From positions 1-51,784 of the forward strand of contig VXTR01000020.1 in NCBI GenBank assembly GCA_009837355.1: DNA of 51,784 nt, in the 5' to 3' direction. Source of the DNA: Chloroflexota bacterium. Lineage in GTDB: Bacteria > Chloroflexota > Dehalococcoidia > Lucifugimonadales > UBA3495. Below, one piece after another: positions 1 to 51,784 of this stretch (position 1 is its first letter; each line of letters begins with the position of its first letter). The notes under the pieces are model-generated. The model worked only from the letters and a program-made list of their open reading frames with translations, had not been told where the DNA came from and searched no databases. Made by a program: the position numbers and the translations under genes.

Positions 1-33
1 AACAATCCGCCCCTTTGCGAAATTTCACAACCA

Positions 34-3000
34 ATGGTCCTTGGCCCGCCACCCCCCACCCCCCCCCCCCGACTCTTAGGTTACCGCGCCGCTAAAGCCC
101 TGGCCGGCCTGGCCGCGCTGCTGGTTCTGGCGGGCCTCGTCGCCGGCCTGGCCATCCTCTCCGCCGCCGACGTATGGGCGCAGAGCGTCGATTACGATTC
201 GGACGACGACAACCTCATAGAGGTTTCCACGCTGGCCCAGCTCAACGCCATCCGCCACGACCTGAACGGCGACGGCCATGGAGATAACGCATCAGCCGAA
301 GCCGCATACCGTTCAGTTTTCCCAGTCAACTCTATCGGCTGCGCCCTCGGCACCAATCCCGCTGACAGCACCTGCACCGGCTACGAATTGACTGCCGACC
401 TGGACTTCGACGAGAACAGCGACGGTTCCATCACTTCCGCTGACAGCACCTATTGGGACTCCGGCAACGGCTGGGAACCCATCGGCGAGGGCTCCGGTCC
501 GGGTGTTACCGCTACCCCGTACGCCGGCACCTTCAACGGCAACGGCCACATCATCAGCAATCTGTTCATCAGCCGCGCCGGCGAAACCCACACCGGGTTT
601 TTCGGCGCCACCTCGGGCACGATTCAGAACGTCGGCATCGTCAAAGCCAACGTCACCGGCACCAACAACGTCGGAGCTCTGGTGGGTCAGTTACGGGGCG
701 GCGCGGTCCGCAATGTCTATTCCACTGGCAGCATATCCGGGGAAGGCGGTATCGGCGGCCTATTCGGCTTGGTGGGGCCGGACTCCGGCCACACGACCAC
801 CATCAGCGCCGTCTGGACCTCCGCCTCCATCAGCGGCGACGCCAACATTGGCGGCCTGATTGGCATCCATCGGCAGGGGAGCAGTATCACCGCCAGCTAT
901 GCCACCGGCACGGTGACCGGGAGCAGCAACTCCGTGTCGCGCGGCGGCCTGGTGGGCAGCCTGCGGGACACGGCCACCGTCACCGCAAGCTACTCCATCG
1001 GCAATATACTGCCGACTGGCGGCACCAATGCCGGCGGCCTAGTTGGAGTACTGAGCCATAGCGGCCAAGCCTCCAACGTAACCTACAGCTACTGGGACAC
1101 CCAAACGTCGGGGCGCTCCACTTCCAACGGAGGCTCCGGCCAGACTACCTCCGCTCTGCAAACCCCCACCGACTACGGCACCGGCATCTATGCCAACTGG
1201 AACGTGAACGTGGACGGCCTAGCGGACAACGATGACCCGTGGCACTTCGGCACCGCTTCCCAATACCCCGCGCTGGAGGTGGACTTTGACGGCGACGGCG
1301 CCATTTCAAGCGCCCTGGAACTCGGCCCGCAGCGCCCGCCCGGTGCGCCGGCCGGCCTGACCGTGAGGCTGGAGCAGGACGACATGGATAATGACATCCT
1401 AGTCGTAACCTGGAGCGAGCCCATTTCCGGCAGCGCCCCCACCGGCTACCAGTATCGCTATGACAATAGTGGCGACAGCGATCGCATGACCTGGAGCCAA
1501 GATTGGACGGACACCACCGACAAGACCTTTACGATCCCCCACCCCCTGGCGGGCGAGTACGACATCGAGGTGCAGGCGGTCAACCTGCATCCCGACACCC
1601 CGGCGGGTCTGTCGGACAGCTATTACGATGTCGTTCCCAACAACCTGCCTACCGGCGACTACGACCGGGACGACGACGGCCTCATCGAGATCACCAACCT
1701 GGACCAGCTCAACGCCATCCGCTGGGACCTAGACGGCGACGGAGAGGTGGACGACAACTCGGACCCCGATACGACGGGTACTGACGCGTTCAACTACACC
1801 GCCGCCTTCCCCCACGCCGTGGCCGGCATGGGCTGCCCCAGCACCTGCACCGGCTACGAGTTGTTCAACATACAGCCCGAACAATCATTTATCTTCTTCA
1901 GTGGCACGGACCGTACGGATTATTATGCGAATAAGGCCGACCTGGACTTTGACGCTCCCGGCAGCTACGCCGACGGCACAATCAACACCGCCTGGACCGG
2001 CGGCGACGGCTGGGAACCCATCAACGGGTTCGCGGCCACCTTCCGGGGCAACGGCTACGGCGTCCGCAACCTGTTCATCGACCGGGGCTCCACCGACAAC
2101 GTGGGCTTGTTCGGCAGTATCGGCGCCAATGGCATGGTTGACGAATTAGCCCTGAAAGAAGTCAACGTTACCGGGCGGGACAACGTGGGCGGCCTGGTCG
2201 GGCAAAACTCCGGCCACATCCGGTGGACTTACGTAACCGGCAGCGTTGAAGGCGACGAAAACGTGGGTGGCGCCGTGGGCAACAACTCCGACGGCGCCAC
2301 AGTCCGCGTGGTGTGGACCAGCGTAGATGTTGAGGCCGAAAGCAACGCCGGCGGAGTGGTCGGCAACAACGCCGGCAACGTCGCCGCCAGCTACTCCATT
2401 GGCTCGGTGGAGGTTTCCACCAACACCGGCAACGCCGGCGGCCTGGTGGGCAACAACGCCGCCACCGGCACCATAACCATCAGCTACTCCACCGGCACGG
2501 TAGTGCCCTCCAGCCCCATAATCAGCCCCAGCATAGGCGGCCTGGTAGGACGAAACGCCAACGCATTCACCGGTTGCGAGCCGAACACAGACAACACTGG
2601 CTGCAGAAGCCCGGCGACGGCGGCCCGTTCCTACTGGGACACCGAGTCCTCCGGCCTCAGCGTCGGCGTCGGCTCGGACGACACCGACGGCAACGGGATG
2701 ATTGACGGCAGCGAGACGGCGACGGCCGGCGTAACCGGCAAAACCACCGCCGAGCTGAAGGCGCCCGACAGGAACTCCGGCATCTACGCCGACTGGTGGA
2801 GTTTCGATACCTATGGCAACTACTACGTCAACAGGCCCTGGGTCTTCGGCTCCGGCGCCGACTACCCCAAGCTTGCGGCCAACTTCCAGGGGACGGGATT
2901 AGGCTCCAGCGACAAGCAGTTCGGCCCCCAGCACCTAGGCCCGGTTGGCGGCCTGTCGGCGGTGTGGGCCGGCGGTACCCTGACCGTATCGTGGAACCAC

Positions 3001-4287
3001 TACCCGCGCTACAGCGCCATCAATGAGGATCCGCCGAACTGCGACGAGGTGGTGTGCTACGAGAAGCGGGAATATATTGCTGGAATTGGCATGCCCGCGT
3101 TCAGTAACGTGCCGGTATCGGGTGTGGATGCCGCTAACCAGCGGGCCAGTTTCCCCACAATAATCTCCCAGGAGCATCTCACTGGGTATATTGTTGACGT
3201 GCGGCCAGCGCCCGTGGAAGGCGTCATGGGCCGGACGGCTTCCCTTGCGTTCAGCCTGCCTGGCAAACCCACGGCCGTAATCGCCGCAGTCACCAACACC
3301 GGCCTCGTCGTGGGGTGGACCGCGCCCACTGACACCGGGGACCTGCCCATCACCGGCTACTCGGTGCAGTACAGCACGGACGGCTCCACCTGGCAGACCG
3401 CAACCCACACCGACACGGGCACGATGGTCACCATCGCCTTGTCCAACCCGCAGGATTATAACCAGGTGCGGGTGGCCGCCATCAACCCGGTGGGCCAAGG
3501 GCCTTATGCCGCAGCCAATGTTGTTACCACGCAGGAGTTCACCCAACAACAGCGCTTCGTCACGAGCCGAAGTACCGCCCCACCGCAGGGTGTCACACAA
3601 CCCACCCAACAGCAGGGCGTCGTCCAGCAACCCGTCCAGCAGGGCGGCGGCCAGCAGAAGCAAACCCAGAACCGGGCGCCCATCGCCAATGCCGGCTCCG
3701 ACCAGAAGATGGTCACCGCCGGCGCCACGGTAACCCTGCGCGGCAGCGGCAGCGACCCCGACGGCGACACGCTGACGTACTCGTGGACGCAGGACAGCGG
3801 GACGACGGTTACGCTGAGTTCCGCCACCGCTGCAACTCCCACCTTCACCGCGCCGGCCGGGCCGGCCACCCTGGTGTTCTCCCTGGTGGTCAACGACGGC
3901 AAGGCGAGCAGCGCCGCCGACACAGTAACCATTACGGTCAAGGCGGCTTCCGTGCTGAGGAACAGCGGTGGCGGCGGCGGCGGTGAGCGGAAGCAAGTCC
4001 AGGACCGGGCGCCCATCGCCAACGCCGGCCCCGACCAGAAGATGGTCACCGCCGGCGTCACGGTAACCCTGGACGGCAGCGGGAGCCGCGACCCGGACGG
4101 CGACAAGCTCACCTGGTCTTGGATCCAGGACAGCGGCGACCCGGTGGTTGAACTGTCCGACCCCGCCGCCGCAAGTCCCACCTTCACCGCGCCGGCCGGG
4201 CCGGCCACGCTGGTCTTCTCCCTGGTGGTCCGGGCCGGCGGGGCCAACAGCATGGTTGACACGGTAACCGTCACCGTGCCCGGCTAG
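34..4287 (+). CDS. Large secreted GLUG / fibronectin III / PKD-repeat surface protein
   Basis: This 1417-residue protein is probably exported and extracellular. After a Pro-rich start (residues 5-12), residues 18-50 form a hydrophobic signal or anchor segment. Two large homologous modules follow, at about 52-430 and 544-960. Each opens with an Asp-rich DDD-LIE motif and a QLNAIR-W/H-DL motif, then runs of GLUG-type repeats (GGLVG followed by YSTG or YATG). Each module is followed by a fibronectin III-like domain (about 435-535 and 1075-1180). A Gln-rich linker leads to two near-identical PKD/REJ-like domains (about 1212-1306 and 1323-1417), also duplicated at DNA level. There is no LPXTG or visible sorting signal. 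GLUG proteins are often adhesins or matrix proteins, but no ligand can be inferred here. The ATG at 34 has no clear ribosome site and only 33 bases lie upstream, so the true start could differ. Confidence 0.85.
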   Translation: MVLGPPPPTPPPRLLGYRAAKALAGLAALLVLAGLVAGLAILSAADVWAQSVDYDSDDDNLIEVSTLAQLNAIRHDLNGDGHGDNASAEAAYRSVFPVNSIGCALGTNPADSTCTGYELTADLDFDENSDGSITSADSTYWDSGNGWEPIGEGSGPGVTATPYAGTFNGNGHIISNLFISRAGETHTGFFGATSGTIQNVGIVKANVTGTNNVGALVGQLRGGAVRNVYSTGSISGEGGIGGLFGLVGPDSGHTTTISAVWTSASISGDANIGGLIGIHRQGSSITASYATGTVTGSSNSVSRGGLVGSLRDTATVTASYSIGNILPTGGTNAGGLVGVLSHSGQASNVTYSYWDTQTSGRSTSNGGSGQTTSALQTPTDYGTGIYANWNVNVDGLADNDDPWHFGTASQYPALEVDFDGDGAISSALELGPQRPPGAPAGLTVRLEQDDMDNDILVVTWSEPISGSAPTGYQYRYDNSGDSDRMTWSQDWTDTTDKTFTIPHPLAGEYDIEVQAVNLHPDTPAGLSDSYYDVVPNNLPTGDYDRDDDGLIEITNLDQLNAIRWDLDGDGEVDDNSDPDTTGTDAFNYTAAFPHAVAGMGCPSTCTGYELFNIQPEQSFIFFSGTDRTDYYANKADLDFDAPGSYADGTINTAWTGGDGWEPINGFAATFRGNGYGVRNLFIDRGSTDNVGLFGSIGANGMVDELALKEVNVTGRDNVGGLVGQNSGHIRWTYVTGSVEGDENVGGAVGNNSDGATVRVVWTSVDVEAESNAGGVVGNNAGNVAASYSIGSVEVSTNTGNAGGLVGNNAATGTITISYSTGTVVPSSPIISPSIGGLVGRNANAFTGCEPNTDNTGCRSPATAARSYWDTESSGLSVGVGSDDTDGNGMIDGSETATAGVTGKTTAELKAPDRNSGIYADWWSFDTYGNYYVNRPWVFGSGADYPKLAANFQGTGLGSSDKQFGPQHLGPVGGLSAVWAGGTLTVSWNHYPRYSAINEDPPNCDEVVCYEKREYIAGIGMPAFSNVPVSGVDAANQRASFPTIISQEHLTGYIVDVRPAPVEGVMGRTASLAFSLPGKPTAVIAAVTNTGLVVGWTAPTDTGDLPITGYSVQYSTDGSTWQTATHTDTGTMVTIALSNPQDYNQVRVAAINPVGQGPYAAANVVTTQEFTQQQRFVTSRSTAPPQGVTQPTQQQGVVQQPVQQGGGQQKQTQNRAPIANAGSDQKMVTAGATVTLRGSGSDPDGDTLTYSWTQDSGTTVTLSSATAATPTFTAPAGPATLVFSLVVNDGKASSAADTVTITVKAASVLRNSGGGGGGERKQVQDRAPIANAGPDQKMVTAGVTVTLDGSGSRDPDGDKLTWSWIQDSGDPVVELSDPAAASPTFTAPAGPATLVFSLVVRAGGANSMVDTVTVTVPG
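59..70. repeat. Homopolymer tract of 12 C
   Basis: An uninterrupted run of 12 cytosines follows a run of six C and one A. It lies about 25 bases inside the reading frame of the large surface protein and encodes prolines. A change of one base would put the ATG at 34 out of frame with the rest of the protein. It may be a phase-variation tract or simply a spot prone to sequencing error. Confidence 0.9.
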
Positions 4288-4330
4288 GGGGTTCCGGCCC
4301 TCAGCCACCGAGTTCCGGCCCGTCCGAACG

Positions 4331-4353
4331 CCCCCTTCCGTCAAGGGAGGGGG
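4331..4353 (+). terminator. GC-rich hairpin after the surface protein gene
   Basis: A nine-pair stem (CCCCCTTCC against GGGAGGGGG, one G-T wobble) with loop GTCAA starts 44 bases after the stop codon of the surface protein gene. No T-run follows, so it could be a weak or factor-assisted terminator or a copy of an interspersed repeat. Confidence 0.4.
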
Positions 4354-4397
4354 CTATGCTGTCGTGGTCGCTCCCGACGCCGACGCGCCGACGCCGT

Positions 4398-4403
4398 TAT
4401 AAT
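4398..4403 (+). promoter_or_regulatory. TATAAT -10 element before the acyl-CoA synthetase gene
   Basis: A perfect TATAAT lies 37 bases before the ATG at 4441. No good -35 hexamer is seen 16-18 bases upstream. The predicted leader of about 30 nt contains GAGG as a ribosome site. Confidence 0.4.
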
Positions 4404-4440
4404 AGGCGTACTTCACGCGATTATTGCGAGGTACGCTTCT

Positions 4441-6345
4441 ATGGTTCAGCAGGGACAGATTGACCATCTTTTGCAGGAAGTCGGCGAGATTCCGCCGCCG
4501 CCGCACGTCGCCGGCCAGGCCACCCTCTCCGACTACGACGCCGTCTATGCCCGCTCCGTAGCCGACCCGGAGGGCTTCTGGGCCGAGGCGGCCGAGGAAC
4601 TGCACTGGTTCCGCAAGTGGGACGAGGTGTTCCAGTGGGAGTATCCCAACTTCCGGTGGTTCGTGGGCGGGCAGACCAACATCGCCTACAACGCGCTGGA
4701 CCGCCACCTGACCACCGAGCGGCGCAACAAGGCGGCGCTTATCTGGCTGGGCGAGGACGGAACCGAACAGGTCTATACCTACGCCCGGCTGGCGCAGCAG
4801 GTGAACCGCTTCGCCAACGGGTTGAAGTCGCTGGGCGTGGGCAAGGGCGACCGGGTGGTCATCTACATGCCGCTGACGCCGGAGGGGGCCATCAGTATGC
4901 TGGCGTGCGCCCGCATCGGGGCGATTCACAGCGTGGTGTACGCCGGATTCAGCGTCGGCTCCCTGCGGGACCGCATCCAGGACGCCGACGCCAAGGCGCT
5001 GATTACGGGCGACGTGGGCTATCGCCGGGGCAACCGGGTTGACCTCAAGGCCATCGCCGACGAGGCGGTGGATGGCTGCGACAGCCTGGAAAGCGTCATC
5101 GTGTTCCGCCGCGAACTGGCGCGGGAGGACCTGCGCGACGGCGAAACCGACTTCGACGAACTGCTGGCCAACAGCGCCATCGACTGCCCCGCCGAGGTGA
5201 TGGACGCCGAGGACCCCCTGTACATCCTGTACACCAGCGGCACCACCGGCAAGCCCAAGGGAGTGGTGCACGTCCACGGCGGCTACATGGTGGGCACTCA
5301 CTACCACTTCAAGAACTTCTGGGACGTGAAGGACAACGACGTGTTCTGGTGCATGTCGGACATCGGCTGGGTGGTCGGCCACAGCTACATCGTCTATGCG
5401 CCGCTGGTGGCGGGAGCGACGACGGTGTTCCGCGAGGGCGCGCCCGATTTCCCGCATAACGCCGTGTTCTATGAGGTTATTGAGAAGTACGGCGTCAACG
5501 TGATTTTCACCGCGCCGACGGCGGTGCGGATGCTGATGCGCTACGGCGAGGAGCCGGCCAGCCGTTACAATCTGCGCTCGCTGCGGTTCCTGACCTGCGC
5601 CGGCGAGCCGCTGAACCCGGAAGCGCTGCGCTGGGCCTACCAGCACATCTGCGGCGGCGGCGAGTGGGCGCACATGGTGGATAACTGGTGGCAGACCGAG
5701 ACGGGCGGCCCCTGCCTGGGCACCACCGCCACCATGACGGCGCGGCCCGGACGGGTGGGCAAGCCTCTGCCCGGCGCCATCATGGACATCGTTGACCGGG
5801 AGGGCCAGCCCATCGAAGAGCCGGACAAGGGCGGGTTCCTGGTCATCCGCCGGCCCTTCCCTCACTTCTCCCGCACGGTGTGGGGCGACCCCGACCGTTA
5901 CGCCGACACCTGGAACCAGGTGCCGGGCGTGTACTCCTCGGGCGACGTGGCGCTGCGCGACGCCGACGGCTACTACATGGTGGTGGGCCGGGCCGACGAC
6001 GTGCTGAACGTAGCCGGCCACCGTATTGGCTCCGCCGAGGTTGAGTCGGCGCTGGTGTCGCATCCGGAGGTTGCGGAGGCGGCGGTCATCGGCAAGCCCG
6101 ACTCGCTGCGGGGCGAGGTCATCAAGGGGTTTGTAACGCTGCGCATGGGCAGCGAAGGCTCCGACCGGATGATCAACGAGCTGCAGCTGCACGTGCGACG
6201 AGAGCTGGGGCCGATTGCGGTGCCGGCGGAGATTGAGTTCACGCCGACACTGCCCAAGACGCGCTCGGGCAAGATAATGCGGCGGCTGCTGAAGGCGCAG
6301 GAGCTGGGGCTGGACCCGGGGGATATAACGACGCTGGAGGAGTAG
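4441..6345 (+). CDS. acsA: Acetyl-CoA synthetase (AMP-forming) family, acetate/propionate-CoA ligase
   Basis: This 634-residue cytosolic ANL-superfamily enzyme should activate acetate or a similar short acid through an acyl-AMP to acyl-CoA, using ATP and CoA. It carries the AMP-binding motif YTSGTTGKPKG at 264-274 and WWQTETGG at 416-423. The Trp pair in that second motif narrows the acyl pocket to acetate in Acs. The C-terminal PKTRSGKIMRR contains the catalytic lysine K611, the site usually controlled by acetylation. Length and N-terminal region fit Acs or PrpE, and the Trp favours acetate. GAGG lies about 10 bases before the ATG, and a TATAAT lies farther upstream. The gene stands alone between the surface protein and hicAB. 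Whether its main substrate is acetate or propionate cannot be settled from sequence. Confidence 0.9.
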   Translation: MVQQGQIDHLLQEVGEIPPPPHVAGQATLSDYDAVYARSVADPEGFWAEAAEELHWFRKWDEVFQWEYPNFRWFVGGQTNIAYNALDRHLTTERRNKAALIWLGEDGTEQVYTYARLAQQVNRFANGLKSLGVGKGDRVVIYMPLTPEGAISMLACARIGAIHSVVYAGFSVGSLRDRIQDADAKALITGDVGYRRGNRVDLKAIADEAVDGCDSLESVIVFRRELAREDLRDGETDFDELLANSAIDCPAEVMDAEDPLYILYTSGTTGKPKGVVHVHGGYMVGTHYHFKNFWDVKDNDVFWCMSDIGWVVGHSYIVYAPLVAGATTVFREGAPDFPHNAVFYEVIEKYGVNVIFTAPTAVRMLMRYGEEPASRYNLRSLRFLTCAGEPLNPEALRWAYQHICGGGEWAHMVDNWWQTETGGPCLGTTATMTARPGRVGKPLPGAIMDIVDREGQPIEEPDKGGFLVIRRPFPHFSRTVWGDPDRYADTWNQVPGVYSSGDVALRDADGYYMVVGRADDVLNVAGHRIGSAEVESALVSHPEVAEAAVIGKPDSLRGEVIKGFVTLRMGSEGSDRMINELQLHVRRELGPIAVPAEIEFTPTLPKTRSGKIMRRLLKAQELGLDPGDITTLEE

Positions 6346-6369
6346 AGTTTTGTATGCGCAACTTACGGA

Positions 6370-6378
6370 TGCTAAAAT
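6370..6378 (+). promoter_or_regulatory. Extended -10 (TGC-TAAAAT) of hicA, leaderless geometry
   Basis: TGC precedes TAAAAT (6373-6378), an extended -10 form. Six bases (CTTCCA) separate the hexamer from the hicA ATG at 6385. Transcription would begin at or within a base of the ATG, giving a leaderless mRNA. Confidence 0.55.
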
Positions 6379-6384
6379 CTTCCA

Positions 6385-6591
6385 ATGAATGGGAGAGAGT
6401 TCGTGAGGCGCGCACGCCGCTACGCACGCCGCAACGGGCTGGAATGGCGGTTCGACCCGGCACGGGGCAAAGGTAGTCACGGCAGGTTTTTCATAGGCGA
6501 GCTCTATACCGCTGTACAGCACGGCGAGATTGCTACGGGCACACTCCGGGGTATGCTGCGGGACTTGAACATCGATCCACGGAGGTTCTGA
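6385..6591 (+). CDS. hicA: HicA-type mRNA interferase toxin
   Basis: This small basic protein of 68 residues has the HicA double-stranded RNA-binding fold signature. The KGSHGRF motif contains the likely catalytic histidine H32, followed by HGEIATGTLRGMLRD, as in the HicA family. HicA toxins cut mRNA and tmRNA during translation and are neutralised by HicB. The gene is followed after four bases by hicB, and GGAGG (6581-6585) inside the end of hicA serves as the hicB ribosome site. No ribosome site precedes hicA itself; a -10 hexamer sits six bases before its ATG. Toxin-first order is the normal one for hicAB. Confidence 0.85.
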   Translation: MNGREFVRRARRYARRNGLEWRFDPARGKGSHGRFFIGELYTAVQHGEIATGTLRGMLRDLNIDPRRF

Positions 6592-6595
6592 AATC

Positions 6596-7033
6596 GTGAA
6601 GTACACCTTTCCTTGCAATATAGCGCCGGACACCGAAGAGGGTAGTTGGGGCTTCGTGGTTTCGTTTCCAGACGTGAAGGGAGCGCATACCAGCGGCAAA
6701 ACCTTCAAGGAAGCCATCATCCTTGCGGAAGATTGCATGGTAGTAGCGCTGTCCTGTTACGTTGACCTCGGGCATGAACTGCCCACGCCCAGCCCTTTTC
6801 AGGATGGGCAGGAACTGCTGACGGTGCAGCCCGTTATCGCCGCGCAGCTGGACCTGTACGCCGCCATGCGGGAGCAAGGCGTCAGCCGGGCAGATTTGGC
6901 CCAGCGGCTGGGTATCAGCGAACTGGACGCCGACCAGCTGTTGAGCCTGGATTACTGCACGCCCATTGGACAGGTCACCAAGGCCCTCAAAGCAATAGGT
7001 TGCGAGTTGGCGGCCGCAGAACAGGCGGCGTGA
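6596..7033 (+). CDS. hicB: HicB-type antitoxin with C-terminal HTH
   Basis: This 145-residue partner of HicA starts with GTG at 6596, eleven bases after a GGAGG. Residues 1-60 are a partial RNase H-like HicB fold, with the typical phrase GFVVSFPDVKGAHTSG and FKEAIILAEDCM. Residues 85-140 form a Cro-like helix-turn-helix (SRADLAQRLGIS, then DYCTPIGQVTKALKAIG) that would bind the operon promoter. The family neutralises HicA and represses its own operon. The following HsdR-N-like gene starts 31 bases downstream on the same strand and could be cotranscribed. Confidence 0.87.
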   Translation: MKYTFPCNIAPDTEEGSWGFVVSFPDVKGAHTSGKTFKEAIILAEDCMVVALSCYVDLGHELPTPSPFQDGQELLTVQPVIAAQLDLYAAMREQGVSRADLAQRLGISELDADQLLSLDYCTPIGQVTKALKAIGCELAAAEQAA

Positions 7034-7063
7034 TGAACTACCGCCACATCGGGAGAAAAGATC

Positions 7064-8007
7064 GTGCTGGACGACCTGGTACGCGAGATAAAAACGCTGC
7101 AAGAACGCCTACGGGAACACGGCGACTTTTTGCGGAACGAAGGAGGGCAGCGTGAAGCAAGAACGCGCACCACGCTCATAAACCCTCTTCTGAAAGTGCT
7201 GGGATGGGACCCAGCAGACCCCGGTCTAGTTACGCTCGAGTACCGTACCGATGTGGGTTGGGCCGACTATGCTCTCAAAAGCCAAGGGAACCAGCCGTCC
7301 GCAGTGATTGAAGCGAAACGGTTGGGTACGTTTGTTGACAACCATCTCGGGCAAGCAGTGGGCTACTGCATTCAGCAAGGTATAGCCTACGCAGGCGTCA
7401 CCGATGGCAACCATTGGCAACTCTACCGAACGTCGAACCCGTAGCGTTGCCGGAAAAGTGCGTCCTAGACATACAAATCGCCAACACGCCGGCGCACGAG
7501 GTTGCGCTGAAAATGCTGCTGCTGTGGCACCCCAACCTGGCATCTGGTCGACCGGTTGAGGCCGAAACTCCAGTATTGGGGAACGGAGGCGAAGACCCGC
7601 CGCCTCCACCCCCGCCGGAACAGAAAAACTGGGTTCCGTTGGACTCTTTCATCCAGCAAAATCCGACCAAGCAACCCGTATTAATACGATTTCCAGATGG
7701 AACTCAGCGAACTGTTGTTCATTGGTACGACCTAGTCACCTCGGCAGCGCGGTGGCTATGGGCCACCCATAAACTCACTCACGAAAATGTGCCAGTTCCG
7801 ACCCCCGGAAAAGGAAACAGTTACTTACTGGCATTGCAGGGGCGTACCCTCAACTCAAACAAGTCCCTGAAAGCCACTGAAATCGATGGTACGCCTCTGT
7901 GGTTCGACCGCCAGGGGAGCGGCTGGGATTTTCGACAGCGAACGCTGTCCGTGCTCGCTCATTGCAACGTTGACCCGGCGACAGTGGGTGTCCAAGTCGA
8001 AGAGTAA
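7064..8007 (+). pseudogene. Frameshifted HsdR-N-like PD-(D/E)XK nuclease protein
   Basis: Two overlapping frames together encode one protein of about 314 residues. The first (GTG at 7064, ending at 7444) has a coiled start and then a type I restriction HsdR N-terminal nuclease core. The core residues are D68 in GWADYAL and E83-A-K85 in VIEAKRLG. Without the break the end of this part, GNHWQLY, should run into PVALPEKCVLDIQIANTPAHEV, but that is encoded in the other frame (to 8007). A single missing base near 7431-7433 would restore continuity. The second part lacks a sensible start, contains a run of seven prolines, and ends in a domain seen in stand-alone HsdR-N proteins. A sequencing error is as likely as true decay. 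No HsdM, HsdS or helicase is nearby. Homology calls rest on motif recognition only. Confidence 0.7.
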
Positions 8008-8031
8008 CCGCCGTTCGCCCCTCTCCTGCTA

Positions 8032-8040
8032 TGCTAGAAT
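8032..8040 (+). promoter_or_regulatory. Extended -10 (TGC-TAGAAT) before the universal stress gene
   Basis: TGC directly precedes TAGAAT (8035-8040), an extended -10 element that can work without a strong -35. It lies 44 bases before the ATG at 8085, in the 77-base gap after the nuclease remnant. Confidence 0.5.
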
Positions 8041-8084
8041 ACCCGCGCTGCCGCATATCATTCCGGTTGGAGCATTGAATCAGC

Positions 8085-9020
8085 ATGTACTCAAAGATAA
8101 TTGTCCCTCTTGACGGGTCGGAGCTTTCCGAACAGGCGCTGCCCTACGCGCAAATGGTCGCCAAATCGCTGTCGGCGCCCATTGAGTTGGTGCAGGCTTA
8201 CGACATATTGCCCGCCACGCTGCTGGGCGCTCGCCACCGGAGGGAGGGGGTCGAGCAACTGGAGCGGGTATCGCAGGTACGAGCCGAAGTGTTGCTGACA
8301 CCCGCCCGCCGGCGCCTAGAGGAAGCCGGATTTACCGTGAGCGCAGTTACGCAGCGCGGCTCTGCCGCCGACGTTATCAGCGCGCAGGCCAGCAGCGACC
8401 CGTCGGCCCTGGTGGTGATGTCCACCCATGGCCGCGGCGGTATCTCCCGCTGGGTGATGGGCAGCGTTGCCGACAAGGTGTTGCACACGATTCCCAACCC
8501 GATGCTCATCGTGCGGGCCAACGTGTTGGGGCCGGCGTCTCCGGAAACGTCGCTGCAATCCGTCGTGGTGCCGCTGGACGGTTCGCCTCGTTCCGAACTT
8601 TCCCTGCCTCACGCCATCAGCATGGCGGCGACGCTGTCGGCCAGCATTACCGTGCTGCGGGTTACGCCGTCGGAGGAACACTACCGCCAGGAGCTAAGCG
8701 CAGTTACGCCTGAACTGGGAGCCATTCCCGACCTTGAACTGCTGGGACCGGGCGACCTGATAGCCGAGGACAAGGCGGACGTTGCCGCCTATCTGCAAGA
8801 CGTGAGCAATCGCATGGCCATCGACCACGCTCACGGCGTGGTTACGGAACAGGTCGTTCGCGACAACATCGCGCAAGCCATCATCGATCGGGCCAGCGCC
8901 CAGCCTTCGCTGGTGGTGATGTCAACGCATGGTCGCAGCGGGCTGGGACGCATGACGCTCGGCAGCGTAACCGACCGGGTCATCCGACATTCCAACGTTC
9001 CCGTGCTGGTAATCCGCTGA
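8085..9020 (+). CDS. Tandem-domain universal stress protein (UspA family)
   Basis: This 311-residue cytosolic protein consists of two Usp domains, about 1-145 and 155-311. Each starts with a strand of the IIVPLDGS or VVVPLDGS type. Each ends in the ATP-binding signature: GRGGISRWVMGS at 116-127, and GRSGLGRMTLGS near the C-terminus followed by VPVLVIR. Tandem Usp proteins bind ATP and are induced by starvation or stress; the precise role is not predictable. The gene is monocistronic, with its own extended -10 element, and converges with the beta-lactamase-like gene, leaving only 10 bases between the two ends. Confidence 0.93.
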   Translation: MYSKIIVPLDGSELSEQALPYAQMVAKSLSAPIELVQAYDILPATLLGARHRREGVEQLERVSQVRAEVLLTPARRRLEEAGFTVSAVTQRGSAADVISAQASSDPSALVVMSTHGRGGISRWVMGSVADKVLHTIPNPMLIVRANVLGPASPETSLQSVVVPLDGSPRSELSLPHAISMAATLSASITVLRVTPSEEHYRQELSAVTPELGAIPDLELLGPGDLIAEDKADVAAYLQDVSNRMAIDHAHGVVTEQVVRDNIAQAIIDRASAQPSLVVMSTHGRSGLGRMTLGSVTDRVIRHSNVPVLVIR

Positions 9021-9030
9021 CGTATCTGCC

Positions 9031-10677
9031 TCACACCCGGTAGAAGCTCCCGCCACCGGCCCAGAGCGCCCGCAGCGCCCGTCTGGCCACCACCGGATGG
9101 AAGCGCACCCATTCCGCCGACGGTTCGCCGGCGGGCCCGACCAGGAAACGCGGCGACGGCCCAGCGTCGGACGGATGCGGCGTCAGCGGCTGCTCGCCGC
9201 CGTTGGGCCAGGCCAGGTACAGACGGCCCCGCCTCAGGATGACCCGGAAGTTGGATACGTAGGGCGCGTGGCTGCGATAGTGTCCGGTGAAAGCCGCCCA
9301 TTCCTCAGGGTACGGAGCCGTGGCAGCCAGGGGTTCGCTACCCCGGCGCACGTAAACGTCCGCCCCGTGGTGGATTTCAACCGTCGGTTCGTCAGCACCG
9401 GCGGCGCGAAAGCGCAGTGGAAACGGGTCGAATGCATCGTGGGGCGCACAGAAAGCGCTGCCGTCGATGTACTCCAGTTGCGTGTTGACGCCAACGGCGT
9501 ACAGCCGCAGCCCGCCTTTCTCCGAGCGTATTGAGAGCGTAGTGCCGGTTGACTGGTCAACGTAATCCCCGGCGTATCGGTTGGTGTCAGCGACGCGGGT
9601 GACGTCAGGAACGGGCGGCGGCTCGGGCGCCGGTTGACCGTTGCGTATCGCCGCTGCGAATTGCAGCGCGTAGCGGGCCGGCCCGTAGGTGTCCACGTCG
9701 AAGCCGCTGCACAGGATGACCACGCCCAGCCCGTCGGTTTGGTCGGCCATCATTATGGCGCGAAAGCCTACCGTGCTGCCGCCGTGTCCGATGAAGTGAT
9801 GTCCGTCGGCCTGATGAGATATGATTCCGAATCCATAGCCGTAATCGTGCTCGTAATCCTCGCCCCGGGCCATGTTGATGGCCGGCGTCGTCATCAGACT
9901 GTACGTTGCCGGAGATACTATCGGGCCAGCCTCACCGCGACCGTCGTTCAGCCACAGGCGGGCGTAGCGGGCCATATCTTCGGCAGTGGACGCCGGGCTG
10001 CCGTCGCCCACGCCGTACTCCATCCAGGTGGCAGGAATCAGGGTATCGTTCTTGCGATAGGGACGATCATCGTGGAGCGGCACGTAGCCCGTAGCCATGC
10101 GATGGCGTGTGTGGTGTGTCATCACCGAGTCGGTAGCGGTCATTCCCAACGGGACCAGCACCCGCTCCCGAATGACGCTGCCGTAGTCCTGCCCGGTAAT
10201 ATCTTCCAGAAGCCAGCCCAGGAGCTTGTAGCCGGTGTTGGAGTAGTGAAACCGCGTTCCCGGTTCCCAGGGGGCTTCGGTATCGCGCAGGGCGAATCCC
10301 TCGTAGCGAGCGGCGGGGGTGAAGTCGGTTCCGGCCGGCAAACCTGCGGTATGGCAGAGCACGTGCCGCAGAGTGATGGCGCCGTAGCGAGAGGGCATGG
10401 CGAACCAGGGCAGATGCGCACTCAGCGGGACGTTCGGGTCAAGGCGGCGAGCATCCACCAACTGCAGCAGCGCTAGGGAGGTCATCGACTTGCCGATGCT
10501 GCCAATCTGAAAGGTCGTATCCGCCGTTACCGGGCTGCGCGCGGCCAGGTCGGCGTACCCCAGCGCGGCGGTGTAGAGAGTTTGCTGGCGGTCCGTCACC
10601 GCGACGGCCAACCCTACGGCCGGCACTGCGGCCAGCCAGCGGCGCAGGTAGTCGGTAAGAGGCCGATAGTCCGCCAT
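9031..10677 (-). CDS. Serine beta-lactamase-like hydrolase (class C / esterase family)
   Basis: This 548-residue protein has an N-terminal class C beta-lactamase/penicillin-binding-protein fold (about 1-345). The SxxK motif is S60-I-G-K63, the YxN motif is Y145-S-N147, and a HGG box (FIGHGGSTVGF) lies near residue 305. A second beta-rich domain of about 190 residues follows, as in many lipocalin-tailed members. There is no signal peptide, so a cytosolic esterase, amidase or D-peptidase role is more likely than antibiotic resistance. The gene starts nine bases after the dnaJ-like gene on the same strand and is probably cotranscribed with it. Confidence 0.87.
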   Translation of the reverse strand: MADYRPLTDYLRRWLAAVPAVGLAVAVTDRQQTLYTAALGYADLAARSPVTADTTFQIGSIGKSMTSLALLQLVDARRLDPNVPLSAHLPWFAMPSRYGAITLRHVLCHTAGLPAGTDFTPAARYEGFALRDTEAPWEPGTRFHYSNTGYKLLGWLLEDITGQDYGSVIRERVLVPLGMTATDSVMTHHTRHRMATGYVPLHDDRPYRKNDTLIPATWMEYGVGDGSPASTAEDMARYARLWLNDGRGEAGPIVSPATYSLMTTPAINMARGEDYEHDYGYGFGIISHQADGHHFIGHGGSTVGFRAIMMADQTDGLGVVILCSGFDVDTYGPARYALQFAAAIRNGQPAPEPPPVPDVTRVADTNRYAGDYVDQSTGTTLSIRSEKGGLRLYAVGVNTQLEYIDGSAFCAPHDAFDPFPLRFRAAGADEPTVEIHHGADVYVRRGSEPLAATAPYPEEWAAFTGHYRSHAPYVSNFRVILRRGRLYLAWPNGGEQPLTPHPSDAGPSPRFLVGPAGEPSAEWVRFHPVVARRALRALWAGGGSFYRV

Positions 10678-10686
10678 TCCTGGTGT

Positions 10687-11346
10687 TCATCCGGGAAAGA
10701 CGTGCCGCAGCAGGAAGGAAAGCGTTTGCCCGAGTCCTTCACTGGGGGTGACCCGCACGGTGATGTAAATGTTGCCGGCGGGCCCGCCATCCAGACCGGC
10801 ATTGCCCTGCCCGCGCAGACGGAGACGGCTGCCATCGGCGACACCGGCGGGGATGGTGGCATTCAAGCGCAGCTCCCGGTGCAGCCGCTGCTCCCCGACA
10901 CAGCGCCAGCACACTCCCGCCGCGGCGGTTTCCTCCGGTTCAACGCCGGACCCACGGCAGCGGGGACACGTCTCCAGGCGCGAAGTCGGAAAAGACTTGC
11001 GCACCCCGCCGGCCGCTTGACGTTGGGTAATCAGCAAATCGACCTCGATATCTTCACCCCGCCGGGGGTCCCGCTCTCGCACTGCCACGCCACTCCGGCC
11101 ACCGCGCCGGCGACTCTGACGCTGTCGCCGCCCAACAGCGTTGACGTCGGTATCGTGCTGGAATCGGCGTATGGGATCCGACAGGACGTTATACGCTTCG
11201 TTGATTTCCTTCATTCGCGCTTCGGCTTCCGGCTCGGCGTTCAAGTCCGGGTGGTACATGCGGGCCAGCTGGCGGTAGGCGGCCCGAATCTCGGCCGTGG
11301 TCGCCGTGCGGGGAATACCGAGAATGCTGTAGCAGTTCCGTTCCAT
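10687..11346 (-). CDS. Minimal DnaJ-like co-chaperone with a single zinc site
   Basis: This 219-residue protein has a J domain at about 4-65 with the HPD motif at 32-34, which stimulates DnaK ATPase. A basic linker (70-95) replaces the Gly/Phe region. Only two CxxC pairs are present (C127/C130 and C146/C149), where standard DnaJ has four, so it can hold one zinc. The C-terminal substrate-binding part is also shortened to a single beta domain (about 155-219). The ATG at 11346 is chosen because a longer frame would run through the tRNA gene upstream. It probably belongs to a specialised J-protein class rather than the main dnaJ. Confidence 0.85.
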   Translation of the reverse strand: MERNCYSILGIPRTATTAEIRAAYRQLARMYHPDLNAEPEAEARMKEINEAYNVLSDPIRRFQHDTDVNAVGRRQRQSRRRGGRSGVAVRERDPRRGEDIEVDLLITQRQAAGGVRKSFPTSRLETCPRCRGSGVEPEETAAAGVCWRCVGEQRLHRELRLNATIPAGVADGSRLRLRGQGNAGLDGGPAGNIYITVRVTPSEGLGQTLSFLLRHVFPG

Positions 11347-11399
11347 CGCAGTCAGTATGCCGGATGCGGCCGGCAATTTTCCATTGCGGAGCAGGCGCG

Positions 11400-11428
11400 T
11401 TGCGCGTGATTCACTGCCGTGATATGAT
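11400..11428 (+). promoter_or_regulatory. Sigma70-type promoter of tRNA-Pro
   Basis: TTGCGC (11400-11405) and TATGAT (11423-11428) are separated by 17 bases. The predicted start lies about seven bases before the mature tRNA 5' end. Confidence 0.55.
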
Positions 11429-11441
11429 GTATGTGTCGGGG

Positions 11442-11518
11442 CGGGGCGTAGCGCAGCCCGGTAGCGCACCTGCATGGGGTGCAGGGGGTCGCCAGTTCAA
11501 ATCTGGCCGCCCCGACCA
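11442..11518 (+). tRNA. tRNA-Pro, anticodon GGG
   Basis: The 77-base gene includes an encoded 3' CCA (11516-11518). The acceptor stem pairs CGGGGCG (11442-11448) with CGCCCCG (11508-11514). The D stem is GCGC/GCGC, the anticodon stem CCTGC/GCAGG encloses loop ATGGGGT with anticodon GGG at 11476-11478, and the T stem GCCAG/CTGGC encloses TTCAAAT. The loop matches known bacterial tRNA-Pro(GGG). It reads CCC and CCU, useful in this GC-rich coding style. Confidence 0.96.
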
Positions 11519-11531
11519 TTATCACCAGCCA

Positions 11532-11559
11532 CAGGCACGTCGCTTGACGTGCCTGTTTT
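11532..11559 (+). terminator. Intrinsic terminator of tRNA-Pro
   Basis: A perfect ten-pair stem (CAGGCACGTC against GACGTGCCTG) with loop GCTT is followed by TTTT at 11556-11559. It begins 13 bases after the tRNA CCA end. Confidence 0.88.
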
Positions 11560-11573
11560 GATTTGTGCGACCG

Positions 11574-12338
11574 CTACATTGCGGTGCGACCGCCGTCAAT
11601 GACCACCTCGCTTCCCGTTACGAAGGACGCTTCATCCGATGCCAGGTACACTACGGCGTAGGCAATGTCTTCAGGCCGGCCGATGCGTCCCAGGGGCACC
11701 CGGCGTCGCTGCTCCTCGTCGCTGAGCCCGCTGTTGCGGCCCCGGCGTGATTCCTGCAGCATCGGTGTGTCAATGGGGCCGGGATGCACCGAGTTGCAAC
11801 GGATGCCCTCGCCGGCGTGCTGTATGGCAGTTGACTTGGTGAACAGGCGCACGGCCCCCTTGGTGCTGCTGTAGCCGGCCAGGTTGTAGTCGTTGCCCAC
11901 CAGTCCGGCGGTTGAGGATATGTTGACGATGCTGCCTCCGCCGGCTGCCCGCAGGGCCGGCAGCGCTGCCTTCGTGCCTAGAAACACTCCCTTGGCGTTT
12001 ACGTCGAACAGCCGGTCCCATTCCTCAACCGTCATTTCCTCGATGCTGCGGCCCATAACGATGCCGGCGTTGTTGACCAGCACGTTGAGCTGCCCATATT
12101 CCGACACGGCGGCGCTGACGGCGGCCGCCCAATCCGCTTCGCTGGTAACATCCAGGTGCACGTAGGTGGCCCGGCCGCCCAGTTCGCGGATTTCGGCCTC
12201 AACCCGGCGTCCCTCGTCGTCAAGCAGGTCTCCGAATACCACGCAAGCACCTTCAGCGGCGAACATTCGCGCCTCCACTGCGCCCTGCCCGCGCGCGCCT
12301 CCGCTGATTAACGCTACCTTGCCGTCCAGCCTGCCCAT
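11574..12338 (-). CDS. Short-chain dehydrogenase/reductase (SDR)
   Basis: This 254-residue classical SDR is an NAD(P)-dependent alcohol/ketone oxidoreductase. The cofactor motif SGGARGQG is at 12-19, NNAG at 89-92, the catalytic serine in the SS pair at 141-142, and the YxxxK pair is Y156/K160. A C-terminal GGRTAM end is typical of the family. The ATG at 12338 is preferred over an in-frame codon ten residues earlier because a GGAGG lies about eight bases upstream of it. It follows the luciferase-like oxidoreductase gene by 63 bases on the same strand, so the two may act in one catabolic path. The substrate is unknown. Confidence 0.92.
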   Translation of the reverse strand: MGRLDGKVALISGGARGQGAVEARMFAAEGACVVFGDLLDDEGRRVEAEIRELGGRATYVHLDVTSEADWAAAVSAAVSEYGQLNVLVNNAGIVMGRSIEEMTVEEWDRLFDVNAKGVFLGTKAALPALRAAGGGSIVNISSTAGLVGNDYNLAGYSSTKGAVRLFTKSTAIQHAGEGIRCNSVHPGPIDTPMLQESRRGRNSGLSDEEQRRRVPLGRIGRPEDIAYAVVYLASDEASFVTGSEVVIDGGRTAM

Positions 12339-12401
12339 GGTGTTGCCTCCTTCGGATTTCACCCTCAACGTGGCCCTCCCCCATCAAGGAAAAGGGGACA
12401 T

Positions 12402-13310
12402 TTAGCCGTTGACTACTTCTTTGAACTCGCGAATCGCGTTGATGTGAGCATCCGGCGTGGCCAGGCCGGCAGACATGGTGTTGATGGAAAAGTGCGTGGC
12501 ACCCATACCTCGCCAGGTTTCAGCCCGCGCCTGCCAGAACTCCGGATCGCCGTCCGAATAGTTGACTCGCGGCTCCATGCCGATGGCGTCGGGATCACGT
12601 CCCACGGACTCGGCGGCCTGGCGCACCTTGGCGATGGTGGCTACGGCGTCGGGGTGGTCGGCATCAAACTGCGGGAACCAACCATCGGCGCAACGTCCCA
12701 CGCGGCTGAGCACCCGATCCGTAGGAATCGGCCCTCGGGCTCTACTGCCGGCGCCCATCCACAGGGGAATGGGCCGCTGCACCGGCAGTGGATTGATGCC
12801 GGCGTTGGTTACGTCGTGGTAGCGCCCGTGAAAGTCCACCACTTCCTCAGTCCACAGGTGGCGCAGCAGTTCCATCTGCTCTTCGGCTCGGCGGCCACGG
12901 GTGGTGAAGTCCTCGCCCAGGGCCTCGTATTCCACCGGGTTCCAACCGATGCCCACGCCCAGCCGCAGCCGCCCGCCGCTGAGCACGTCCACCTCGGCAG
13001 CCTGCTTGGCGACCAACGCCGTTTGACGCTGCCCCAGGATGACGATGGCAGATACCAGTTCCACTTTGCTGGTGAGAGCGGCCATGTAGCCAAACGCCAC
13101 GAAAATTTCGTGAAACATACTCTCCTTGGTGTAGCTGCCCGTCCACGGCTGGTGGTAAGAGGTATCGGCGCCCAGCACATGGTCGTAGGCGATGATGTGA
13201 GCGAAGCCCATCTCTTCGGCAGCCTGCACGTAATCGCGCACGGCGATGGGATCGGCGCCGATTTCGGTTTGGGGGAAAACCACGCCGATTTGCATTTGCT
13301 GGTCAGGCAT
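12402..13310 (-). CDS. Luciferase-like (LLM) F420/FMN-dependent oxidoreductase
   Basis: This 302-residue protein has the TIM-barrel bacterial luciferase fold. It begins with a strand ending in QTEIGADP and has the typical YDHVLGAD segment, the LRLGVGIGWNPVEYEALG motif near 135-155, and a C-terminal THFSINTM segment. Members of this class use F420 or FMN to oxidise or monooxygenate organic substrates; the cofactor cannot be assigned with certainty. GGAG lies about eight bases before the ATG. It is the first gene of a likely two-gene unit with the SDR, and one of two LLM genes in the window. Confidence 0.88.
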   Translation of the reverse strand: MPDQQMQIGVVFPQTEIGADPIAVRDYVQAAEEMGFAHIIAYDHVLGADTSYHQPWTGSYTKESMFHEIFVAFGYMAALTSKVELVSAIVILGQRQTALVAKQAAEVDVLSGGRLRLGVGIGWNPVEYEALGEDFTTRGRRAEEQMELLRHLWTEEVVDFHGRYHDVTNAGINPLPVQRPIPLWMGAGSRARGPIPTDRVLSRVGRCADGWFPQFDADHPDAVATIAKVRQAAESVGRDPDAIGMEPRVNYSDGDPEFWQARAETWRGMGATHFSINTMSAGLATPDAHINAIREFKEVVNG

Positions 13311-13373
13311 AACTATCTCCTGATGACAAGCGATGAGTACGTTTGGAAGGATGAAGCGGCAACCCGTTCGCAG

Positions 13374-13568
13374 CTAGGGCGTCGCCCACCAGAGGTTCCA
13401 CAGCAGGAAGAATAGGATTATCGCCGCCCAGCCGGTCAGGAACACGATGCGGTACAGACGATTGAACCAGGGATGTTCCCAGAAGGGCAATTGACGTTCC
13501 CGGGCCCACTGCGTTTCGGGAGCGCCTCCGGCCCAGAGCCAGCGGCGGAATTTCAACAGCAACGACAC
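13374..13568 (-). CDS. Small predicted membrane protein after the ABC importer
   Basis: A 64-residue reading frame starts with GTG at 13568, eleven bases after the ATPase stop codon on the same strand. Residues 1-35 are basic and Trp-rich, and residues about 41-61 form one strong transmembrane helix (VFLTGWAAIILFFLLWNLWW). No family is recognised. The position at the 3' end of the aap operon and the clear hydrophobic design support a real gene, but the ribosome site is weak and the frame is short. It could be an importer accessory peptide or a chance frame. Confidence 0.5.
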   Translation of the reverse strand: MSLLLKFRRWLWAGGAPETQWARERQLPFWEHPWFNRLYRIVFLTGWAAIILFFLLWNLWWATP

Positions 13569-13579
13569 AATGCAAAGGG

Positions 13580-14338
13580 CTACAAAATCTGGGACAGGAA
13601 GTGCTTGACCCGTTCGTGGCGCGGGTTGTTGAAAAAGTCGTCGGGCGGCTGGTCTTCCACGATTACACCTTCGTCGAACATCACGATCCGGTCGGCCACC
13701 TCCCGGGCAAAGCCCAACTCATGGGTGACGGCCAGTATGGTCATCTGCGACGCGGCCAGTTCGCGCATTACTTCCAGCACTTCCTTAATCATCTCCGGGT
13801 CCAGAGCCGAGGTCGGCTCGTCGAACATCATGATGTTCGGCTGCATCGCCAAGGCCCTGGCGATGGCCACCCGCTGCTGCTGCCCGCCGGAGAGCTGCGC
13901 CGGGTACTTGTCGGCCTGTTCCGGTATGCCCACCCGCTCCAGCAACTCCATGGCGATGTTTTCGGCTTCGTTGGCCGGCAGATGGCGCACCTTCATCGGG
14001 GCCAGGGTGATGTTGTTCATCACCGTCAGGTGCGGAAACAGGTTGAACGACTGAAACACCATCCCAACGTCCCGGCGGATGGCGTCGATGTTGCGCACGT
14101 CGTTGGTCAGCTCGATGCCGTCCACGATAATGTCGCCGCGCTGATGCTGTTCCAGGCGGTTGATGGTGCGGATGAACGTGGATTTGCCCGACCCGGATGG
14201 GCCGATGATGACGACTACCTCGCCCTTCTTGACGGAGGTGGTGACACCCCGCAGAGCGTGAAAGTTGCCGAACCACTTATGCACGTCTCGGCAGACGATA
14301 ATCTCTTCGTCGCTAACGGTGTGTCCGTTGGTAGTCAT
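13580..14338 (-). CDS. aapP: Amino-acid ABC importer ATPase (AapP/GlnQ family)
   Basis: This 252-residue ATPase powers polar amino-acid uptake through the two permeases encoded just upstream in the transcript. Walker A GPSGSGKST is at 46-54, the Q-loop glutamine near 96, signature LSGGQQQR at 149-156, Walker B with D173/E174, and the H-loop in VTHEL. The DEPTSALDPE phrase is typical of the GlnQ/HisP/AapP group. The ATG at 14338 is chosen over a start 30 residues earlier because GGAG precedes it by about eight bases and the family begins there. A gap of 76 bases separates it from the aapM stop. Confidence 0.93.
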   Translation of the reverse strand: MTTNGHTVSDEEIIVCRDVHKWFGNFHALRGVTTSVKKGEVVVIIGPSGSGKSTFIRTINRLEQHQRGDIIVDGIELTNDVRNIDAIRRDVGMVFQSFNLFPHLTVMNNITLAPMKVRHLPANEAENIAMELLERVGIPEQADKYPAQLSGGQQQRVAIARALAMQPNIMMFDEPTSALDPEMIKEVLEVMRELAASQMTILAVTHELGFAREVADRIVMFDEGVIVEDQPPDDFFNNPRHERVKHFLSQIL

Positions 14339-14414
14339 GATGTCCGCTCCGTGGCCCGGCTGTAATTGTTCAACGAAGAACCGACGCTGTGCGCATTCTA
14401 GCAGAGAGCCGCGC

Positions 14415-15662
14415 CTACCGCTCCCCAACTCCCAGGTTGCGTTCTATGTGGCGACTGACGTAGGACATTGCGTAACAGAACACCCAGAACACCACGGCGA
14501 GGAAGACGAACATCTCCCGGGCGCTGGGCAGGTACTCGGGCCGGCTGATGAACACGCGACCAATCTCAACGATGTCCACCATCCCTATGATGTACACCAG
14601 GCTGGTGTCTTTGAACAGGGCGATGAACTGGCCCACGATGGCGGGAATTACGTTGCGGATAGCCTGGGGCAGCGAAATGAGCATCGTGGTTTGCCATCCG
14701 GGCAAGCCCAGCGCGCGGGCCGCTTCCGCCTGTCCAGGGTGCAGGGCTTGCAAGCCGCCGCGGATGTTCTCCGCCATGTACGCAGAGCTGAACAACGTAA
14801 TCACTACTGCGGCCCGGAACAGCGAGTTCTGGGGAAAGTCTTCGGGAAAGGCCAAGGGCACCAACGTCTGCGACATGAACAGCAGAGTTATCAGTGGGAC
14901 TCCGCGAAACACCTCGATGAACACTACGCACAGCAATTTCACCATCGGCAGATTGCTGCGTCGCCCCAGCGCCAGCGCAATTCCGATGGGCAGGCTCAGG
15001 CTGATTCCGCCCACGGCCAATATCAGGTTCAGCGTCAGCCCGCCCCAGTACACCACGGACACCGGTTGCAGGCCCGGCACGTTGGGGAGGCCGCGCTGCA
15101 GGACCAGCGTAATCAGGAAGACCACCACGCCCCAGGCCACCACCCAGCGGGGCTGTCCTAACGGCGTGTACCTGGCCACCGCCCACCCGATGGCGGTTGA
15201 CGGCAGGTTGGCGAGCAGTAGAATCCGAACGTCCCATCCCATGCGCTCCAGGCTGTAGGGCAGGAAAGCGAACAGCGCGGCCACCACGGCGGTGAGTATC
15301 GCGATGCGTTTGGCGACGCCGCCGCCCAGGATGCCCCAAATCATGCCCAGCAAGGCCGTAACCAGCAGCAGCGACACTTGGGGACGCCAGAAACAGTTCT
15401 GGCCGGGGCAGGCCAGCTCGGTGTTGTAGCTGCCAATCAGGAACAAGCCGCCCACACGCTCGACCACCGTCCAGTCCGCCGACCAGAAAACCCAGCGCAT
15501 CCCGTACCACAGGATGACCAGCGCCAGCGCGCCCGATACCACCGTGAGCGCGGAGTTCAGGCGGCTGCTGAACAGGTTGGCGTGCATCCAGCCGATGACG
15601 CCGACCTCCGTTCGAGGTGGCGGCAGCGCGTTGGCGGTGGAGGTTTGCGTATCGGCAGCCAT
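14415..15662 (-). CDS. aapM: Amino-acid ABC importer permease (AapM-like)
   Basis: This 415-residue inner-membrane subunit has about eight hydrophobic segments. A Gly/Pro-rich N-terminal part (about 1-210, with four or five segments) precedes the HisM-type permease core. The core carries the EAA loop phrase EAARALGLPGWQTTMLISLPQAIRN-like at about 325-350, which contacts the ATPase. The long N-terminal extension is characteristic of the general L-amino-acid transporter AapM. It starts three bases after the aapQ stop codon, so the pair is translationally coupled and should form the heterodimeric channel. Confidence 0.9.
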   Translation of the reverse strand: MAADTQTSTANALPPPRTEVGVIGWMHANLFSSRLNSALTVVSGALALVILWYGMRWVFWSADWTVVERVGGLFLIGSYNTELACPGQNCFWRPQVSLLLVTALLGMIWGILGGGVAKRIAILTAVVAALFAFLPYSLERMGWDVRILLLANLPSTAIGWAVARYTPLGQPRWVVAWGVVVFLITLVLQRGLPNVPGLQPVSVVYWGGLTLNLILAVGGISLSLPIGIALALGRRSNLPMVKLLCVVFIEVFRGVPLITLLFMSQTLVPLAFPEDFPQNSLFRAAVVITLFSSAYMAENIRGGLQALHPGQAEAARALGLPGWQTTMLISLPQAIRNVIPAIVGQFIALFKDTSLVYIIGMVDIVEIGRVFISRPEYLPSAREMFVFLAVVFWVFCYAMSYVSRHIERNLGVGER

Positions 15663-15665
15663 CTG

Positions 15666-16868
15666 CTAACCCGTGAACCGGATGTGGCGGTTGTACAAGT
15701 TGCCAATCAGAGACCAAGTGAGGCTCATGGCCAGGTATGCTGCCATGAGCATCAAGAAGATGTTGATGGCCGGCGCGGTCTGGGTCATGGTGATGGCGAC
15801 GTTGGTTAGGTCGGTGTAGCCGACCACACCGCCGAGGCTGCTGTTCTTGGTCAGGTTCAGGCACTGGCTAATCCACGGGGGGATGATGACGCGCAACGCC
15901 TGGGGAAAGGTAACTTGCCGGAGGGTGTTCATGGGCGACAATCCCAGCGCGCGGGCGGCTTCGGTTTGGCCGCGGCCCACGGACTGGATGCCGGCACGCA
16001 CGATTTCGGCGATGAACGACGCCGTGTAAATCACCAGGCCAATCAACATCACCAGCATACCGGCCCTGATAGTAACCCCGCCGTCGATGCGTCCGAACCG
16101 TCCCTGGGGCGCCGGCGTTGAGACGGCGAACGGCGCTTCACCGAAAATGCCGCTGAGCACCAGCCAGCCGACCGCCGCAACACCCACCGTTGTTGCGCAA
16201 CCAACCACGAATGGGTACGATTGCCGGCCGGTCTCTTCCTCCCGTCTAACCAGGCGGTGATGGACGATGACGCCGGCCACCACAGCCACCACGGCCAGCG
16301 CCAGCCAGACCAACGCCGGCGCGGCGCCGCTGGCCGTTGGCGAGGGGAATGATATTCCGGCGTTGTTGACGTAGAAAAGGTCGGCGATGACGTAGCCCTC
16401 GCGCACCGTGGGCAACGCGAGGATGATGTAAAACCAGAAGAAGAGTTGGACGAGCAGCGGAACGTTGCGGAAGAATTCGATATAAACCGTCGCGAGCCTG
16501 GCGACAATCCAGTTGGGCGAGAGACGACAAACACCGATGAAGATGCCGAGCAGGGTGGCAAGGATGACGCCGGCGACCGCCACGACGACGGTGTTGGTAG
16601 CGGCTACGACGAGCGCGTAGAGAAAGGTGTCCGAGGACTCATAGGGCAGGATGTGCTCCCCGATGGGAGTCTGGTATTCGCGAGACAGAAAGCTGAAACC
16701 GAAGGGGATTTCCCGGTCGTCAATGGCAAAGGCCATATTGCCGAAGAACCACATCACCAACGCCACCACCAGGATCGCCGAGGCAATCTGGGCGGCCCAC
16801 TGGATAATCAGGGCGTGCCGCCAGACCGGGATGCCCTGATAGGTCAGATATTGACGCAATACAGCCAT
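15666..16868 (-). CDS. aapQ: Amino-acid ABC importer permease (AapQ-like)
   Basis: This 400-residue membrane protein is the partner of AapM. It has an N-terminal transmembrane segment at about 22-45, an external loop, a conserved helix bundle including VYIEFFRNVPLLVQLFFWFY, and an EAA loop with TEAARALGLSPMNTLRQVTF. A large insert of about 100 residues (roughly 165-265) with two extra membrane helices splits the permease domain, as in the AapQ family. The gene follows the binding-protein gene after 188 bases that contain a strong hairpin, the usual place for partial termination or RNA processing. Confidence 0.9.
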   Translation of the reverse strand: MAVLRQYLTYQGIPVWRHALIIQWAAQIASAILVVALVMWFFGNMAFAIDDREIPFGFSFLSREYQTPIGEHILPYESSDTFLYALVVAATNTVVVAVAGVILATLLGIFIGVCRLSPNWIVARLATVYIEFFRNVPLLVQLFFWFYIILALPTVREGYVIADLFYVNNAGISFPSPTASGAAPALVWLALAVVAVVAGVIVHHRLVRREEETGRQSYPFVVGCATTVGVAAVGWLVLSGIFGEAPFAVSTPAPQGRFGRIDGGVTIRAGMLVMLIGLVIYTASFIAEIVRAGIQSVGRGQTEAARALGLSPMNTLRQVTFPQALRVIIPPWISQCLNLTKNSSLGGVVGYTDLTNVAITMTQTAPAINIFLMLMAAYLAMSLTWSLIGNLYNRHIRFTG

Positions 16869-16996
16869 GGCTTGACCGGAGTTCCTTCAAACGCGCTCAC
16901 CGTATCGTTGCCGGCGCAACTTGGCGAACCTGGCGGCATTGTAGCGCAAATCGGCCGGCCGCGCACCCTGCCTTCCACTCGTCAAATGACGAATGC

Positions 16997-17025
16997 GGGG
17001 TGGCCGGCCTGTGGCCGGCCACCCC
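16997..17025 (-). terminator. Perfect 13-bp hairpin between aapJ and aapQ
   Basis: GGGGTGGCCGGCC and its exact complement enclose the loop TGT. The hairpin sits 31 bases after the aapJ stop and 128 bases before the aapQ start. No T-run follows on either strand, so it more likely stabilises the binding-protein mRNA or attenuates readthrough than terminates fully. Confidence 0.6.
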
Positions 17026-17056
17026 ACGAATCGCGCGGGTGTGAGTAAGTCGGTGA

Positions 17057-18232
17057 TTAGCGCAGCGGAGCCGCGTAAATCTGGCCGCCCTTGGGGCAGT
17101 CCTGGCATGGAGCGTTGGCCCACAGCGCGTTGCGGCCGTTCTCCCGGGGCAGGTTGATGCCTTCGGGCCCCAGGTTGCGGGAGTAAATCTCGCCGTAGTT
17201 GCCGACGGCGTTAATCACGTTCTGGGCCACGGTGTCGTCGAGTTCCAGGGGCTCCTGACCGAATGAGCCTTCCAGGCCCATCAGGCGGTCAACCTTGGTG
17301 TCGCCGGTGGCCGAGGTAGGGACGTTGGCGGAGGTTACGCCGTAGGCTTCGGCGTAGATGAGGATGCCCATGACGGTCTTTACGATGTCGAACCACTGGT
17401 CGTCACCATGGGGAACCACCGGGCCCAGCGGCTCTTCAGAGATGGTCTCGGGCAGGATGACGTGGTCAGCCCGGTTTTGGAGGGCTGTGCCCAGCGCCGC
17501 CAGCTGCGAGCGGTCATTGGTGAAGGCGTCGCACTGTTCGTTTTCGTAGGCGGCGACCACGGCGGGCGTGTCTTCAAAGGTCAGCACTTCGATATGCAGG
17601 TCGTTCTGGTTGGAGAAGTCCTGAAGGTTCAACTCGGTGGTGGTGCCGAGAGTAACGCAGACGCTGGCGTCATGCAGTTCCAGCGCGCTGCTGATGCCCA
17701 GGTCCTTGCGCACCATGAAGCCCTGGCCGTCGTAGAACATGGTCTGGGCGTAGTTGCCCCACTGGGCGTCCCGGGAGGTGGTCCAGGTGACGGTGCGGAC
17801 GAGCATATCGACCTCGCCGGACTGGATGGTGGGGCCGCGCTCGGCGGCGGTAATCAGCCGAATTTCAATCTTGTTGGGGTCGCCGAGAACGGCGGCGGCA
17901 AGGGCGCGGCACAGGTCAATGTCGAAGCCGACGTTGTTGCCGTTGTCGTCCAGGAAGCCGTAGCCGGGAACGTCGTTGCGGCTGGCGCAGATGACCTTGT
18001 CGCGGGCGCGCACGGCGTCAAGACGGCTCTCACCCTGGTTATTTCCGGCCACGGCGTCGGTGGCCGCGGGCGCGGCGGTAGCTTCCATGGCATCGGTGGG
18101 CGCGGCCGCGGTGGTCGGCTCGGTTGCAGCTCCGGTGGCCGGCGCGGGCGGCTCTTCCGACCGGCAGGCAAACATTGCAACGAGAGCCAGTATGACCGCC
18201 AGGCCGGCCATGTACTTGATTAGTGGTTTCAT
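17057..18232 (-). CDS. aapJ: Amino-acid-binding lipoprotein of the aap importer, copy 1
   Basis: This 391-residue extracytoplasmic solute-binding protein has a lipoprotein signal (residues 1-22) ending at C23. An Ala/Thr-rich tether (about 28-65) leads to an AapJ-type two-lobe domain. The motifs GYGFLDDNGNNVGFDIDLCRALAAAVLGD (lobe 1), AERGPTIQSGEVDMLVRTVTWT and TMFYDGQGFMV are diagnostic of the AapJ/BztA family. The C-terminus has two cysteines in APCQDCPKGGQIYAAPLR. The ATG at 18232 is preferred over a frame 64 residues longer because it gives the signal peptide and has GGAGG upstream. It is a paralogue of the gene before it and directly precedes the permease genes. Confidence 0.92.
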   Translation of the reverse strand: MKPLIKYMAGLAVILALVAMFACRSEEPPAPATGAATEPTTAAAPTDAMEATAAPAATDAVAGNNQGESRLDAVRARDKVICASRNDVPGYGFLDDNGNNVGFDIDLCRALAAAVLGDPNKIEIRLITAAERGPTIQSGEVDMLVRTVTWTTSRDAQWGNYAQTMFYDGQGFMVRKDLGISSALELHDASVCVTLGTTTELNLQDFSNQNDLHIEVLTFEDTPAVVAAYENEQCDAFTNDRSQLAALGTALQNRADHVILPETISEEPLGPVVPHGDDQWFDIVKTVMGILIYAEAYGVTSANVPTSATGDTKVDRLMGLEGSFGQEPLELDDTVAQNVINAVGNYGEIYSRNLGPEGINLPRENGRNALWANAPCQDCPKGGQIYAAPLR

Positions 18233-18289
18233 ACTTGGAGTACCTCCTTTGATGTCATGGCGTAACTGCCGTTTCCATTTTGGGCCTAT

Positions 18290-18298
18290 ATTGTACCA
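18290..18298 (-). promoter_or_regulatory. Extended -10 (TGG-TACAAT) internal promoter for aapJ copy 1
   Basis: On the minus strand TGG precedes TACAAT (18295 down to 18290), in the 145-base gap between the two binding-protein genes. Initiation would give a leader of about 50 nt that includes GGAGG before the ATG at 18232. It could raise expression of copy 1 and the permeases independently of copy 2. Confidence 0.45.
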
Positions 18299-18377
18299 CG
18301 CACTGACGCTGGGGCCGCGCCGCATTTTGGCACAGGTTCCGTGGAATCTGAACTGTCGCCCGCGCGACTCGACCGGG

Positions 18378-19541
18378 TTAACGCAACGGAGCGGCGTAAA
18401 TCTGTCCGCCCCGGGGACAATCACGGCAGGGCGCGTTGCTCCACAGGGCGTTGCGGCTGCCGTCGCGTTGGAGTCCCAGCGGGGTCAGATGGCGTTCATA
18501 AATCTCTCCGTAGTTGCCGACTCCACGAATCACGTCCCGGGCTACCGTGTCCGGAAAGCCAAGGGCTTCCTGCCCGAAGGAACCCTCCAGCCCGAAGAGA
18601 CGGTCAACCTTAGTATCTCCGGTGGCGATGGAAGGTACGTTGTCGGACGTTACGCCGTAGGCTTCGGCGTAGATGAGGATGGCCATAACGGTCTTGACGA
18701 CGTCGAACCACTGGTCATCGCCGTGGGGAACCAAGGGTCCAAGGGGCTCCTCAGAAATGGTACCCGGCAGGATAATGTGGTCGTCGGGACTGTCGAAACC
18801 GGAGCGCGTGCTGACCAGCCCGGAGCGGTCGGTGGTAAGTGAATCGCACTGACCGCTCAGGTATGCGTCATTGCTCGAGACGCCGTCCGGGAATGTCAGG
18901 ATGTCGAAGTTCATGCTGTTCTGGTTGTCAAAGTCCTGGATGTTCAGCTCCGTGGTCGTGCCCTGCTGCACGCAGATGCTGGCGTCTCTGAGTTCCAACA
19001 TGCCTGTAATTCCCAGACTTCGGGGCACCATGAAACCCTGGCCATCGTAGAACATGGTCTGCGCGAAATTGCCCCAGGCTGCATCTCGGGTGCTGGTCCA
19101 GGTTGTGTTGCGGGACATGATGTCGATTTCGCCGGACTGGATGGCCGGCCCGCGTTCAGCGGCGGTGGTCGTTCGGAATTCCACCGCGTCGGGATTGCCC
19201 AGCACCGCCGCAGCGACGGCGCGGCACAGGTCAATGTCAAAGCCGACCGTGTTGCCGCCGGAGTCCAAGAAACCGAAGCCGGCCACGGTGTTGATGCTGG
19301 CGCACACCAGCGTGCCGCGGTCTCGCACGATTTGAAGCCGGCTCACCCCCTGGTTCTCCATGGCGGTGGCTTCGCCGGCAGTGAGCGCCGCGGTCGCCTC
19401 CAGCGCATCGGGAGACGGCTGAACGGCGGCCGGCGCGGACTGCGCCGGTGTCGTCGGCTCTTCCTGGCCGCACGCGAAGGAGGCCAGCAGCGCAAGCAGG
19501 ATTGCCCCGCAACCAAGGTATTTCAAGTATCTAGCAACCAT
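18378..19541 (-). CDS. Amino-acid-binding lipoprotein, copy 2 (AapJ paralogue)
   Basis: This 387-residue lipoprotein has a signal peptide ending at C24 (ASFAC), a Pro/Ala tether, and the same AapJ-type binding domain as its neighbour. It shares NTVGFDIDLCRAVAAAVLG, AERGPAIQSGEID, TMFYDGQGFMV, SEEPLGPLVPHGDDQW and the identical tail GGQIYAAPLR. The proteins differ mainly in the lobe 2 region (about residues 215-265), which lines the ligand cleft in this family. That suggests a different ligand range fed to one permease. GGAG lies about nine bases before the ATG. The amidohydrolase gene ends 15 bases upstream, so the two are likely cotranscribed. Confidence 0.91.
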   Translation of the reverse strand: MVARYLKYLGCGAILLALLASFACGQEEPTTPAQSAPAAVQPSPDALEATAALTAGEATAMENQGVSRLQIVRDRGTLVCASINTVAGFGFLDSGGNTVGFDIDLCRAVAAAVLGNPDAVEFRTTTAAERGPAIQSGEIDIMSRNTTWTSTRDAAWGNFAQTMFYDGQGFMVPRSLGITGMLELRDASICVQQGTTTELNIQDFDNQNSMNFDILTFPDGVSSNDAYLSGQCDSLTTDRSGLVSTRSGFDSPDDHIILPGTISEEPLGPLVPHGDDQWFDVVKTVMAILIYAEAYGVTSDNVPSIATGDTKVDRLFGLEGSFGQEALGFPDTVARDVIRGVGNYGEIYERHLTPLGLQRDGSRNALWSNAPCRDCPRGGQIYAAPLR

Positions 19542-19556
19542 GCGCTAACTCCATCG

Positions 19557-20342
19557 TCAGGCGAATCGCCACAGCTTGAGCGCCGTTTCGCCGAAAATCT
19601 TGCTCATATCCCCCGGCGGGCACCACTGCTCCATCTGCTGCATCGTGTAGCGCAGGGAGTTGCGGTAGCCCTCGCGGTTGGTGCAGCGCGGCCAGTCGGA
19701 GCCCCAAACCATCCGGTCGGGACCGAAGGCGTCGTAGGCCATCCTCACCCAGGGAGGCGTGTTGCGATAGGGAAACGGCGGGTCGCTGATTTCGCCCATG
19801 CCGTGAATCTTGATGACGGTGTTGGGATGGCGGGCCAGCGTCAAAGCCTGACGGAAGGTGGATTCCGGCGGCATCTCCGGCGCGCCGATGGCGTGGATGC
19901 CCATGCCGGCCAGATGCTCGATGATAAAAGTGAGGTTGGGCAGTTCGGCCACCAGCGCATCAAAGTCGGGCGAGGCGAACCCGTCGGCGGGACCGCCCAC
20001 GCTCACCGACATACCCAGGTCGGCGGCGGCGCGCCAGACGGCCAGCGAGTCGCTGCCCGGCGAGCGGTGAAAGTTGCGGATGCGCAGGGTCTCGGCGCCG
20101 GCGTCGCGCAGGCCGGACAGCGTATCGGGCGCCGTCGGGTCGTCAGCGTCAACCCGGCAGACTACGGAGAAGCGGCCGGGAAAGCGGCGGACGCACTCCA
20201 GGACGTAGGAATTGTCCAGCGTGGCCGTGGACTGCACCAGGACGGTCTTGGCAACTTCGTTCAGCTCCATCTGGGCCAGCAGCATCTCCACCGGCTCGTA
20301 GTGGTCCAGTCCGATGTGGACGTGAGTGTCGACGATTGGCAT
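19557..20342 (-). CDS. Amidohydrolase family 2 metal-dependent hydrolase
   Basis: This 261-residue TIM-barrel enzyme is of the amidohydrolase_2 group, which includes ACMSD-like decarboxylases and lactone hydrolases. Likely metal ligands are H7 and H9 in DTHVHIG, H143 and H180, and D216 in WGSDWPR. The length and the GSDWP box fit 2-pyrone-4,6-dicarboxylate lactonase and related hydrolases of aromatic catabolism, but the substrate is not proven. It is the first gene of a minus-strand run leading into the amino-acid importer. It is divergent from the LigB and Rieske genes across a 121-base gap that contains a degenerate C-rich hairpin repeat. Confidence 0.87.
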   Translation of the reverse strand: MPIVDTHVHIGLDHYEPVEMLLAQMELNEVAKTVLVQSTATLDNSYVLECVRRFPGRFSVVCRVDADDPTAPDTLSGLRDAGAETLRIRNFHRSPGSDSLAVWRAAADLGMSVSVGGPADGFASPDFDALVAELPNLTFIIEHLAGMGIHAIGAPEMPPESTFRQALTLARHPNTVIKIHGMGEISDPPFPYRNTPPWVRMAYDAFGPDRMVWGSDWPRCTNREGYRNSLRYTMQQMEQWCPPGDMSKIFGETALKLWRFA

Positions 20343-20425
20343 GACAGAAAATGCCCCTTCCCCTGACCCTCTCCCTACCGGAAGAGGGGAATCGTCGGGC
20401 AGGATACACGGGATGCGGATTTTTG

Positions 20426-20431
20426 TATAAT
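20426..20431 (+). promoter_or_regulatory. TATAAT -10 element before the LigB gene
   Basis: A perfect TATAAT lies 32 bases before the ATG at 20464, preceded by five T. The -35 position (GATACA at 20403-20408, 17-base spacing) matches TTGACA poorly. The leader carries GGAGGCGAAG as the ribosome site. Confidence 0.45.
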
Positions 20432-20463
20432 GCCGTCGGAATCACCCGGAGGAGGCGAAGATT

Positions 20464-21450
20464 ATGGCGAACATCGTACTGGGAATGGGAACGCCGCACA
20501 GTCCGCAGTTGAGCACCCCGCCGGAGTTATGGTCGGAACATGCCAAGCGGGATATGAACAATCCGGCCCTGCACGCGCCCGACGGCAAGGTCTATACCTA
20601 CGAGCAACTGCTGGATATGACCGACCCGGCCATGGAGCAGGAGCTGACACCCGAAAAGTTCGCGGCCCGCTACGAAGCCTGCCAGCAGGGCATCGCCAGC
20701 CTGTCCGTCGCCTTTGCCGAGGCCAACCTTGACGCCCTCATCATCATGGGCAACGACCAGCAGGAGCAGTTCCACGACGACAATATGCCGGCCCTGGCCG
20801 CCTATTGGGGCGAGACCATCAAGAACGTGCCGCCCCACGTGCCGGAGAACGCGCCGGCCAGCCGCAAGGCCTCGGCCTGGGGCTGGGCTGCCGACCGGGA
20901 AATCGACTACCCGGTTCAGCATCGCCTCTCGCTGCACGTCATCGAGTCGCTGATGGAAGAGCAGTTCGACGTGGCCCACACCCGCCGCCTGCCGCAGGGC
21001 ATGGGGATGGCCCACGCCTTCGGGTTCGTGTACCAGCGGATAATGGCGCCGCAGCAAACGCCCACCATCCCGCTGATGATAAACACCTACTACCCACCCA
21101 ACCAGGTTACCCCGCAGCGGTGCTACGAGTTCGGGCGCGCGGTGCGTCGTGCCGTGGAATCGTGGGACGAAGACCTGCGGGTGGGCGTAATTGCGTCCGG
21201 CGGCCTCAGCCACTTCGTGGTGGACGAAAACCTGGACATGACGACCATCGACGCCTTCCGCAACCGGGACGCTGACACGCTGTGCAACCTGCCCCGGGAG
21301 AAGCTGAACTCCGGCAACTCGGAAATACGCAACTGGATTGCGGCGGCCGGCGCGTCCGAGCACCTGAACGCACGCCTGCTGGATTACGTCCCCTGCTACC
21401 GCTCCCCGGCCGGCACCGGCTGCGGCATGGGCTTCGTCGCCTGGGAGTAG
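20464..21450 (+). CDS. LigB-type extradiol dioxygenase family protein
   Basis: This 328-residue protein is of the class III extradiol dioxygenase (protocatechuate 4,5-dioxygenase beta, LigB) fold. The N-terminal MGTPHSP puts an iron-ligand-type histidine at H12. A central IIMGNDQQEQFHDD segment and IASGGLSHFVVDE with a conserved His follow. Enzymes of this fold open catechol-type rings next to the hydroxyls using Fe(II) and O2. The strong ribosome site GGAGGCGAAG precedes the ATG. The Rieske oxygenase gene starts 64 bases downstream on the same strand, so hydroxylation and ring opening may be encoded together. No LigA-like small subunit is seen. Confidence 0.87.
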   Translation: MANIVLGMGTPHSPQLSTPPELWSEHAKRDMNNPALHAPDGKVYTYEQLLDMTDPAMEQELTPEKFAARYEACQQGIASLSVAFAEANLDALIIMGNDQQEQFHDDNMPALAAYWGETIKNVPPHVPENAPASRKASAWGWAADREIDYPVQHRLSLHVIESLMEEQFDVAHTRRLPQGMGMAHAFGFVYQRIMAPQQTPTIPLMINTYYPPNQVTPQRCYEFGRAVRRAVESWDEDLRVGVIASGGLSHFVVDENLDMTTIDAFRNRDADTLCNLPREKLNSGNSEIRNWIAAAGASEHLNARLLDYVPCYRSPAGTGCGMGFVAWE

Positions 21451-21514
21451 GCGGGCCGACCGACACCACCAGCCGCTACTCTCTAAACCGAGGCATCAAG
21501 AGGAGGTACGCCCT

Positions 21515-22819
21515 ATGATTTCACAGGCTGACAACATGGCGCTGACGCAGGTAGGCGCCGGCACGCCGATGGGCGAATTGATGCGCCGCTACTGGATGCC
21601 GGCCCTCCTGTCCTGGGAACTGGCCGAACCCGACGGCGAGCCGGTGCGCGTCAAGCTGCTGGGCGAGCAGCTGGTCGCCTTCCGCGACACCGACGGACGC
21701 ATCGGGCTGCTGGAAGAGCTGTGCCCTCACCGGCTGGCTTCCCTGTGGCTGGGACGCAACGAGGAGTGCGGCCTGCGCTGCGTCTATCACGGCTGGAAGT
21801 TCGACGTGAACGGTCAATGCACCGACATGATGAACGAGCCGGCCGACAGCGACTTCCCGTCCAAGATGACCACCACCGCCTATCCCACGGTGGAGCTGGG
21901 CGGCGTCATCTGGGCCTACATGGGGCCGAAAGAGCACACGCCGCCGCCGCCAAAGTTCGAGTGGGCCGCCGTGCCAGACACCCACCGCCACGTAACCAAG
22001 AACATCCAGGAATGCAACTGGCTGCAGGCCCTGGAAGGCGGCATCGACTCGGCCCACGCCACCATCCTGCACCGCACGCTGCGCCCAGACACGCCCCACG
22101 CCGGTCTGCGCATTGACTCCACCCACGTGCAGGGCCGGCCGCCGGAACTGGAGGTGGACATCACCGACTACGGCTACCGCTACGCCGGCATCCGCTCCCT
22201 GGGCGACGAGGGCAACCACGTGCGTGCCTATCACTTCATCATGCCCTTCCACCAGATTCGGGCCAGCCAGCGCGGCTACCGGGGCAGGCCCGGGCCGGTG
22301 GGCTTCCTGGCCTCCGGTCATATGTGGGTGCCTATGGACGACCACAGCGTGATGGTCTGGAACTGGGACCTGTCTTACGACGACCCCATCGAGACCGAGG
22401 AGCGGGTGGAGATGGACCGCAGCTACGGCCGCGGGCCGGAGCATATGCTGGACAGCTTCCGCACTCGCGTCAACCGGGACAACGACTGGATGATTGACCG
22501 TGCCGTGCAGAAGACGGAAACCTTCAGTGGCATCGACGGCGTGAACGCACAGGACGTGGCCGTGCAGGAAAGCATGGGCCACATCGTGGACCGCTCGCGG
22601 GAGAACCTGAGCCGCACCGACATGGCCATCATCTACGCGCGCCGGCAGCTGCTGCAGGCGACGCGCACGGTGGCCGAGGGAGGAGTCCCGCCCGGCGCCG
22701 GCGACAACTACTATATGCTGCGCCCTGCCCAGGCCGTCCTGCCCTTGGGCGTGGACTGGCGCGACGCGCTGTGGGACGACCTTTATCCCGACGGGTCGCA
22801 GGAGCGGAACGAGGAGTAG
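21515..22819 (+). CDS. Rieske [2Fe-2S] ring-hydroxylating oxygenase, alpha subunit
   Basis: This 434-residue protein resembles phthalate 4,5-dioxygenase/vanillate demethylase-type oxygenases. The Rieske cluster ligands are C70-P-H72 and C89-V-Y-H92. The mononuclear iron site is D178-x2-H181-x4-H186 in GGIDSAHATILH. Such enzymes hydroxylate or demethylate aromatic compounds, using electrons from a separate reductase, which is not encoded in the window. AGGAGGTA stands nine bases before the ATG. It follows the LigB gene and is closed by an intergenic hairpin before the convergent relBE genes. Confidence 0.93.
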   Translation: MISQADNMALTQVGAGTPMGELMRRYWMPALLSWELAEPDGEPVRVKLLGEQLVAFRDTDGRIGLLEELCPHRLASLWLGRNEECGLRCVYHGWKFDVNGQCTDMMNEPADSDFPSKMTTTAYPTVELGGVIWAYMGPKEHTPPPPKFEWAAVPDTHRHVTKNIQECNWLQALEGGIDSAHATILHRTLRPDTPHAGLRIDSTHVQGRPPELEVDITDYGYRYAGIRSLGDEGNHVRAYHFIMPFHQIRASQRGYRGRPGPVGFLASGHMWVPMDDHSVMVWNWDLSYDDPIETEERVEMDRSYGRGPEHMLDSFRTRVNRDNDWMIDRAVQKTETFSGIDGVNAQDVAVQESMGHIVDRSRENLSRTDMAIIYARRQLLQATRTVAEGGVPPGAGDNYYMLRPAQAVLPLGVDWRDALWDDLYPDGSQERNEE

Positions 22820-22845
22820 GCGGTGGGATCCATCGGGCAAACGAT

Positions 22846-22870
22846 AGGGGCGAGTTTGAAACCCGCCCCT
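22846..22870. terminator. GGGGCG-type palindrome between convergent genes
   Basis: AGGGGCG and CGCCCCT arms flank GTTTGAAAC, with one mismatched pair. It lies between the ends of the Rieske gene (plus) and relE (minus), 21-26 bases from each. It is closely related to the palindrome at 38972-38994 and probably a bidirectional terminator. Confidence 0.6.
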
Positions 22871-22891
22871 ATGCTATGCGTTTAGCAAGGG

Positions 22892-23158
22892 TTAGCAGTA
22901 CACGTTATCGCGCCTGCCGACGCGAACTACTAGCACACGCAAAACATCATCCTGAATCTCGCAGACGACGCGGCAATCACCTACCCGGTAACGCCATAGC
23001 CCACCCAGAGGGCCAGTCAAAGCTCGGCCAACGCTGCGCGGGTCCTCTCGCGGAGCAACCCGCTCCCCCATATAGTCCACCACCCGCCGGGCCATTTGCC
23101 GGTCAAGGCGGCGCAATTGACTCCGGGCCGTGTCGGAATACTCAATCGTCCAAGCCAA
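22892..23158 (-). CDS. relE: RelE/ParE-family toxin
   Basis: This 88-residue protein has the RelE fold: YSDTARSQLRRLDRQMARRVVDYM in helix 1-2, then LTGPLGGLWRYRVGDCRVVCEIQDD and a final VLVVRVGRRDNVY strand pair. The arginines at the C-terminal strands and the WRYRVGDCR core are typical of ribosome-dependent RelE ribonucleases. The gene overlaps the end of the antitoxin gene by 17 bases, as in classical relBE operons, and is downstream of it on the minus strand. Confidence 0.9.
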   Translation of the reverse strand: MAWTIEYSDTARSQLRRLDRQMARRVVDYMGERVAPREDPRSVGRALTGPLGGLWRYRVGDCRVVCEIQDDVLRVLVVRVGRRDNVYC

Positions 23159-23369
23159 GCTCCCGCCTCACCTCGGCCGATGTATAGAGGCGTTCCTTGC
23201 CGGCGCGGATGCGTTCGAGAACCTCTACGGCAAGGTAATAATCCTCAATATCCTCCATCCCACGCTCGATCATCTCACGAAGGAAAAACTCCTTCGAGCG
23301 ACCTGTTTCGGATGCGAGGATATTCAGCCGGTCCTCAATTTCGGAAGGAAGGACAATCGTGGTTTCCAT
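23142..23369 (-). CDS. relB: RelB-like antitoxin (ribbon-helix-helix N-terminus)
   Basis: This 75-residue protein begins with METTIVLPSEIEDRLNILA, a ribbon-helix-helix DNA-binding motif. A middle helix (SKEFFLREMIERG) is followed by an acidic tail with YLAVEVLERIRAGKERLYTSAEVRRELGLDD, which should wrap the toxin. It would neutralise the downstream RelE and repress the operon. It starts eight bases after the end of the charged 190-residue gene, so all three could form one transcript. Confidence 0.88.
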   Translation of the reverse strand: METTIVLPSEIEDRLNILASETGRSKEFFLREMIERGMEDIEDYYLAVEVLERIRAGKERLYTSAEVRRELGLDD

Positions 23370-23377
23370 GTCGTCAC

Positions 23378-23950
23378 CTAGCCGTTGATGGTTTTCTCGA
23401 TTCTGTCGATTGTTTTGCCCAGCGCCTTTCCTCCCTCAAAAAGGTACGTAACCCGCTCTTTTACTTCTTCCACCAGCTTCGCTCTCTTGGCTGGGTCGTT
23501 TTCCCTGCTTAACTTATTCAGCCGGTTGGTTATCTGGACTTTGGTGCCTAGCCAGCCGGCTTTTGCGTATTCCCTCATTGTCCAAAAGTCCACACCCATT
23601 TCGGCCAATCTCATTTCTCTGTAGATGCGGGCATAGGTTTGGCCCAACCCAATGCGCTTGTTGATCTCGTCGACCGTTGTTTTATCCAGCTCCACGTTAA
23701 CCTCCTCGTCGGCAACATTGTCCCTGGCTAGACGCGCTTCTCGTTCTGCTGCGCGTCGGGCACGCACCTCTTCCATGTCTGGCGGGTACACTCCTAGATT
23801 AATCAACTCTTGCACAGCGCCCGGTTCACCCCGATGCTCCCGCGCTTTGGCGTCAGCCACCTTGGTGTGCCATTCTCGCGCTTCCGGCGACAGCTGGCTC
23901 AACGGCGTGAATGGCGTAGGGTCTGTAAAGCGGTTGTTGCGTGCGGTCAT
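23378..23950 (-). CDS. Highly charged hypothetical protein upstream of relBE
   Basis: No family is recognised for this 190-residue protein. It is rich in Arg, Glu and Lys, has no membrane segment, and is predicted mostly helical. The N-terminal part has TDPTPFTPLSQLSPEAREWH; residues about 60-90 are an Arg/Ala/Glu helix. A central segment (TTVDEINKRIGLGQTYARIYRE) may form a helix-turn-helix-like unit, and a C-terminal coil ends in GKTIDRIEKTING. The ATG at 23950 is chosen because GGGAGGG lies about nine bases upstream; an in-frame start 15 residues earlier has none. It is followed by relB after eight bases. It may be a DNA-binding or phage-derived protein, but the function is unknown. Confidence 0.75.
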   Translation of the reverse strand: MTARNNRFTDPTPFTPLSQLSPEAREWHTKVADAKAREHRGEPGAVQELINLGVYPPDMEEVRARRAAEREARLARDNVADEEVNVELDKTTVDEINKRIGLGQTYARIYREMRLAEMGVDFWTMREYAKAGWLGTKVQITNRLNKLSRENDPAKRAKLVEEVKERVTYLFEGGKALGKTIDRIEKTING

Positions 23951-24109
23951 GTCCCTATTCCCTCCCTGCGCTTCGTATTTTATCGCAGCGCGCAAACATA
24001 GTGAACAGGCCGAATTACTCCCCCACTTGCCCAGCTAACACCCATGCAAAAGCGGCGACCGTTGGCGTAAATGCCAGCGGTCGCCGCCACATCGGAAGCG
24101 ATTGCCCGC

Positions 24110-25261
24110 CTAGCCTTCTTTCAGGGCCGGGATTACCTTGGTGCCCAGCAGTTCGACGGAGCGCATTACGTCTTCGTGGGGCATGTGGCCCTCGTTGCCG
24201 TAGATGAGGATGTAGCCCGGCTCCAGATCCTTGCGGATGTGGCGCAGCTTCTCGGTTACGGTTTCCGGGCTGCCCACGATGATGTTGTAGGCATCCTGCA
24301 GGTCCTCGTAGGACATCCGCCGACCCATCGTGCCGGTGCCGATGAGAGGGCGTGACATCTTGATGCGCAGGGCCTCGCGGGACTGGTAGCCCGGCGGGTC
24401 GTTGAATTCCATCGGCCCCCGGTTGCGATGGTTCTCCGTCCAGAGGAACGTCCGGCCGATTTCCTGGGCCTTCTCGTCGGTGTCGGCGACCAGGCAGCGG
24501 ATGAGGTAGCCAAAATGCTCCGGCCCGGCCTCGTAGCCTTCTTCGGCGGCGGTCTCGTGGTAGATGCCCTTGAGCTGCTTGGTGAGGTCCAGCAGCGAAC
24601 CCAGGTTCATGTACGGGTAGCGGTGCCTGGCCGCCCAGATTACCGACTCCGGGCTGCCGGTGCCGGGGAACCACACCGGCGGATGGGGCTTCTGAATGGG
24701 CACCACCCAAGGATTTACCATGCGGTGCGGCCAGTATTCACCCTCCCAGCGGAAGGGGCCGGGCTGCGTCCAGCACTTGACGATGAGGTCGTGGGCTTCC
24801 TCGAAGCGGGGACGGTTCTCGGTGGGAGGGTAGCCGGCGTGCAGCGTCTCCACGGCAGTACCGCGCACGAAACCGGAGATGATGCGCCCGCCGCTGATGC
24901 AGTCCAGCATGGCGATTTCTTCGGCCATCTTCACCGGGTCGTTGACCGCGATAACGTTGCCCAGCATGGCGATTTTCGCCTTCTTGGTGCGCTGGGTGAT
25001 GACGGCGGCGTCCACGTTCACCGACGGCTTCATGCACCAGTAGGAGCTATGGTGCTCGTTGGACATGATGCCGTCGAACCCCACTTCGTCGGCCAACTGA
25101 TACTGGTCGTGATAGTTGCCGTAAAGGACGTGGGCCTTTTCGGGGTCGAAGTGGGTGTTGGGGAAGTGCATCCGCCCTGATTCGTAGGGTTCCAGGTCGC
25201 TTTCGGTGACGTGGCCGTAGGGCTGTTCCGAGAACCAGAATACTTCGAGTTCATGCGCCAT
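24110..25261 (-). CDS. Luciferase-like (LLM) flavin-dependent monooxygenase
   Basis: This 383-residue TIM-barrel protein is of the bacterial luciferase superfamily. FWFSEQPYGHVTESD at the N-terminus, DEVGFDGIMSNEHH at about 58-70, and the AMLGNVIAVNDPVKMAEEIAMLDCISGGR phrase at about 98-126 identify it. The motif GFVRGTAVE and PIQKPHPPVWFPGTGSPES near 185-205 belong to the flavin-binding side. The family uses reduced FMN or F420 for oxygenation of alkanals, sulfonates or other organics; the substrate is unknown. AAAGGAAAAGGAG stands before the ATG. It lies 48 bases downstream of the alpha/beta hydrolase gene, probably in the same operon. Confidence 0.9.
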   Translation of the reverse strand: MAHELEVFWFSEQPYGHVTESDLEPYESGRMHFPNTHFDPEKAHVLYGNYHDQYQLADEVGFDGIMSNEHHSSYWCMKPSVNVDAAVITQRTKKAKIAMLGNVIAVNDPVKMAEEIAMLDCISGGRIISGFVRGTAVETLHAGYPPTENRPRFEEAHDLIVKCWTQPGPFRWEGEYWPHRMVNPWVVPIQKPHPPVWFPGTGSPESVIWAARHRYPYMNLGSLLDLTKQLKGIYHETAAEEGYEAGPEHFGYLIRCLVADTDEKAQEIGRTFLWTENHRNRGPMEFNDPPGYQSREALRIKMSRPLIGTGTMGRRMSYEDLQDAYNIIVGSPETVTEKLRHIRKDLEPGYILIYGNEGHMPHEDVMRSVELLGTKVIPALKEG

Positions 25262-25309
25262 GATGATTGCTCCTTTTCCTTTGAATGGTGCGGCGGTGCG
25301 GTAACGTGC

Positions 25310-26104
25310 CTACAGGCTGTTCAGGAACCCGGTAACGGCGGCGACGAATTCGCCGCGCTTTTCCACGGCCGGCGAGTGTCCGCAGTTGTCGATGATGCGC
25401 AGTTGGCTGCCCTGGATGGCCTGCTGGAACAGGTGGCCGCACTCAACGGGGATGATGGCGTCCTGGTTGCCCCACACGATGAGAGTGGGCGTCTCCACAC
25501 GGGACAGGGTGTACGGCAGGCTCGGGTTGTGCAGGTAAGGCTTCCAGCACAGCTGCGACGCCATGATGGCGTTGGAGTGCACAACCAGTTGCTCTTCGGG
25601 AGAGAGCTCGCGGGTGTAGCGCTCGTAGTTCTCCACCTGGCCGGGGTCGTAGAAACGCTGCTTAAGACGGGTTTCGCCGGAGACCATGAAAATCTCGGCG
25701 ATGTCGCTTTCCCGCGGCTTGATGCCGGCGGCGTCCACCAGGATGAGAGCGTCAATGTTGTGGTCATCCATGGCCGCCATTTCGGCGGACACCCAGCCGC
25801 CCATTGAGGAACCCACCAGCACGATGTCTTGCAGGCCCAGCGCATCAATGAACATATGGTTGAAGTGGGCCACGTCTCCGATGGTCTTCACCCAAGCCGG
25901 CGCCTCGGTGCCGTTGAAGCCCGGCTGGCTGGGGACGAACACCGTGTACTCTTCCGCCAGGTCTTCGTGCCAGGGGAGCCAGCCGTTGGAACCGCCGGCG
26001 CCGTGGAAGAAAACCAACGGCGGGCCGCTGCCGCCAGAATACATTTCGACGGTAGTACCGTTGACGTTTACGGTAGTGCGGGAACCGCTCTGAACTGTGG
26101 TCAT
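25310..26104 (-). CDS. Alpha/beta hydrolase
   Basis: This 264-residue cytosolic hydrolase has the oxyanion HG box (VFFHGAGGSNG at 32-41). The nucleophile S100 lies in GSSMGG, an acid-residue region in WGNQDAIIP, and the general base histidine in NCGHSPAVE. Similarity in length and motifs is to MhpC/BphD-type C-C bond hydrolases and related esterases of aromatic pathways, though the substrate cannot be fixed. It is the first gene of a pair with the flavin monooxygenase and has its own TTGACA-type promoter. A functional link to the LigB/Rieske pair is plausible. Confidence 0.91.
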   Translation of the reverse strand: MTTVQSGSRTTVNVNGTTVEMYSGGSGPPLVFFHGAGGSNGWLPWHEDLAEEYTVFVPSQPGFNGTEAPAWVKTIGDVAHFNHMFIDALGLQDIVLVGSSMGGWVSAEMAAMDDHNIDALILVDAAGIKPRESDIAEIFMVSGETRLKQRFYDPGQVENYERYTRELSPEEQLVVHSNAIMASQLCWKPYLHNPSLPYTLSRVETPTLIVWGNQDAIIPVECGHLFQQAIQGSQLRIIDNCGHSPAVEKRGEFVAAVTGFLNSL

Positions 26105-26137
26105 GCTCTCGTTCCTGTGGGAGGTTGGGATGGCGTT

Positions 26138-26166
26138 ATTCTGTTACAGGGGTAGCCGTATGTCAA
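26138..26166 (-). promoter_or_regulatory. Promoter of the hydrolase / monooxygenase pair
   Basis: On the minus strand a perfect TTGACA (26166 down to 26161) is followed after 17 bases by CAGAAT (26143 down to 26138). The leader of about 27 nt holds GGAACGAG before the ATG at 26104. Confidence 0.6.
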
Positions 26167-26276
26167 GGCAAACTGCCTCGGGGCGGCCCGCCGTCTTGCC
26201 CGATCAGGCCGTTTGAATTACGATAGACACGATACGTTGCAAACGCGGCCGCATCCCTCCGCTGAGACGCATATCT

Positions 26277-27242
26277 ATGGCAGAAACCACCAAAGTCCTC
26301 GTTACCGGCGGCGCCGGCTTCATCGGCTCCCATCTGGTGAACGGCCTGCTGGATAACGATTACGCCGTGGCGGTGGTCGATGACCTGAGCGCCGGCCAGT
26401 TGCGCAACGTCAATCACCGGGCAACTTTCTACCACGCTCCCATCAATGATCCCCGGATTAACCAGATTATCCAGCGGGAAGGCCCCGAGATAATTTTCCA
26501 CTTGGCGGCACAGAGCAGTGTGCGCCAGTCGGCTCTGGACCCGGTGGCGGACGCCGATTCCAACGTGCTCGGAACCATCGGCCTGCTCTCCGCTGCTGCT
26601 GCCGAGGGCGTGGACAAAATCGTCTTCTCCTCCACCGGCGGCGCGATTTACGGCAACCCCGACACCATTCCCTGCGACGAAAACACGCCGGTCTCTCCGC
26701 TCACTCCCTACGCCCTCTCCAAGTACGTCAGCGAGCTGTATCTCAAGCTCTTCTACCAGACCTACGGGCTAGCCTACACCATCCTGCGCTACTCCAACGT
26801 GTACGGACCCGGCCAGGACCCCAACGGAGAGGCGGGCGTCATTTCCATCTTCGCCGGCTCGATGCTTCGCGGCCGCAGCCCCAACATCTACGGGGACGGA
26901 AAGCAGGAGCGGGACTTCGTGTACGTATCCGACGTGGTCGAAGCCAACCTGGCCGCGATGTATCACGGCGATGGCCGAACCTATAACATTGGCACCGGGG
27001 AACCCGTCACCATCAAGCGCATCTATTCCCTGTTGCAGGAGTGCACCGACTACCGTGATGAACCGGTCTATCGGCCTCGCCGGGCCGGCGAAGTGCTGAG
27101 GATCGCCCTGGACTCAGGCCGCGCTGGCAGGGAACTAGCCTGGGAACCCAAAGTATCCCTGGAAGAGGGGCTGCGCCTTTCCGTTGACTACGTTCGCAAC
27201 TCAATGGTGCGTCGCTCCGGACGGGCCAGACTCGCCACCTGA
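26277..27242 (+). CDS. NAD-dependent epimerase/dehydratase (UDP-glucose 4-epimerase-like)
   Basis: This 321-residue extended SDR of the GalE/WbpP type acts on nucleotide sugars for cell-surface polysaccharides. The NAD motif TGGAGFIG is at 10-17, the catalytic Y145/K149 pair is in TPYALSKY, and the upstream Ser/Thr is at S118-T120. The C-terminal part has RYSNVYGPGQDPNGEAGVI and YGDGKQERDFVYVSDV, both typical of UDP-hexose epimerases. Whether it makes UDP-galactose or a modified sugar cannot be told. It is followed after 17 bases by trxB on the same strand, an association without an obvious metabolic reason. Confidence 0.9.
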   Translation: MAETTKVLVTGGAGFIGSHLVNGLLDNDYAVAVVDDLSAGQLRNVNHRATFYHAPINDPRINQIIQREGPEIIFHLAAQSSVRQSALDPVADADSNVLGTIGLLSAAAAEGVDKIVFSSTGGAIYGNPDTIPCDENTPVSPLTPYALSKYVSELYLKLFYQTYGLAYTILRYSNVYGPGQDPNGEAGVISIFAGSMLRGRSPNIYGDGKQERDFVYVSDVVEANLAAMYHGDGRTYNIGTGEPVTIKRIYSLLQECTDYRDEPVYRPRRAGEVLRIALDSGRAGRELAWEPKVSLEEGLRLSVDYVRNSMVRRSGRARLAT

Positions 27243-27259
27243 CAGGAGGAACCGCTTCA

Positions 27260-28180
27260 ATGGCAAAAGATTACGACGTTGTGATTCTCGGCGCCGGCGC
27301 CGCCGGCTTGTCGGCCGGCCTCTATTCCACACGCGCCATGCTCAGCACGCTGATGATTGAAAGCATCGGTCCCGGCGGGCAACTCCTGATTACCGACGAT
27401 ATCGAAAACTACCCCGGCTTCCGGGAAGGCGTCAAGGGCCAGGAACTGGCCGACGAAATGTACAACCAAGCCGAACGCTTCGGCGCCAAGATGGAGTTTG
27501 CCGAGGTCGAGTCGGTGGACAACCTCCACGACGAGCGCAAGCTGATTCGCACCTCCGAGGGCGATTTCACCGCCCGGGCCATCATCATCGCCACCGGCGG
27601 CGCGCACAACAAGCTGGGCGTTCCCGGCGAGGATGAATTCAGCGGGCGCGGCGTATCATACTGCGCCGTCTGCGACGGCAACTTCTTCCGCGGGCAGGAC
27701 GTGGTAGTTATCGGCGGCGGCGACTCGGCCATGGACGAGAGTTTTTACCTTGCCGGCATCTGCAACTCCGTCACCATCATTCACCGTCGGGACGAACTGC
27801 GCGCCACCAAAGTCCTGCAAGACCGCGCCTTCAACAATCCCAAGCATCGCTGGCTGTGGAGCCATGTCGTCGAGGAATTCGTCGGCAACGATGTCCTGGA
27901 AGCCGCCCGAGTCAAAGACCTCAAAACCGGCAAGGTGTACGATTACCCCACTGCCGCCGCCTTCATTTACGTCGGCTTTCACCCCAACACCGAAGCCTTC
28001 AAGGAACAGCTGGACATGGACGAACTGGGCCACATCCACGCCGACATCCATATGCGCACCAACATTCCCCGGGTGTACGTCTGCGGCGACGCTCGCGCCG
28101 AGTCCACCCGTCAGCTGGGCGCCGCCGTGGGCGACGGCATCACCGCCGCCCTGTCCGCCTTCCACGACCTGTCGTCGTAG
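27260..28180 (+). CDS. trxB: Thioredoxin reductase
   Basis: This 306-residue flavoprotein transfers electrons from NADPH to thioredoxin. The FAD motif GAGAAGLSAG is at 11-20, the redox-active disulfide C135-A-V-C138-D is in GVSYCAVCDG, the NADPH motif GGGDSAMDE follows, and the second FAD motif VCGDARAE stands near the C-terminus. AGGAGG precedes the ATG. The CAVC centre is slightly different from the common CATC. Two thioredoxin-fold lipoproteins lie 12 kb away, but they should be extracytoplasmic and not direct partners. Confidence 0.95.
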   Translation: MAKDYDVVILGAGAAGLSAGLYSTRAMLSTLMIESIGPGGQLLITDDIENYPGFREGVKGQELADEMYNQAERFGAKMEFAEVESVDNLHDERKLIRTSEGDFTARAIIIATGGAHNKLGVPGEDEFSGRGVSYCAVCDGNFFRGQDVVVIGGGDSAMDESFYLAGICNSVTIIHRRDELRATKVLQDRAFNNPKHRWLWSHVVEEFVGNDVLEAARVKDLKTGKVYDYPTAAAFIYVGFHPNTEAFKEQLDMDELGHIHADIHMRTNIPRVYVCGDARAESTRQLGAAVGDGITAALSAFHDLSS

Positions 28181-28187
28181 GAAAGAA

Positions 28188-28931
28188 TCACCATAACCGC
28201 GCCAACTCCCGCGCCAGCAGGGTTGCGCTCCCGCCGATAATCACGAACAGCACGGCGTAGCGGAAAACCCGCAGGCTCATCCGCCGAGCCAGCCACCCGC
28301 CGGCCGTCGCTCCCACCAGCACCACCGGGGCGCCCACGCCGATGTTGTACGCCATTTCCGTCGGAACCAGCCCGACGGCCACGTACAGCGCCAATCCCAG
28401 CACACCGGCCAGCAGGAAATACACCGCCAGCGTCGCCCGCATCTGTTCCCTCGGCCAGTCCTGTTCAATGGCGTAAATCCCCGCCAGCGGCCCGCCAATG
28501 CTCAAAGTCGTCGTCAGCAGCGTCGTCGTAAAGCCGAACCCAACGGCAGCCCACCGGGTCCGCGCCGCCGGTACCCGCACGTTGAACAGGCTCAGCACCG
28601 CTATCGCCAGGATTAACGCCACTATGGCCATGCGCAGCAGGGTCGGCGCAGCAGTGTTCAGCAAGAAGACCCCCAGGGGAACCGGCGGCAGGCCGGCGAC
28701 GATGAACAGCCACGACCGGCTCCAACAGAAATGTCGCCAGGTCTGCGCCAGTATCAGCAGCGTCGCCAGCACAATCATCGTGTTGGCGAGCACCACCACC
28801 TCCCGCGGCGCCAGTATCAACAGCAGGATGGGCGCCATGGCCAGCGCCATCCCGAAACCCACGGCGCTGAAGACGAACGAACCCAGCAGCAGCGCCGCCA
28901 GGCCAATCACCAGTTCCCAGCCGGCAAGCAT
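28188..28931 (-). CDS. TauE/SafE-family membrane transporter
   Basis: This 247-residue integral membrane protein has about eight hydrophobic segments. It opens with LVIGLAALLLGSFVFSAVGFGMALAMAPILLLI, and the second half repeats the pattern with AVGFGFTTTLLTTTLSIGGPLAG, the two-fold TauE/SafE architecture. The family exports sulfite, sulfoacetate or other organic anions; the substrate here is unknown. The ATG at 28931 overlaps the stop codon of the upstream kinase-like gene (TGATG). An in-frame extension far upstream would run antisense-free but out of frame through that kinase gene and is rejected. Confidence 0.88.
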   Translation of the reverse strand: MLAGWELVIGLAALLLGSFVFSAVGFGMALAMAPILLLILAPREVVVLANTMIVLATLLILAQTWRHFCWSRSWLFIVAGLPPVPLGVFLLNTAAPTLLRMAIVALILAIAVLSLFNVRVPAARTRWAAVGFGFTTTLLTTTLSIGGPLAGIYAIEQDWPREQMRATLAVYFLLAGVLGLALYVAVGLVPTEMAYNIGVGAPVVLVGATAGGWLARRMSLRVFRYAVLFVIIGGSATLLARELARLW

Positions 28932-29932
28932 CACTTGATGCTGAACAACCCCAGCTGCGACGCCCTCAACAATGCCCGCTGGGCCTGTACCACCGGCGGG
29001 CCGTCCCGTGCCAGGACAATCTCCACGGCGTCCTCCGGCGTCAACACCAGCGACCGCTCGCCGTCCAATGCCACCGTGCAGTAGCGCTGCTCCAACTGAA
29101 CCGGCACGCCCTCCTCCAGCATCTGCCACTCTGCGATGACCGCCGGCTCCACCATGCCGGGCGCTACCGGGGCAATGACCGTCGTAGCAGGATTTTCCCC
29201 GTCGTCCCGGCCCGCCAGCCGGTAGCGCAGTCCGCCCACGTCGCCCAGCGAAAGCGGATGCAAACGTCCGCCGATGGAGGACAACCCAATGCCGGCCGGT
29301 TCGGCCCGGGTCAGGAACACCTCGTACACCGTATGCAGGTCCCAGATGGCACGCGTCGCCACGTACCGCTCCCGGGAGATTGCCACGTCCACCAGGGCCA
29401 GCTCGCGGAACTCGCCGTTCACCCTGATGTGCAGCGTCTTGCTGACCACCGCAGCATCGGCCACGCTCAACCGGCCCGACGCCACCAGCCCGGCGGCGAT
29501 GCCGGCCAGCGTGCCCTCCACCATTACGGGAAAGATGTTGTTGGTGCCGGTGGAAATGGCAACCACCGGGATCTGATTCGTGCCCATGGCCACGGCGCGG
29601 TTGGTGCCGTCGCCACCCAGGGTAATCAGGCAACCCACGCCCATCTCGGCCATAATCGCCGCGGCGCGGGTGGTGTCGCCCTCGGTGTACAAGGGCGACA
29701 TGGGCAGCATATCAAGCGGGATATTGATGCTGGAATCGTCGGCGGCCCGGCGGCACAAATTGCCGCTATCGGGCATGGCCACCACCCGCTCCACCTCGGT
29801 GGATTGCAGCCCAATCAGCGCCCGGCGGATGGTATTCACCTTCTCCCAGTCCGGCACCACTCGTCCCTGCGCCACCAGCCGGCGAATATCCTTGCTGGCA
29901 GCAGGGTTAGCAATAATTCCAACGGTAGCCAT
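28931..29932 (-). CDS. ATP-NAD kinase / AcoX-like protein
   Basis: This 333-residue protein has the NAD kinase/diacylglycerol kinase fold. The phosphate-binding motif GGDGTNR is at 106-112 with D108, and ISTGTNNIFP follows at about 126-135. Its size and C-terminal extension fit the AcoX group found near acetoin or other catabolic operons, rather than the housekeeping NadK. The exact reaction is uncertain. Its stop overlaps the TauE start by one base, so the two products are made together, possibly linking a phosphorylated metabolite to anion transport. Confidence 0.87.
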   Translation of the reverse strand: MATVGIIANPAASKDIRRLVAQGRVVPDWEKVNTIRRALIGLQSTEVERVVAMPDSGNLCRRAADDSSINIPLDMLPMSPLYTEGDTTRAAAIMAEMGVGCLITLGGDGTNRAVAMGTNQIPVVAISTGTNNIFPVMVEGTLAGIAAGLVASGRLSVADAAVVSKTLHIRVNGEFRELALVDVAISRERYVATRAIWDLHTVYEVFLTRAEPAGIGLSSIGGRLHPLSLGDVGGLRYRLAGRDDGENPATTVIAPVAPGMVEPAVIAEWQMLEEGVPVQLEQRYCTVALDGERSLVLTPEDAVEIVLARDGPPVVQAQRALLRASQLGLFSIK

Positions 29933-30041
29933 TTACAAAACGTCTCAGAGCCGCTTTCGGCGGGCACGGAACAGCGGCTTACTATACACTATCCAGCACC
30001 CGCGTACTGATACGAAGGAGCACCCCCGAAGGAGCATCCCC

Positions 30042-31460
30042 ATGGACAACGAACTCGCCTTCACCCCCGCCACCGAAATCCGCCGTCTCATCACCAGCGG
30101 CGAAGTATCGTCGGTTGAACTTACCGAGCTGTTCTACCAACGCATCGACGCGCTGAATCCGCAGCTGAACGCCTACCTGGCCCTCTGCCCCGACCAGGCA
30201 CTGGCCTACGCCCGCGCCGCTGATGACGCTGTCCGCAACGGCGATACCCTCGGCCCGCTCCACGGCATTCCCATCTCCGTCAAGGACCTGGAACTGACGA
30301 AAGGCGTCACCACCACCCTGGGCTCCGCCATCTTCCGCGACCGCGTGCCGGAGATTGACTCCATCGTCGTGGAACGGGTCAAGGCCGCCGGCGCAATCAT
30401 ACTGGGCAAGACCAACACGCCGGAGTTCGGGCAGTCCGGCACCACCGAGAACCTGGTCAGCGAACCCTGCCGCAACCCGTGGAACACCGACTACACTCCC
30501 GGAGGCAGCAGCGGCGGCGCGGCGGCAGCGTTGGCCGCCGGCCTCTGCACCCTGGCCACCGGTAGCGACGGCGGCGGCAGCATCCGCATCCCGTCCAGTT
30601 TCAGCGGCGTAACCGGCATCAAGCCCTCCCAGGGACGGGTACCCCGCTATGGCGGCTACGGAGGGCCGGCCGTCAACCACTTCTCCCAGAGCGGCCCCAT
30701 GAGCCGCACCGTCCGCGATACGGCCATGCTGCTACAGGCGCTGGCCGGCCCCGACTCCCGCGACCCCAACACCATGACCGACGCGCCGCCCGATTACAGT
30801 GCCGCGCTGGAGGGCGGCGTTGCCGGCTGGCGGGTCGCCTGGAGCGACGACCTGGGCTACGCCGCCGTTGACCCGGAGGTGGTACAGGTTACCCGCGCCG
30901 CGGCCCAGGTGTTCCAGGAGATGGGCGCTATCGTCGAAGAGGCCGCTCCGGAAATCGAGGGCGACCCCTTCCCGGCTTTCTCAACGGTGTTCGGCACGGC
31001 GTCCTATACCTCCTACGCCAACCTGTACCCGGAGCGGCGCGACGAGCTGACCCACTACGTCCGCAATACCTTTGACGCCGCCGCTAAGCACACCGCCGCC
31101 GACCTGTCCCGCGCCCTGGCCTACGTTGACCGCCACAAGCGACGCTTCGCCGACTTCTTCAACGACTACGACCTGCTGCTGACGCCGGCCATGGCGGTAA
31201 CCGCCTTCCCCATCGGAGAGCATCCCACCAGCATCGCCGGCCGGGCGGTGGAACCCTGGTGGGGCTATCTTCCCTTCACTTTCCCCATCAACATGAGCGG
31301 CCAGACGGCGGCCAGCGTCCCCTGCGGCTTTTCAGCGGCCGGCCTGCCCGTCGGGTTGCATATCGTCGGCCCGTCGGGAGCCGAGGGCCGGGTGCTGCGC
31401 GCCATGGCGGCTTTTGAGGAAGCCCGGCCCTGGAGCCAGCACCGCCCGCCGGTGTCGTAG
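30042..31460 (+). CDS. Amidase signature family hydrolase
   Basis: This 472-residue enzyme has the Ser-cisSer-Lys triad of amidases: K81 in SVKD, S156 in GGSSGGAAAALAAG, and nucleophile S180 in GSDGGGSIRIPSS. It hydrolyses an amide to an acid and ammonia. Length and the C-terminal region are more like free-standing amidases than GatA, and no gatB or gatC is nearby. The ATG at 30042 is chosen because AAGGAG lies ten bases upstream; longer in-frame versions would run antisense through the kinase gene. It converges with the dienelactone hydrolase gene across a strong hairpin. Confidence 0.92.
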   Translation: MDNELAFTPATEIRRLITSGEVSSVELTELFYQRIDALNPQLNAYLALCPDQALAYARAADDAVRNGDTLGPLHGIPISVKDLELTKGVTTTLGSAIFRDRVPEIDSIVVERVKAAGAIILGKTNTPEFGQSGTTENLVSEPCRNPWNTDYTPGGSSGGAAAALAAGLCTLATGSDGGGSIRIPSSFSGVTGIKPSQGRVPRYGGYGGPAVNHFSQSGPMSRTVRDTAMLLQALAGPDSRDPNTMTDAPPDYSAALEGGVAGWRVAWSDDLGYAAVDPEVVQVTRAAAQVFQEMGAIVEEAAPEIEGDPFPAFSTVFGTASYTSYANLYPERRDELTHYVRNTFDAAAKHTAADLSRALAYVDRHKRRFADFFNDYDLLLTPAMAVTAFPIGEHPTSIAGRAVEPWWGYLPFTFPINMSGQTAASVPCGFSAAGLPVGLHIVGPSGAEGRVLRAMAAFEEARPWSQHRPPVS

Positions 31461-31469
31461 GCTAACGTG

Positions 31470-31502
31470 AAAAAGCCCCTCTCCGGTTGCGGAGAGGGGC
31501 TT
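31470..31502 (-). terminator. Intrinsic terminator between amidase and dienelactone hydrolase
   Basis: A perfect 13-pair stem (AAGCCCCTCTCCG and complement, 31473-31502) has a four-base loop. Read on the minus strand it is followed by five T (31474-31470), so it should stop transcription of the hydrolase gene. It can also block the amidase transcript from the other side. Confidence 0.85.
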
Positions 31503-31526
31503 GCTGATTCGCAGCGATGTGCGGCC

Positions 31527-32315
31527 TTACTTCAGGTGCTGGTTGAAGAAAGCCAGCGTGCGGGCCTGAGCGTCATCGGCTGCAGCCTGGTTGTAGCTGT
31601 CCCGGTCGTCGCAGTTGAAGCCGTGGCCGGCATCGGGGTAAGACTTGAAGTCGTGTGCCTTGCCGGCGGCGGTAAGAGCTGCGGAAATTTGCGCCACGTC
31701 GTCCGGTGTCGGGTTCCCGTCCGTATCGCCGAAGTTGCCCATCAGCGGGATGCTGATGTTGGCGGTGCCGTCGATGGGGGTTACGCCGTCGCTGTAGGCG
31801 CCCATGATGGCGCCTCCGTAATAGACTACGCCGGCGGACAGGCCGTCGCAGGCGCTGGCGGCCAGATAGACCACGCGCCCGCCCATGCAGTAACCTACGA
31901 TGCCGATTTTCTGCCCGCGGGTACGCGGATAGGTGCGCTGCAGGTAGTCAACGGTGGCGTTGATGTCGGCGACGATGCCCTGGCCGGAGAGCTCGGGCAT
32001 ATAGGTGTTGATGGCGGCGTCAAAGTCGTCGGGCGTGTAACCCAGCATTGGGTTGGGATTGCGCTCGTTCCTGTGGAACATGGCCGGAGCGACGGCGACG
32101 TAGCCGGCGGCCGCGAACCCGTCGGCGACGCGTTGGATATGCTGGTTAACGCCAAAGGCTTCCTGCACCACGATGATGGCGGGCAGGCTGGTGCCTGCGC
32201 TGGGCGCTGGGAAGCTGACGTAGGCAGCCATATCACCGGCCTCGGCGATGTTGGCCCCGGACTCACGATCTTCCGCTGGGTCTGGCATTCGGATATTTTC
32301 CCAGAACGACGGCAT
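31527..32315 (-). CDS. Dienelactone hydrolase family protein
   Basis: This 262-residue alpha/beta hydrolase has a cysteine nucleophile. C143 is in GYCMGG, D197 in GNFGDTDG and H231 in DAGHGFN, the triad of dienelactone hydrolase, and E52 in VVQEAFGVN matches the glutamate that activates the cysteine. Dienelactone hydrolase converts dienelactone to maleylacetate in chloroaromatic breakdown; many paralogues act on other esters or lactones. The ATG at 32315 is preferred to one 42 residues earlier because GGAGGAGG precedes it by about seven bases. It is a single gene, closed by a hairpin terminator. Confidence 0.92.
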   Translation of the reverse strand: MPSFWENIRMPDPAEDRESGANIAEAGDMAAYVSFPAPSAGTSLPAIIVVQEAFGVNQHIQRVADGFAAAGYVAVAPAMFHRNERNPNPMLGYTPDDFDAAINTYMPELSGQGIVADINATVDYLQRTYPRTRGQKIGIVGYCMGGRVVYLAASACDGLSAGVVYYGGAIMGAYSDGVTPIDGTANISIPLMGNFGDTDGNPTPDDVAQISAALTAAGKAHDFKSYPDAGHGFNCDDRDSYNQAAADDAQARTLAFFNQHLK

Positions 32316-32467
32316 AGTATTTCCTCCTCCATTGGTTACGCGAACGATAGCAGTGCGATGAAAGGCCGGCGCCAAAAGCGTACCTTGCCAGCCATACCAT
32401 TCGTGCGCCGGAATTGTAACAAAGGTTGGCCGGCCAAACAAGCGGTATCTGCCCAGCAGGAAGTGGC

Positions 32468-33751
32468 CTAGATGCTGCCATCCAGGCGGTTAATTACCAG
32501 GCCCGTCGGCAGCTTGGGATAGAAGAACGTTGACTTGGGCGGCAAGCGGTTGCCGGCGCTCACGATTTGTCGGAATGGCTCCAGAGGGAAGGGTTTGAGC
32601 AGAACCGCCATCTGCTGCTCGCCCCGGTTGACCTGCTGCGCGATGGCGTCGTGGTCGGGGCTGTAGTCCACGTGCTGCGCCAGCGCTTCGCCCAAAGCCG
32701 GACTCAGCACCCGCTCCTGCAGCAGCCACGCCTCCGACACGGCCAGCGAACCCCAGGCCGTCCAGTCCACGCCGGCGCGCAGCGTATGCAGGGTGGGCGC
32801 GGCGTCATGCCAAAACACGGCGAAGCAATGCGAATCTTCACCCACACGTGCCACCTCGTCCACGGCGGCGGCCGGCGTAATGTCGGGATTCAGCGGACGC
32901 GCGTCAAACAGCTCGTCGATGCGGGCGCGCACCTCGTTCAGTTGCTCGTCGCTCATGCCGCCGGCTATTCGGTGATAGGGGAGCAGCAGCAAGCCGGGAT
33001 CATCGAACTCAACCAGCGTCATCATCACGTAGTTGCCGGCGGCCAGGTCGTCGGCCTGTCGCTCGGCGGCCAGGCTGCGCCGATAGCGCAGCGCCGCTTC
33101 ATACCGATGGTGGCCGTCGGCCAGGAACACCGGGCGATTGGCAAAGGTGTCAATGACGGCCGCCTGGGTTTCAGCATCAGCGACGCGCCACAGCTGGGCG
33201 TCGCCGCCGGCCGGCGTGGCCGCTGTCGCGTCGGGCGAGTCGGCCATCACCCGGTCAAAAATGCGGCGCATCTGGCCGTCGGAGTCCTGGTACAACGACA
33301 TTATCGGGCTGAACTGCGCCTGGCAGGCGTTCAGCAGCGCCACCCGGTCCAGCACGGCCGGCTCCCGGGTGAACTCGTGGGGCAGCACCGCGCCGGCATC
33401 GTAGTCTTCAACCAGAACGTCGGCGAAAAGGCCCACGTGTTGCCGCGTCCGGCCGCTGAAGTCGTAAGCGTGGCGCATCAGGTAAAAGCAGGATGAATCA
33501 TCCTGCTGCAGCGCGCCGTCGGATAGCCACTGTCGGAACAGGCGCGACGCTTGTTGATAGCCGGCCTGCGGGTCAACCGGGTCCGGCTGCTCGCCGCCTT
33601 CCAGGTGCACGGCATTGTATGGGCTCCGCCCCTGCAACTCGGCCTTGAACTCCGGGCCAATCATGTCGTAGGGCGGGCAGATTGCGTCGGACAGGCTGCC
33701 CACCACGCCGGGGTTGAAGCGGCAGCCGCGAAAGGGTTTGATGGTGGCCAT
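32468..33751 (-). CDS. DUF1015 family protein
   Basis: This 427-residue protein belongs to the DUF1015 family, often found with serine biosynthesis genes but without a proven biochemical role. Characteristic phrases are IKPFRGCRFNP at the start, CPPYDMIGPE, SPIMSLYQD, FLADGHHRYEAALRYR at about 210-226, and PFPLEPFRQIVSAGNRLPPKSTFFYPKLPTGLVI at the end. GGAG lies about eleven bases before the ATG and a TATAAT lies about 35 bases upstream on the minus strand. It is divergent from the MFS transporter gene. There is no membrane segment. Confidence 0.9.
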   Translation of the reverse strand: MATIKPFRGCRFNPGVVGSLSDAICPPYDMIGPEFKAELQGRSPYNAVHLEGGEQPDPVDPQAGYQQASRLFRQWLSDGALQQDDSSCFYLMRHAYDFSGRTRQHVGLFADVLVEDYDAGAVLPHEFTREPAVLDRVALLNACQAQFSPIMSLYQDSDGQMRRIFDRVMADSPDATAATPAGGDAQLWRVADAETQAAVIDTFANRPVFLADGHHRYEAALRYRRSLAAERQADDLAAGNYVMMTLVEFDDPGLLLLPYHRIAGGMSDEQLNEVRARIDELFDARPLNPDITPAAAVDEVARVGEDSHCFAVFWHDAAPTLHTLRAGVDWTAWGSLAVSEAWLLQERVLSPALGEALAQHVDYSPDHDAIAQQVNRGEQQMAVLLKPFPLEPFRQIVSAGNRLPPKSTFFYPKLPTGLVINRLDGSI

Positions 33752-33784
33752 AGTCGGCAGGGCTCCGGTGGTCGAGATGACAGC

Positions 33785-33790
33785 ATTATA
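33785..33790 (-). promoter_or_regulatory. TATAAT -10 element for the DUF1015 gene
   Basis: On the minus strand TATAAT reads 33790 down to 33785, about 34 bases before the DUF1015 ATG. It faces away from the plus-strand TATAAT at 33822-33827, so two opposing promoters occupy about 45 bases and may interfere with each other. Confidence 0.45.
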
Positions 33791-33821
33791 CGACAGCCGG
33801 CGGGAAGGGTTGCCTGCCGTG

Positions 33822-33827
33822 TATAAT
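33822..33827 (+). promoter_or_regulatory. TATAAT -10 element of the MFS gene, leaderless geometry
   Basis: A perfect TATAAT ends six bases (CGGCGG) before the ATG at 33834. Transcription would start at the ATG itself. There is no room for a ribosome site in such a message. Confidence 0.55.
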
Positions 33828-33833
33828 CGGCGG

Positions 33834-35132
33834 ATGCTTGCATCAGCCCGCGCCCGCCTCCACTACGGCTGGGTCGTCTTCGTGCTGTCCCTGGGCAACC
33901 TCACCGTGGAAGGCGGCACCAAGAACAGCGAGTCCATCTATTTCCACGCGCTGAAAGACGCCTTTGGACGCAGCGCAACTTACACGTCGGCGGTTTTCTC
34001 AACAGCCGGCCTCATCGGCGCCCTCTCTGCGCCCCTGCTGGGCATACTGCTGGACCGCTGGGGCGCGCGCATCCTTCTGCCTTTAGCCGGGCTGCTTATA
34101 CTATTTGGCTGGGTCGCCTCCAGCTACGCCACCGACCTGTGGCAGATGTTCATTCTCTACGGCATTTTCGCCGGCATCGGCCACACCGGCATCTCCTCCT
34201 TCTCAATGACCGCTACCCTGGCTCCCTGGTTCCCCCAAACCCGGGGTCGGATGCTCGGCCTGGCCGACAGCGGCAACCCCATTGGTGCCGCCATCTTTGC
34301 GCCCCTGGCCGGATACCTCACGGGCGAGGTCGGTTGGCGTTGGGCCTACCGCATCTTCGGCATCGTTTTCGCCGTCCTGATTGCGTTGCCCAACGGCTTG
34401 CTCCAACGCCGCGCCCCCGATTCACACTCCCAGAGCGTCCCGGAGGCTCCCGCTGGGCCAGTGGTCGAGATTACACCGCCGGAAACGCCCGTCCAGCGGC
34501 CTTCGCGCCGGAGCGCGCCGGCCCTGTCCAACTCCGTGCGAGACCTCACCATGTGGCTGCTGGTGCTCACCCGGATCACCGGCTCCGTGGGCATCCAGCT
34601 GATACGGGTCCACCTGGTAAGTTTCTTCGTGCTGGCCGGCTACAGCGCTCAGTCGGCGGCTAACACCATCGGAGCCGTCGGCCTGGTCAGCCTTTTCGCC
34701 CGGCCCCTGGTCGGAATGGCCACTGACCGTTGGGGACGGGAATCGGTGTACACCGTCGGCATGAGCATCGCCGCCGGTTCACTCCTCTTCGTCCTTTACT
34801 TCGGCGACGGCACGAGTTTCTGGCCCCTGGCAATCTACGTGCTGTTCGCCGGCGTTACCGATGGCATCAGCGGCCTCATCGTGGGAGCCAAGGCCGCCGA
34901 CCTCTTTCCCGCCGAGTCCCTGGGGACCGTGATGGGCTTCGTCGAGATGGGACGAGGTTCGGCCATATTCCTCGGGCCAATTATCGGCGGCATCATGTTC
35001 GACCTTCAGGGCAACTATGTCCAGGCCTTCATCCTTTCCGCCGCTTTCACCTTCGCCTCAGTCTGCGCCATGTGGGCGACGGACTTCGTCGGACGCCGCC
35101 GCAACGACAGATTTCGTCAATCCCTGCTATAA
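33834..35132 (+). CDS. Major facilitator superfamily transporter (monocarboxylate/OFA-like)
   Basis: This 432-residue integral membrane protein has about twelve transmembrane segments split by a cytosolic loop at about 190-225. The motif LLDRWGARILLP in the loop between helices 2 and 3 is the MFS signature, repeated as MATDRWGRESVY in the second half. The pattern of YGIFAGIGHTGISSFSMTATLAPWFPQTRGRMLGLADSG resembles the oxalate/formate antiporter and monocarboxylate group. The substrate is probably a small organic acid, but this is inference. An in-frame ATG 40 codons earlier runs over the divergent gene and is rejected. Confidence 0.9.
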   Translation: MLASARARLHYGWVVFVLSLGNLTVEGGTKNSESIYFHALKDAFGRSATYTSAVFSTAGLIGALSAPLLGILLDRWGARILLPLAGLLILFGWVASSYATDLWQMFILYGIFAGIGHTGISSFSMTATLAPWFPQTRGRMLGLADSGNPIGAAIFAPLAGYLTGEVGWRWAYRIFGIVFAVLIALPNGLLQRRAPDSHSQSVPEAPAGPVVEITPPETPVQRPSRRSAPALSNSVRDLTMWLLVLTRITGSVGIQLIRVHLVSFFVLAGYSAQSAANTIGAVGLVSLFARPLVGMATDRWGRESVYTVGMSIAAGSLLFVLYFGDGTSFWPLAIYVLFAGVTDGISGLIVGAKAADLFPAESLGTVMGFVEMGRGSAIFLGPIIGGIMFDLQGNYVQAFILSAAFTFASVCAMWATDFVGRRRNDRFRQSLL

Positions 35133-35133
35133 T
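35104..35133 (+). promoter_or_regulatory. Promoter before the class V aminotransferase gene
   Basis: TATAAT (35128-35133) overlaps the stop codon of the MFS gene. An ACGACA match to TTGACA lies at 35104-35109 with an 18-base spacer. The leader of about 115 nt carries AGGAG before the ATG at 35254. Confidence 0.4.
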
Positions 35134-35253
35134 CGTAGCAACGTGTCCGTTCTCGGCCGCCGTTATCCGACGCGGCCCGGACGGCCCGCCGGCCTCGCGC
35201 CACACACCGTTTCAACCGGCCGGCCCTCTTGCCGCGCCCCAGGAGCTTCCCCC

Positions 35254-36369
35254 ATGACCTTGACCAAAATCGCCCCGCAAAACCTGCGCACCCCCGGCCC
35301 TACTCCCATCCCCGACGACATCGTCGAGGAGATGTCCCTGCCCATGATTAATCACCGGGGCCCAGAGTTCAAGGAGCTGATTGAGGCCACCACCGCCGGC
35401 TTGAAGCAGGTCTTCATGACCACCGACGATCTGTACATCCTCACCGCCAGCGGCACCGGCGCCCTGGAAGCCGCCGTGGTCAACACCCTGTCTCCCGGCG
35501 ACCGGGTTATCGCCTGCACCGCCGGCGCTTTCGGCGACCGTTTCGTCCAGATTGCCGATACCTACGGCGCCGACGTCCTGCGCATGGACTTCGAGTGGGG
35601 CGACGCCATCGATCCCGACGCCATCCGCGCCGAACTGCAAAAAGACCCGTCCATCAAGGCCGTGCTGGTTACCCACAACGAAACTTCCACCGGCGTTACC
35701 CACGACCTGGAAGCCATCTCCCGCGTCGTGAAAGGCGAGTTCGACAAGCTGCTGCTGGTGGACGCGGTGAGCAGCCTGGGCTGCCTGCCCCTGCCCGTGG
35801 ACGGCTGGAACTGCGACCTCGTCGCCACCGGTTCCCAGAAGGGCTTTATGATTCCTCCCGGCCTGGCCTTCATCAGCATCAGCCCCCGGGGCTGGGAAGC
35901 CTACCAGGACGCCAAGATGCCCAAGTTCTACTTCGACCTGATGGCCGCCGAGCGTTCCCTGGTTCGCGGCCAGACGCCCTGGACGCCCAACGTAGCCCTG
36001 CTCTACGGCCTGCGCCTGGGCCTCGACCGCATCCTCAGCGAGGGGCTGGAGTCCGTGTACGACCGACACGCCGAAGTGGGCGAATACACCCGAGCCGGCG
36101 TCAAGGCCCTGGGCCTGACGCTGCTGGCCAACGACGAGGCCCGCGCCTCCAACACTGTAACGGCCATCAAGATGCCTGAGGAAATCGACGGCGGCAGGTT
36201 CATGGCGATGATGCGCGAGGAGGAGGGCGTGGTGCTGGCCGGCGGCCAGGGCAAGCTCACCGGCCATTGCTTCCGCATCGGCCACCTGGGCTGGGTTTCC
36301 AAGGCCGACATCGCCGAGGTTTTGGAAGCGCTGGAGCGGGTGCTGCCCAAAGTCGGCTTCAAGGGTTAG
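35254..36369 (+). CDS. Class V aminotransferase (serine/alanine-glyoxylate type)
   Basis: This 371-residue PLP enzyme is of the AGXT/serine-glyoxylate aminotransferase group. The cofactor lysine is K196 in ATGSQKGFMIPPGL. The LRTPGPTPIP start, the INHRGPEF phrase, SGTGALEAAVVN (about 66-77) and LLVDAVSSLG (about 167-176) are family marks. It should move an amino group between serine or alanine and a keto acid such as glyoxylate or pyruvate. AGGAG lies nine bases before the ATG; a longer in-frame version would overlap the MFS gene. The next gene starts two bases after its stop. Confidence 0.93.
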   Translation: MTLTKIAPQNLRTPGPTPIPDDIVEEMSLPMINHRGPEFKELIEATTAGLKQVFMTTDDLYILTASGTGALEAAVVNTLSPGDRVIACTAGAFGDRFVQIADTYGADVLRMDFEWGDAIDPDAIRAELQKDPSIKAVLVTHNETSTGVTHDLEAISRVVKGEFDKLLLVDAVSSLGCLPLPVDGWNCDLVATGSQKGFMIPPGLAFISISPRGWEAYQDAKMPKFYFDLMAAERSLVRGQTPWTPNVALLYGLRLGLDRILSEGLESVYDRHAEVGEYTRAGVKALGLTLLANDEARASNTVTAIKMPEEIDGGRFMAMMREEEGVVLAGGQGKLTGHCFRIGHLGWVSKADIAEVLEALERVLPKVGFKG

Positions 36370-36371
36370 GC

Positions 36372-36833
36372 GTGTCATCCACTTCCCAACTGCAACAGGC
36401 CATGGCGGCCCTGCGGCTGTCGCTGGCCGAAATCCGCCACAAAGAGGAACAGCTCGACGCCTCCATCACGCAGTTCCGCACCCAGTTGCGCCGGCTGCCT
36501 CGCCAGACCATCTACGGGAGCGCGCCGCTGGAAATGGCCCTGTCCGCCATGGGCGAGATCGAAGAGCGGCTTCAGGACGCCGAGGACAACCGCCGCCATG
36601 TGCTCACCATCAAGCAGGCCGCGGAGGACGAACTGGCCGCCCTGGAATCCGTCCAGCAGGTTGACGAGGCGCGCAAGGCGTTGGCGAGACTGAAACAGCA
36701 GACGGGCCGGCAGCCCATGTCCGGCGAGACTGAAGCAGAAATCCGCCGCCTGGAGCAGTTCATCGCCATTCACAGCAAGCGCGCCGAGCAAACCATCACA
36801 GCCGCCTTCGAGGAACGCCGGGCGCAGAGCTAG
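36372..36833 (+). CDS. Hypothetical coiled-coil protein
   Basis: This 153-residue protein starts with GTG at 36372, two bases after the aminotransferase stop, so it is likely translationally coupled. It is nearly all helical: heptads run through residues about 5-40 (QQAMAALRLSLAEIRHKEEQ) and about 65-145, with a short break containing RQTIYGSAPLEMAL. There is no cysteine pair, membrane segment or signal peptide. No family is recognised. It may be a structural or scaffold protein, and its operon position links it to the aminotransferase only by expression. Confidence 0.7.
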   Translation: MSSTSQLQQAMAALRLSLAEIRHKEEQLDASITQFRTQLRRLPRQTIYGSAPLEMALSAMGEIEERLQDAEDNRRHVLTIKQAAEDELAALESVQQVDEARKALARLKQQTGRQPMSGETEAEIRRLEQFIAIHSKRAEQTITAAFEERRAQS

Positions 36834-36841
36834 CCCTGTGG

Positions 36842-36847
36842 TATATT
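36842..36847 (+). promoter_or_regulatory. TATATT -10-like element before argJ
   Basis: TATATT lies 51 bases before the argJ ATG at 36899, just after the coiled-coil gene. No clear -35 is present. The leader contains CAGGAG, about eleven bases from the ATG. Confidence 0.35.
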
Positions 36848-36898
36848 GATCCGGCATTATTGATACCTGTTCATCACGGCCAGCAGGAGCGTCTCACC

Positions 36899-38125
36899 AT
36901 GCCCGCCAGCGCAGACATCACTCCCATCCCTAACGGCACCGTCACCTCAGTCCAGGGCTTCTCCGCAGGCGGCGTTTTCATCGGCCTGAAAACCCGCGGC
37001 GAGGACAAGCTGGACCTGGCCATGCTGGTCTCCGATTCGGAATGCGCCATCGGCGGCGTCTTCACCACCTCCGCCATCCGCTCGGCCACCGTTGACCTGG
37101 ACCGGGAGCGCGTGGCTACCGGACGGGGGCGCGCCCTCATCGTCAACGCCGGCATCGCCAACACCTGCGTCGGCGCCCAGGGCTACAAGGACGCCGAGGA
37201 GATGACCCGCCTGGCCGCCGACAAGCTGGGCCTGGCCGCCGAGGACGTGCTGGTGTGCAGCACCGGCGTCATCGGCGTGGAGCTGCCCATGTCCCTCATC
37301 CGCTCCGGAGTCGCTGACATCGCGCTGGACGCAAACGGCGGCAACGAACTGGCCCGCGCCATGATGACCACCGACACCCATCCCAAGGAAACCGCCGTAT
37401 CCTTCGTCGCCTCGACCGGCCAGACCATCACCGTCGGCGGCGTGGCCAAGGGCTCCGGCATGATTCACCCCAACATGGCCACCATGCTCACCTTCGCCGC
37501 CACCGACGCCGCCGTCGATCCCGGCTTCCTGCAAACCACCATCAAGGCCGTCGCCGACGAGACCTTCAATATGCTCACGGTGGACGGCGACAGCAGCACC
37601 AACGACACCTACCTGGCCTTCGCCAACGGCCAAGCCGGCAACCCCGTCATCGACGACCGCTCGCCCGACGCCGATAACTTCCGCGCTGCTTTGCAGCAGG
37701 TCGCCGAGAATCTCACCCGCATGCTGGCTCGCGACGGCGAGGGCGCAACCCGACTCATCACCGTGCTGGTGGATGGCGCACGTCACGCCGCCGACGCCCG
37801 CCTGGCCGCCAAGACCATCGCCGGCAGCAACCTGGTCAAGTCCGCCGTGTACGGCGCCGATCCCAACTGGGGCCGCCTGATGATGGCCCTGGGCCGCAGC
37901 GGCGCCGAGGCCGTGGAGGAAAAGGTTGACCTGTTCGTCAACGGTGTCTGCATCATGGAGGCCGGCACGCCGATACCATTCCACCGGGACGCCGTGGTCG
38001 CCCTCATGTCCGGCGAGCAGGTGGACTTCCGAGTCAGCCTGAACCTCGCAGACGGCGCCGCCACCGCCTACGGCTGCGACCTCACCGAGCAGTACGTCAT
38101 CGTCAACAGCGCCTACACCACGTAA
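36899..38125 (+). CDS. argJ: Bifunctional ornithine acetyltransferase / N-acetylglutamate synthase
   Basis: This 408-residue Ntn-type enzyme of arginine biosynthesis transfers the acetyl group from N-acetylornithine to glutamate, and may also use acetyl-CoA. The self-cleavage site is A194/T195 in HPNMATML, and T195 becomes the catalytic N-terminus of the beta chain. STGVIG at 121-126 forms the oxyanion site and KGSGMIH precedes the cut. A GADPNWGR motif lies near residue 330. The ATG at 36899 is chosen because CAGGAG precedes it and the family starts there. argB follows after 14 bases. Confidence 0.96.
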   Translation: MPASADITPIPNGTVTSVQGFSAGGVFIGLKTRGEDKLDLAMLVSDSECAIGGVFTTSAIRSATVDLDRERVATGRGRALIVNAGIANTCVGAQGYKDAEEMTRLAADKLGLAAEDVLVCSTGVIGVELPMSLIRSGVADIALDANGGNELARAMMTTDTHPKETAVSFVASTGQTITVGGVAKGSGMIHPNMATMLTFAATDAAVDPGFLQTTIKAVADETFNMLTVDGDSSTNDTYLAFANGQAGNPVIDDRSPDADNFRAALQQVAENLTRMLARDGEGATRLITVLVDGARHAADARLAAKTIAGSNLVKSAVYGADPNWGRLMMALGRSGAEAVEEKVDLFVNGVCIMEAGTPIPFHRDAVVALMSGEQVDFRVSLNLADGAATAYGCDLTEQYVIVNSAYTT

Positions 38126-38139
38126 GCGTAGGCGTTCCA

Positions 38140-38943
38140 ATGTCCCAATCCCTGACCGAGCGGCCCATCGTCGTCAAAATCGGCGGCAGTACGCTGGGCG
38201 GCAACGACACCTCCCTCCAGGACCTGGTCGCCCTGCACCGCGCCGGGAGGCCTATCGTCATCGTCCACGGCGGCGGTAACGTCATCAGCAACTGGATGCA
38301 GCGGCAGAACCTGGCCCCCAACTTCGTCAACGGCCTCCGCGTCACTGACGCTCCCTCGCTGGAAATCGTCGTCGCCGTCCTGGGCGGCTTGGTCAACAAG
38401 GAACTCACCGGCCTGATGCAGCAGTTGGGCGGCCCCACCATCGGCATCAGCGGCACCGACGGCTGCCTGCTGCAGGCCCGCGTCGCCAACCCCGAACTTG
38501 GCTACGTCGGCGAAATCGTCGCCGTTGACCCCGCGCCGGTCAACGGCATTCTGTCTGCCGGCTTCATCCCCATGATTTCCCCCATTGCCGTGGACGTTAC
38601 CCCGGGCAGCGACCATGCCGGCCAGCCCCTCAACGTCAACGGCGATACCTCCGCCGGCGCCCTGGCCCACGCCCTGCGCGCCGAACGCATCATCTTTCTC
38701 ACCGACGTGGCCGGCGTGATGGACAACGGCGGCCGGGTCATTCCCCGTCTGAACGCCGGCGGCGCGTCCGCCCTGCGCGATTCCGGCGTCGCTCGCGGCG
38801 GTATGCTGCCCAAGCTGGCCGCCTGCCTGGACGCCCTAGCCGACGGCGCCGTGCCCAGCGCCCATATCATTGACGGACGCCAGCCCGACGCGCTGATGAA
38901 GTGCGTCAACGGCGACCCCATCGGCACAAGGATTACACCTTAA
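38140..38943 (+). CDS. argB: Acetylglutamate kinase
   Basis: This 267-residue amino-acid kinase performs the second committed step of arginine biosynthesis, phosphorylating N-acetylglutamate. Key phrases are VVKIGGSTLG (about 11-20, lysine for ATP), IVHGGGNVIS (about 41-50, substrate glycine loop), NVNGDTSAGALAHAL (about 165-179) and the GGMLPKL segment (about 221-227). It lacks the N-terminal helix seen in arginine-inhibited hexameric forms, so feedback control may be weak; that is inference from length. It follows argJ closely, and a palindrome downstream closes the operon. Confidence 0.95.
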   Translation: MSQSLTERPIVVKIGGSTLGGNDTSLQDLVALHRAGRPIVIVHGGGNVISNWMQRQNLAPNFVNGLRVTDAPSLEIVVAVLGGLVNKELTGLMQQLGGPTIGISGTDGCLLQARVANPELGYVGEIVAVDPAPVNGILSAGFIPMISPIAVDVTPGSDHAGQPLNVNGDTSAGALAHALRAERIIFLTDVAGVMDNGGRVIPRLNAGGASALRDSGVARGGMLPKLAACLDALADGAVPSAHIIDGRQPDALMKCVNGDPIGTRITP

Positions 38944-38971
38944 AGTAAGCCACGTATGATATGAATTGATA

Positions 38972-38994
38972 AGGGCGGGTTTGAAACCCGCCCT
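38972..38994. terminator. Perfect GGGCGGG palindrome between convergent genes
   Basis: AGGGCGGGTTT, a central G, and its exact complement form a palindrome with 11-base arms. It lies 28 bases after argB and 28 bases after the convergent 154-residue gene, and matches most of the palindrome at 22846-22870. Confidence 0.65.
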
Positions 38995-39022
38995 CGCGCT
39001 TTCGGCAACCCAAACTGGCAGG

Positions 39023-39487
39023 TTATGCCGCAATCACGCCCTTGGCGATGGCGTCGGTCATCAGGTCGCCTTCGGCGGCCAGGTGCGCCGTGATGGCGTC
39101 GGTGGCGGCTTGCAGCAGCTCGGCATCCAGGTGCGCGGCGGCGTCAGGATGGCCCGCCTCGGCCAGGTAGTTGCCGGTCTGCTCCAGAACCTGCGCCAGC
39201 GACCAGTCCAGCTGCGCTGAAGCTTCCCGCATCCCGTCGGGATATTCCACGTGGGAGCCGCCGGCTCCCAGCTTGTCGTAGCCGCCCTTGTGCCAGTGGC
39301 CCCGGGCCCCGTGCGGGTCAAAGCGGATAATCTCCTCGCCGTTCACGTCCACGCCGAAGGTGGGCCCCCCGAACTTGGCCTTCAGGCAGCGCAGCGGCCA
39401 GCAGTAAATCGTAACGTCGCCTTCCTTGCTCAGCGGGCGCACCAGCACCCGGCCCAGATAGGACTCGCCATCCAACATCGTTGCCAT
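39023..39487 (-). CDS. Conserved-looking hypothetical protein
   Basis: This 154-residue cytosolic protein has no recognised family. Residues 1-75 look beta-rich (GRVLVRPLSKEGDVTIYCWPLRCLKAKFGG, then VNGEEIIRFDPHGARGHWHKGGYDKLG). A Trp- and His-rich patch near 62-73 could bind metal or a ligand. Residues 90-154 are helical. The ATG at 39487 has GGAGG seven bases upstream; an in-frame start 35 residues earlier lacks such a site. The N-terminal half resembles small ParE-like or HNH-associated folds only vaguely, so I do not assign a function. Confidence 0.72.
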   Translation of the reverse strand: MATMLDGESYLGRVLVRPLSKEGDVTIYCWPLRCLKAKFGGPTFGVDVNGEEIIRFDPHGARGHWHKGGYDKLGAGGSHVEYPDGMREASAQLDWSLAQVLEQTGNYLAEAGHPDAAAHLDAELLQAATDAITAHLAAEGDLMTDAIAKGVIAA

Positions 39488-39656
39488 TCCAATTCCTCCA
39501 TAGTACGCCAGCGGCGCTTGTTTGCGGCGGTATAGTAGCACAAAAGACGGAATCCGGTACAATGGCCCGGCGGTTACGCGGCACCCTGCCAACCGTAAAT
39601 CCGTTTCCGCCCCGTCAACGTATTCGTACTAAACCGCTTCTGATGAGAGTAATGTC

Positions 39657-41033
39657 ATGTTCTTTTCCATGCGCCGCGTTGCGGTGGCCGCCGCCCTGCT
39701 GACGCTATTGCTGGCAACAGTCATCGCCTGCGCCCCCAGCGCGGAACCCGCCGCCCAAACCGATTCATCCGCAGCCTCATCGTCATCAACGGAGCAGACC
39801 GCCGACCAAGCATCCGCAACCGACGCGCCGGCGGCTGCCGATTCGTCAGCCACCGCCTCGTCAACCGGGTCCGACGCCGACCGTGCCACCGATGCGCCGG
39901 CCGCGTCCCAGCCTACCACTGCGCCGGCAGTGAACATACCGGTCAATACGAACATTCCCAACATCGAGGGCATCGACGCCTGGCTGAACACCGATATGGA
40001 ACTCCAGATTGCCGAGTTGACGGCCCAGGGCAAGGTGGTGCTGATCGACTTCTGGACCTACACCTGCATCAACTGCGTCCGCACCCTGCCCTTCTTGCGG
40101 GAATGGTGGGCGCGCTACGAGGACGACGGCCTGGTCATCCTGGGCATCCACACGCCGGAGTTTGAGTTTGAGAAGGACTACCAGAACGTGGCCGACGCCA
40201 TCACCACGCATAACATTGGCTGGCCCGTAGCCCAGGACAACAACAGGGTTACCTGGCGCAACTTTGAGAACCGGTACTGGCCGGCCAAGTACCTGTTCAA
40301 CAGCCGGGGCGAGCAGATTTACAGCCATTTCGGCGAGGGTCGCTATGGCGAAACCGAGCAGCAAATCCGCAACGCCCTGGTCGAGGCCGGCGCCGACCTG
40401 TCCGACGACCCGCTCAACTTGCCCGAAGACCAAGCCCGCGACCAGGCCTTTCAGGACGCCGGCAGCATGCTGGGCCGCGCCGCCCTGACCCGGGAACTCT
40501 ACGCCGGCTGGCATCGCAACTTCCTCACCGCCCGGGCCGGACGCCAGCCCTACGTCGCCCAGCAGGAGTACTTCGACGCCATCCTGGACCAGGAAAACCG
40601 CAGCGAAGCAAGCACCGGCGTCATCGACGTAACCGTTCCCCAGGACATCCAACCCCACCAGCTGTACTTCCAGGGCCAGTGGTCGGTTGAGCCCGAGCGC
40701 ATCCGCCACGCCCGCGTTACGGAGAACCTGGAGGATTACCTGGCCTTGAATTACGCCGCCAAGAGCGTCAACGCGGTGCTCACCTCCGACTCAGGCGAAC
40801 CCTATCAGGTGGTGGTAACCGTTGACGGCGCCATGCTGACCCCGGAGAACGCGGGCAACGACGTGCAGTGGGACGAAAGAGGCTACTCCTACATCAACGT
40901 TGACGAGCCGCGGCTGTACGAACTGGTGGACAACCCCGAGTACCTGCCTTCGTCCGTCCTGATTATGCGCTCCGACTCCGACGACTTTGGCCTGTTCGCT
41001 TTCACCTTCGGCGTCTATGCGGAGGGGCCGTGA
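39657..41033 (+). CDS. Thioredoxin-fold lipoprotein, DipZ C-terminal-like
   Basis: This 458-residue lipoprotein has a signal ending at C25 and a long Ser/Thr/Ala-rich tether (about 26-92). A thioredoxin domain with redox centre C137-I-N-C140 in FWTYTCINCVRTLPF follows (about 100-250). The C-terminal domain (about 270-458) is beta-rich and resembles the carbohydrate-binding-like module of mycobacterial DipZ. DipZ proteins combine this part with a DsbD/CcdA membrane domain; here the membrane domain is replaced by a lipid anchor. It probably keeps extracytoplasmic thiols reduced or serves in cytochrome maturation. Its last four bases overlap the next gene. Confidence 0.86.
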   Translation: MFFSMRRVAVAAALLTLLLATVIACAPSAEPAAQTDSSAASSSSTEQTADQASATDAPAAADSSATASSTGSDADRATDAPAASQPTTAPAVNIPVNTNIPNIEGIDAWLNTDMELQIAELTAQGKVVLIDFWTYTCINCVRTLPFLREWWARYEDDGLVILGIHTPEFEFEKDYQNVADAITTHNIGWPVAQDNNRVTWRNFENRYWPAKYLFNSRGEQIYSHFGEGRYGETEQQIRNALVEAGADLSDDPLNLPEDQARDQAFQDAGSMLGRAALTRELYAGWHRNFLTARAGRQPYVAQQEYFDAILDQENRSEASTGVIDVTVPQDIQPHQLYFQGQWSVEPERIRHARVTENLEDYLALNYAAKSVNAVLTSDSGEPYQVVVTVDGAMLTPENAGNDVQWDERGYSYINVDEPRLYELVDNPEYLPSSVLIMRSDSDDFGLFAFTFGVYAEGP

Positions 41034-42031
41034 TGCCTTGCCTACCGCTCCCATCCTTTGCAACCGTCATTCCGGCTTTCGCCGGAATCCAGAAATCCGC
41101 AGCAGCAACCATCGCCGCTCTCCTGTGCATCGTCGCTATTACCGTCGCCTGTGCTAGCCCAACCGCGGAGCCGGCGCCAACCACGCCCCCGGCGACAACG
41201 GCCGCGGCCATCGCAGTGCCCACCGTTGACCCCAACAACGACGCCATCAACTCCCACCTGGCCACCAAGGTGTTGGAGGTGGGCGAGCAGCGCGTCGCCT
41301 TCCTGCTCACGACCCAGAAAGCCCTGGTCAACGCTCCCCACGCCCAAATCTCCGCATCCCGCCAGGATGGACCTGCTGGGGTAGTCGATGTGGTCGCCGA
41401 TTACAACGAGTGGCCCTACGGCGTGCGCGGTTCCTACGTCGCCATCATTGAGTTTCCCGCGCCCGGCGACTACCTGCTGACCGCCAGCCCCTTAGGCGGC
41501 GACATAACAGGCGAAGCGCGCATTCCGGTGTCCGTGTTAGAGGATGCCTCGGTGCCGTCCGTGGGCGACATCCCGCCGGCTACCCAAACCAAGACTCTGT
41601 CGGACGGCGAATTGACCCTAGCAGACATTACCACCTCCTACCAGCCCGACGCCGAACTTTACCAAGTCTCCGTCGCCGACGCCGTGGCCTCGGGCCGCCC
41701 CAGCGTCATCGTGTTCGCCACGCCGGCGTTCTGCACCAGCCCAACCTGCGGGCCGCAAGTGGACACCGTGTCGGAACTGCGGGCCGCCAATCCCGACGCC
41801 GCCAATTACATTCACGTGGAGCTGTACGACAACCCCGCGGAAATCCAGGGCGACCTGAGCGTGGCTCGCGTCGTTCCTGCCGCCTACGAATGGGGCTTTA
41901 CGCAGATACCCCACTGGACCAACGAATCCTGGGTATTCGTGCTGGACGGCGACGGCATCATCCGCCACCGCTTCGAAGGCTTCGCCACCCTTAACGAGTT
42001 GCAGGCTGCGCTGAGCGAGGTTGCAAAGTAG
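41030..42031 (+). CDS. Second thioredoxin-like lipoprotein coupled to the DipZ-like gene
   Basis: This 333-residue protein starts inside the stop codon region of the gene before (ATGA overlap), so the two are made together. A lipoprotein signal appears to end at C41 (ITVACAS). Residues about 70-175 form an Ig-like beta domain, and about 195-333 a thioredoxin-like fold. The Cys pair C235-x4-C240 is in PAFCTSPTCGPQ and a WVFVLDGDGIIRHRFEG strand pair follows. The N-terminal 25 codons are unusual because they translate a copy of a GTCATTCCGGC-type palindromic repeat. It may be the redox partner of the DipZ-like lipoprotein. Confidence 0.82.
   Translation: MMPCLPLPSFATVIPAFAGIQKSAAATIAALLCIVAITVACASPTAEPAPTTPPATTAAAIAVPTVDPNNDAINSHLATKVLEVGEQRVAFLLTTQKALVNAPHAQISASRQDGPAGVVDVVADYNEWPYGVRGSYVAIIEFPAPGDYLLTASPLGGDITGEARIPVSVLEDASVPSVGDIPPATQTKTLSDGELTLADITTSYQPDAELYQVSVADAVASGRPSVIVFATPAFCTSPTCGPQVDTVSELRAANPDAANYIHVELYDNPAEIQGDLSVARVVPAAYEWGFTQIPHWTNESWVFVLDGDGIIRHRFEGFATLNELQAALSEVAK
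41065..41092 (+). repeat. GTCATTCCGGC palindromic repeat inside a signal-peptide region
   Basis: ATTCCGGC and GCCGGAAT form an eight-base stem (41069-41076 and 41081-41088) with loop TTTC, flanked by CGTC and CCAG as in a widespread bacterial intergenic repeat. It is read in frame as residues about 12-21 of the second redox lipoprotein and would fold close to its start codon. Confidence 0.7.
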
Positions 42032-42090
42032 TTGGTGAGCCTCCGCCGCCGTTGACGCCGGCCCCTGGCCGCCTTACACTGGCAAGGCTT

Positions 42091-42795
42091 ATGGCTCGCC
42101 TCTTTGACCTCCACATACATACCACCAAAGGCAGCGCCGACTCCAGCCTGACGCCCGACGAGCTCATCCTCGAAGCGGAACGACTGGGCCTGCGCGGCCT
42201 GTGCATCACCGAGCACTCCGGCCCCTGGGACCGCCACGAGTTCGCTGCTTTCGCCGCTCTGCATAACGTGGTGCTCATCCGCGCCATGGAAGCCGACACC
42301 GACATGGGCCACATCCTCTGCTTCGGCGTTGACCGCTACCAGAGCGGATTCAACCGGGCTGAAGAGTTGACCAAGGCCGCGCATGCCGTTGGCGGTTACG
42401 TCGTGTCGGCCCACCCCTTCCGCGGCGTGCTGGCGCAGCATCATCGCTCCCGGCCATTGCTCTACCAAGATCCCAGCATACCGATACCCACCGAGCCGGA
42501 AGAGGGGATGCTCCATCCGGTCTTCCAGCTGGCTGACGCTGTGGAAATCGCCAACGGCGGCACCTCCGACGAGGAGAATCATTTCGCCGCCGAAGTCGCC
42601 CAGCGTCTCAACCTTCCGGTAACCGGCGGCAGCGACGCCCACAGCACCCACGGCCTGGGCAAGTTTGTTACCGAGTTTCCCGACGAGATTTTTGACGAAG
42701 CGCAGTTCCTGGCCGCGCTGCACCGGGGCGATTTTCGGCCCATGGAGGGACTGCGCCAGAGCAGCCTGCGTCCCTACCGCCTCCGCACTCAATAG
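42091..42795 (+). CDS. PHP-domain metal-dependent phosphoesterase
   Basis: This 234-residue hydrolase is of the PHP family. Metal ligands include H8 and H10 in FDLHIHTTKGSADS, the glutamate of ITEHSGPW, H in VSAHPFRG, and GGSDAHSTHGLG near residue 195. Stand-alone PHP proteins hydrolyse phosphate esters such as nucleoside 3',5'-bisphosphates or histidinol phosphate; which applies is unknown. The ATG at 42091 is chosen over a TTG 39 bases earlier because the family begins with the LFDLHIHT strand. It precedes the exonuclease-helicase gene by 17 bases on the same strand. Confidence 0.88.
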   Translation: MARLFDLHIHTTKGSADSSLTPDELILEAERLGLRGLCITEHSGPWDRHEFAAFAALHNVVLIRAMEADTDMGHILCFGVDRYQSGFNRAEELTKAAHAVGGYVVSAHPFRGVLAQHHRSRPLLYQDPSIPIPTEPEEGMLHPVFQLADAVEIANGGTSDEENHFAAEVAQRLNLPVTGGSDAHSTHGLGKFVTEFPDEIFDEAQFLAALHRGDFRPMEGLRQSSLRPYRLRTQ

Positions 42796-42812
42796 CCACG
42801 CGGACATTCCCG

Positions 42813-45665
42813 ATGGTACAAGCAACCGTCCTGAGCAGTTGGCAAATCGATCCCTTCACGCAGGAATTCGTTTGCATCGACCTGGAGACCACTGGACTCA
42901 ACGCCAACGCCGACACCATCATCGAGCTGGGCGCAGTGCGTTTCCGCCGGGGCGAGGTGCTGGAGCGATTCCAAACCTTCGTCAATCCACGACGCAAAAT
43001 CCCCCCGTTCATCCAGCAGCTGACGGGCATCAGCGACGAACAGGTGCGACGGGCGCCCGACTTTTATCAGGTACAAAGCCGGTTTGCCGACTTTATCGGC
43101 GATCTGCCCATCGTGGGCCACAACGTCGCTTTTGACCTGGACTTCCTCAATTCCCACGGCCTGCCGCTGCACAATCGGCACTACAACACCTGGGACCTGG
43201 CCTCCATTTTCCTGCCCACCATCGCGGAGTACAACCTGACCGAACTGGCGCGACGCTTGGGCGTCCTGCACGAAAAGCACCGGGCTTTGGGCGACGCGGA
43301 AGCCACCGCGCTGGTGTTCCACCGGCTGCTGGAAATCGGCGCCGAACAATCGGCCGCCAAAGTCGCCTTCATCGCCCGGGCCTCCCGGGCCGCCAACGCC
43401 TCCGTGGCCGACCTGCTGGAGGGATTGATTCCCTACGCCGCCGGCGCCAATGCCGCCGGAGCAACCGCAGTCAGCGGGCTTGATCTGTCCAGCCTGTCCC
43501 ACCGGACGTCGGAGACGTCACCGGCCGGCTCGGCCGACGGCCCGGTCGCCGACGCCGTCCGCCGTCCCCTCACCGAACAGCAGGTAGAGGAGCTACTGGC
43601 CTCCGACGGCATCTTCGCTCAGTCCTTCCCCGGCTTTGAGAACCGCCCCCAGCAGGCCGAAATGCTCAAAGCCGTCACCCGCGCCATCTACCAGGGACGC
43701 AAGCTGATCGTGGAGGGCGGCACCGGCATCGGGAAAAGCATCGCCTACCTGCTGCCGGCCGTTCTGTACGCCGCCGCCAAGGGCCAGCGGGTGGTGGTTT
43801 CCACCAACACCATCAACCTGCAAGAGCAGTTGATGAACAAGGACATCCCCGCCGTCATCGGCATCCTGGAAGAGGCCGGCATCCTGGAGCCGGGCGTAGT
43901 CAGGGCGGCGCAGCTCAAAGGACGTTCCAACTACGTCTGCCTGCACCGCTGGAACAACCTGGGCAGTTCGGACAGCCTCAACGAGGACGAGGCCCGGGTT
44001 ATCGGCAAGACCGCCGTCTGGCTGGACGACACCGCGGATGGTGACCGGACACAGCTGAACCTGCACCTCCAGGACTGGGGCGCCTGGTCGCGCATCTGCG
44101 CCGACGCAATGGAGGGCTGCCCCGCCTTTCGCGACGGCTCGCCCTGCTTCCTGCGCCTGGCTCGTCAGCGCGCGGAGTCGGCCCATGTGCTGGTCATCAA
44201 TCACGCGCTGCTGCTGGCCGACCTGGCCGTGGGCGGAACGGTGCTGCAGGATTACCAACGCCTCATCATCGACGAGGCGCATCACCTGGAAGAAGAGGCC
44301 AGCCGGCAACTGGGCTTTGAAATCAACGACGGCGCGCTTACCCAGGAGTTGGAAGGGGTGTATCGCGTCATCAATCATCTCAACGTGGCCGCCGCTCGCC
44401 TGGGCGACGCTCCCGAGGCATCCGGGGCCAGGGACGCCATCGCCACCGCTTCCGCCGCCTGCAACCAGGCCGGGCAAGCCTGGCAGCGACTATGGGAGGC
44501 CATTGACGGGCTGCATCGCAGCGGGGCTCGCTCCGAGGGCGGCAACCGAGCAGAGCAGGAACGCCAGCCGCTGACGCTGGACCAGAGCGCGCGGCAAAGT
44601 CGTCCCTGGAGCCTGACCGCCATTGAGTGGGAATCGCTGTCGGTTTTCCTGCGCGAGTGCGTCAACGGACTGGCCGCTTTGCAGCGGGCCGTCAGCGACG
44701 GTTGGTTCGACCTGCCGGATGACGCTCCTGCCGTCGAACTGGCCGGCGCCGGCGAGGCGATTACCGAGATTAACGACAACCTGTCGTCGGTTTTCGGTCG
44801 CTACGACGAACACCAAATTCAGTGGCTGGACGTGGTGCGCCGCAGCCTCACCGTGCACTCCACGCCCCTGGCCGTCGGCCCCATCTTGGCCGAAAGGCTG
44901 TTCGCGGAAAAGGAATCGGTGATACTGACCAGCGCCACGCTGGCCGCCGACGCCGCCTTTGACTTCCTGCGCCAGAGGGTGGGCTTCCCCGAGGACAGCG
45001 ACGAGCTGTTGGTGGACAGCCCATTCAATTACCGCCGCAACACGCTGCTACTGGTGCCCGACGACCTGCCCGATCCGCGCCGCGCTGCCGACCACGCCCA
45101 GGGCACCGCCCAGGTTATCCTCAACATGGCGCGGGAGCTGGACGGTCACCTGATGGCGCTGTTCACTTCGCACAACGCCCTGCGGGACGCGTCCTACCGG
45201 GTGCGCGGCCAGCTGCGCGCGGAGGGCATCGCGGTGCTGGCCCAGGGCATTGACGGCACGCCGCGCCAGCTGATTGACCGGCTGCAATCCGACCCGCGCG
45301 CGGTGCTCCTGGGCGCGGCCAGCTTCTGGGAAGGCGTTGACCTGGAATCGGGCATCCTGCGGGCGCTGCTGCTGTGCCGGCTGCCTTTCCCCGTGCCCAA
45401 CGACCCGATAATCAAAGCCAGGGGCAACCTGTACAACAACCCCTTCAACGACTACCAGGTGCCCAACGCAGTGCTGCGTTTCCGCCAGGGCTTCGGCCGG
45501 CTCATCCGCAGCAAGACCGACCGGGGTGCGGTGGTCATCCTGGACCGCCGCATCCAGACGGCCAACTACGGCGACCGCTTTCTCAACGCGCTGCCGTCCT
45601 GTACCTTCCAGCAGTCCAGCGTCGCCAGCACCGGCCGGCAGGCTGCCCAATGGCTGAACCTGTAA
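42813..45665 (+). CDS. dinG: DEDDh exonuclease - DinG-type XPD-like helicase fusion
   Basis: This 950-residue protein combines two DNA repair activities. Residues about 15-185 are a DnaQ-like 3'-5' exonuclease with D23/E25 in CIDLETTG, a VGHNVAFDLDFL motif and an HRALGDAEAT segment holding the final His and Asp. Residues about 270-950 form a superfamily 2 helicase: Walker A GGTGIGKS at about 302-309, and IIDEAHHLEEE at about 484-494. Four cysteines (C376, C429, C436, C445) are placed to hold a 4Fe-4S cluster as in XPD and DinG. It should unwind 5'-3' R-loops or forked DNA. This exonuclease-DinG architecture is known in Firmicutes. The glycosylase gene starts four bases after the stop. Confidence 0.94.
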   Translation: MVQATVLSSWQIDPFTQEFVCIDLETTGLNANADTIIELGAVRFRRGEVLERFQTFVNPRRKIPPFIQQLTGISDEQVRRAPDFYQVQSRFADFIGDLPIVGHNVAFDLDFLNSHGLPLHNRHYNTWDLASIFLPTIAEYNLTELARRLGVLHEKHRALGDAEATALVFHRLLEIGAEQSAAKVAFIARASRAANASVADLLEGLIPYAAGANAAGATAVSGLDLSSLSHRTSETSPAGSADGPVADAVRRPLTEQQVEELLASDGIFAQSFPGFENRPQQAEMLKAVTRAIYQGRKLIVEGGTGIGKSIAYLLPAVLYAAAKGQRVVVSTNTINLQEQLMNKDIPAVIGILEEAGILEPGVVRAAQLKGRSNYVCLHRWNNLGSSDSLNEDEARVIGKTAVWLDDTADGDRTQLNLHLQDWGAWSRICADAMEGCPAFRDGSPCFLRLARQRAESAHVLVINHALLLADLAVGGTVLQDYQRLIIDEAHHLEEEASRQLGFEINDGALTQELEGVYRVINHLNVAAARLGDAPEASGARDAIATASAACNQAGQAWQRLWEAIDGLHRSGARSEGGNRAEQERQPLTLDQSARQSRPWSLTAIEWESLSVFLRECVNGLAALQRAVSDGWFDLPDDAPAVELAGAGEAITEINDNLSSVFGRYDEHQIQWLDVVRRSLTVHSTPLAVGPILAERLFAEKESVILTSATLAADAAFDFLRQRVGFPEDSDELLVDSPFNYRRNTLLLVPDDLPDPRRAADHAQGTAQVILNMARELDGHLMALFTSHNALRDASYRVRGQLRAEGIAVLAQGIDGTPRQLIDRLQSDPRAVLLGAASFWEGVDLESGILRALLLCRLPFPVPNDPIIKARGNLYNNPFNDYQVPNAVLRFRQGFGRLIRSKTDRGAVVILDRRIQTANYGDRFLNALPSCTFQQSSVASTGRQAAQWLNL

Positions 45666-45669
45666 CGCC

Positions 45670-46509
45670 ATGCTCCTGCCCATCGACCAGCCCTTTGACC
45701 TGGGCGAGAGCCTGGAAAGTGGGCAGGCCCATCGCTGGCGGAAGTTGAGCGACGGCTGGTACTCCGGGGTCCTGGGCGACTCGCTGCTCCACCTGCGCCA
45801 GGACCCCGCCGGGCTGGAATACCGGGTTGCCGGCGGCGGCAATACCGAGTCGTTGCTGCGCGCCTACTTCCGGCTGGACGACGACATTAACGCAATCTAC
45901 GCCGACATCTGCCGCGACCGACGGGTCGCCGAGATGGTTGCCGCTTACCCGGGCCTGCGCATCCTGCGGCAGGAGCCGTGGGAGTGCACTGTGGCGTTCA
46001 TCTGCTCTTCCACATCCAACATCCCACGCATCCATCAGAATATGGAGGCGATGGCCGACAGTCTGGGGGAGCCGTTGGAGCTGGACGGGGAAGTGCGGCA
46101 CACGTTTCCTTCTGCTCAACGGTTGGCGTCGGCCGGCGAGGCGCGGCTGCGAGAGCTGGGCCTGGGCTTCCGCGCGCCGTACGTGGTCGCAGCCGCCGAG
46201 CAGGTTTGCGACGGCGCTCTGGACCTGGACGAGTTGATACGCCGGCCCTACGGGGATGCCAAGGCGCGGCTGATGGAGTGTTACGGCATCGGGGCCAAGA
46301 TAGCCGACTGCATTGCCGTGTTCTCGCTGGAGAAGCTGGAAGCTTTCCCGGTGGACGTGTGGGTGCGGCGGGCGCTGGCCGAGTGGTACTTTCCGATGCA
46401 GAAGAAGCCGCCAGACCGGGCCATGGTGGAGTGGGCGCAAGACTACTTCGGCCAGTACGCCGGTTACTCCCAGCAGTACCTTTTCCATGGGCGGCGAAAG
46501 CAAAAATAA
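45670..46509 (+). CDS. ogg: 8-oxoguanine DNA glycosylase, OGG1 family
   Basis: This 279-residue protein has the eukaryotic-type OGG1 architecture. An N-terminal beta domain includes SGQAHRWRK, and ICSSTSNIPRI at 111-121 matches the OGG1 ICSSNNNIARI phrase. The helix-hairpin-helix-GPD motif has catalytic K210 in YGIGAKIADC and D229 in FPVDVWV. It should cut 8-oxoguanine from DNA and then nick the strand. Bacteria more often use MutM for this, while OGG1-like forms occur in some lineages. It follows the exonuclease-helicase gene by four bases, so both may be one repair unit. Its stop lies just before the promoter of the Fur-family gene. Confidence 0.92.
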   Translation: MLLPIDQPFDLGESLESGQAHRWRKLSDGWYSGVLGDSLLHLRQDPAGLEYRVAGGGNTESLLRAYFRLDDDINAIYADICRDRRVAEMVAAYPGLRILRQEPWECTVAFICSSTSNIPRIHQNMEAMADSLGEPLELDGEVRHTFPSAQRLASAGEARLRELGLGFRAPYVVAAAEQVCDGALDLDELIRRPYGDAKARLMECYGIGAKIADCIAVFSLEKLEAFPVDVWVRRALAEWYFPMQKKPPDRAMVEWAQDYFGQYAGYSQQYLFHGRRKQK

Positions 46510-46510
46510 C

Positions 46511-46539
46511 TTGACATTCCCTCGGAGTACTGCTATTTT
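46511..46539 (+). promoter_or_regulatory. Strong sigma70 promoter of the Fur/Zur-family gene
   Basis: A perfect TTGACA (46511-46516), a 17-base spacer and TATTTT (46534-46539) preceded by TGC give an extended -10 promoter. It is the best consensus promoter in the window. The predicted start (about 46546) falls inside the operator that follows. Confidence 0.82.
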
Positions 46540-46540
46540 C

Positions 46541-46555
46541 TGATACGGAGTATCA
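46541..46555 (+). promoter_or_regulatory. 7-1-7 Fur/Zur-type operator at the regulator promoter
   Basis: TGATACG-G-AGTATCA is a nearly perfect inverted repeat with outer arms TGATAC and GTATCA. It covers the expected transcription start and the GGAG ribosome site, so a bound repressor would block both initiation and use of the message. The pattern resembles the family 7-1-7 box TGATAAT-N-ATTATCA. Confidence 0.72.
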
Positions 46556-46560
46556 AATCG

Positions 46561-47028
46561 ATGGTCTCTAACAGCCTTAAGCATACCGGCCACGACCACC
46601 CGCGGCCTCGTTCCGCCGCCGTGGTAGATGATATCGTTTTTCATCTCGGCCAACTGGGCTACCGGGACACGGAGCCCCGTCGCCTGGTCATCAGCGCTGT
46701 GGCTGCCCAGAGCCGCCCATTTACCGCCGAGGAGCTTTGCACATCCTTGCCCTGCGTGGGTCGGGCCACGGTCTATCGGGGCCTGCGCCTGCTGGTGGAA
46801 ACCAACCAGGTTTGCCGTGTGCTGCTGGAAGACCGGGAACTGCGCTATCAGCTCAGCCACCAGGGACATCATCACCACCTGCTCTGCGCTGTTTGCGGGG
46901 TGTCCGCCGACCTGGAAGGCTGCAACGTCGAGGAGTCACTGCGCGCCGCCGCAGCTGCTGCCGGTTTCCGAATGAGCGGCCACTGGCTGGAAGTGTACGG
47001 AAGCTGTATCAACTGTGCCGCGGCCTGA
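46561..47028 (+). CDS. zur: Fur-family metal-responsive repressor, probably Zur-like
   Basis: This 155-residue protein has a winged helix at about 20-95, with recognition helix GRATVYRGLRLLVE at 67-80. A C-terminal dimer domain carries two CxxC pairs (C109/C112 and C149/C152) that hold structural zinc, and HHHH at 103-106 is available as sensing ligands. The family represses metal-uptake genes when the metal is bound. Assignment to zinc (Zur) rather than iron comes from the downstream zinc-binding protein and permease. GGAG precedes the ATG, and an operator overlaps its own start, so it is likely autoregulated. Confidence 0.86.
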   Translation: MVSNSLKHTGHDHPRPRSAAVVDDIVFHLGQLGYRDTEPRRLVISAVAAQSRPFTAEELCTSLPCVGRATVYRGLRLLVETNQVCRVLLEDRELRYQLSHQGHHHHLLCAVCGVSADLEGCNVEESLRAAAAAAGFRMSGHWLEVYGSCINCAAA

Positions 47029-47046
47029 ATCGCCTTTTCGCTTATT

Positions 47047-47080
47047 TTGACCATATTATTGATACTGTATATCAGTATAC
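47047..47080 (+). promoter_or_regulatory. Promoter and second Fur/Zur-type operator before the zinc lipoprotein gene
   Basis: TGATACT-G-TATATCA (47060-47074) differs at few positions from the operator at 46541-46555 and shares its TGATAC start and TATCA end. A further GTATA-TCAG-TATAC palindrome overlaps it (47067-47080). TTGACC (47047-47052) with TATCAG 17 bases on could be the promoter, with the operator covering the -10. The second copy of a rare pattern makes co-regulation by the Fur-family protein likely. Confidence 0.6.
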
Positions 47081-47134
47081 GCTAGTTATTGACACGAAAT
47101 CCCAAACGACCTGATCACGCGAGGAAGCCACTAA

Positions 47135-49495
47135 ATGAACGTCCAACCAAGCCTTTCAAAGCCCTCAACCAAATTCACGACGCTGCGGCTGGCGGCGATT
47201 ATCGCCGCGCTCTGCATGGCCGCCGCGCTATTTTTGTCCGCCTGCGGCGGCGACGAGTCCGCGCTCCCTCCGGCTGACTCGTCTGCCACCGCAGGTTCGG
47301 CCACCGGCTCCCCTGCCGGCGGCTCTACTTCCGATGCCGCCGCCACTGCCGCGCCCGATACTGGTTCCACCTCCGGAACTACTTCCGGGGCGACTTCCGG
47401 CGGCGGCGCGCCCGCGCCCGCCGAACCCATCAACGTCGTCACCAGCAACGTCGTCCTGGCTGACCTGGTGGCCCAGGTGGGCGGCGACCACGTATCCATC
47501 CATAGCCTGGTTCCCCCGGGCAGCGACGTTCATTCCTGGCAAAGTTCACCCCAGGACAGCGTGCGCATCGCCGAGGCCGACGTTATCGTCAGCAACGGCG
47601 CCGAGCTTGCCGTGCAAGTTGATGAGCTGATTGAAAGCGCCGTTTCCGCCGACGCAGTGCAGGTGGTCGCTTCCGAGGGGCTGGAAGCCCAGGAACTGGT
47701 TGAACTGCCCTTCCCCGAGGGAGACCACGATGACCACGGCCATGATGACCACGGCCACGGAGAGGCCGCCGTCGAGCTCGAAGGCCGGTTGCTCATCGGC
47801 GACGGCGAAGGCTCCGGCCTGTCCGTCATCGACCTGGAGTCCGGCGCAGTCCACCAAAACGAATTTGACCTCGGCTCCCGGGCCGGACGCATCTACCCCA
47901 CGGCCAGCGGACGCTTCGCCATCGCGGTGTCCAGCGACGCCAACGCCGTTCACGTCTTTGACGGCGGCATCTATCTGGAAGAGCACGGCGATCACTTCGA
48001 TCTCGTGGAATCCGAACCGAGCGCCATCAACCTCGACTTGGCCGGCGACCGCCCCGTGCACATGTACGTCGGAGGCGAGTGGGCCACCATCTACTACGAC
48101 GGCTCCGGCGACGTGGTCCTGCTCAATGAGCACGAACTGGAAGAAGAGGGCGACGGATATAATCCCCCCAGATTCAACGCCGGCCCGCATCACGGCGCTG
48201 CCGTGCCGCTCGCGCATGACCTCTTCGCCGTCACCATCCAGCATCCCGATTACGACAGCAGCCCTTCTGACTACCGGCTGCCCGAGCGCGTGGCAATCCG
48301 CGACGTGGACGGCAACGTGCTGTACAGTGGTGAAGCGGGTTGTCCCGACCTTCACGGCGACGCCGGCAACGGGCACGTGGCGGTCTTCGGCTGCACCGGC
48401 GGCGTGCTTGCCCTCGAAGCCGACCACGGCGAATATGAGGATTGGTTCATCCCCGCGCCGGCCGGCTCGCCCGATGACTTCCGCCTCACGTCGGTCTGGG
48501 GTTACCATGACCTGCACCACTTCTTCGCCCTGGGTTCCTCCGTAGGCCTGTACATCGTTGAGCCCGAAGACGGCTTCATGGAACAATTGATACCGGCCAC
48601 AGACTCGCTGCGTCCGATACAAGTGGCCATCAGCCACGACGGCGAACTGTTGATTGTGGTGATGAGCGACGGCGAAATCCGTCTGTACGATGCCCACGAC
48701 GTCGACCTGTTGGCCTCCAGCAACGAGATTCTGTCGGACAACATCGACCCCGGTTTCTGGGCGCGACCCCACATCGCTACCGCCCCCGACCATATCTTCA
48801 TTACCGACTCAATGGCCGGCGAAGTCATCGCCCTGGACGCCCACGACCTGGAGGTAGTCAATCACTGGGACGTGGACGGCCAGCCGACCAAGATTGCCTT
48901 CGTGGGCGTTTTGGGTGAAGGGGATCACGAAGAGGAAGGGCACGACGACCACGGGCACGATGATCACGGGCACGGGCACGACCATGGCGCCGGCGACCCC
49001 CACTTCTGGCTGAACCCGCGACTGGTGGTCCACTACGTGAACCAGATTGCCGACGGCCTGGTCGCCGCCGACCCGGACAACGCCAGCGTGTACCGGGACA
49101 ACGCCGCCGCCTACACTGCCGAACTGGAAGCGCTGGACGCCTACATTGCTGACGCCCTCGCCGGCATCCCCGATGACCACCGAGTGATTGTCACCTTCCA
49201 CGACGCTTTCGGCTACTTCGCCAGCCGCTACGACATGGAAGTGATGGCCTTCGTGGGCGGCCACGGTGGCGACGTCTCCCCCGACGACATCGTGCGCGTG
49301 CTGCACCTGGTGGAAGACGAGGGCTTGCCGGCCGTGTTCGCCGAGCCGCAATTCTCCGACGACGCTCTGGAGCAGGTCGCCCGGGACGCCGGCGTTTCCG
49401 TCGGCCTCATCCGCGCCCTGACCGACGACGATCATCCCGACTACATCGGGATGATGCGAGCCAACGCGGACTCGCTGGCCGAGCTATTACGCTAG
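47135..49495 (+). CDS. Zinc-binding lipoprotein: ZnuA/AztC domain with an inserted AztD-like beta-propeller
   Basis: This 786-residue lipoprotein (signal to A36, anchor C37 in LSAC) has a nested layout. Residues about 98-195 are the first lobe of a ZnuA-type cluster A-I binding protein, with putative zinc ligand H133 in GSDVHSW. A His/Asp tract (196-209) follows. Residues about 211-592 look like a complete beta-propeller of seven or eight blades. Its phrases include PHHGAAVPLA (351-360), CPDLHGDA (403-410), FGCTGGVLALEADHG and YHDLHHFFALG, as in the zinc chaperone AztD by recollection of that family. A second His/Asp tract (597-618) leads back to the second lobe, with H623 in DPHFWLNP, H689 in TFHDAF and an Asp at 764-766 completing the site. 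Family members use a His-rich loop exactly where the insertion lies. The ZnuB-like permease gene follows. Assignments are strong for ZnuA, good for AztD-like. Confidence 0.85.
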   Translation: MNVQPSLSKPSTKFTTLRLAAIIAALCMAAALFLSACGGDESALPPADSSATAGSATGSPAGGSTSDAAATAAPDTGSTSGTTSGATSGGGAPAPAEPINVVTSNVVLADLVAQVGGDHVSIHSLVPPGSDVHSWQSSPQDSVRIAEADVIVSNGAELAVQVDELIESAVSADAVQVVASEGLEAQELVELPFPEGDHDDHGHDDHGHGEAAVELEGRLLIGDGEGSGLSVIDLESGAVHQNEFDLGSRAGRIYPTASGRFAIAVSSDANAVHVFDGGIYLEEHGDHFDLVESEPSAINLDLAGDRPVHMYVGGEWATIYYDGSGDVVLLNEHELEEEGDGYNPPRFNAGPHHGAAVPLAHDLFAVTIQHPDYDSSPSDYRLPERVAIRDVDGNVLYSGEAGCPDLHGDAGNGHVAVFGCTGGVLALEADHGEYEDWFIPAPAGSPDDFRLTSVWGYHDLHHFFALGSSVGLYIVEPEDGFMEQLIPATDSLRPIQVAISHDGELLIVVMSDGEIRLYDAHDVDLLASSNEILSDNIDPGFWARPHIATAPDHIFITDSMAGEVIALDAHDLEVVNHWDVDGQPTKIAFVGVLGEGDHEEEGHDDHGHDDHGHGHDHGAGDPHFWLNPRLVVHYVNQIADGLVAADPDNASVYRDNAAAYTAELEALDAYIADALAGIPDDHRVIVTFHDAFGYFASRYDMEVMAFVGGHGGDVSPDDIVRVLHLVEDEGLPAVFAEPQFSDDALEQVARDAGVSVGLIRALTDDDHPDYIGMMRANADSLAELLR

Positions 49496-49515
49496 GTGCA
49501 GCAACCCAGCAACAA

Positions 49516-49539
49516 AGGGGCGGACTTCCATCCGCCCCT
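49516..49539 (+). terminator. GGGGCGG hairpin between the zinc lipoprotein and permease genes
   Basis: AGGGGCGGA and TCCGCCCCT form a perfect nine-pair stem with loop CTTCCA, 20 bases after the lipoprotein stop. No T-run follows. It belongs to the same family of palindromes as those at 22846 and 38972 and may lower permease expression relative to the binding protein. Confidence 0.55.
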
Positions 49540-49583
49540 GAATTTCGCCGCCGCCGGCTGCCGAGCGTGTAGAATGAGTGCCC

Positions 49584-50444
49584 ATGTTTGAATGGATTAT
49601 CGAACCAATGCAATATGGCTTCATGCAGCGGGCACTGCTGGTATCGGCCCTCGCGGGCACTGCCTGCGGCGTCGTCGGCACCTTTGTCGTGCTACGGGGC
49701 ATGGCCTTCCTGGGCGATGCCATCGCCCACTCCGCGCTGACCGGCATGGCTGCCGCTTTTCTCTTCGGGGTCAACATCTTCCTGGGGGCGCTGATTTGGG
49801 CCGTGCCGGCATCCCTCGGCATTTCGCTAGTGTCCCGGCGAGCCGGCATACGCCTGGACGCGATTATCGGAGTCCTTTTCGCCGGGGGATTCGCAGTAGG
49901 GATAATCCTGATCAACCTGTCGGAAAATTACTCTGGTGACTTGCTCGGCATCCTGTTCGGTCATGTCCTTGGCGCATCCTGGGGCGACGCGCTGGCGGTG
50001 GGGCTGCTGGCCGGCGGCATCATACTCGTGGTTAGCCTGCTTTATAAGGAGCTCGTCTTCACCACCTACGACTCTGCAGTAGCCGAAGCGTCGGGCCTGC
50101 CGGTGCGCTTCCTGGAATACCTCCTGCCGCTGCTGGTAGCGCTGACCACGGTGGCCGCGCTGAAAACCGTCGGCAACGTGATGGTAATGTCCTTGCTGGT
50201 GGTGCCGGCGGTTACCGGCAGCCTGCTGGCCCGGCGGCTGGCCAGCATGATGGTCGCAACCGTAGGCGCAGCCCTGGCCGCCATCGTCATCGGGCTGTAC
50301 CTGTCCTTCCACTTCAATCTGCCCACTGGGCCGGCCATTGTGGTGGTGTCGGTAGCCCTGCTCCTGTTTACCGTGGCGGTTTCGCCGCGCCGCTGGTCCT
50401 TGATCGCCCGCCTGCGCCGCGTAGCCCAGCCCCAGCCGGGGTGA
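49584..50444 (+). CDS. znuB: ZnuB/AztB-like metal ABC transporter permease
   Basis: This 286-residue membrane protein has about eight transmembrane segments and belongs to the ABC-3 permease family for zinc and manganese. RGMAFLGDAIAHSALTGMAAAFL at about 38-60, VVGTFVVLRG and VGNVMVMSLLVVPAVTGSLLARRL near 200-222 are family marks. The ATG at 49584 is taken; a GTG two codons earlier is also possible. A TAGAAT lies eight bases before the ATG, so it may have its own nearly leaderless start. No ABC ATPase gene is found in the unit or elsewhere on this stretch for this permease, so one must be encoded elsewhere. Confidence 0.91.
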   Translation: MFEWIIEPMQYGFMQRALLVSALAGTACGVVGTFVVLRGMAFLGDAIAHSALTGMAAAFLFGVNIFLGALIWAVPASLGISLVSRRAGIRLDAIIGVLFAGGFAVGIILINLSENYSGDLLGILFGHVLGASWGDALAVGLLAGGIILVVSLLYKELVFTTYDSAVAEASGLPVRFLEYLLPLLVALTTVAALKTVGNVMVMSLLVVPAVTGSLLARRLASMMVATVGAALAAIVIGLYLSFHFNLPTGPAIVVVSVALLLFTVAVSPRRWSLIARLRRVAQPQPG

Positions 50445-50474
50445 TTGCACGGCGTTCCCGCCGGCCATGCCATG

Positions 50475-50480
50475 TAAAAT
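50475..50480 (+). promoter_or_regulatory. TAAAAT -10 element of the DUF3179 gene, leaderless geometry
   Basis: TAAAAT ends six bases (GGCGGT) before the ATG at 50487, the same spacing as at hicA and the MFS gene. No good -35 is seen. Confidence 0.45.
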
Positions 50481-50486
50481 GGCGGT

Positions 50487-51395
50487 ATGGACTGGCGAAT
50501 AGTTATTGCCCTCCTACTGCTGGCCTGTGGCGCTCCGGAGGCGCCGCCGGCCGATTCAGTCGGAGAGTTCGCCGGCGCATACGATGAAATCATCGGCCCA
50601 GATGGCCGGGCCGCTCCCGGTTTTTCAGACGCCGACTACGTACAGCTGCTGCGCCCCGACGACATTCCGCCCATCTACGCTCCGGAGTTCGTCGCCTCAT
50701 GGGAAGCCTCCCTGCCCAACGATGAGCTGGTCATCGGGTTATCCATCGACGGCGACGCCCGGGCCTATCCCGCCGGTATCCTCTACACCCGGGAGATGGT
50801 CAACGACATGGTGGGCGACGCGCCGGTATTGGTCAGTTGGTGTCCCCGCTGCTATACCGCCCTGGTTCACCAGCGGCCGGTTGACGAAACGGGAACCCCG
50901 TTGGTGTTCGGCAACCAGGGCGCACTCTACCTGGGGGCCATGACCTGGTACGACCACGGCTCCGGCAGCGTCTGGTCCCAGCCACTGGGCATGGCCATCG
51001 CCGGCCCGTCCTCCGGCCGCACGCTGCCGCTGCTGCCGTCGCAACTGACCACCTGGCAGGAATGGCGAGCGGCCCACCCTGACACGCTGGCGCTGGTCGT
51101 TATAGAACCGGCGCCGCCTTTCCGTGGCCGGAGGCCTGGTGCCGAGCACGTGGTGGGGGTAGTCGTCGGCGAGACGGCGGCGGCCTGGCCCTACGAGCGC
51201 GCCGCCTCCGGCAAGGTTATCCAGGCCAGCTTGGGCGATAGCGCCATCACGCTGTGGCTTGACGACGCAACGGGAGGCATCCGCGCCACGACAACCGACG
51301 TCAACGGCAATCGCAGCGAACTCCCCACCATATTGGCCTATCGCCAAGCCTGGCTCAATTTTTACCCGGACAGCGTAATCGAAATCCCCAACTAA
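50487..51395 (+). CDS. DUF3179 family lipoprotein
   Basis: This 302-residue protein has a short lipoprotein signal ending at C14 (LLLLAC). The DUF3179 domain follows: LSIDGDARAYPAGILYTREMVND at about 83-105, and SWCPRCYTALV at about 117-127 with two cysteines spaced CxxC. GALYLGAMTWYDHGSGSVWSQPLGMAIAGP lies at about 145-175, and a C-terminal LAYRQAWLNFYPDS segment closes it. The biochemical role of the family is not known to me; the conserved WCPxC box could hold a metal or a redox disulfide. It follows the permease gene by 42 bases but appears to have its own -10 element, so it need not belong to the zinc unit. Confidence 0.88.
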   Translation: MDWRIVIALLLLACGAPEAPPADSVGEFAGAYDEIIGPDGRAAPGFSDADYVQLLRPDDIPPIYAPEFVASWEASLPNDELVIGLSIDGDARAYPAGILYTREMVNDMVGDAPVLVSWCPRCYTALVHQRPVDETGTPLVFGNQGALYLGAMTWYDHGSGSVWSQPLGMAIAGPSSGRTLPLLPSQLTTWQEWRAAHPDTLALVVIEPAPPFRGRRPGAEHVVGVVVGETAAAWPYERAASGKVIQASLGDSAITLWLDDATGGIRATTTDVNGNRSELPTILAYRQAWLNFYPDSVIEIPN

Positions 51396-51423
51396 CCCCC
51401 ATTCCTGAAATCCCGATTTCGAC

Positions 51424-51458
51424 CATCCCATTCATCCCGTCCATCCTGTTCATCCATG
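51424..51458. repeat. Nine-base periodic CATCC repeat
   Basis: CATCC recurs at 51424, 51433, 51442 and 51451, exactly nine bases apart, with variable bases between. It lies in the non-coding tail after the DUF3179 gene. Confidence 0.7.
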
Positions 51459-51642
51459 AAAATTCCAAAACCACTGACATCGGACTGTTGCCATTACGGA
51501 ACGCACGTTCTATAATGGCCTCGTGTACACCAAAACCCGCCCCGTATCGAGCACGGGGTCCAACCATCCCAGCCTGCCAACGAGGTCATCATCACTACGG
51601 TCGTCAACGGCCAATAACAGTCAGCTAATCCTGAATCGCACG
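51459..51642. other. Non-coding stretch before the tandem repeat
   Basis: No supported gene is seen between the end of the DUF3179 gene and the window edge. The stretch has lower GC than the genes around it and only short frames. It contains TATAAT at 51512-51517, which could be a plus-strand promoter for something beyond the edge, but nothing else of note. Confidence 0.5.
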
Positions 51643-51784
51643 ACGGTGCGGCCACAGCTGCCATTGACGGATCGAGATTACCGTCATAGACACTGGAAGT
51701 GGCAACGGTGCGGCCACAGCTGCCATTGGCGGATCGAGATTACCGTCATAGACACAGGAAGTGGCACGGTGCGACCACAGCTGC
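51643..51784. repeat. Tandem repeat, unit 61-62 bases, continuing past the window edge
   Basis: The unit starts ACGGTGCGGCCACAGCTGCC and ends near GGAAGTGGCA. Copy 1 spans 51643-51704 (62 bases), copy 2 51705-51765 (61 bases), and a third copy is cut at 51784. Copies differ by a few substitutions and one missing A. Each holds TGACGG or TGGCGG facing CCGTCA and a CAGCTG core. Unit length is not a multiple of three, so a coding repeat is unlikely. There are no spacers, so it is not a CRISPR array. Confidence 0.88.

Follow-up and report, generated by a model that had tools for sequence, protein, structure and literature searches.

The closest known system to the locus treated here is the AztABCD zinc importer of P. 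denitrificans, in which the receptor AztC and the chaperone AztD are two separate periplasmic proteins. AztD has two zinc sites, site 1 built from H124, H167 and H218, site 2 from H99, H102, D104 and H408, and a disulfide between C214 and C231; both sites are labile, and zinc of site 1 escapes to the solution in vitro (PMC6689063). Site 2 alone hands zinc to AztC, and the termini of AztD are located near this transferring site (PMC7463823). On the side of the acceptor, the D-loop of AztC is required for transfer (PMC7731109), a published docking model threads the intact D-loop through the pore of the propeller, and binding of zinc by D279 has been proposed to be the final step. The formation of the AztD-AztC complex is slow, about 600-1300 M−1 s−1, and rate-limiting. 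In general, the short life of the complex makes it difficult to investigate how a metallochaperone passes its metal on.

Other known systems share single features with the locus. In AdcA of Streptococcus pneumoniae, a ZnuA-like domain is followed by the C-terminal AdcAC, which is related to ZinT; the receptor is thus fused to an accessory zinc domain, and a passage of zinc via a His-rich loop has been proposed (PMC7858048). This fusion, however, is end-to-end, its accessory fold is unrelated to AztD, and nothing is nested in a loop. The anchored-repeat ABC transporter substrate-binding proteins of TIGR03772 contain an additional stretch of about 225 residues at the corresponding point between the lobes (in the profile of 486 positions, lobe 1 covers 1-84 and lobe 2 covers 311-485), but an AztD propeller, with about 370 residues, would not fit into an insert of that length. 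In Thermus (L122) a receptor gene lies directly upstream of an AztD gene, but the two are unnested. Fused zinc receptors are not new as such. For an AztD nested in its acceptor's loop, or for an exchange of AztD between receptors, no description was found in the open-access literature searched; subscription papers and preprints were not covered.

The window, i.e., the whole stretch of DNA analysed, is the 51,784-nt contig VXTR01000020.1 of the assembly GCA_009837355.1 (Chloroflexota bacterium). Its locus resembles the AztABCD system in both domains, the disulfide, the fold and the type of operon, and it shares all zinc ligands with the P. denitrificans proteins except D279 of AztC, while H408 of AztD has only a candidate counterpart. 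What differs is the architecture: instead of two proteins there is one nested lipoprotein (Table 1).

Table 1. Features of the nested zinc-receptor locus (positions in the window)
Feature	Position	Strand	Basis or remark
Fur-family-type palindrome TGATACGGAGTATCA	46541..46555	+	upstream of the fur-like gene
Fur/Zur-family regulator gene	46561..47028	+	Pfam FUR 4.3e-18
Fur-family-type palindrome TGATACTGTATATCA	47060..47074	+	upstream of the nested gene
Nested AztC(lobe 1)-AztD-AztC(lobe 2) lipoprotein gene	47135..49495	+	786 aa, single uninterrupted 786-codon frame
Signal peptide with lipobox (LSAC, Cys37)	47135..47245	+	sequence; homologues show the same pattern
Receptor lobe 1, residues 98-195, ligand H133	47426..47719	+	AztC NF040870 positions 1-85
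His/Asp-rich linker, first D-loop half	47720..47782	+	disordered, pLDDT under 50
AztD beta-propeller, residues 217-592	47783..48910	+	NF038015, 6ck1, fold, ligand conservation
His-rich linker, second D-loop half, holds H598	48911..48985	+	disordered
Receptor lobe 2, residues 618-786, ligands H623, H689	48986..49492	+	AztC NF040870 positions 99-275
AztB/ZnuB-type ABC permease gene	49578..50444	+	Pfam ABC-3 4.4e-67; NCBIfam AztB 1.1e-60

Behind the lipoprotein signal, a low-complexity tether leads to an outer protein that is, by sequence and predicted fold, an AztC/ZnuA-type (cluster A-I) receptor. Pfam ZnuA matches it in two parts (1-100 and 82-262 of the profile, 6e-79), AztC (NF040870) is its best named family in NCBIfam with 199.5 bits, and the closest solved structures of the joined lobes are those of P. 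denitrificans AztC (5w56/5kzj, E about 1e-38). The NCBIfam search also yielded matches of the receptor part to Mn-binding MntC models. The insert, in turn, is a complete AztD propeller, as judged by sequence, ligand residues and predicted fold. It covers the AztD profile NF038015 over its full length (positions 5-355 of 356, 6e-35) and matches both crystallised AztD proteins, with 1.6e-30 (PDB 6ck1) and 1.7e-26. An unrelated propeller family is ruled out by these matches together with ligands and fold. Its 120.6 bits remain below the curated cut-off of the AztD model, which is 400 bits, and the AztC score of the protein is likewise under the NCBIfam cut-off; automatic annotation would therefore probably miss the AztD part.

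The conservation of zinc ligands was counted among 48 different nested homologues, with 21 standalone AztD domains for comparison. By alignment, site 1 of the insert consists of H309, H353 and H407, which are kept in 47, 46 and 45 of the 48, and site 2 of H284, H287 and D289 in the motif HGDHFD, kept in 48, 47 and 48. Both cysteines corresponding to the disulfide, C403 and C420, are invariant (48/48). Compared with these figures, the mean identity over the AztD domain among nested homologues is only 0.60. H598 in the second linker is the candidate for AztD H408 (36/48), but the alignment of His-rich linkers is uncertain. In the receptor, H133, H623 and H689 align with H61, H138 and H204 of P. 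denitrificans AztC, and each is present in all 48. The fourth ligand of AztC is not kept: at the position of D279 an Asp is found in 2 of the 48 and a Gly in 25, and in 21, including the protein of the window, the loop is shortened. This near-universal loss is a real difference from P. denitrificans AztC. Another residue, H462, is a His in 44/48 nested but in only 2/21 standalone domains; it may be a ligand or contact specific to the nested form.

The propeller sits inside the His/Asp-rich D-loop of the receptor, as is evident from the empty sister form L126, which carries the whole His/Asp-rich loop there, and both halves of the loop survive as linkers. Across nested homologues these have median lengths of 25.5 and 27 residues with 4 and 7.5 His, the first value being measured with slightly wider bounds than those in Table 1. 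AlphaFold2 models were built from alignments of 24, then 40 sequences of the window and the loci. With the deeper alignment the pLDDT rose from 82.9 to 87.2 and the pTM from 0.58 to 0.59; propeller and receptor domains were predicted with confidence, both linkers as disordered. The first model, predicted to contain an eight-bladed propeller, superimposes on AztD 6ck1 with Z 41.5 over 365 residues (model 118-500) and on holo-AztC 5w57 with Z 31.2 over 268 aligned residues that span both lobes (model 1-690); Foldseek, also run on this model, supports the assignment to the AztD and AztC folds. Since the match to holo-AztC extends across the insert, the predicted receptor fold is left intact by the insertion. 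The placement of the propeller relative to the cleft, however, cannot be read from models with such a low pTM and disordered linkers.

A preliminary description, made from the sequence alone, had already proposed most of this architecture. A single 786-codon frame with ZnuA lobes around a propeller, the AztD-like nature of the insert and the ZnuA/AztC nature of the outer protein, insertion at the His-rich loop, and H133, H623 and H689 as receptor ligands were all confirmed. The same order of domains, for which it had suggested a search, occurs in dozens of genomes. Of the motifs it listed in the insert, PHHG and CPDLHG turned out to contain the site 1 ligands H353 and H407. YHDLHH does not belong to the zinc motifs of AztD, and among the nested proteins its H462 alone is conserved; HGDHFD, the transferring site 2, had been overlooked. 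A conserved Asp ligand at 764-766 found no support, D764 being an Asp in only 14/48. Three outcomes had been named that would overturn the description: the unrelated ligand-free propeller and the misassembly both failed outright, while a propeller far from the cleft can be neither confirmed nor excluded by the models. Its intramolecular zinc relay is supported as the best-supported inference, but is not demonstrated; the conflict between propeller and receptor trees and the near-universal loss of D279 had escaped it.

The nested gene is not confined to one assembly. An AztD match was found in 22 of 60 relative genomes, mostly in frames of 740-860 aa and some of them in single-contig genomes, and 63 loci emerged when 84,980 species genomes were scanned. 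When the species scan and a phylum-wide sample are taken together, the two receptor lobes enclose 50 of the 73 copies of the AztD domain; all 50 stem from genomes of the same phylum or from records that bear the label Chloroflexota, Dehalococcoidia or SAR202. Within the phylum the trait is patchy, since an even sample of 400 Chloroflexota genomes contained only 13 with any AztD match. Misassembly is excluded by the 50 nested copies, several of which reside on chromosome-length contigs (G007, G011, G025, G038; OX638292); a genome of the same genus, in which the same operon has an empty His/Asp-rich loop, points the same way.

A gene for a Fur-family homologue precedes many of the nested genes. 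That of the window matches the models for Fur, PerR and Zur without reaching the cut-off of any. The 51.8 kb of the window contain just two copies of the palindrome TGATA-N5-TATCA, upstream of the fur-like and of the nested gene, and 100 shuffles contained none (expected 0.00); at least one copy is present in 22 of 53 related loci (L035-L087). Zinc-controlled expression through the adjacent regulator is likely, but inferred. In many other lineages an ABC ATPase gene lies directly downstream of the receptor; in the clade of the window no ATPase gene adjoins receptor or permease. The best candidate in the same genome is 41% identical and stands alone on another contig (G000:C7). This possible partner of the permease, an orphan (L121:4723-5808), has an N-terminal stretch rich in His.

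What might such a protein do? The best explanation, to which we assign a probability of roughly 0.68, is a tethered chaperone that delivers zinc to the cleft of the receptor by an intramolecular route. In this view, an AztABCD-type zinc importer has the protein as its surface lipoprotein, with AztD inserted into the flexible D-loop of the acceptor, AztC. Zinc would be loaded onto the propeller at site 1 in the pore and at site 2 beside the AztD termini, and site 2 would be held near the cleft because these termini are the points of insertion. From site 2 the zinc would move to H133/H623/H689, with or without help of the His-rich linkers, and the receptor would then hand it to the permease. The tether would abolish the slow encounter that limits transfer between the separate proteins. 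Zinc as the metal, the transfer from site 2 to the cleft in one molecule, the orientation of the domains and the kinetic benefit are all inferred. Several observations speak against the relay, the docking pose being the main difficulty. The D-loop of the nested protein is broken by the propeller, and the published docking pose may thus be impossible in cis; as this pose needs an intact threading loop, the nested protein must use another pose or its linkers. Also, D279, proposed to complete the transfer in P. denitrificans AztC, is missing in most nested proteins. Further points are the unresolved placement of the domains, the lack of an adjoining ATPase gene in the clade of the window, AztC and AztD scores under the NCBIfam cut-offs, and the existence of propeller-free receptors in the same lineages.

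The chief rival is a tethered reservoir or scavenging antenna, which would not donate directly but, by rapid release, raise the local zinc concentration for capture of free zinc by the receptor. The lability of both AztD sites and the loss of site-1 zinc in vitro (PMC6689063) are in line with it, as are the disordered, His-rich linkers and the fact that nested forms keep site 1 nearly as well as site 2. We nevertheless consider it unlikely, since site 2, which is the sole donor site of the P. denitrificans protein, shows the strictest conservation (48/47/48 of 48) and the insertion point is the very loop needed for direct transfer. A mere docking or adhesion module, with metal residues retained for stability of the fold, is much less plausible still. 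Beta-propellers are common binding modules, and the conservation of H462 in nested proteins only hints at a nested-specific role; yet the ligands of two separate zinc sites, not just fold residues, are conserved at 0.60 mean identity, and the operon context is metal uptake. That the same relay carries manganese, iron or several metals is similarly improbable: the receptor does match Mn-binding MntC models and has lost the acidic fourth ligand, but three cleft His, a His-rich loop and AztD are hallmarks of zinc, and the best named family is AztC. A chimeric assembly or non-functional fusion, which some broken copies might suggest (frameshift in L014/L039, transposase in L017/L049), is all but excluded, and refuted as a general explanation, by 50 nested copies with conserved ligands, also in chromosome-length single-contig genomes.

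Relatives without the propeller complement this picture. In a single-contig genome of the same genus (G003), a receptor with a propeller-free His/Asp-rich loop (L126) is 75% identical to that of the window in lobe 2, shares the order Fur-receptor-permease and is likewise preceded by a Fur-family homologue. Other relatives have propeller-free forms of both receptor lineages (L127-L136). As such receptors exist within the same lineages, the propeller is not essential.

The trees of receptor and propeller conflict. For the two lobes of the receptor, pairwise identities correlate with r=0.95, for AztD and receptor with r=0.42 only. Two loci (L072 and L077) have AztD domains that are 76% identical in receptors of 34% identity; in another pair (L048 and L074) the receptors are 67% and the AztD domains 36% identical. 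Each of the two AztD types is found both in receptors that have the SLG loop and in receptors that lack it. A receptor tree constrained to unite AztD type A was rejected (AU p=7e-5), as was an AztD tree constrained to unite the loop-shortened receptors (AU p=2e-58); the groups tested were defined after the first trees had been inspected. On the receptor tree including empty forms, the nested or empty state changed at least five times, with gain and loss being indistinguishable. Given this conflict, the propeller behaves like a cassette that can be exchanged. An exchange via direct DNA repeats in the linkers found no support: the longest string shared within a gene has a median of 10.5 nt versus 9 between genes, and the longest one common to both linkers of the window gene is 8 nt.

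A single-chromosome record from Binatota, a MAG with the label Candidatus Binatia, has an AztD cassette 69% identical to that of the window inside an unrelated 931-aa protein (L047:5197-7989), near a Fur gene, a ZnuA-type receptor and an ABC ATPase. A bolder reading, which we favour by a narrow margin, is that the AztD cassette entered, left or was swapped repeatedly in the D-loops of at least two Chloroflexota zinc-receptor lineages, with this close copy in an unrelated protein, and that with each entry into a receptor loop a slow transfer between two proteins becomes a relay inside one molecule. A domain cassette that recurs in the loop of a receptor would be an unusual evolutionary path to a tethered chaperone. 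With donor and acceptor in one chain, joined at the loop required for transfer, a relay could be measured as a first-order reaction, and sister genes with and without the propeller, together with the swapped pairs, amount to a natural experiment on donor-acceptor specificity.

Some further copies deserve mention. One nested copy (L039/L014) has a frameshift at the junction of lobe 1 and propeller; in another (L049, the same place as L017) a transposase-like insertion splits the gene between lobe 1 and propeller. Two Chloroflexota MAGs (L082:4228-7209 and L083:4082-7182) contain a protein with two AztD domains in tandem and a pair of neighbouring AztD genes, respectively, without receptor lobes. 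AztD also occurs in Poribacteria (L091:5815-8175, also L092-L094 and L096); a C-terminal type IX secretion sorting tail is present in L091, the only one checked for it, the others being of about equal length. A separate AztC-like gene lies upstream in four of these five Poribacteria loci.
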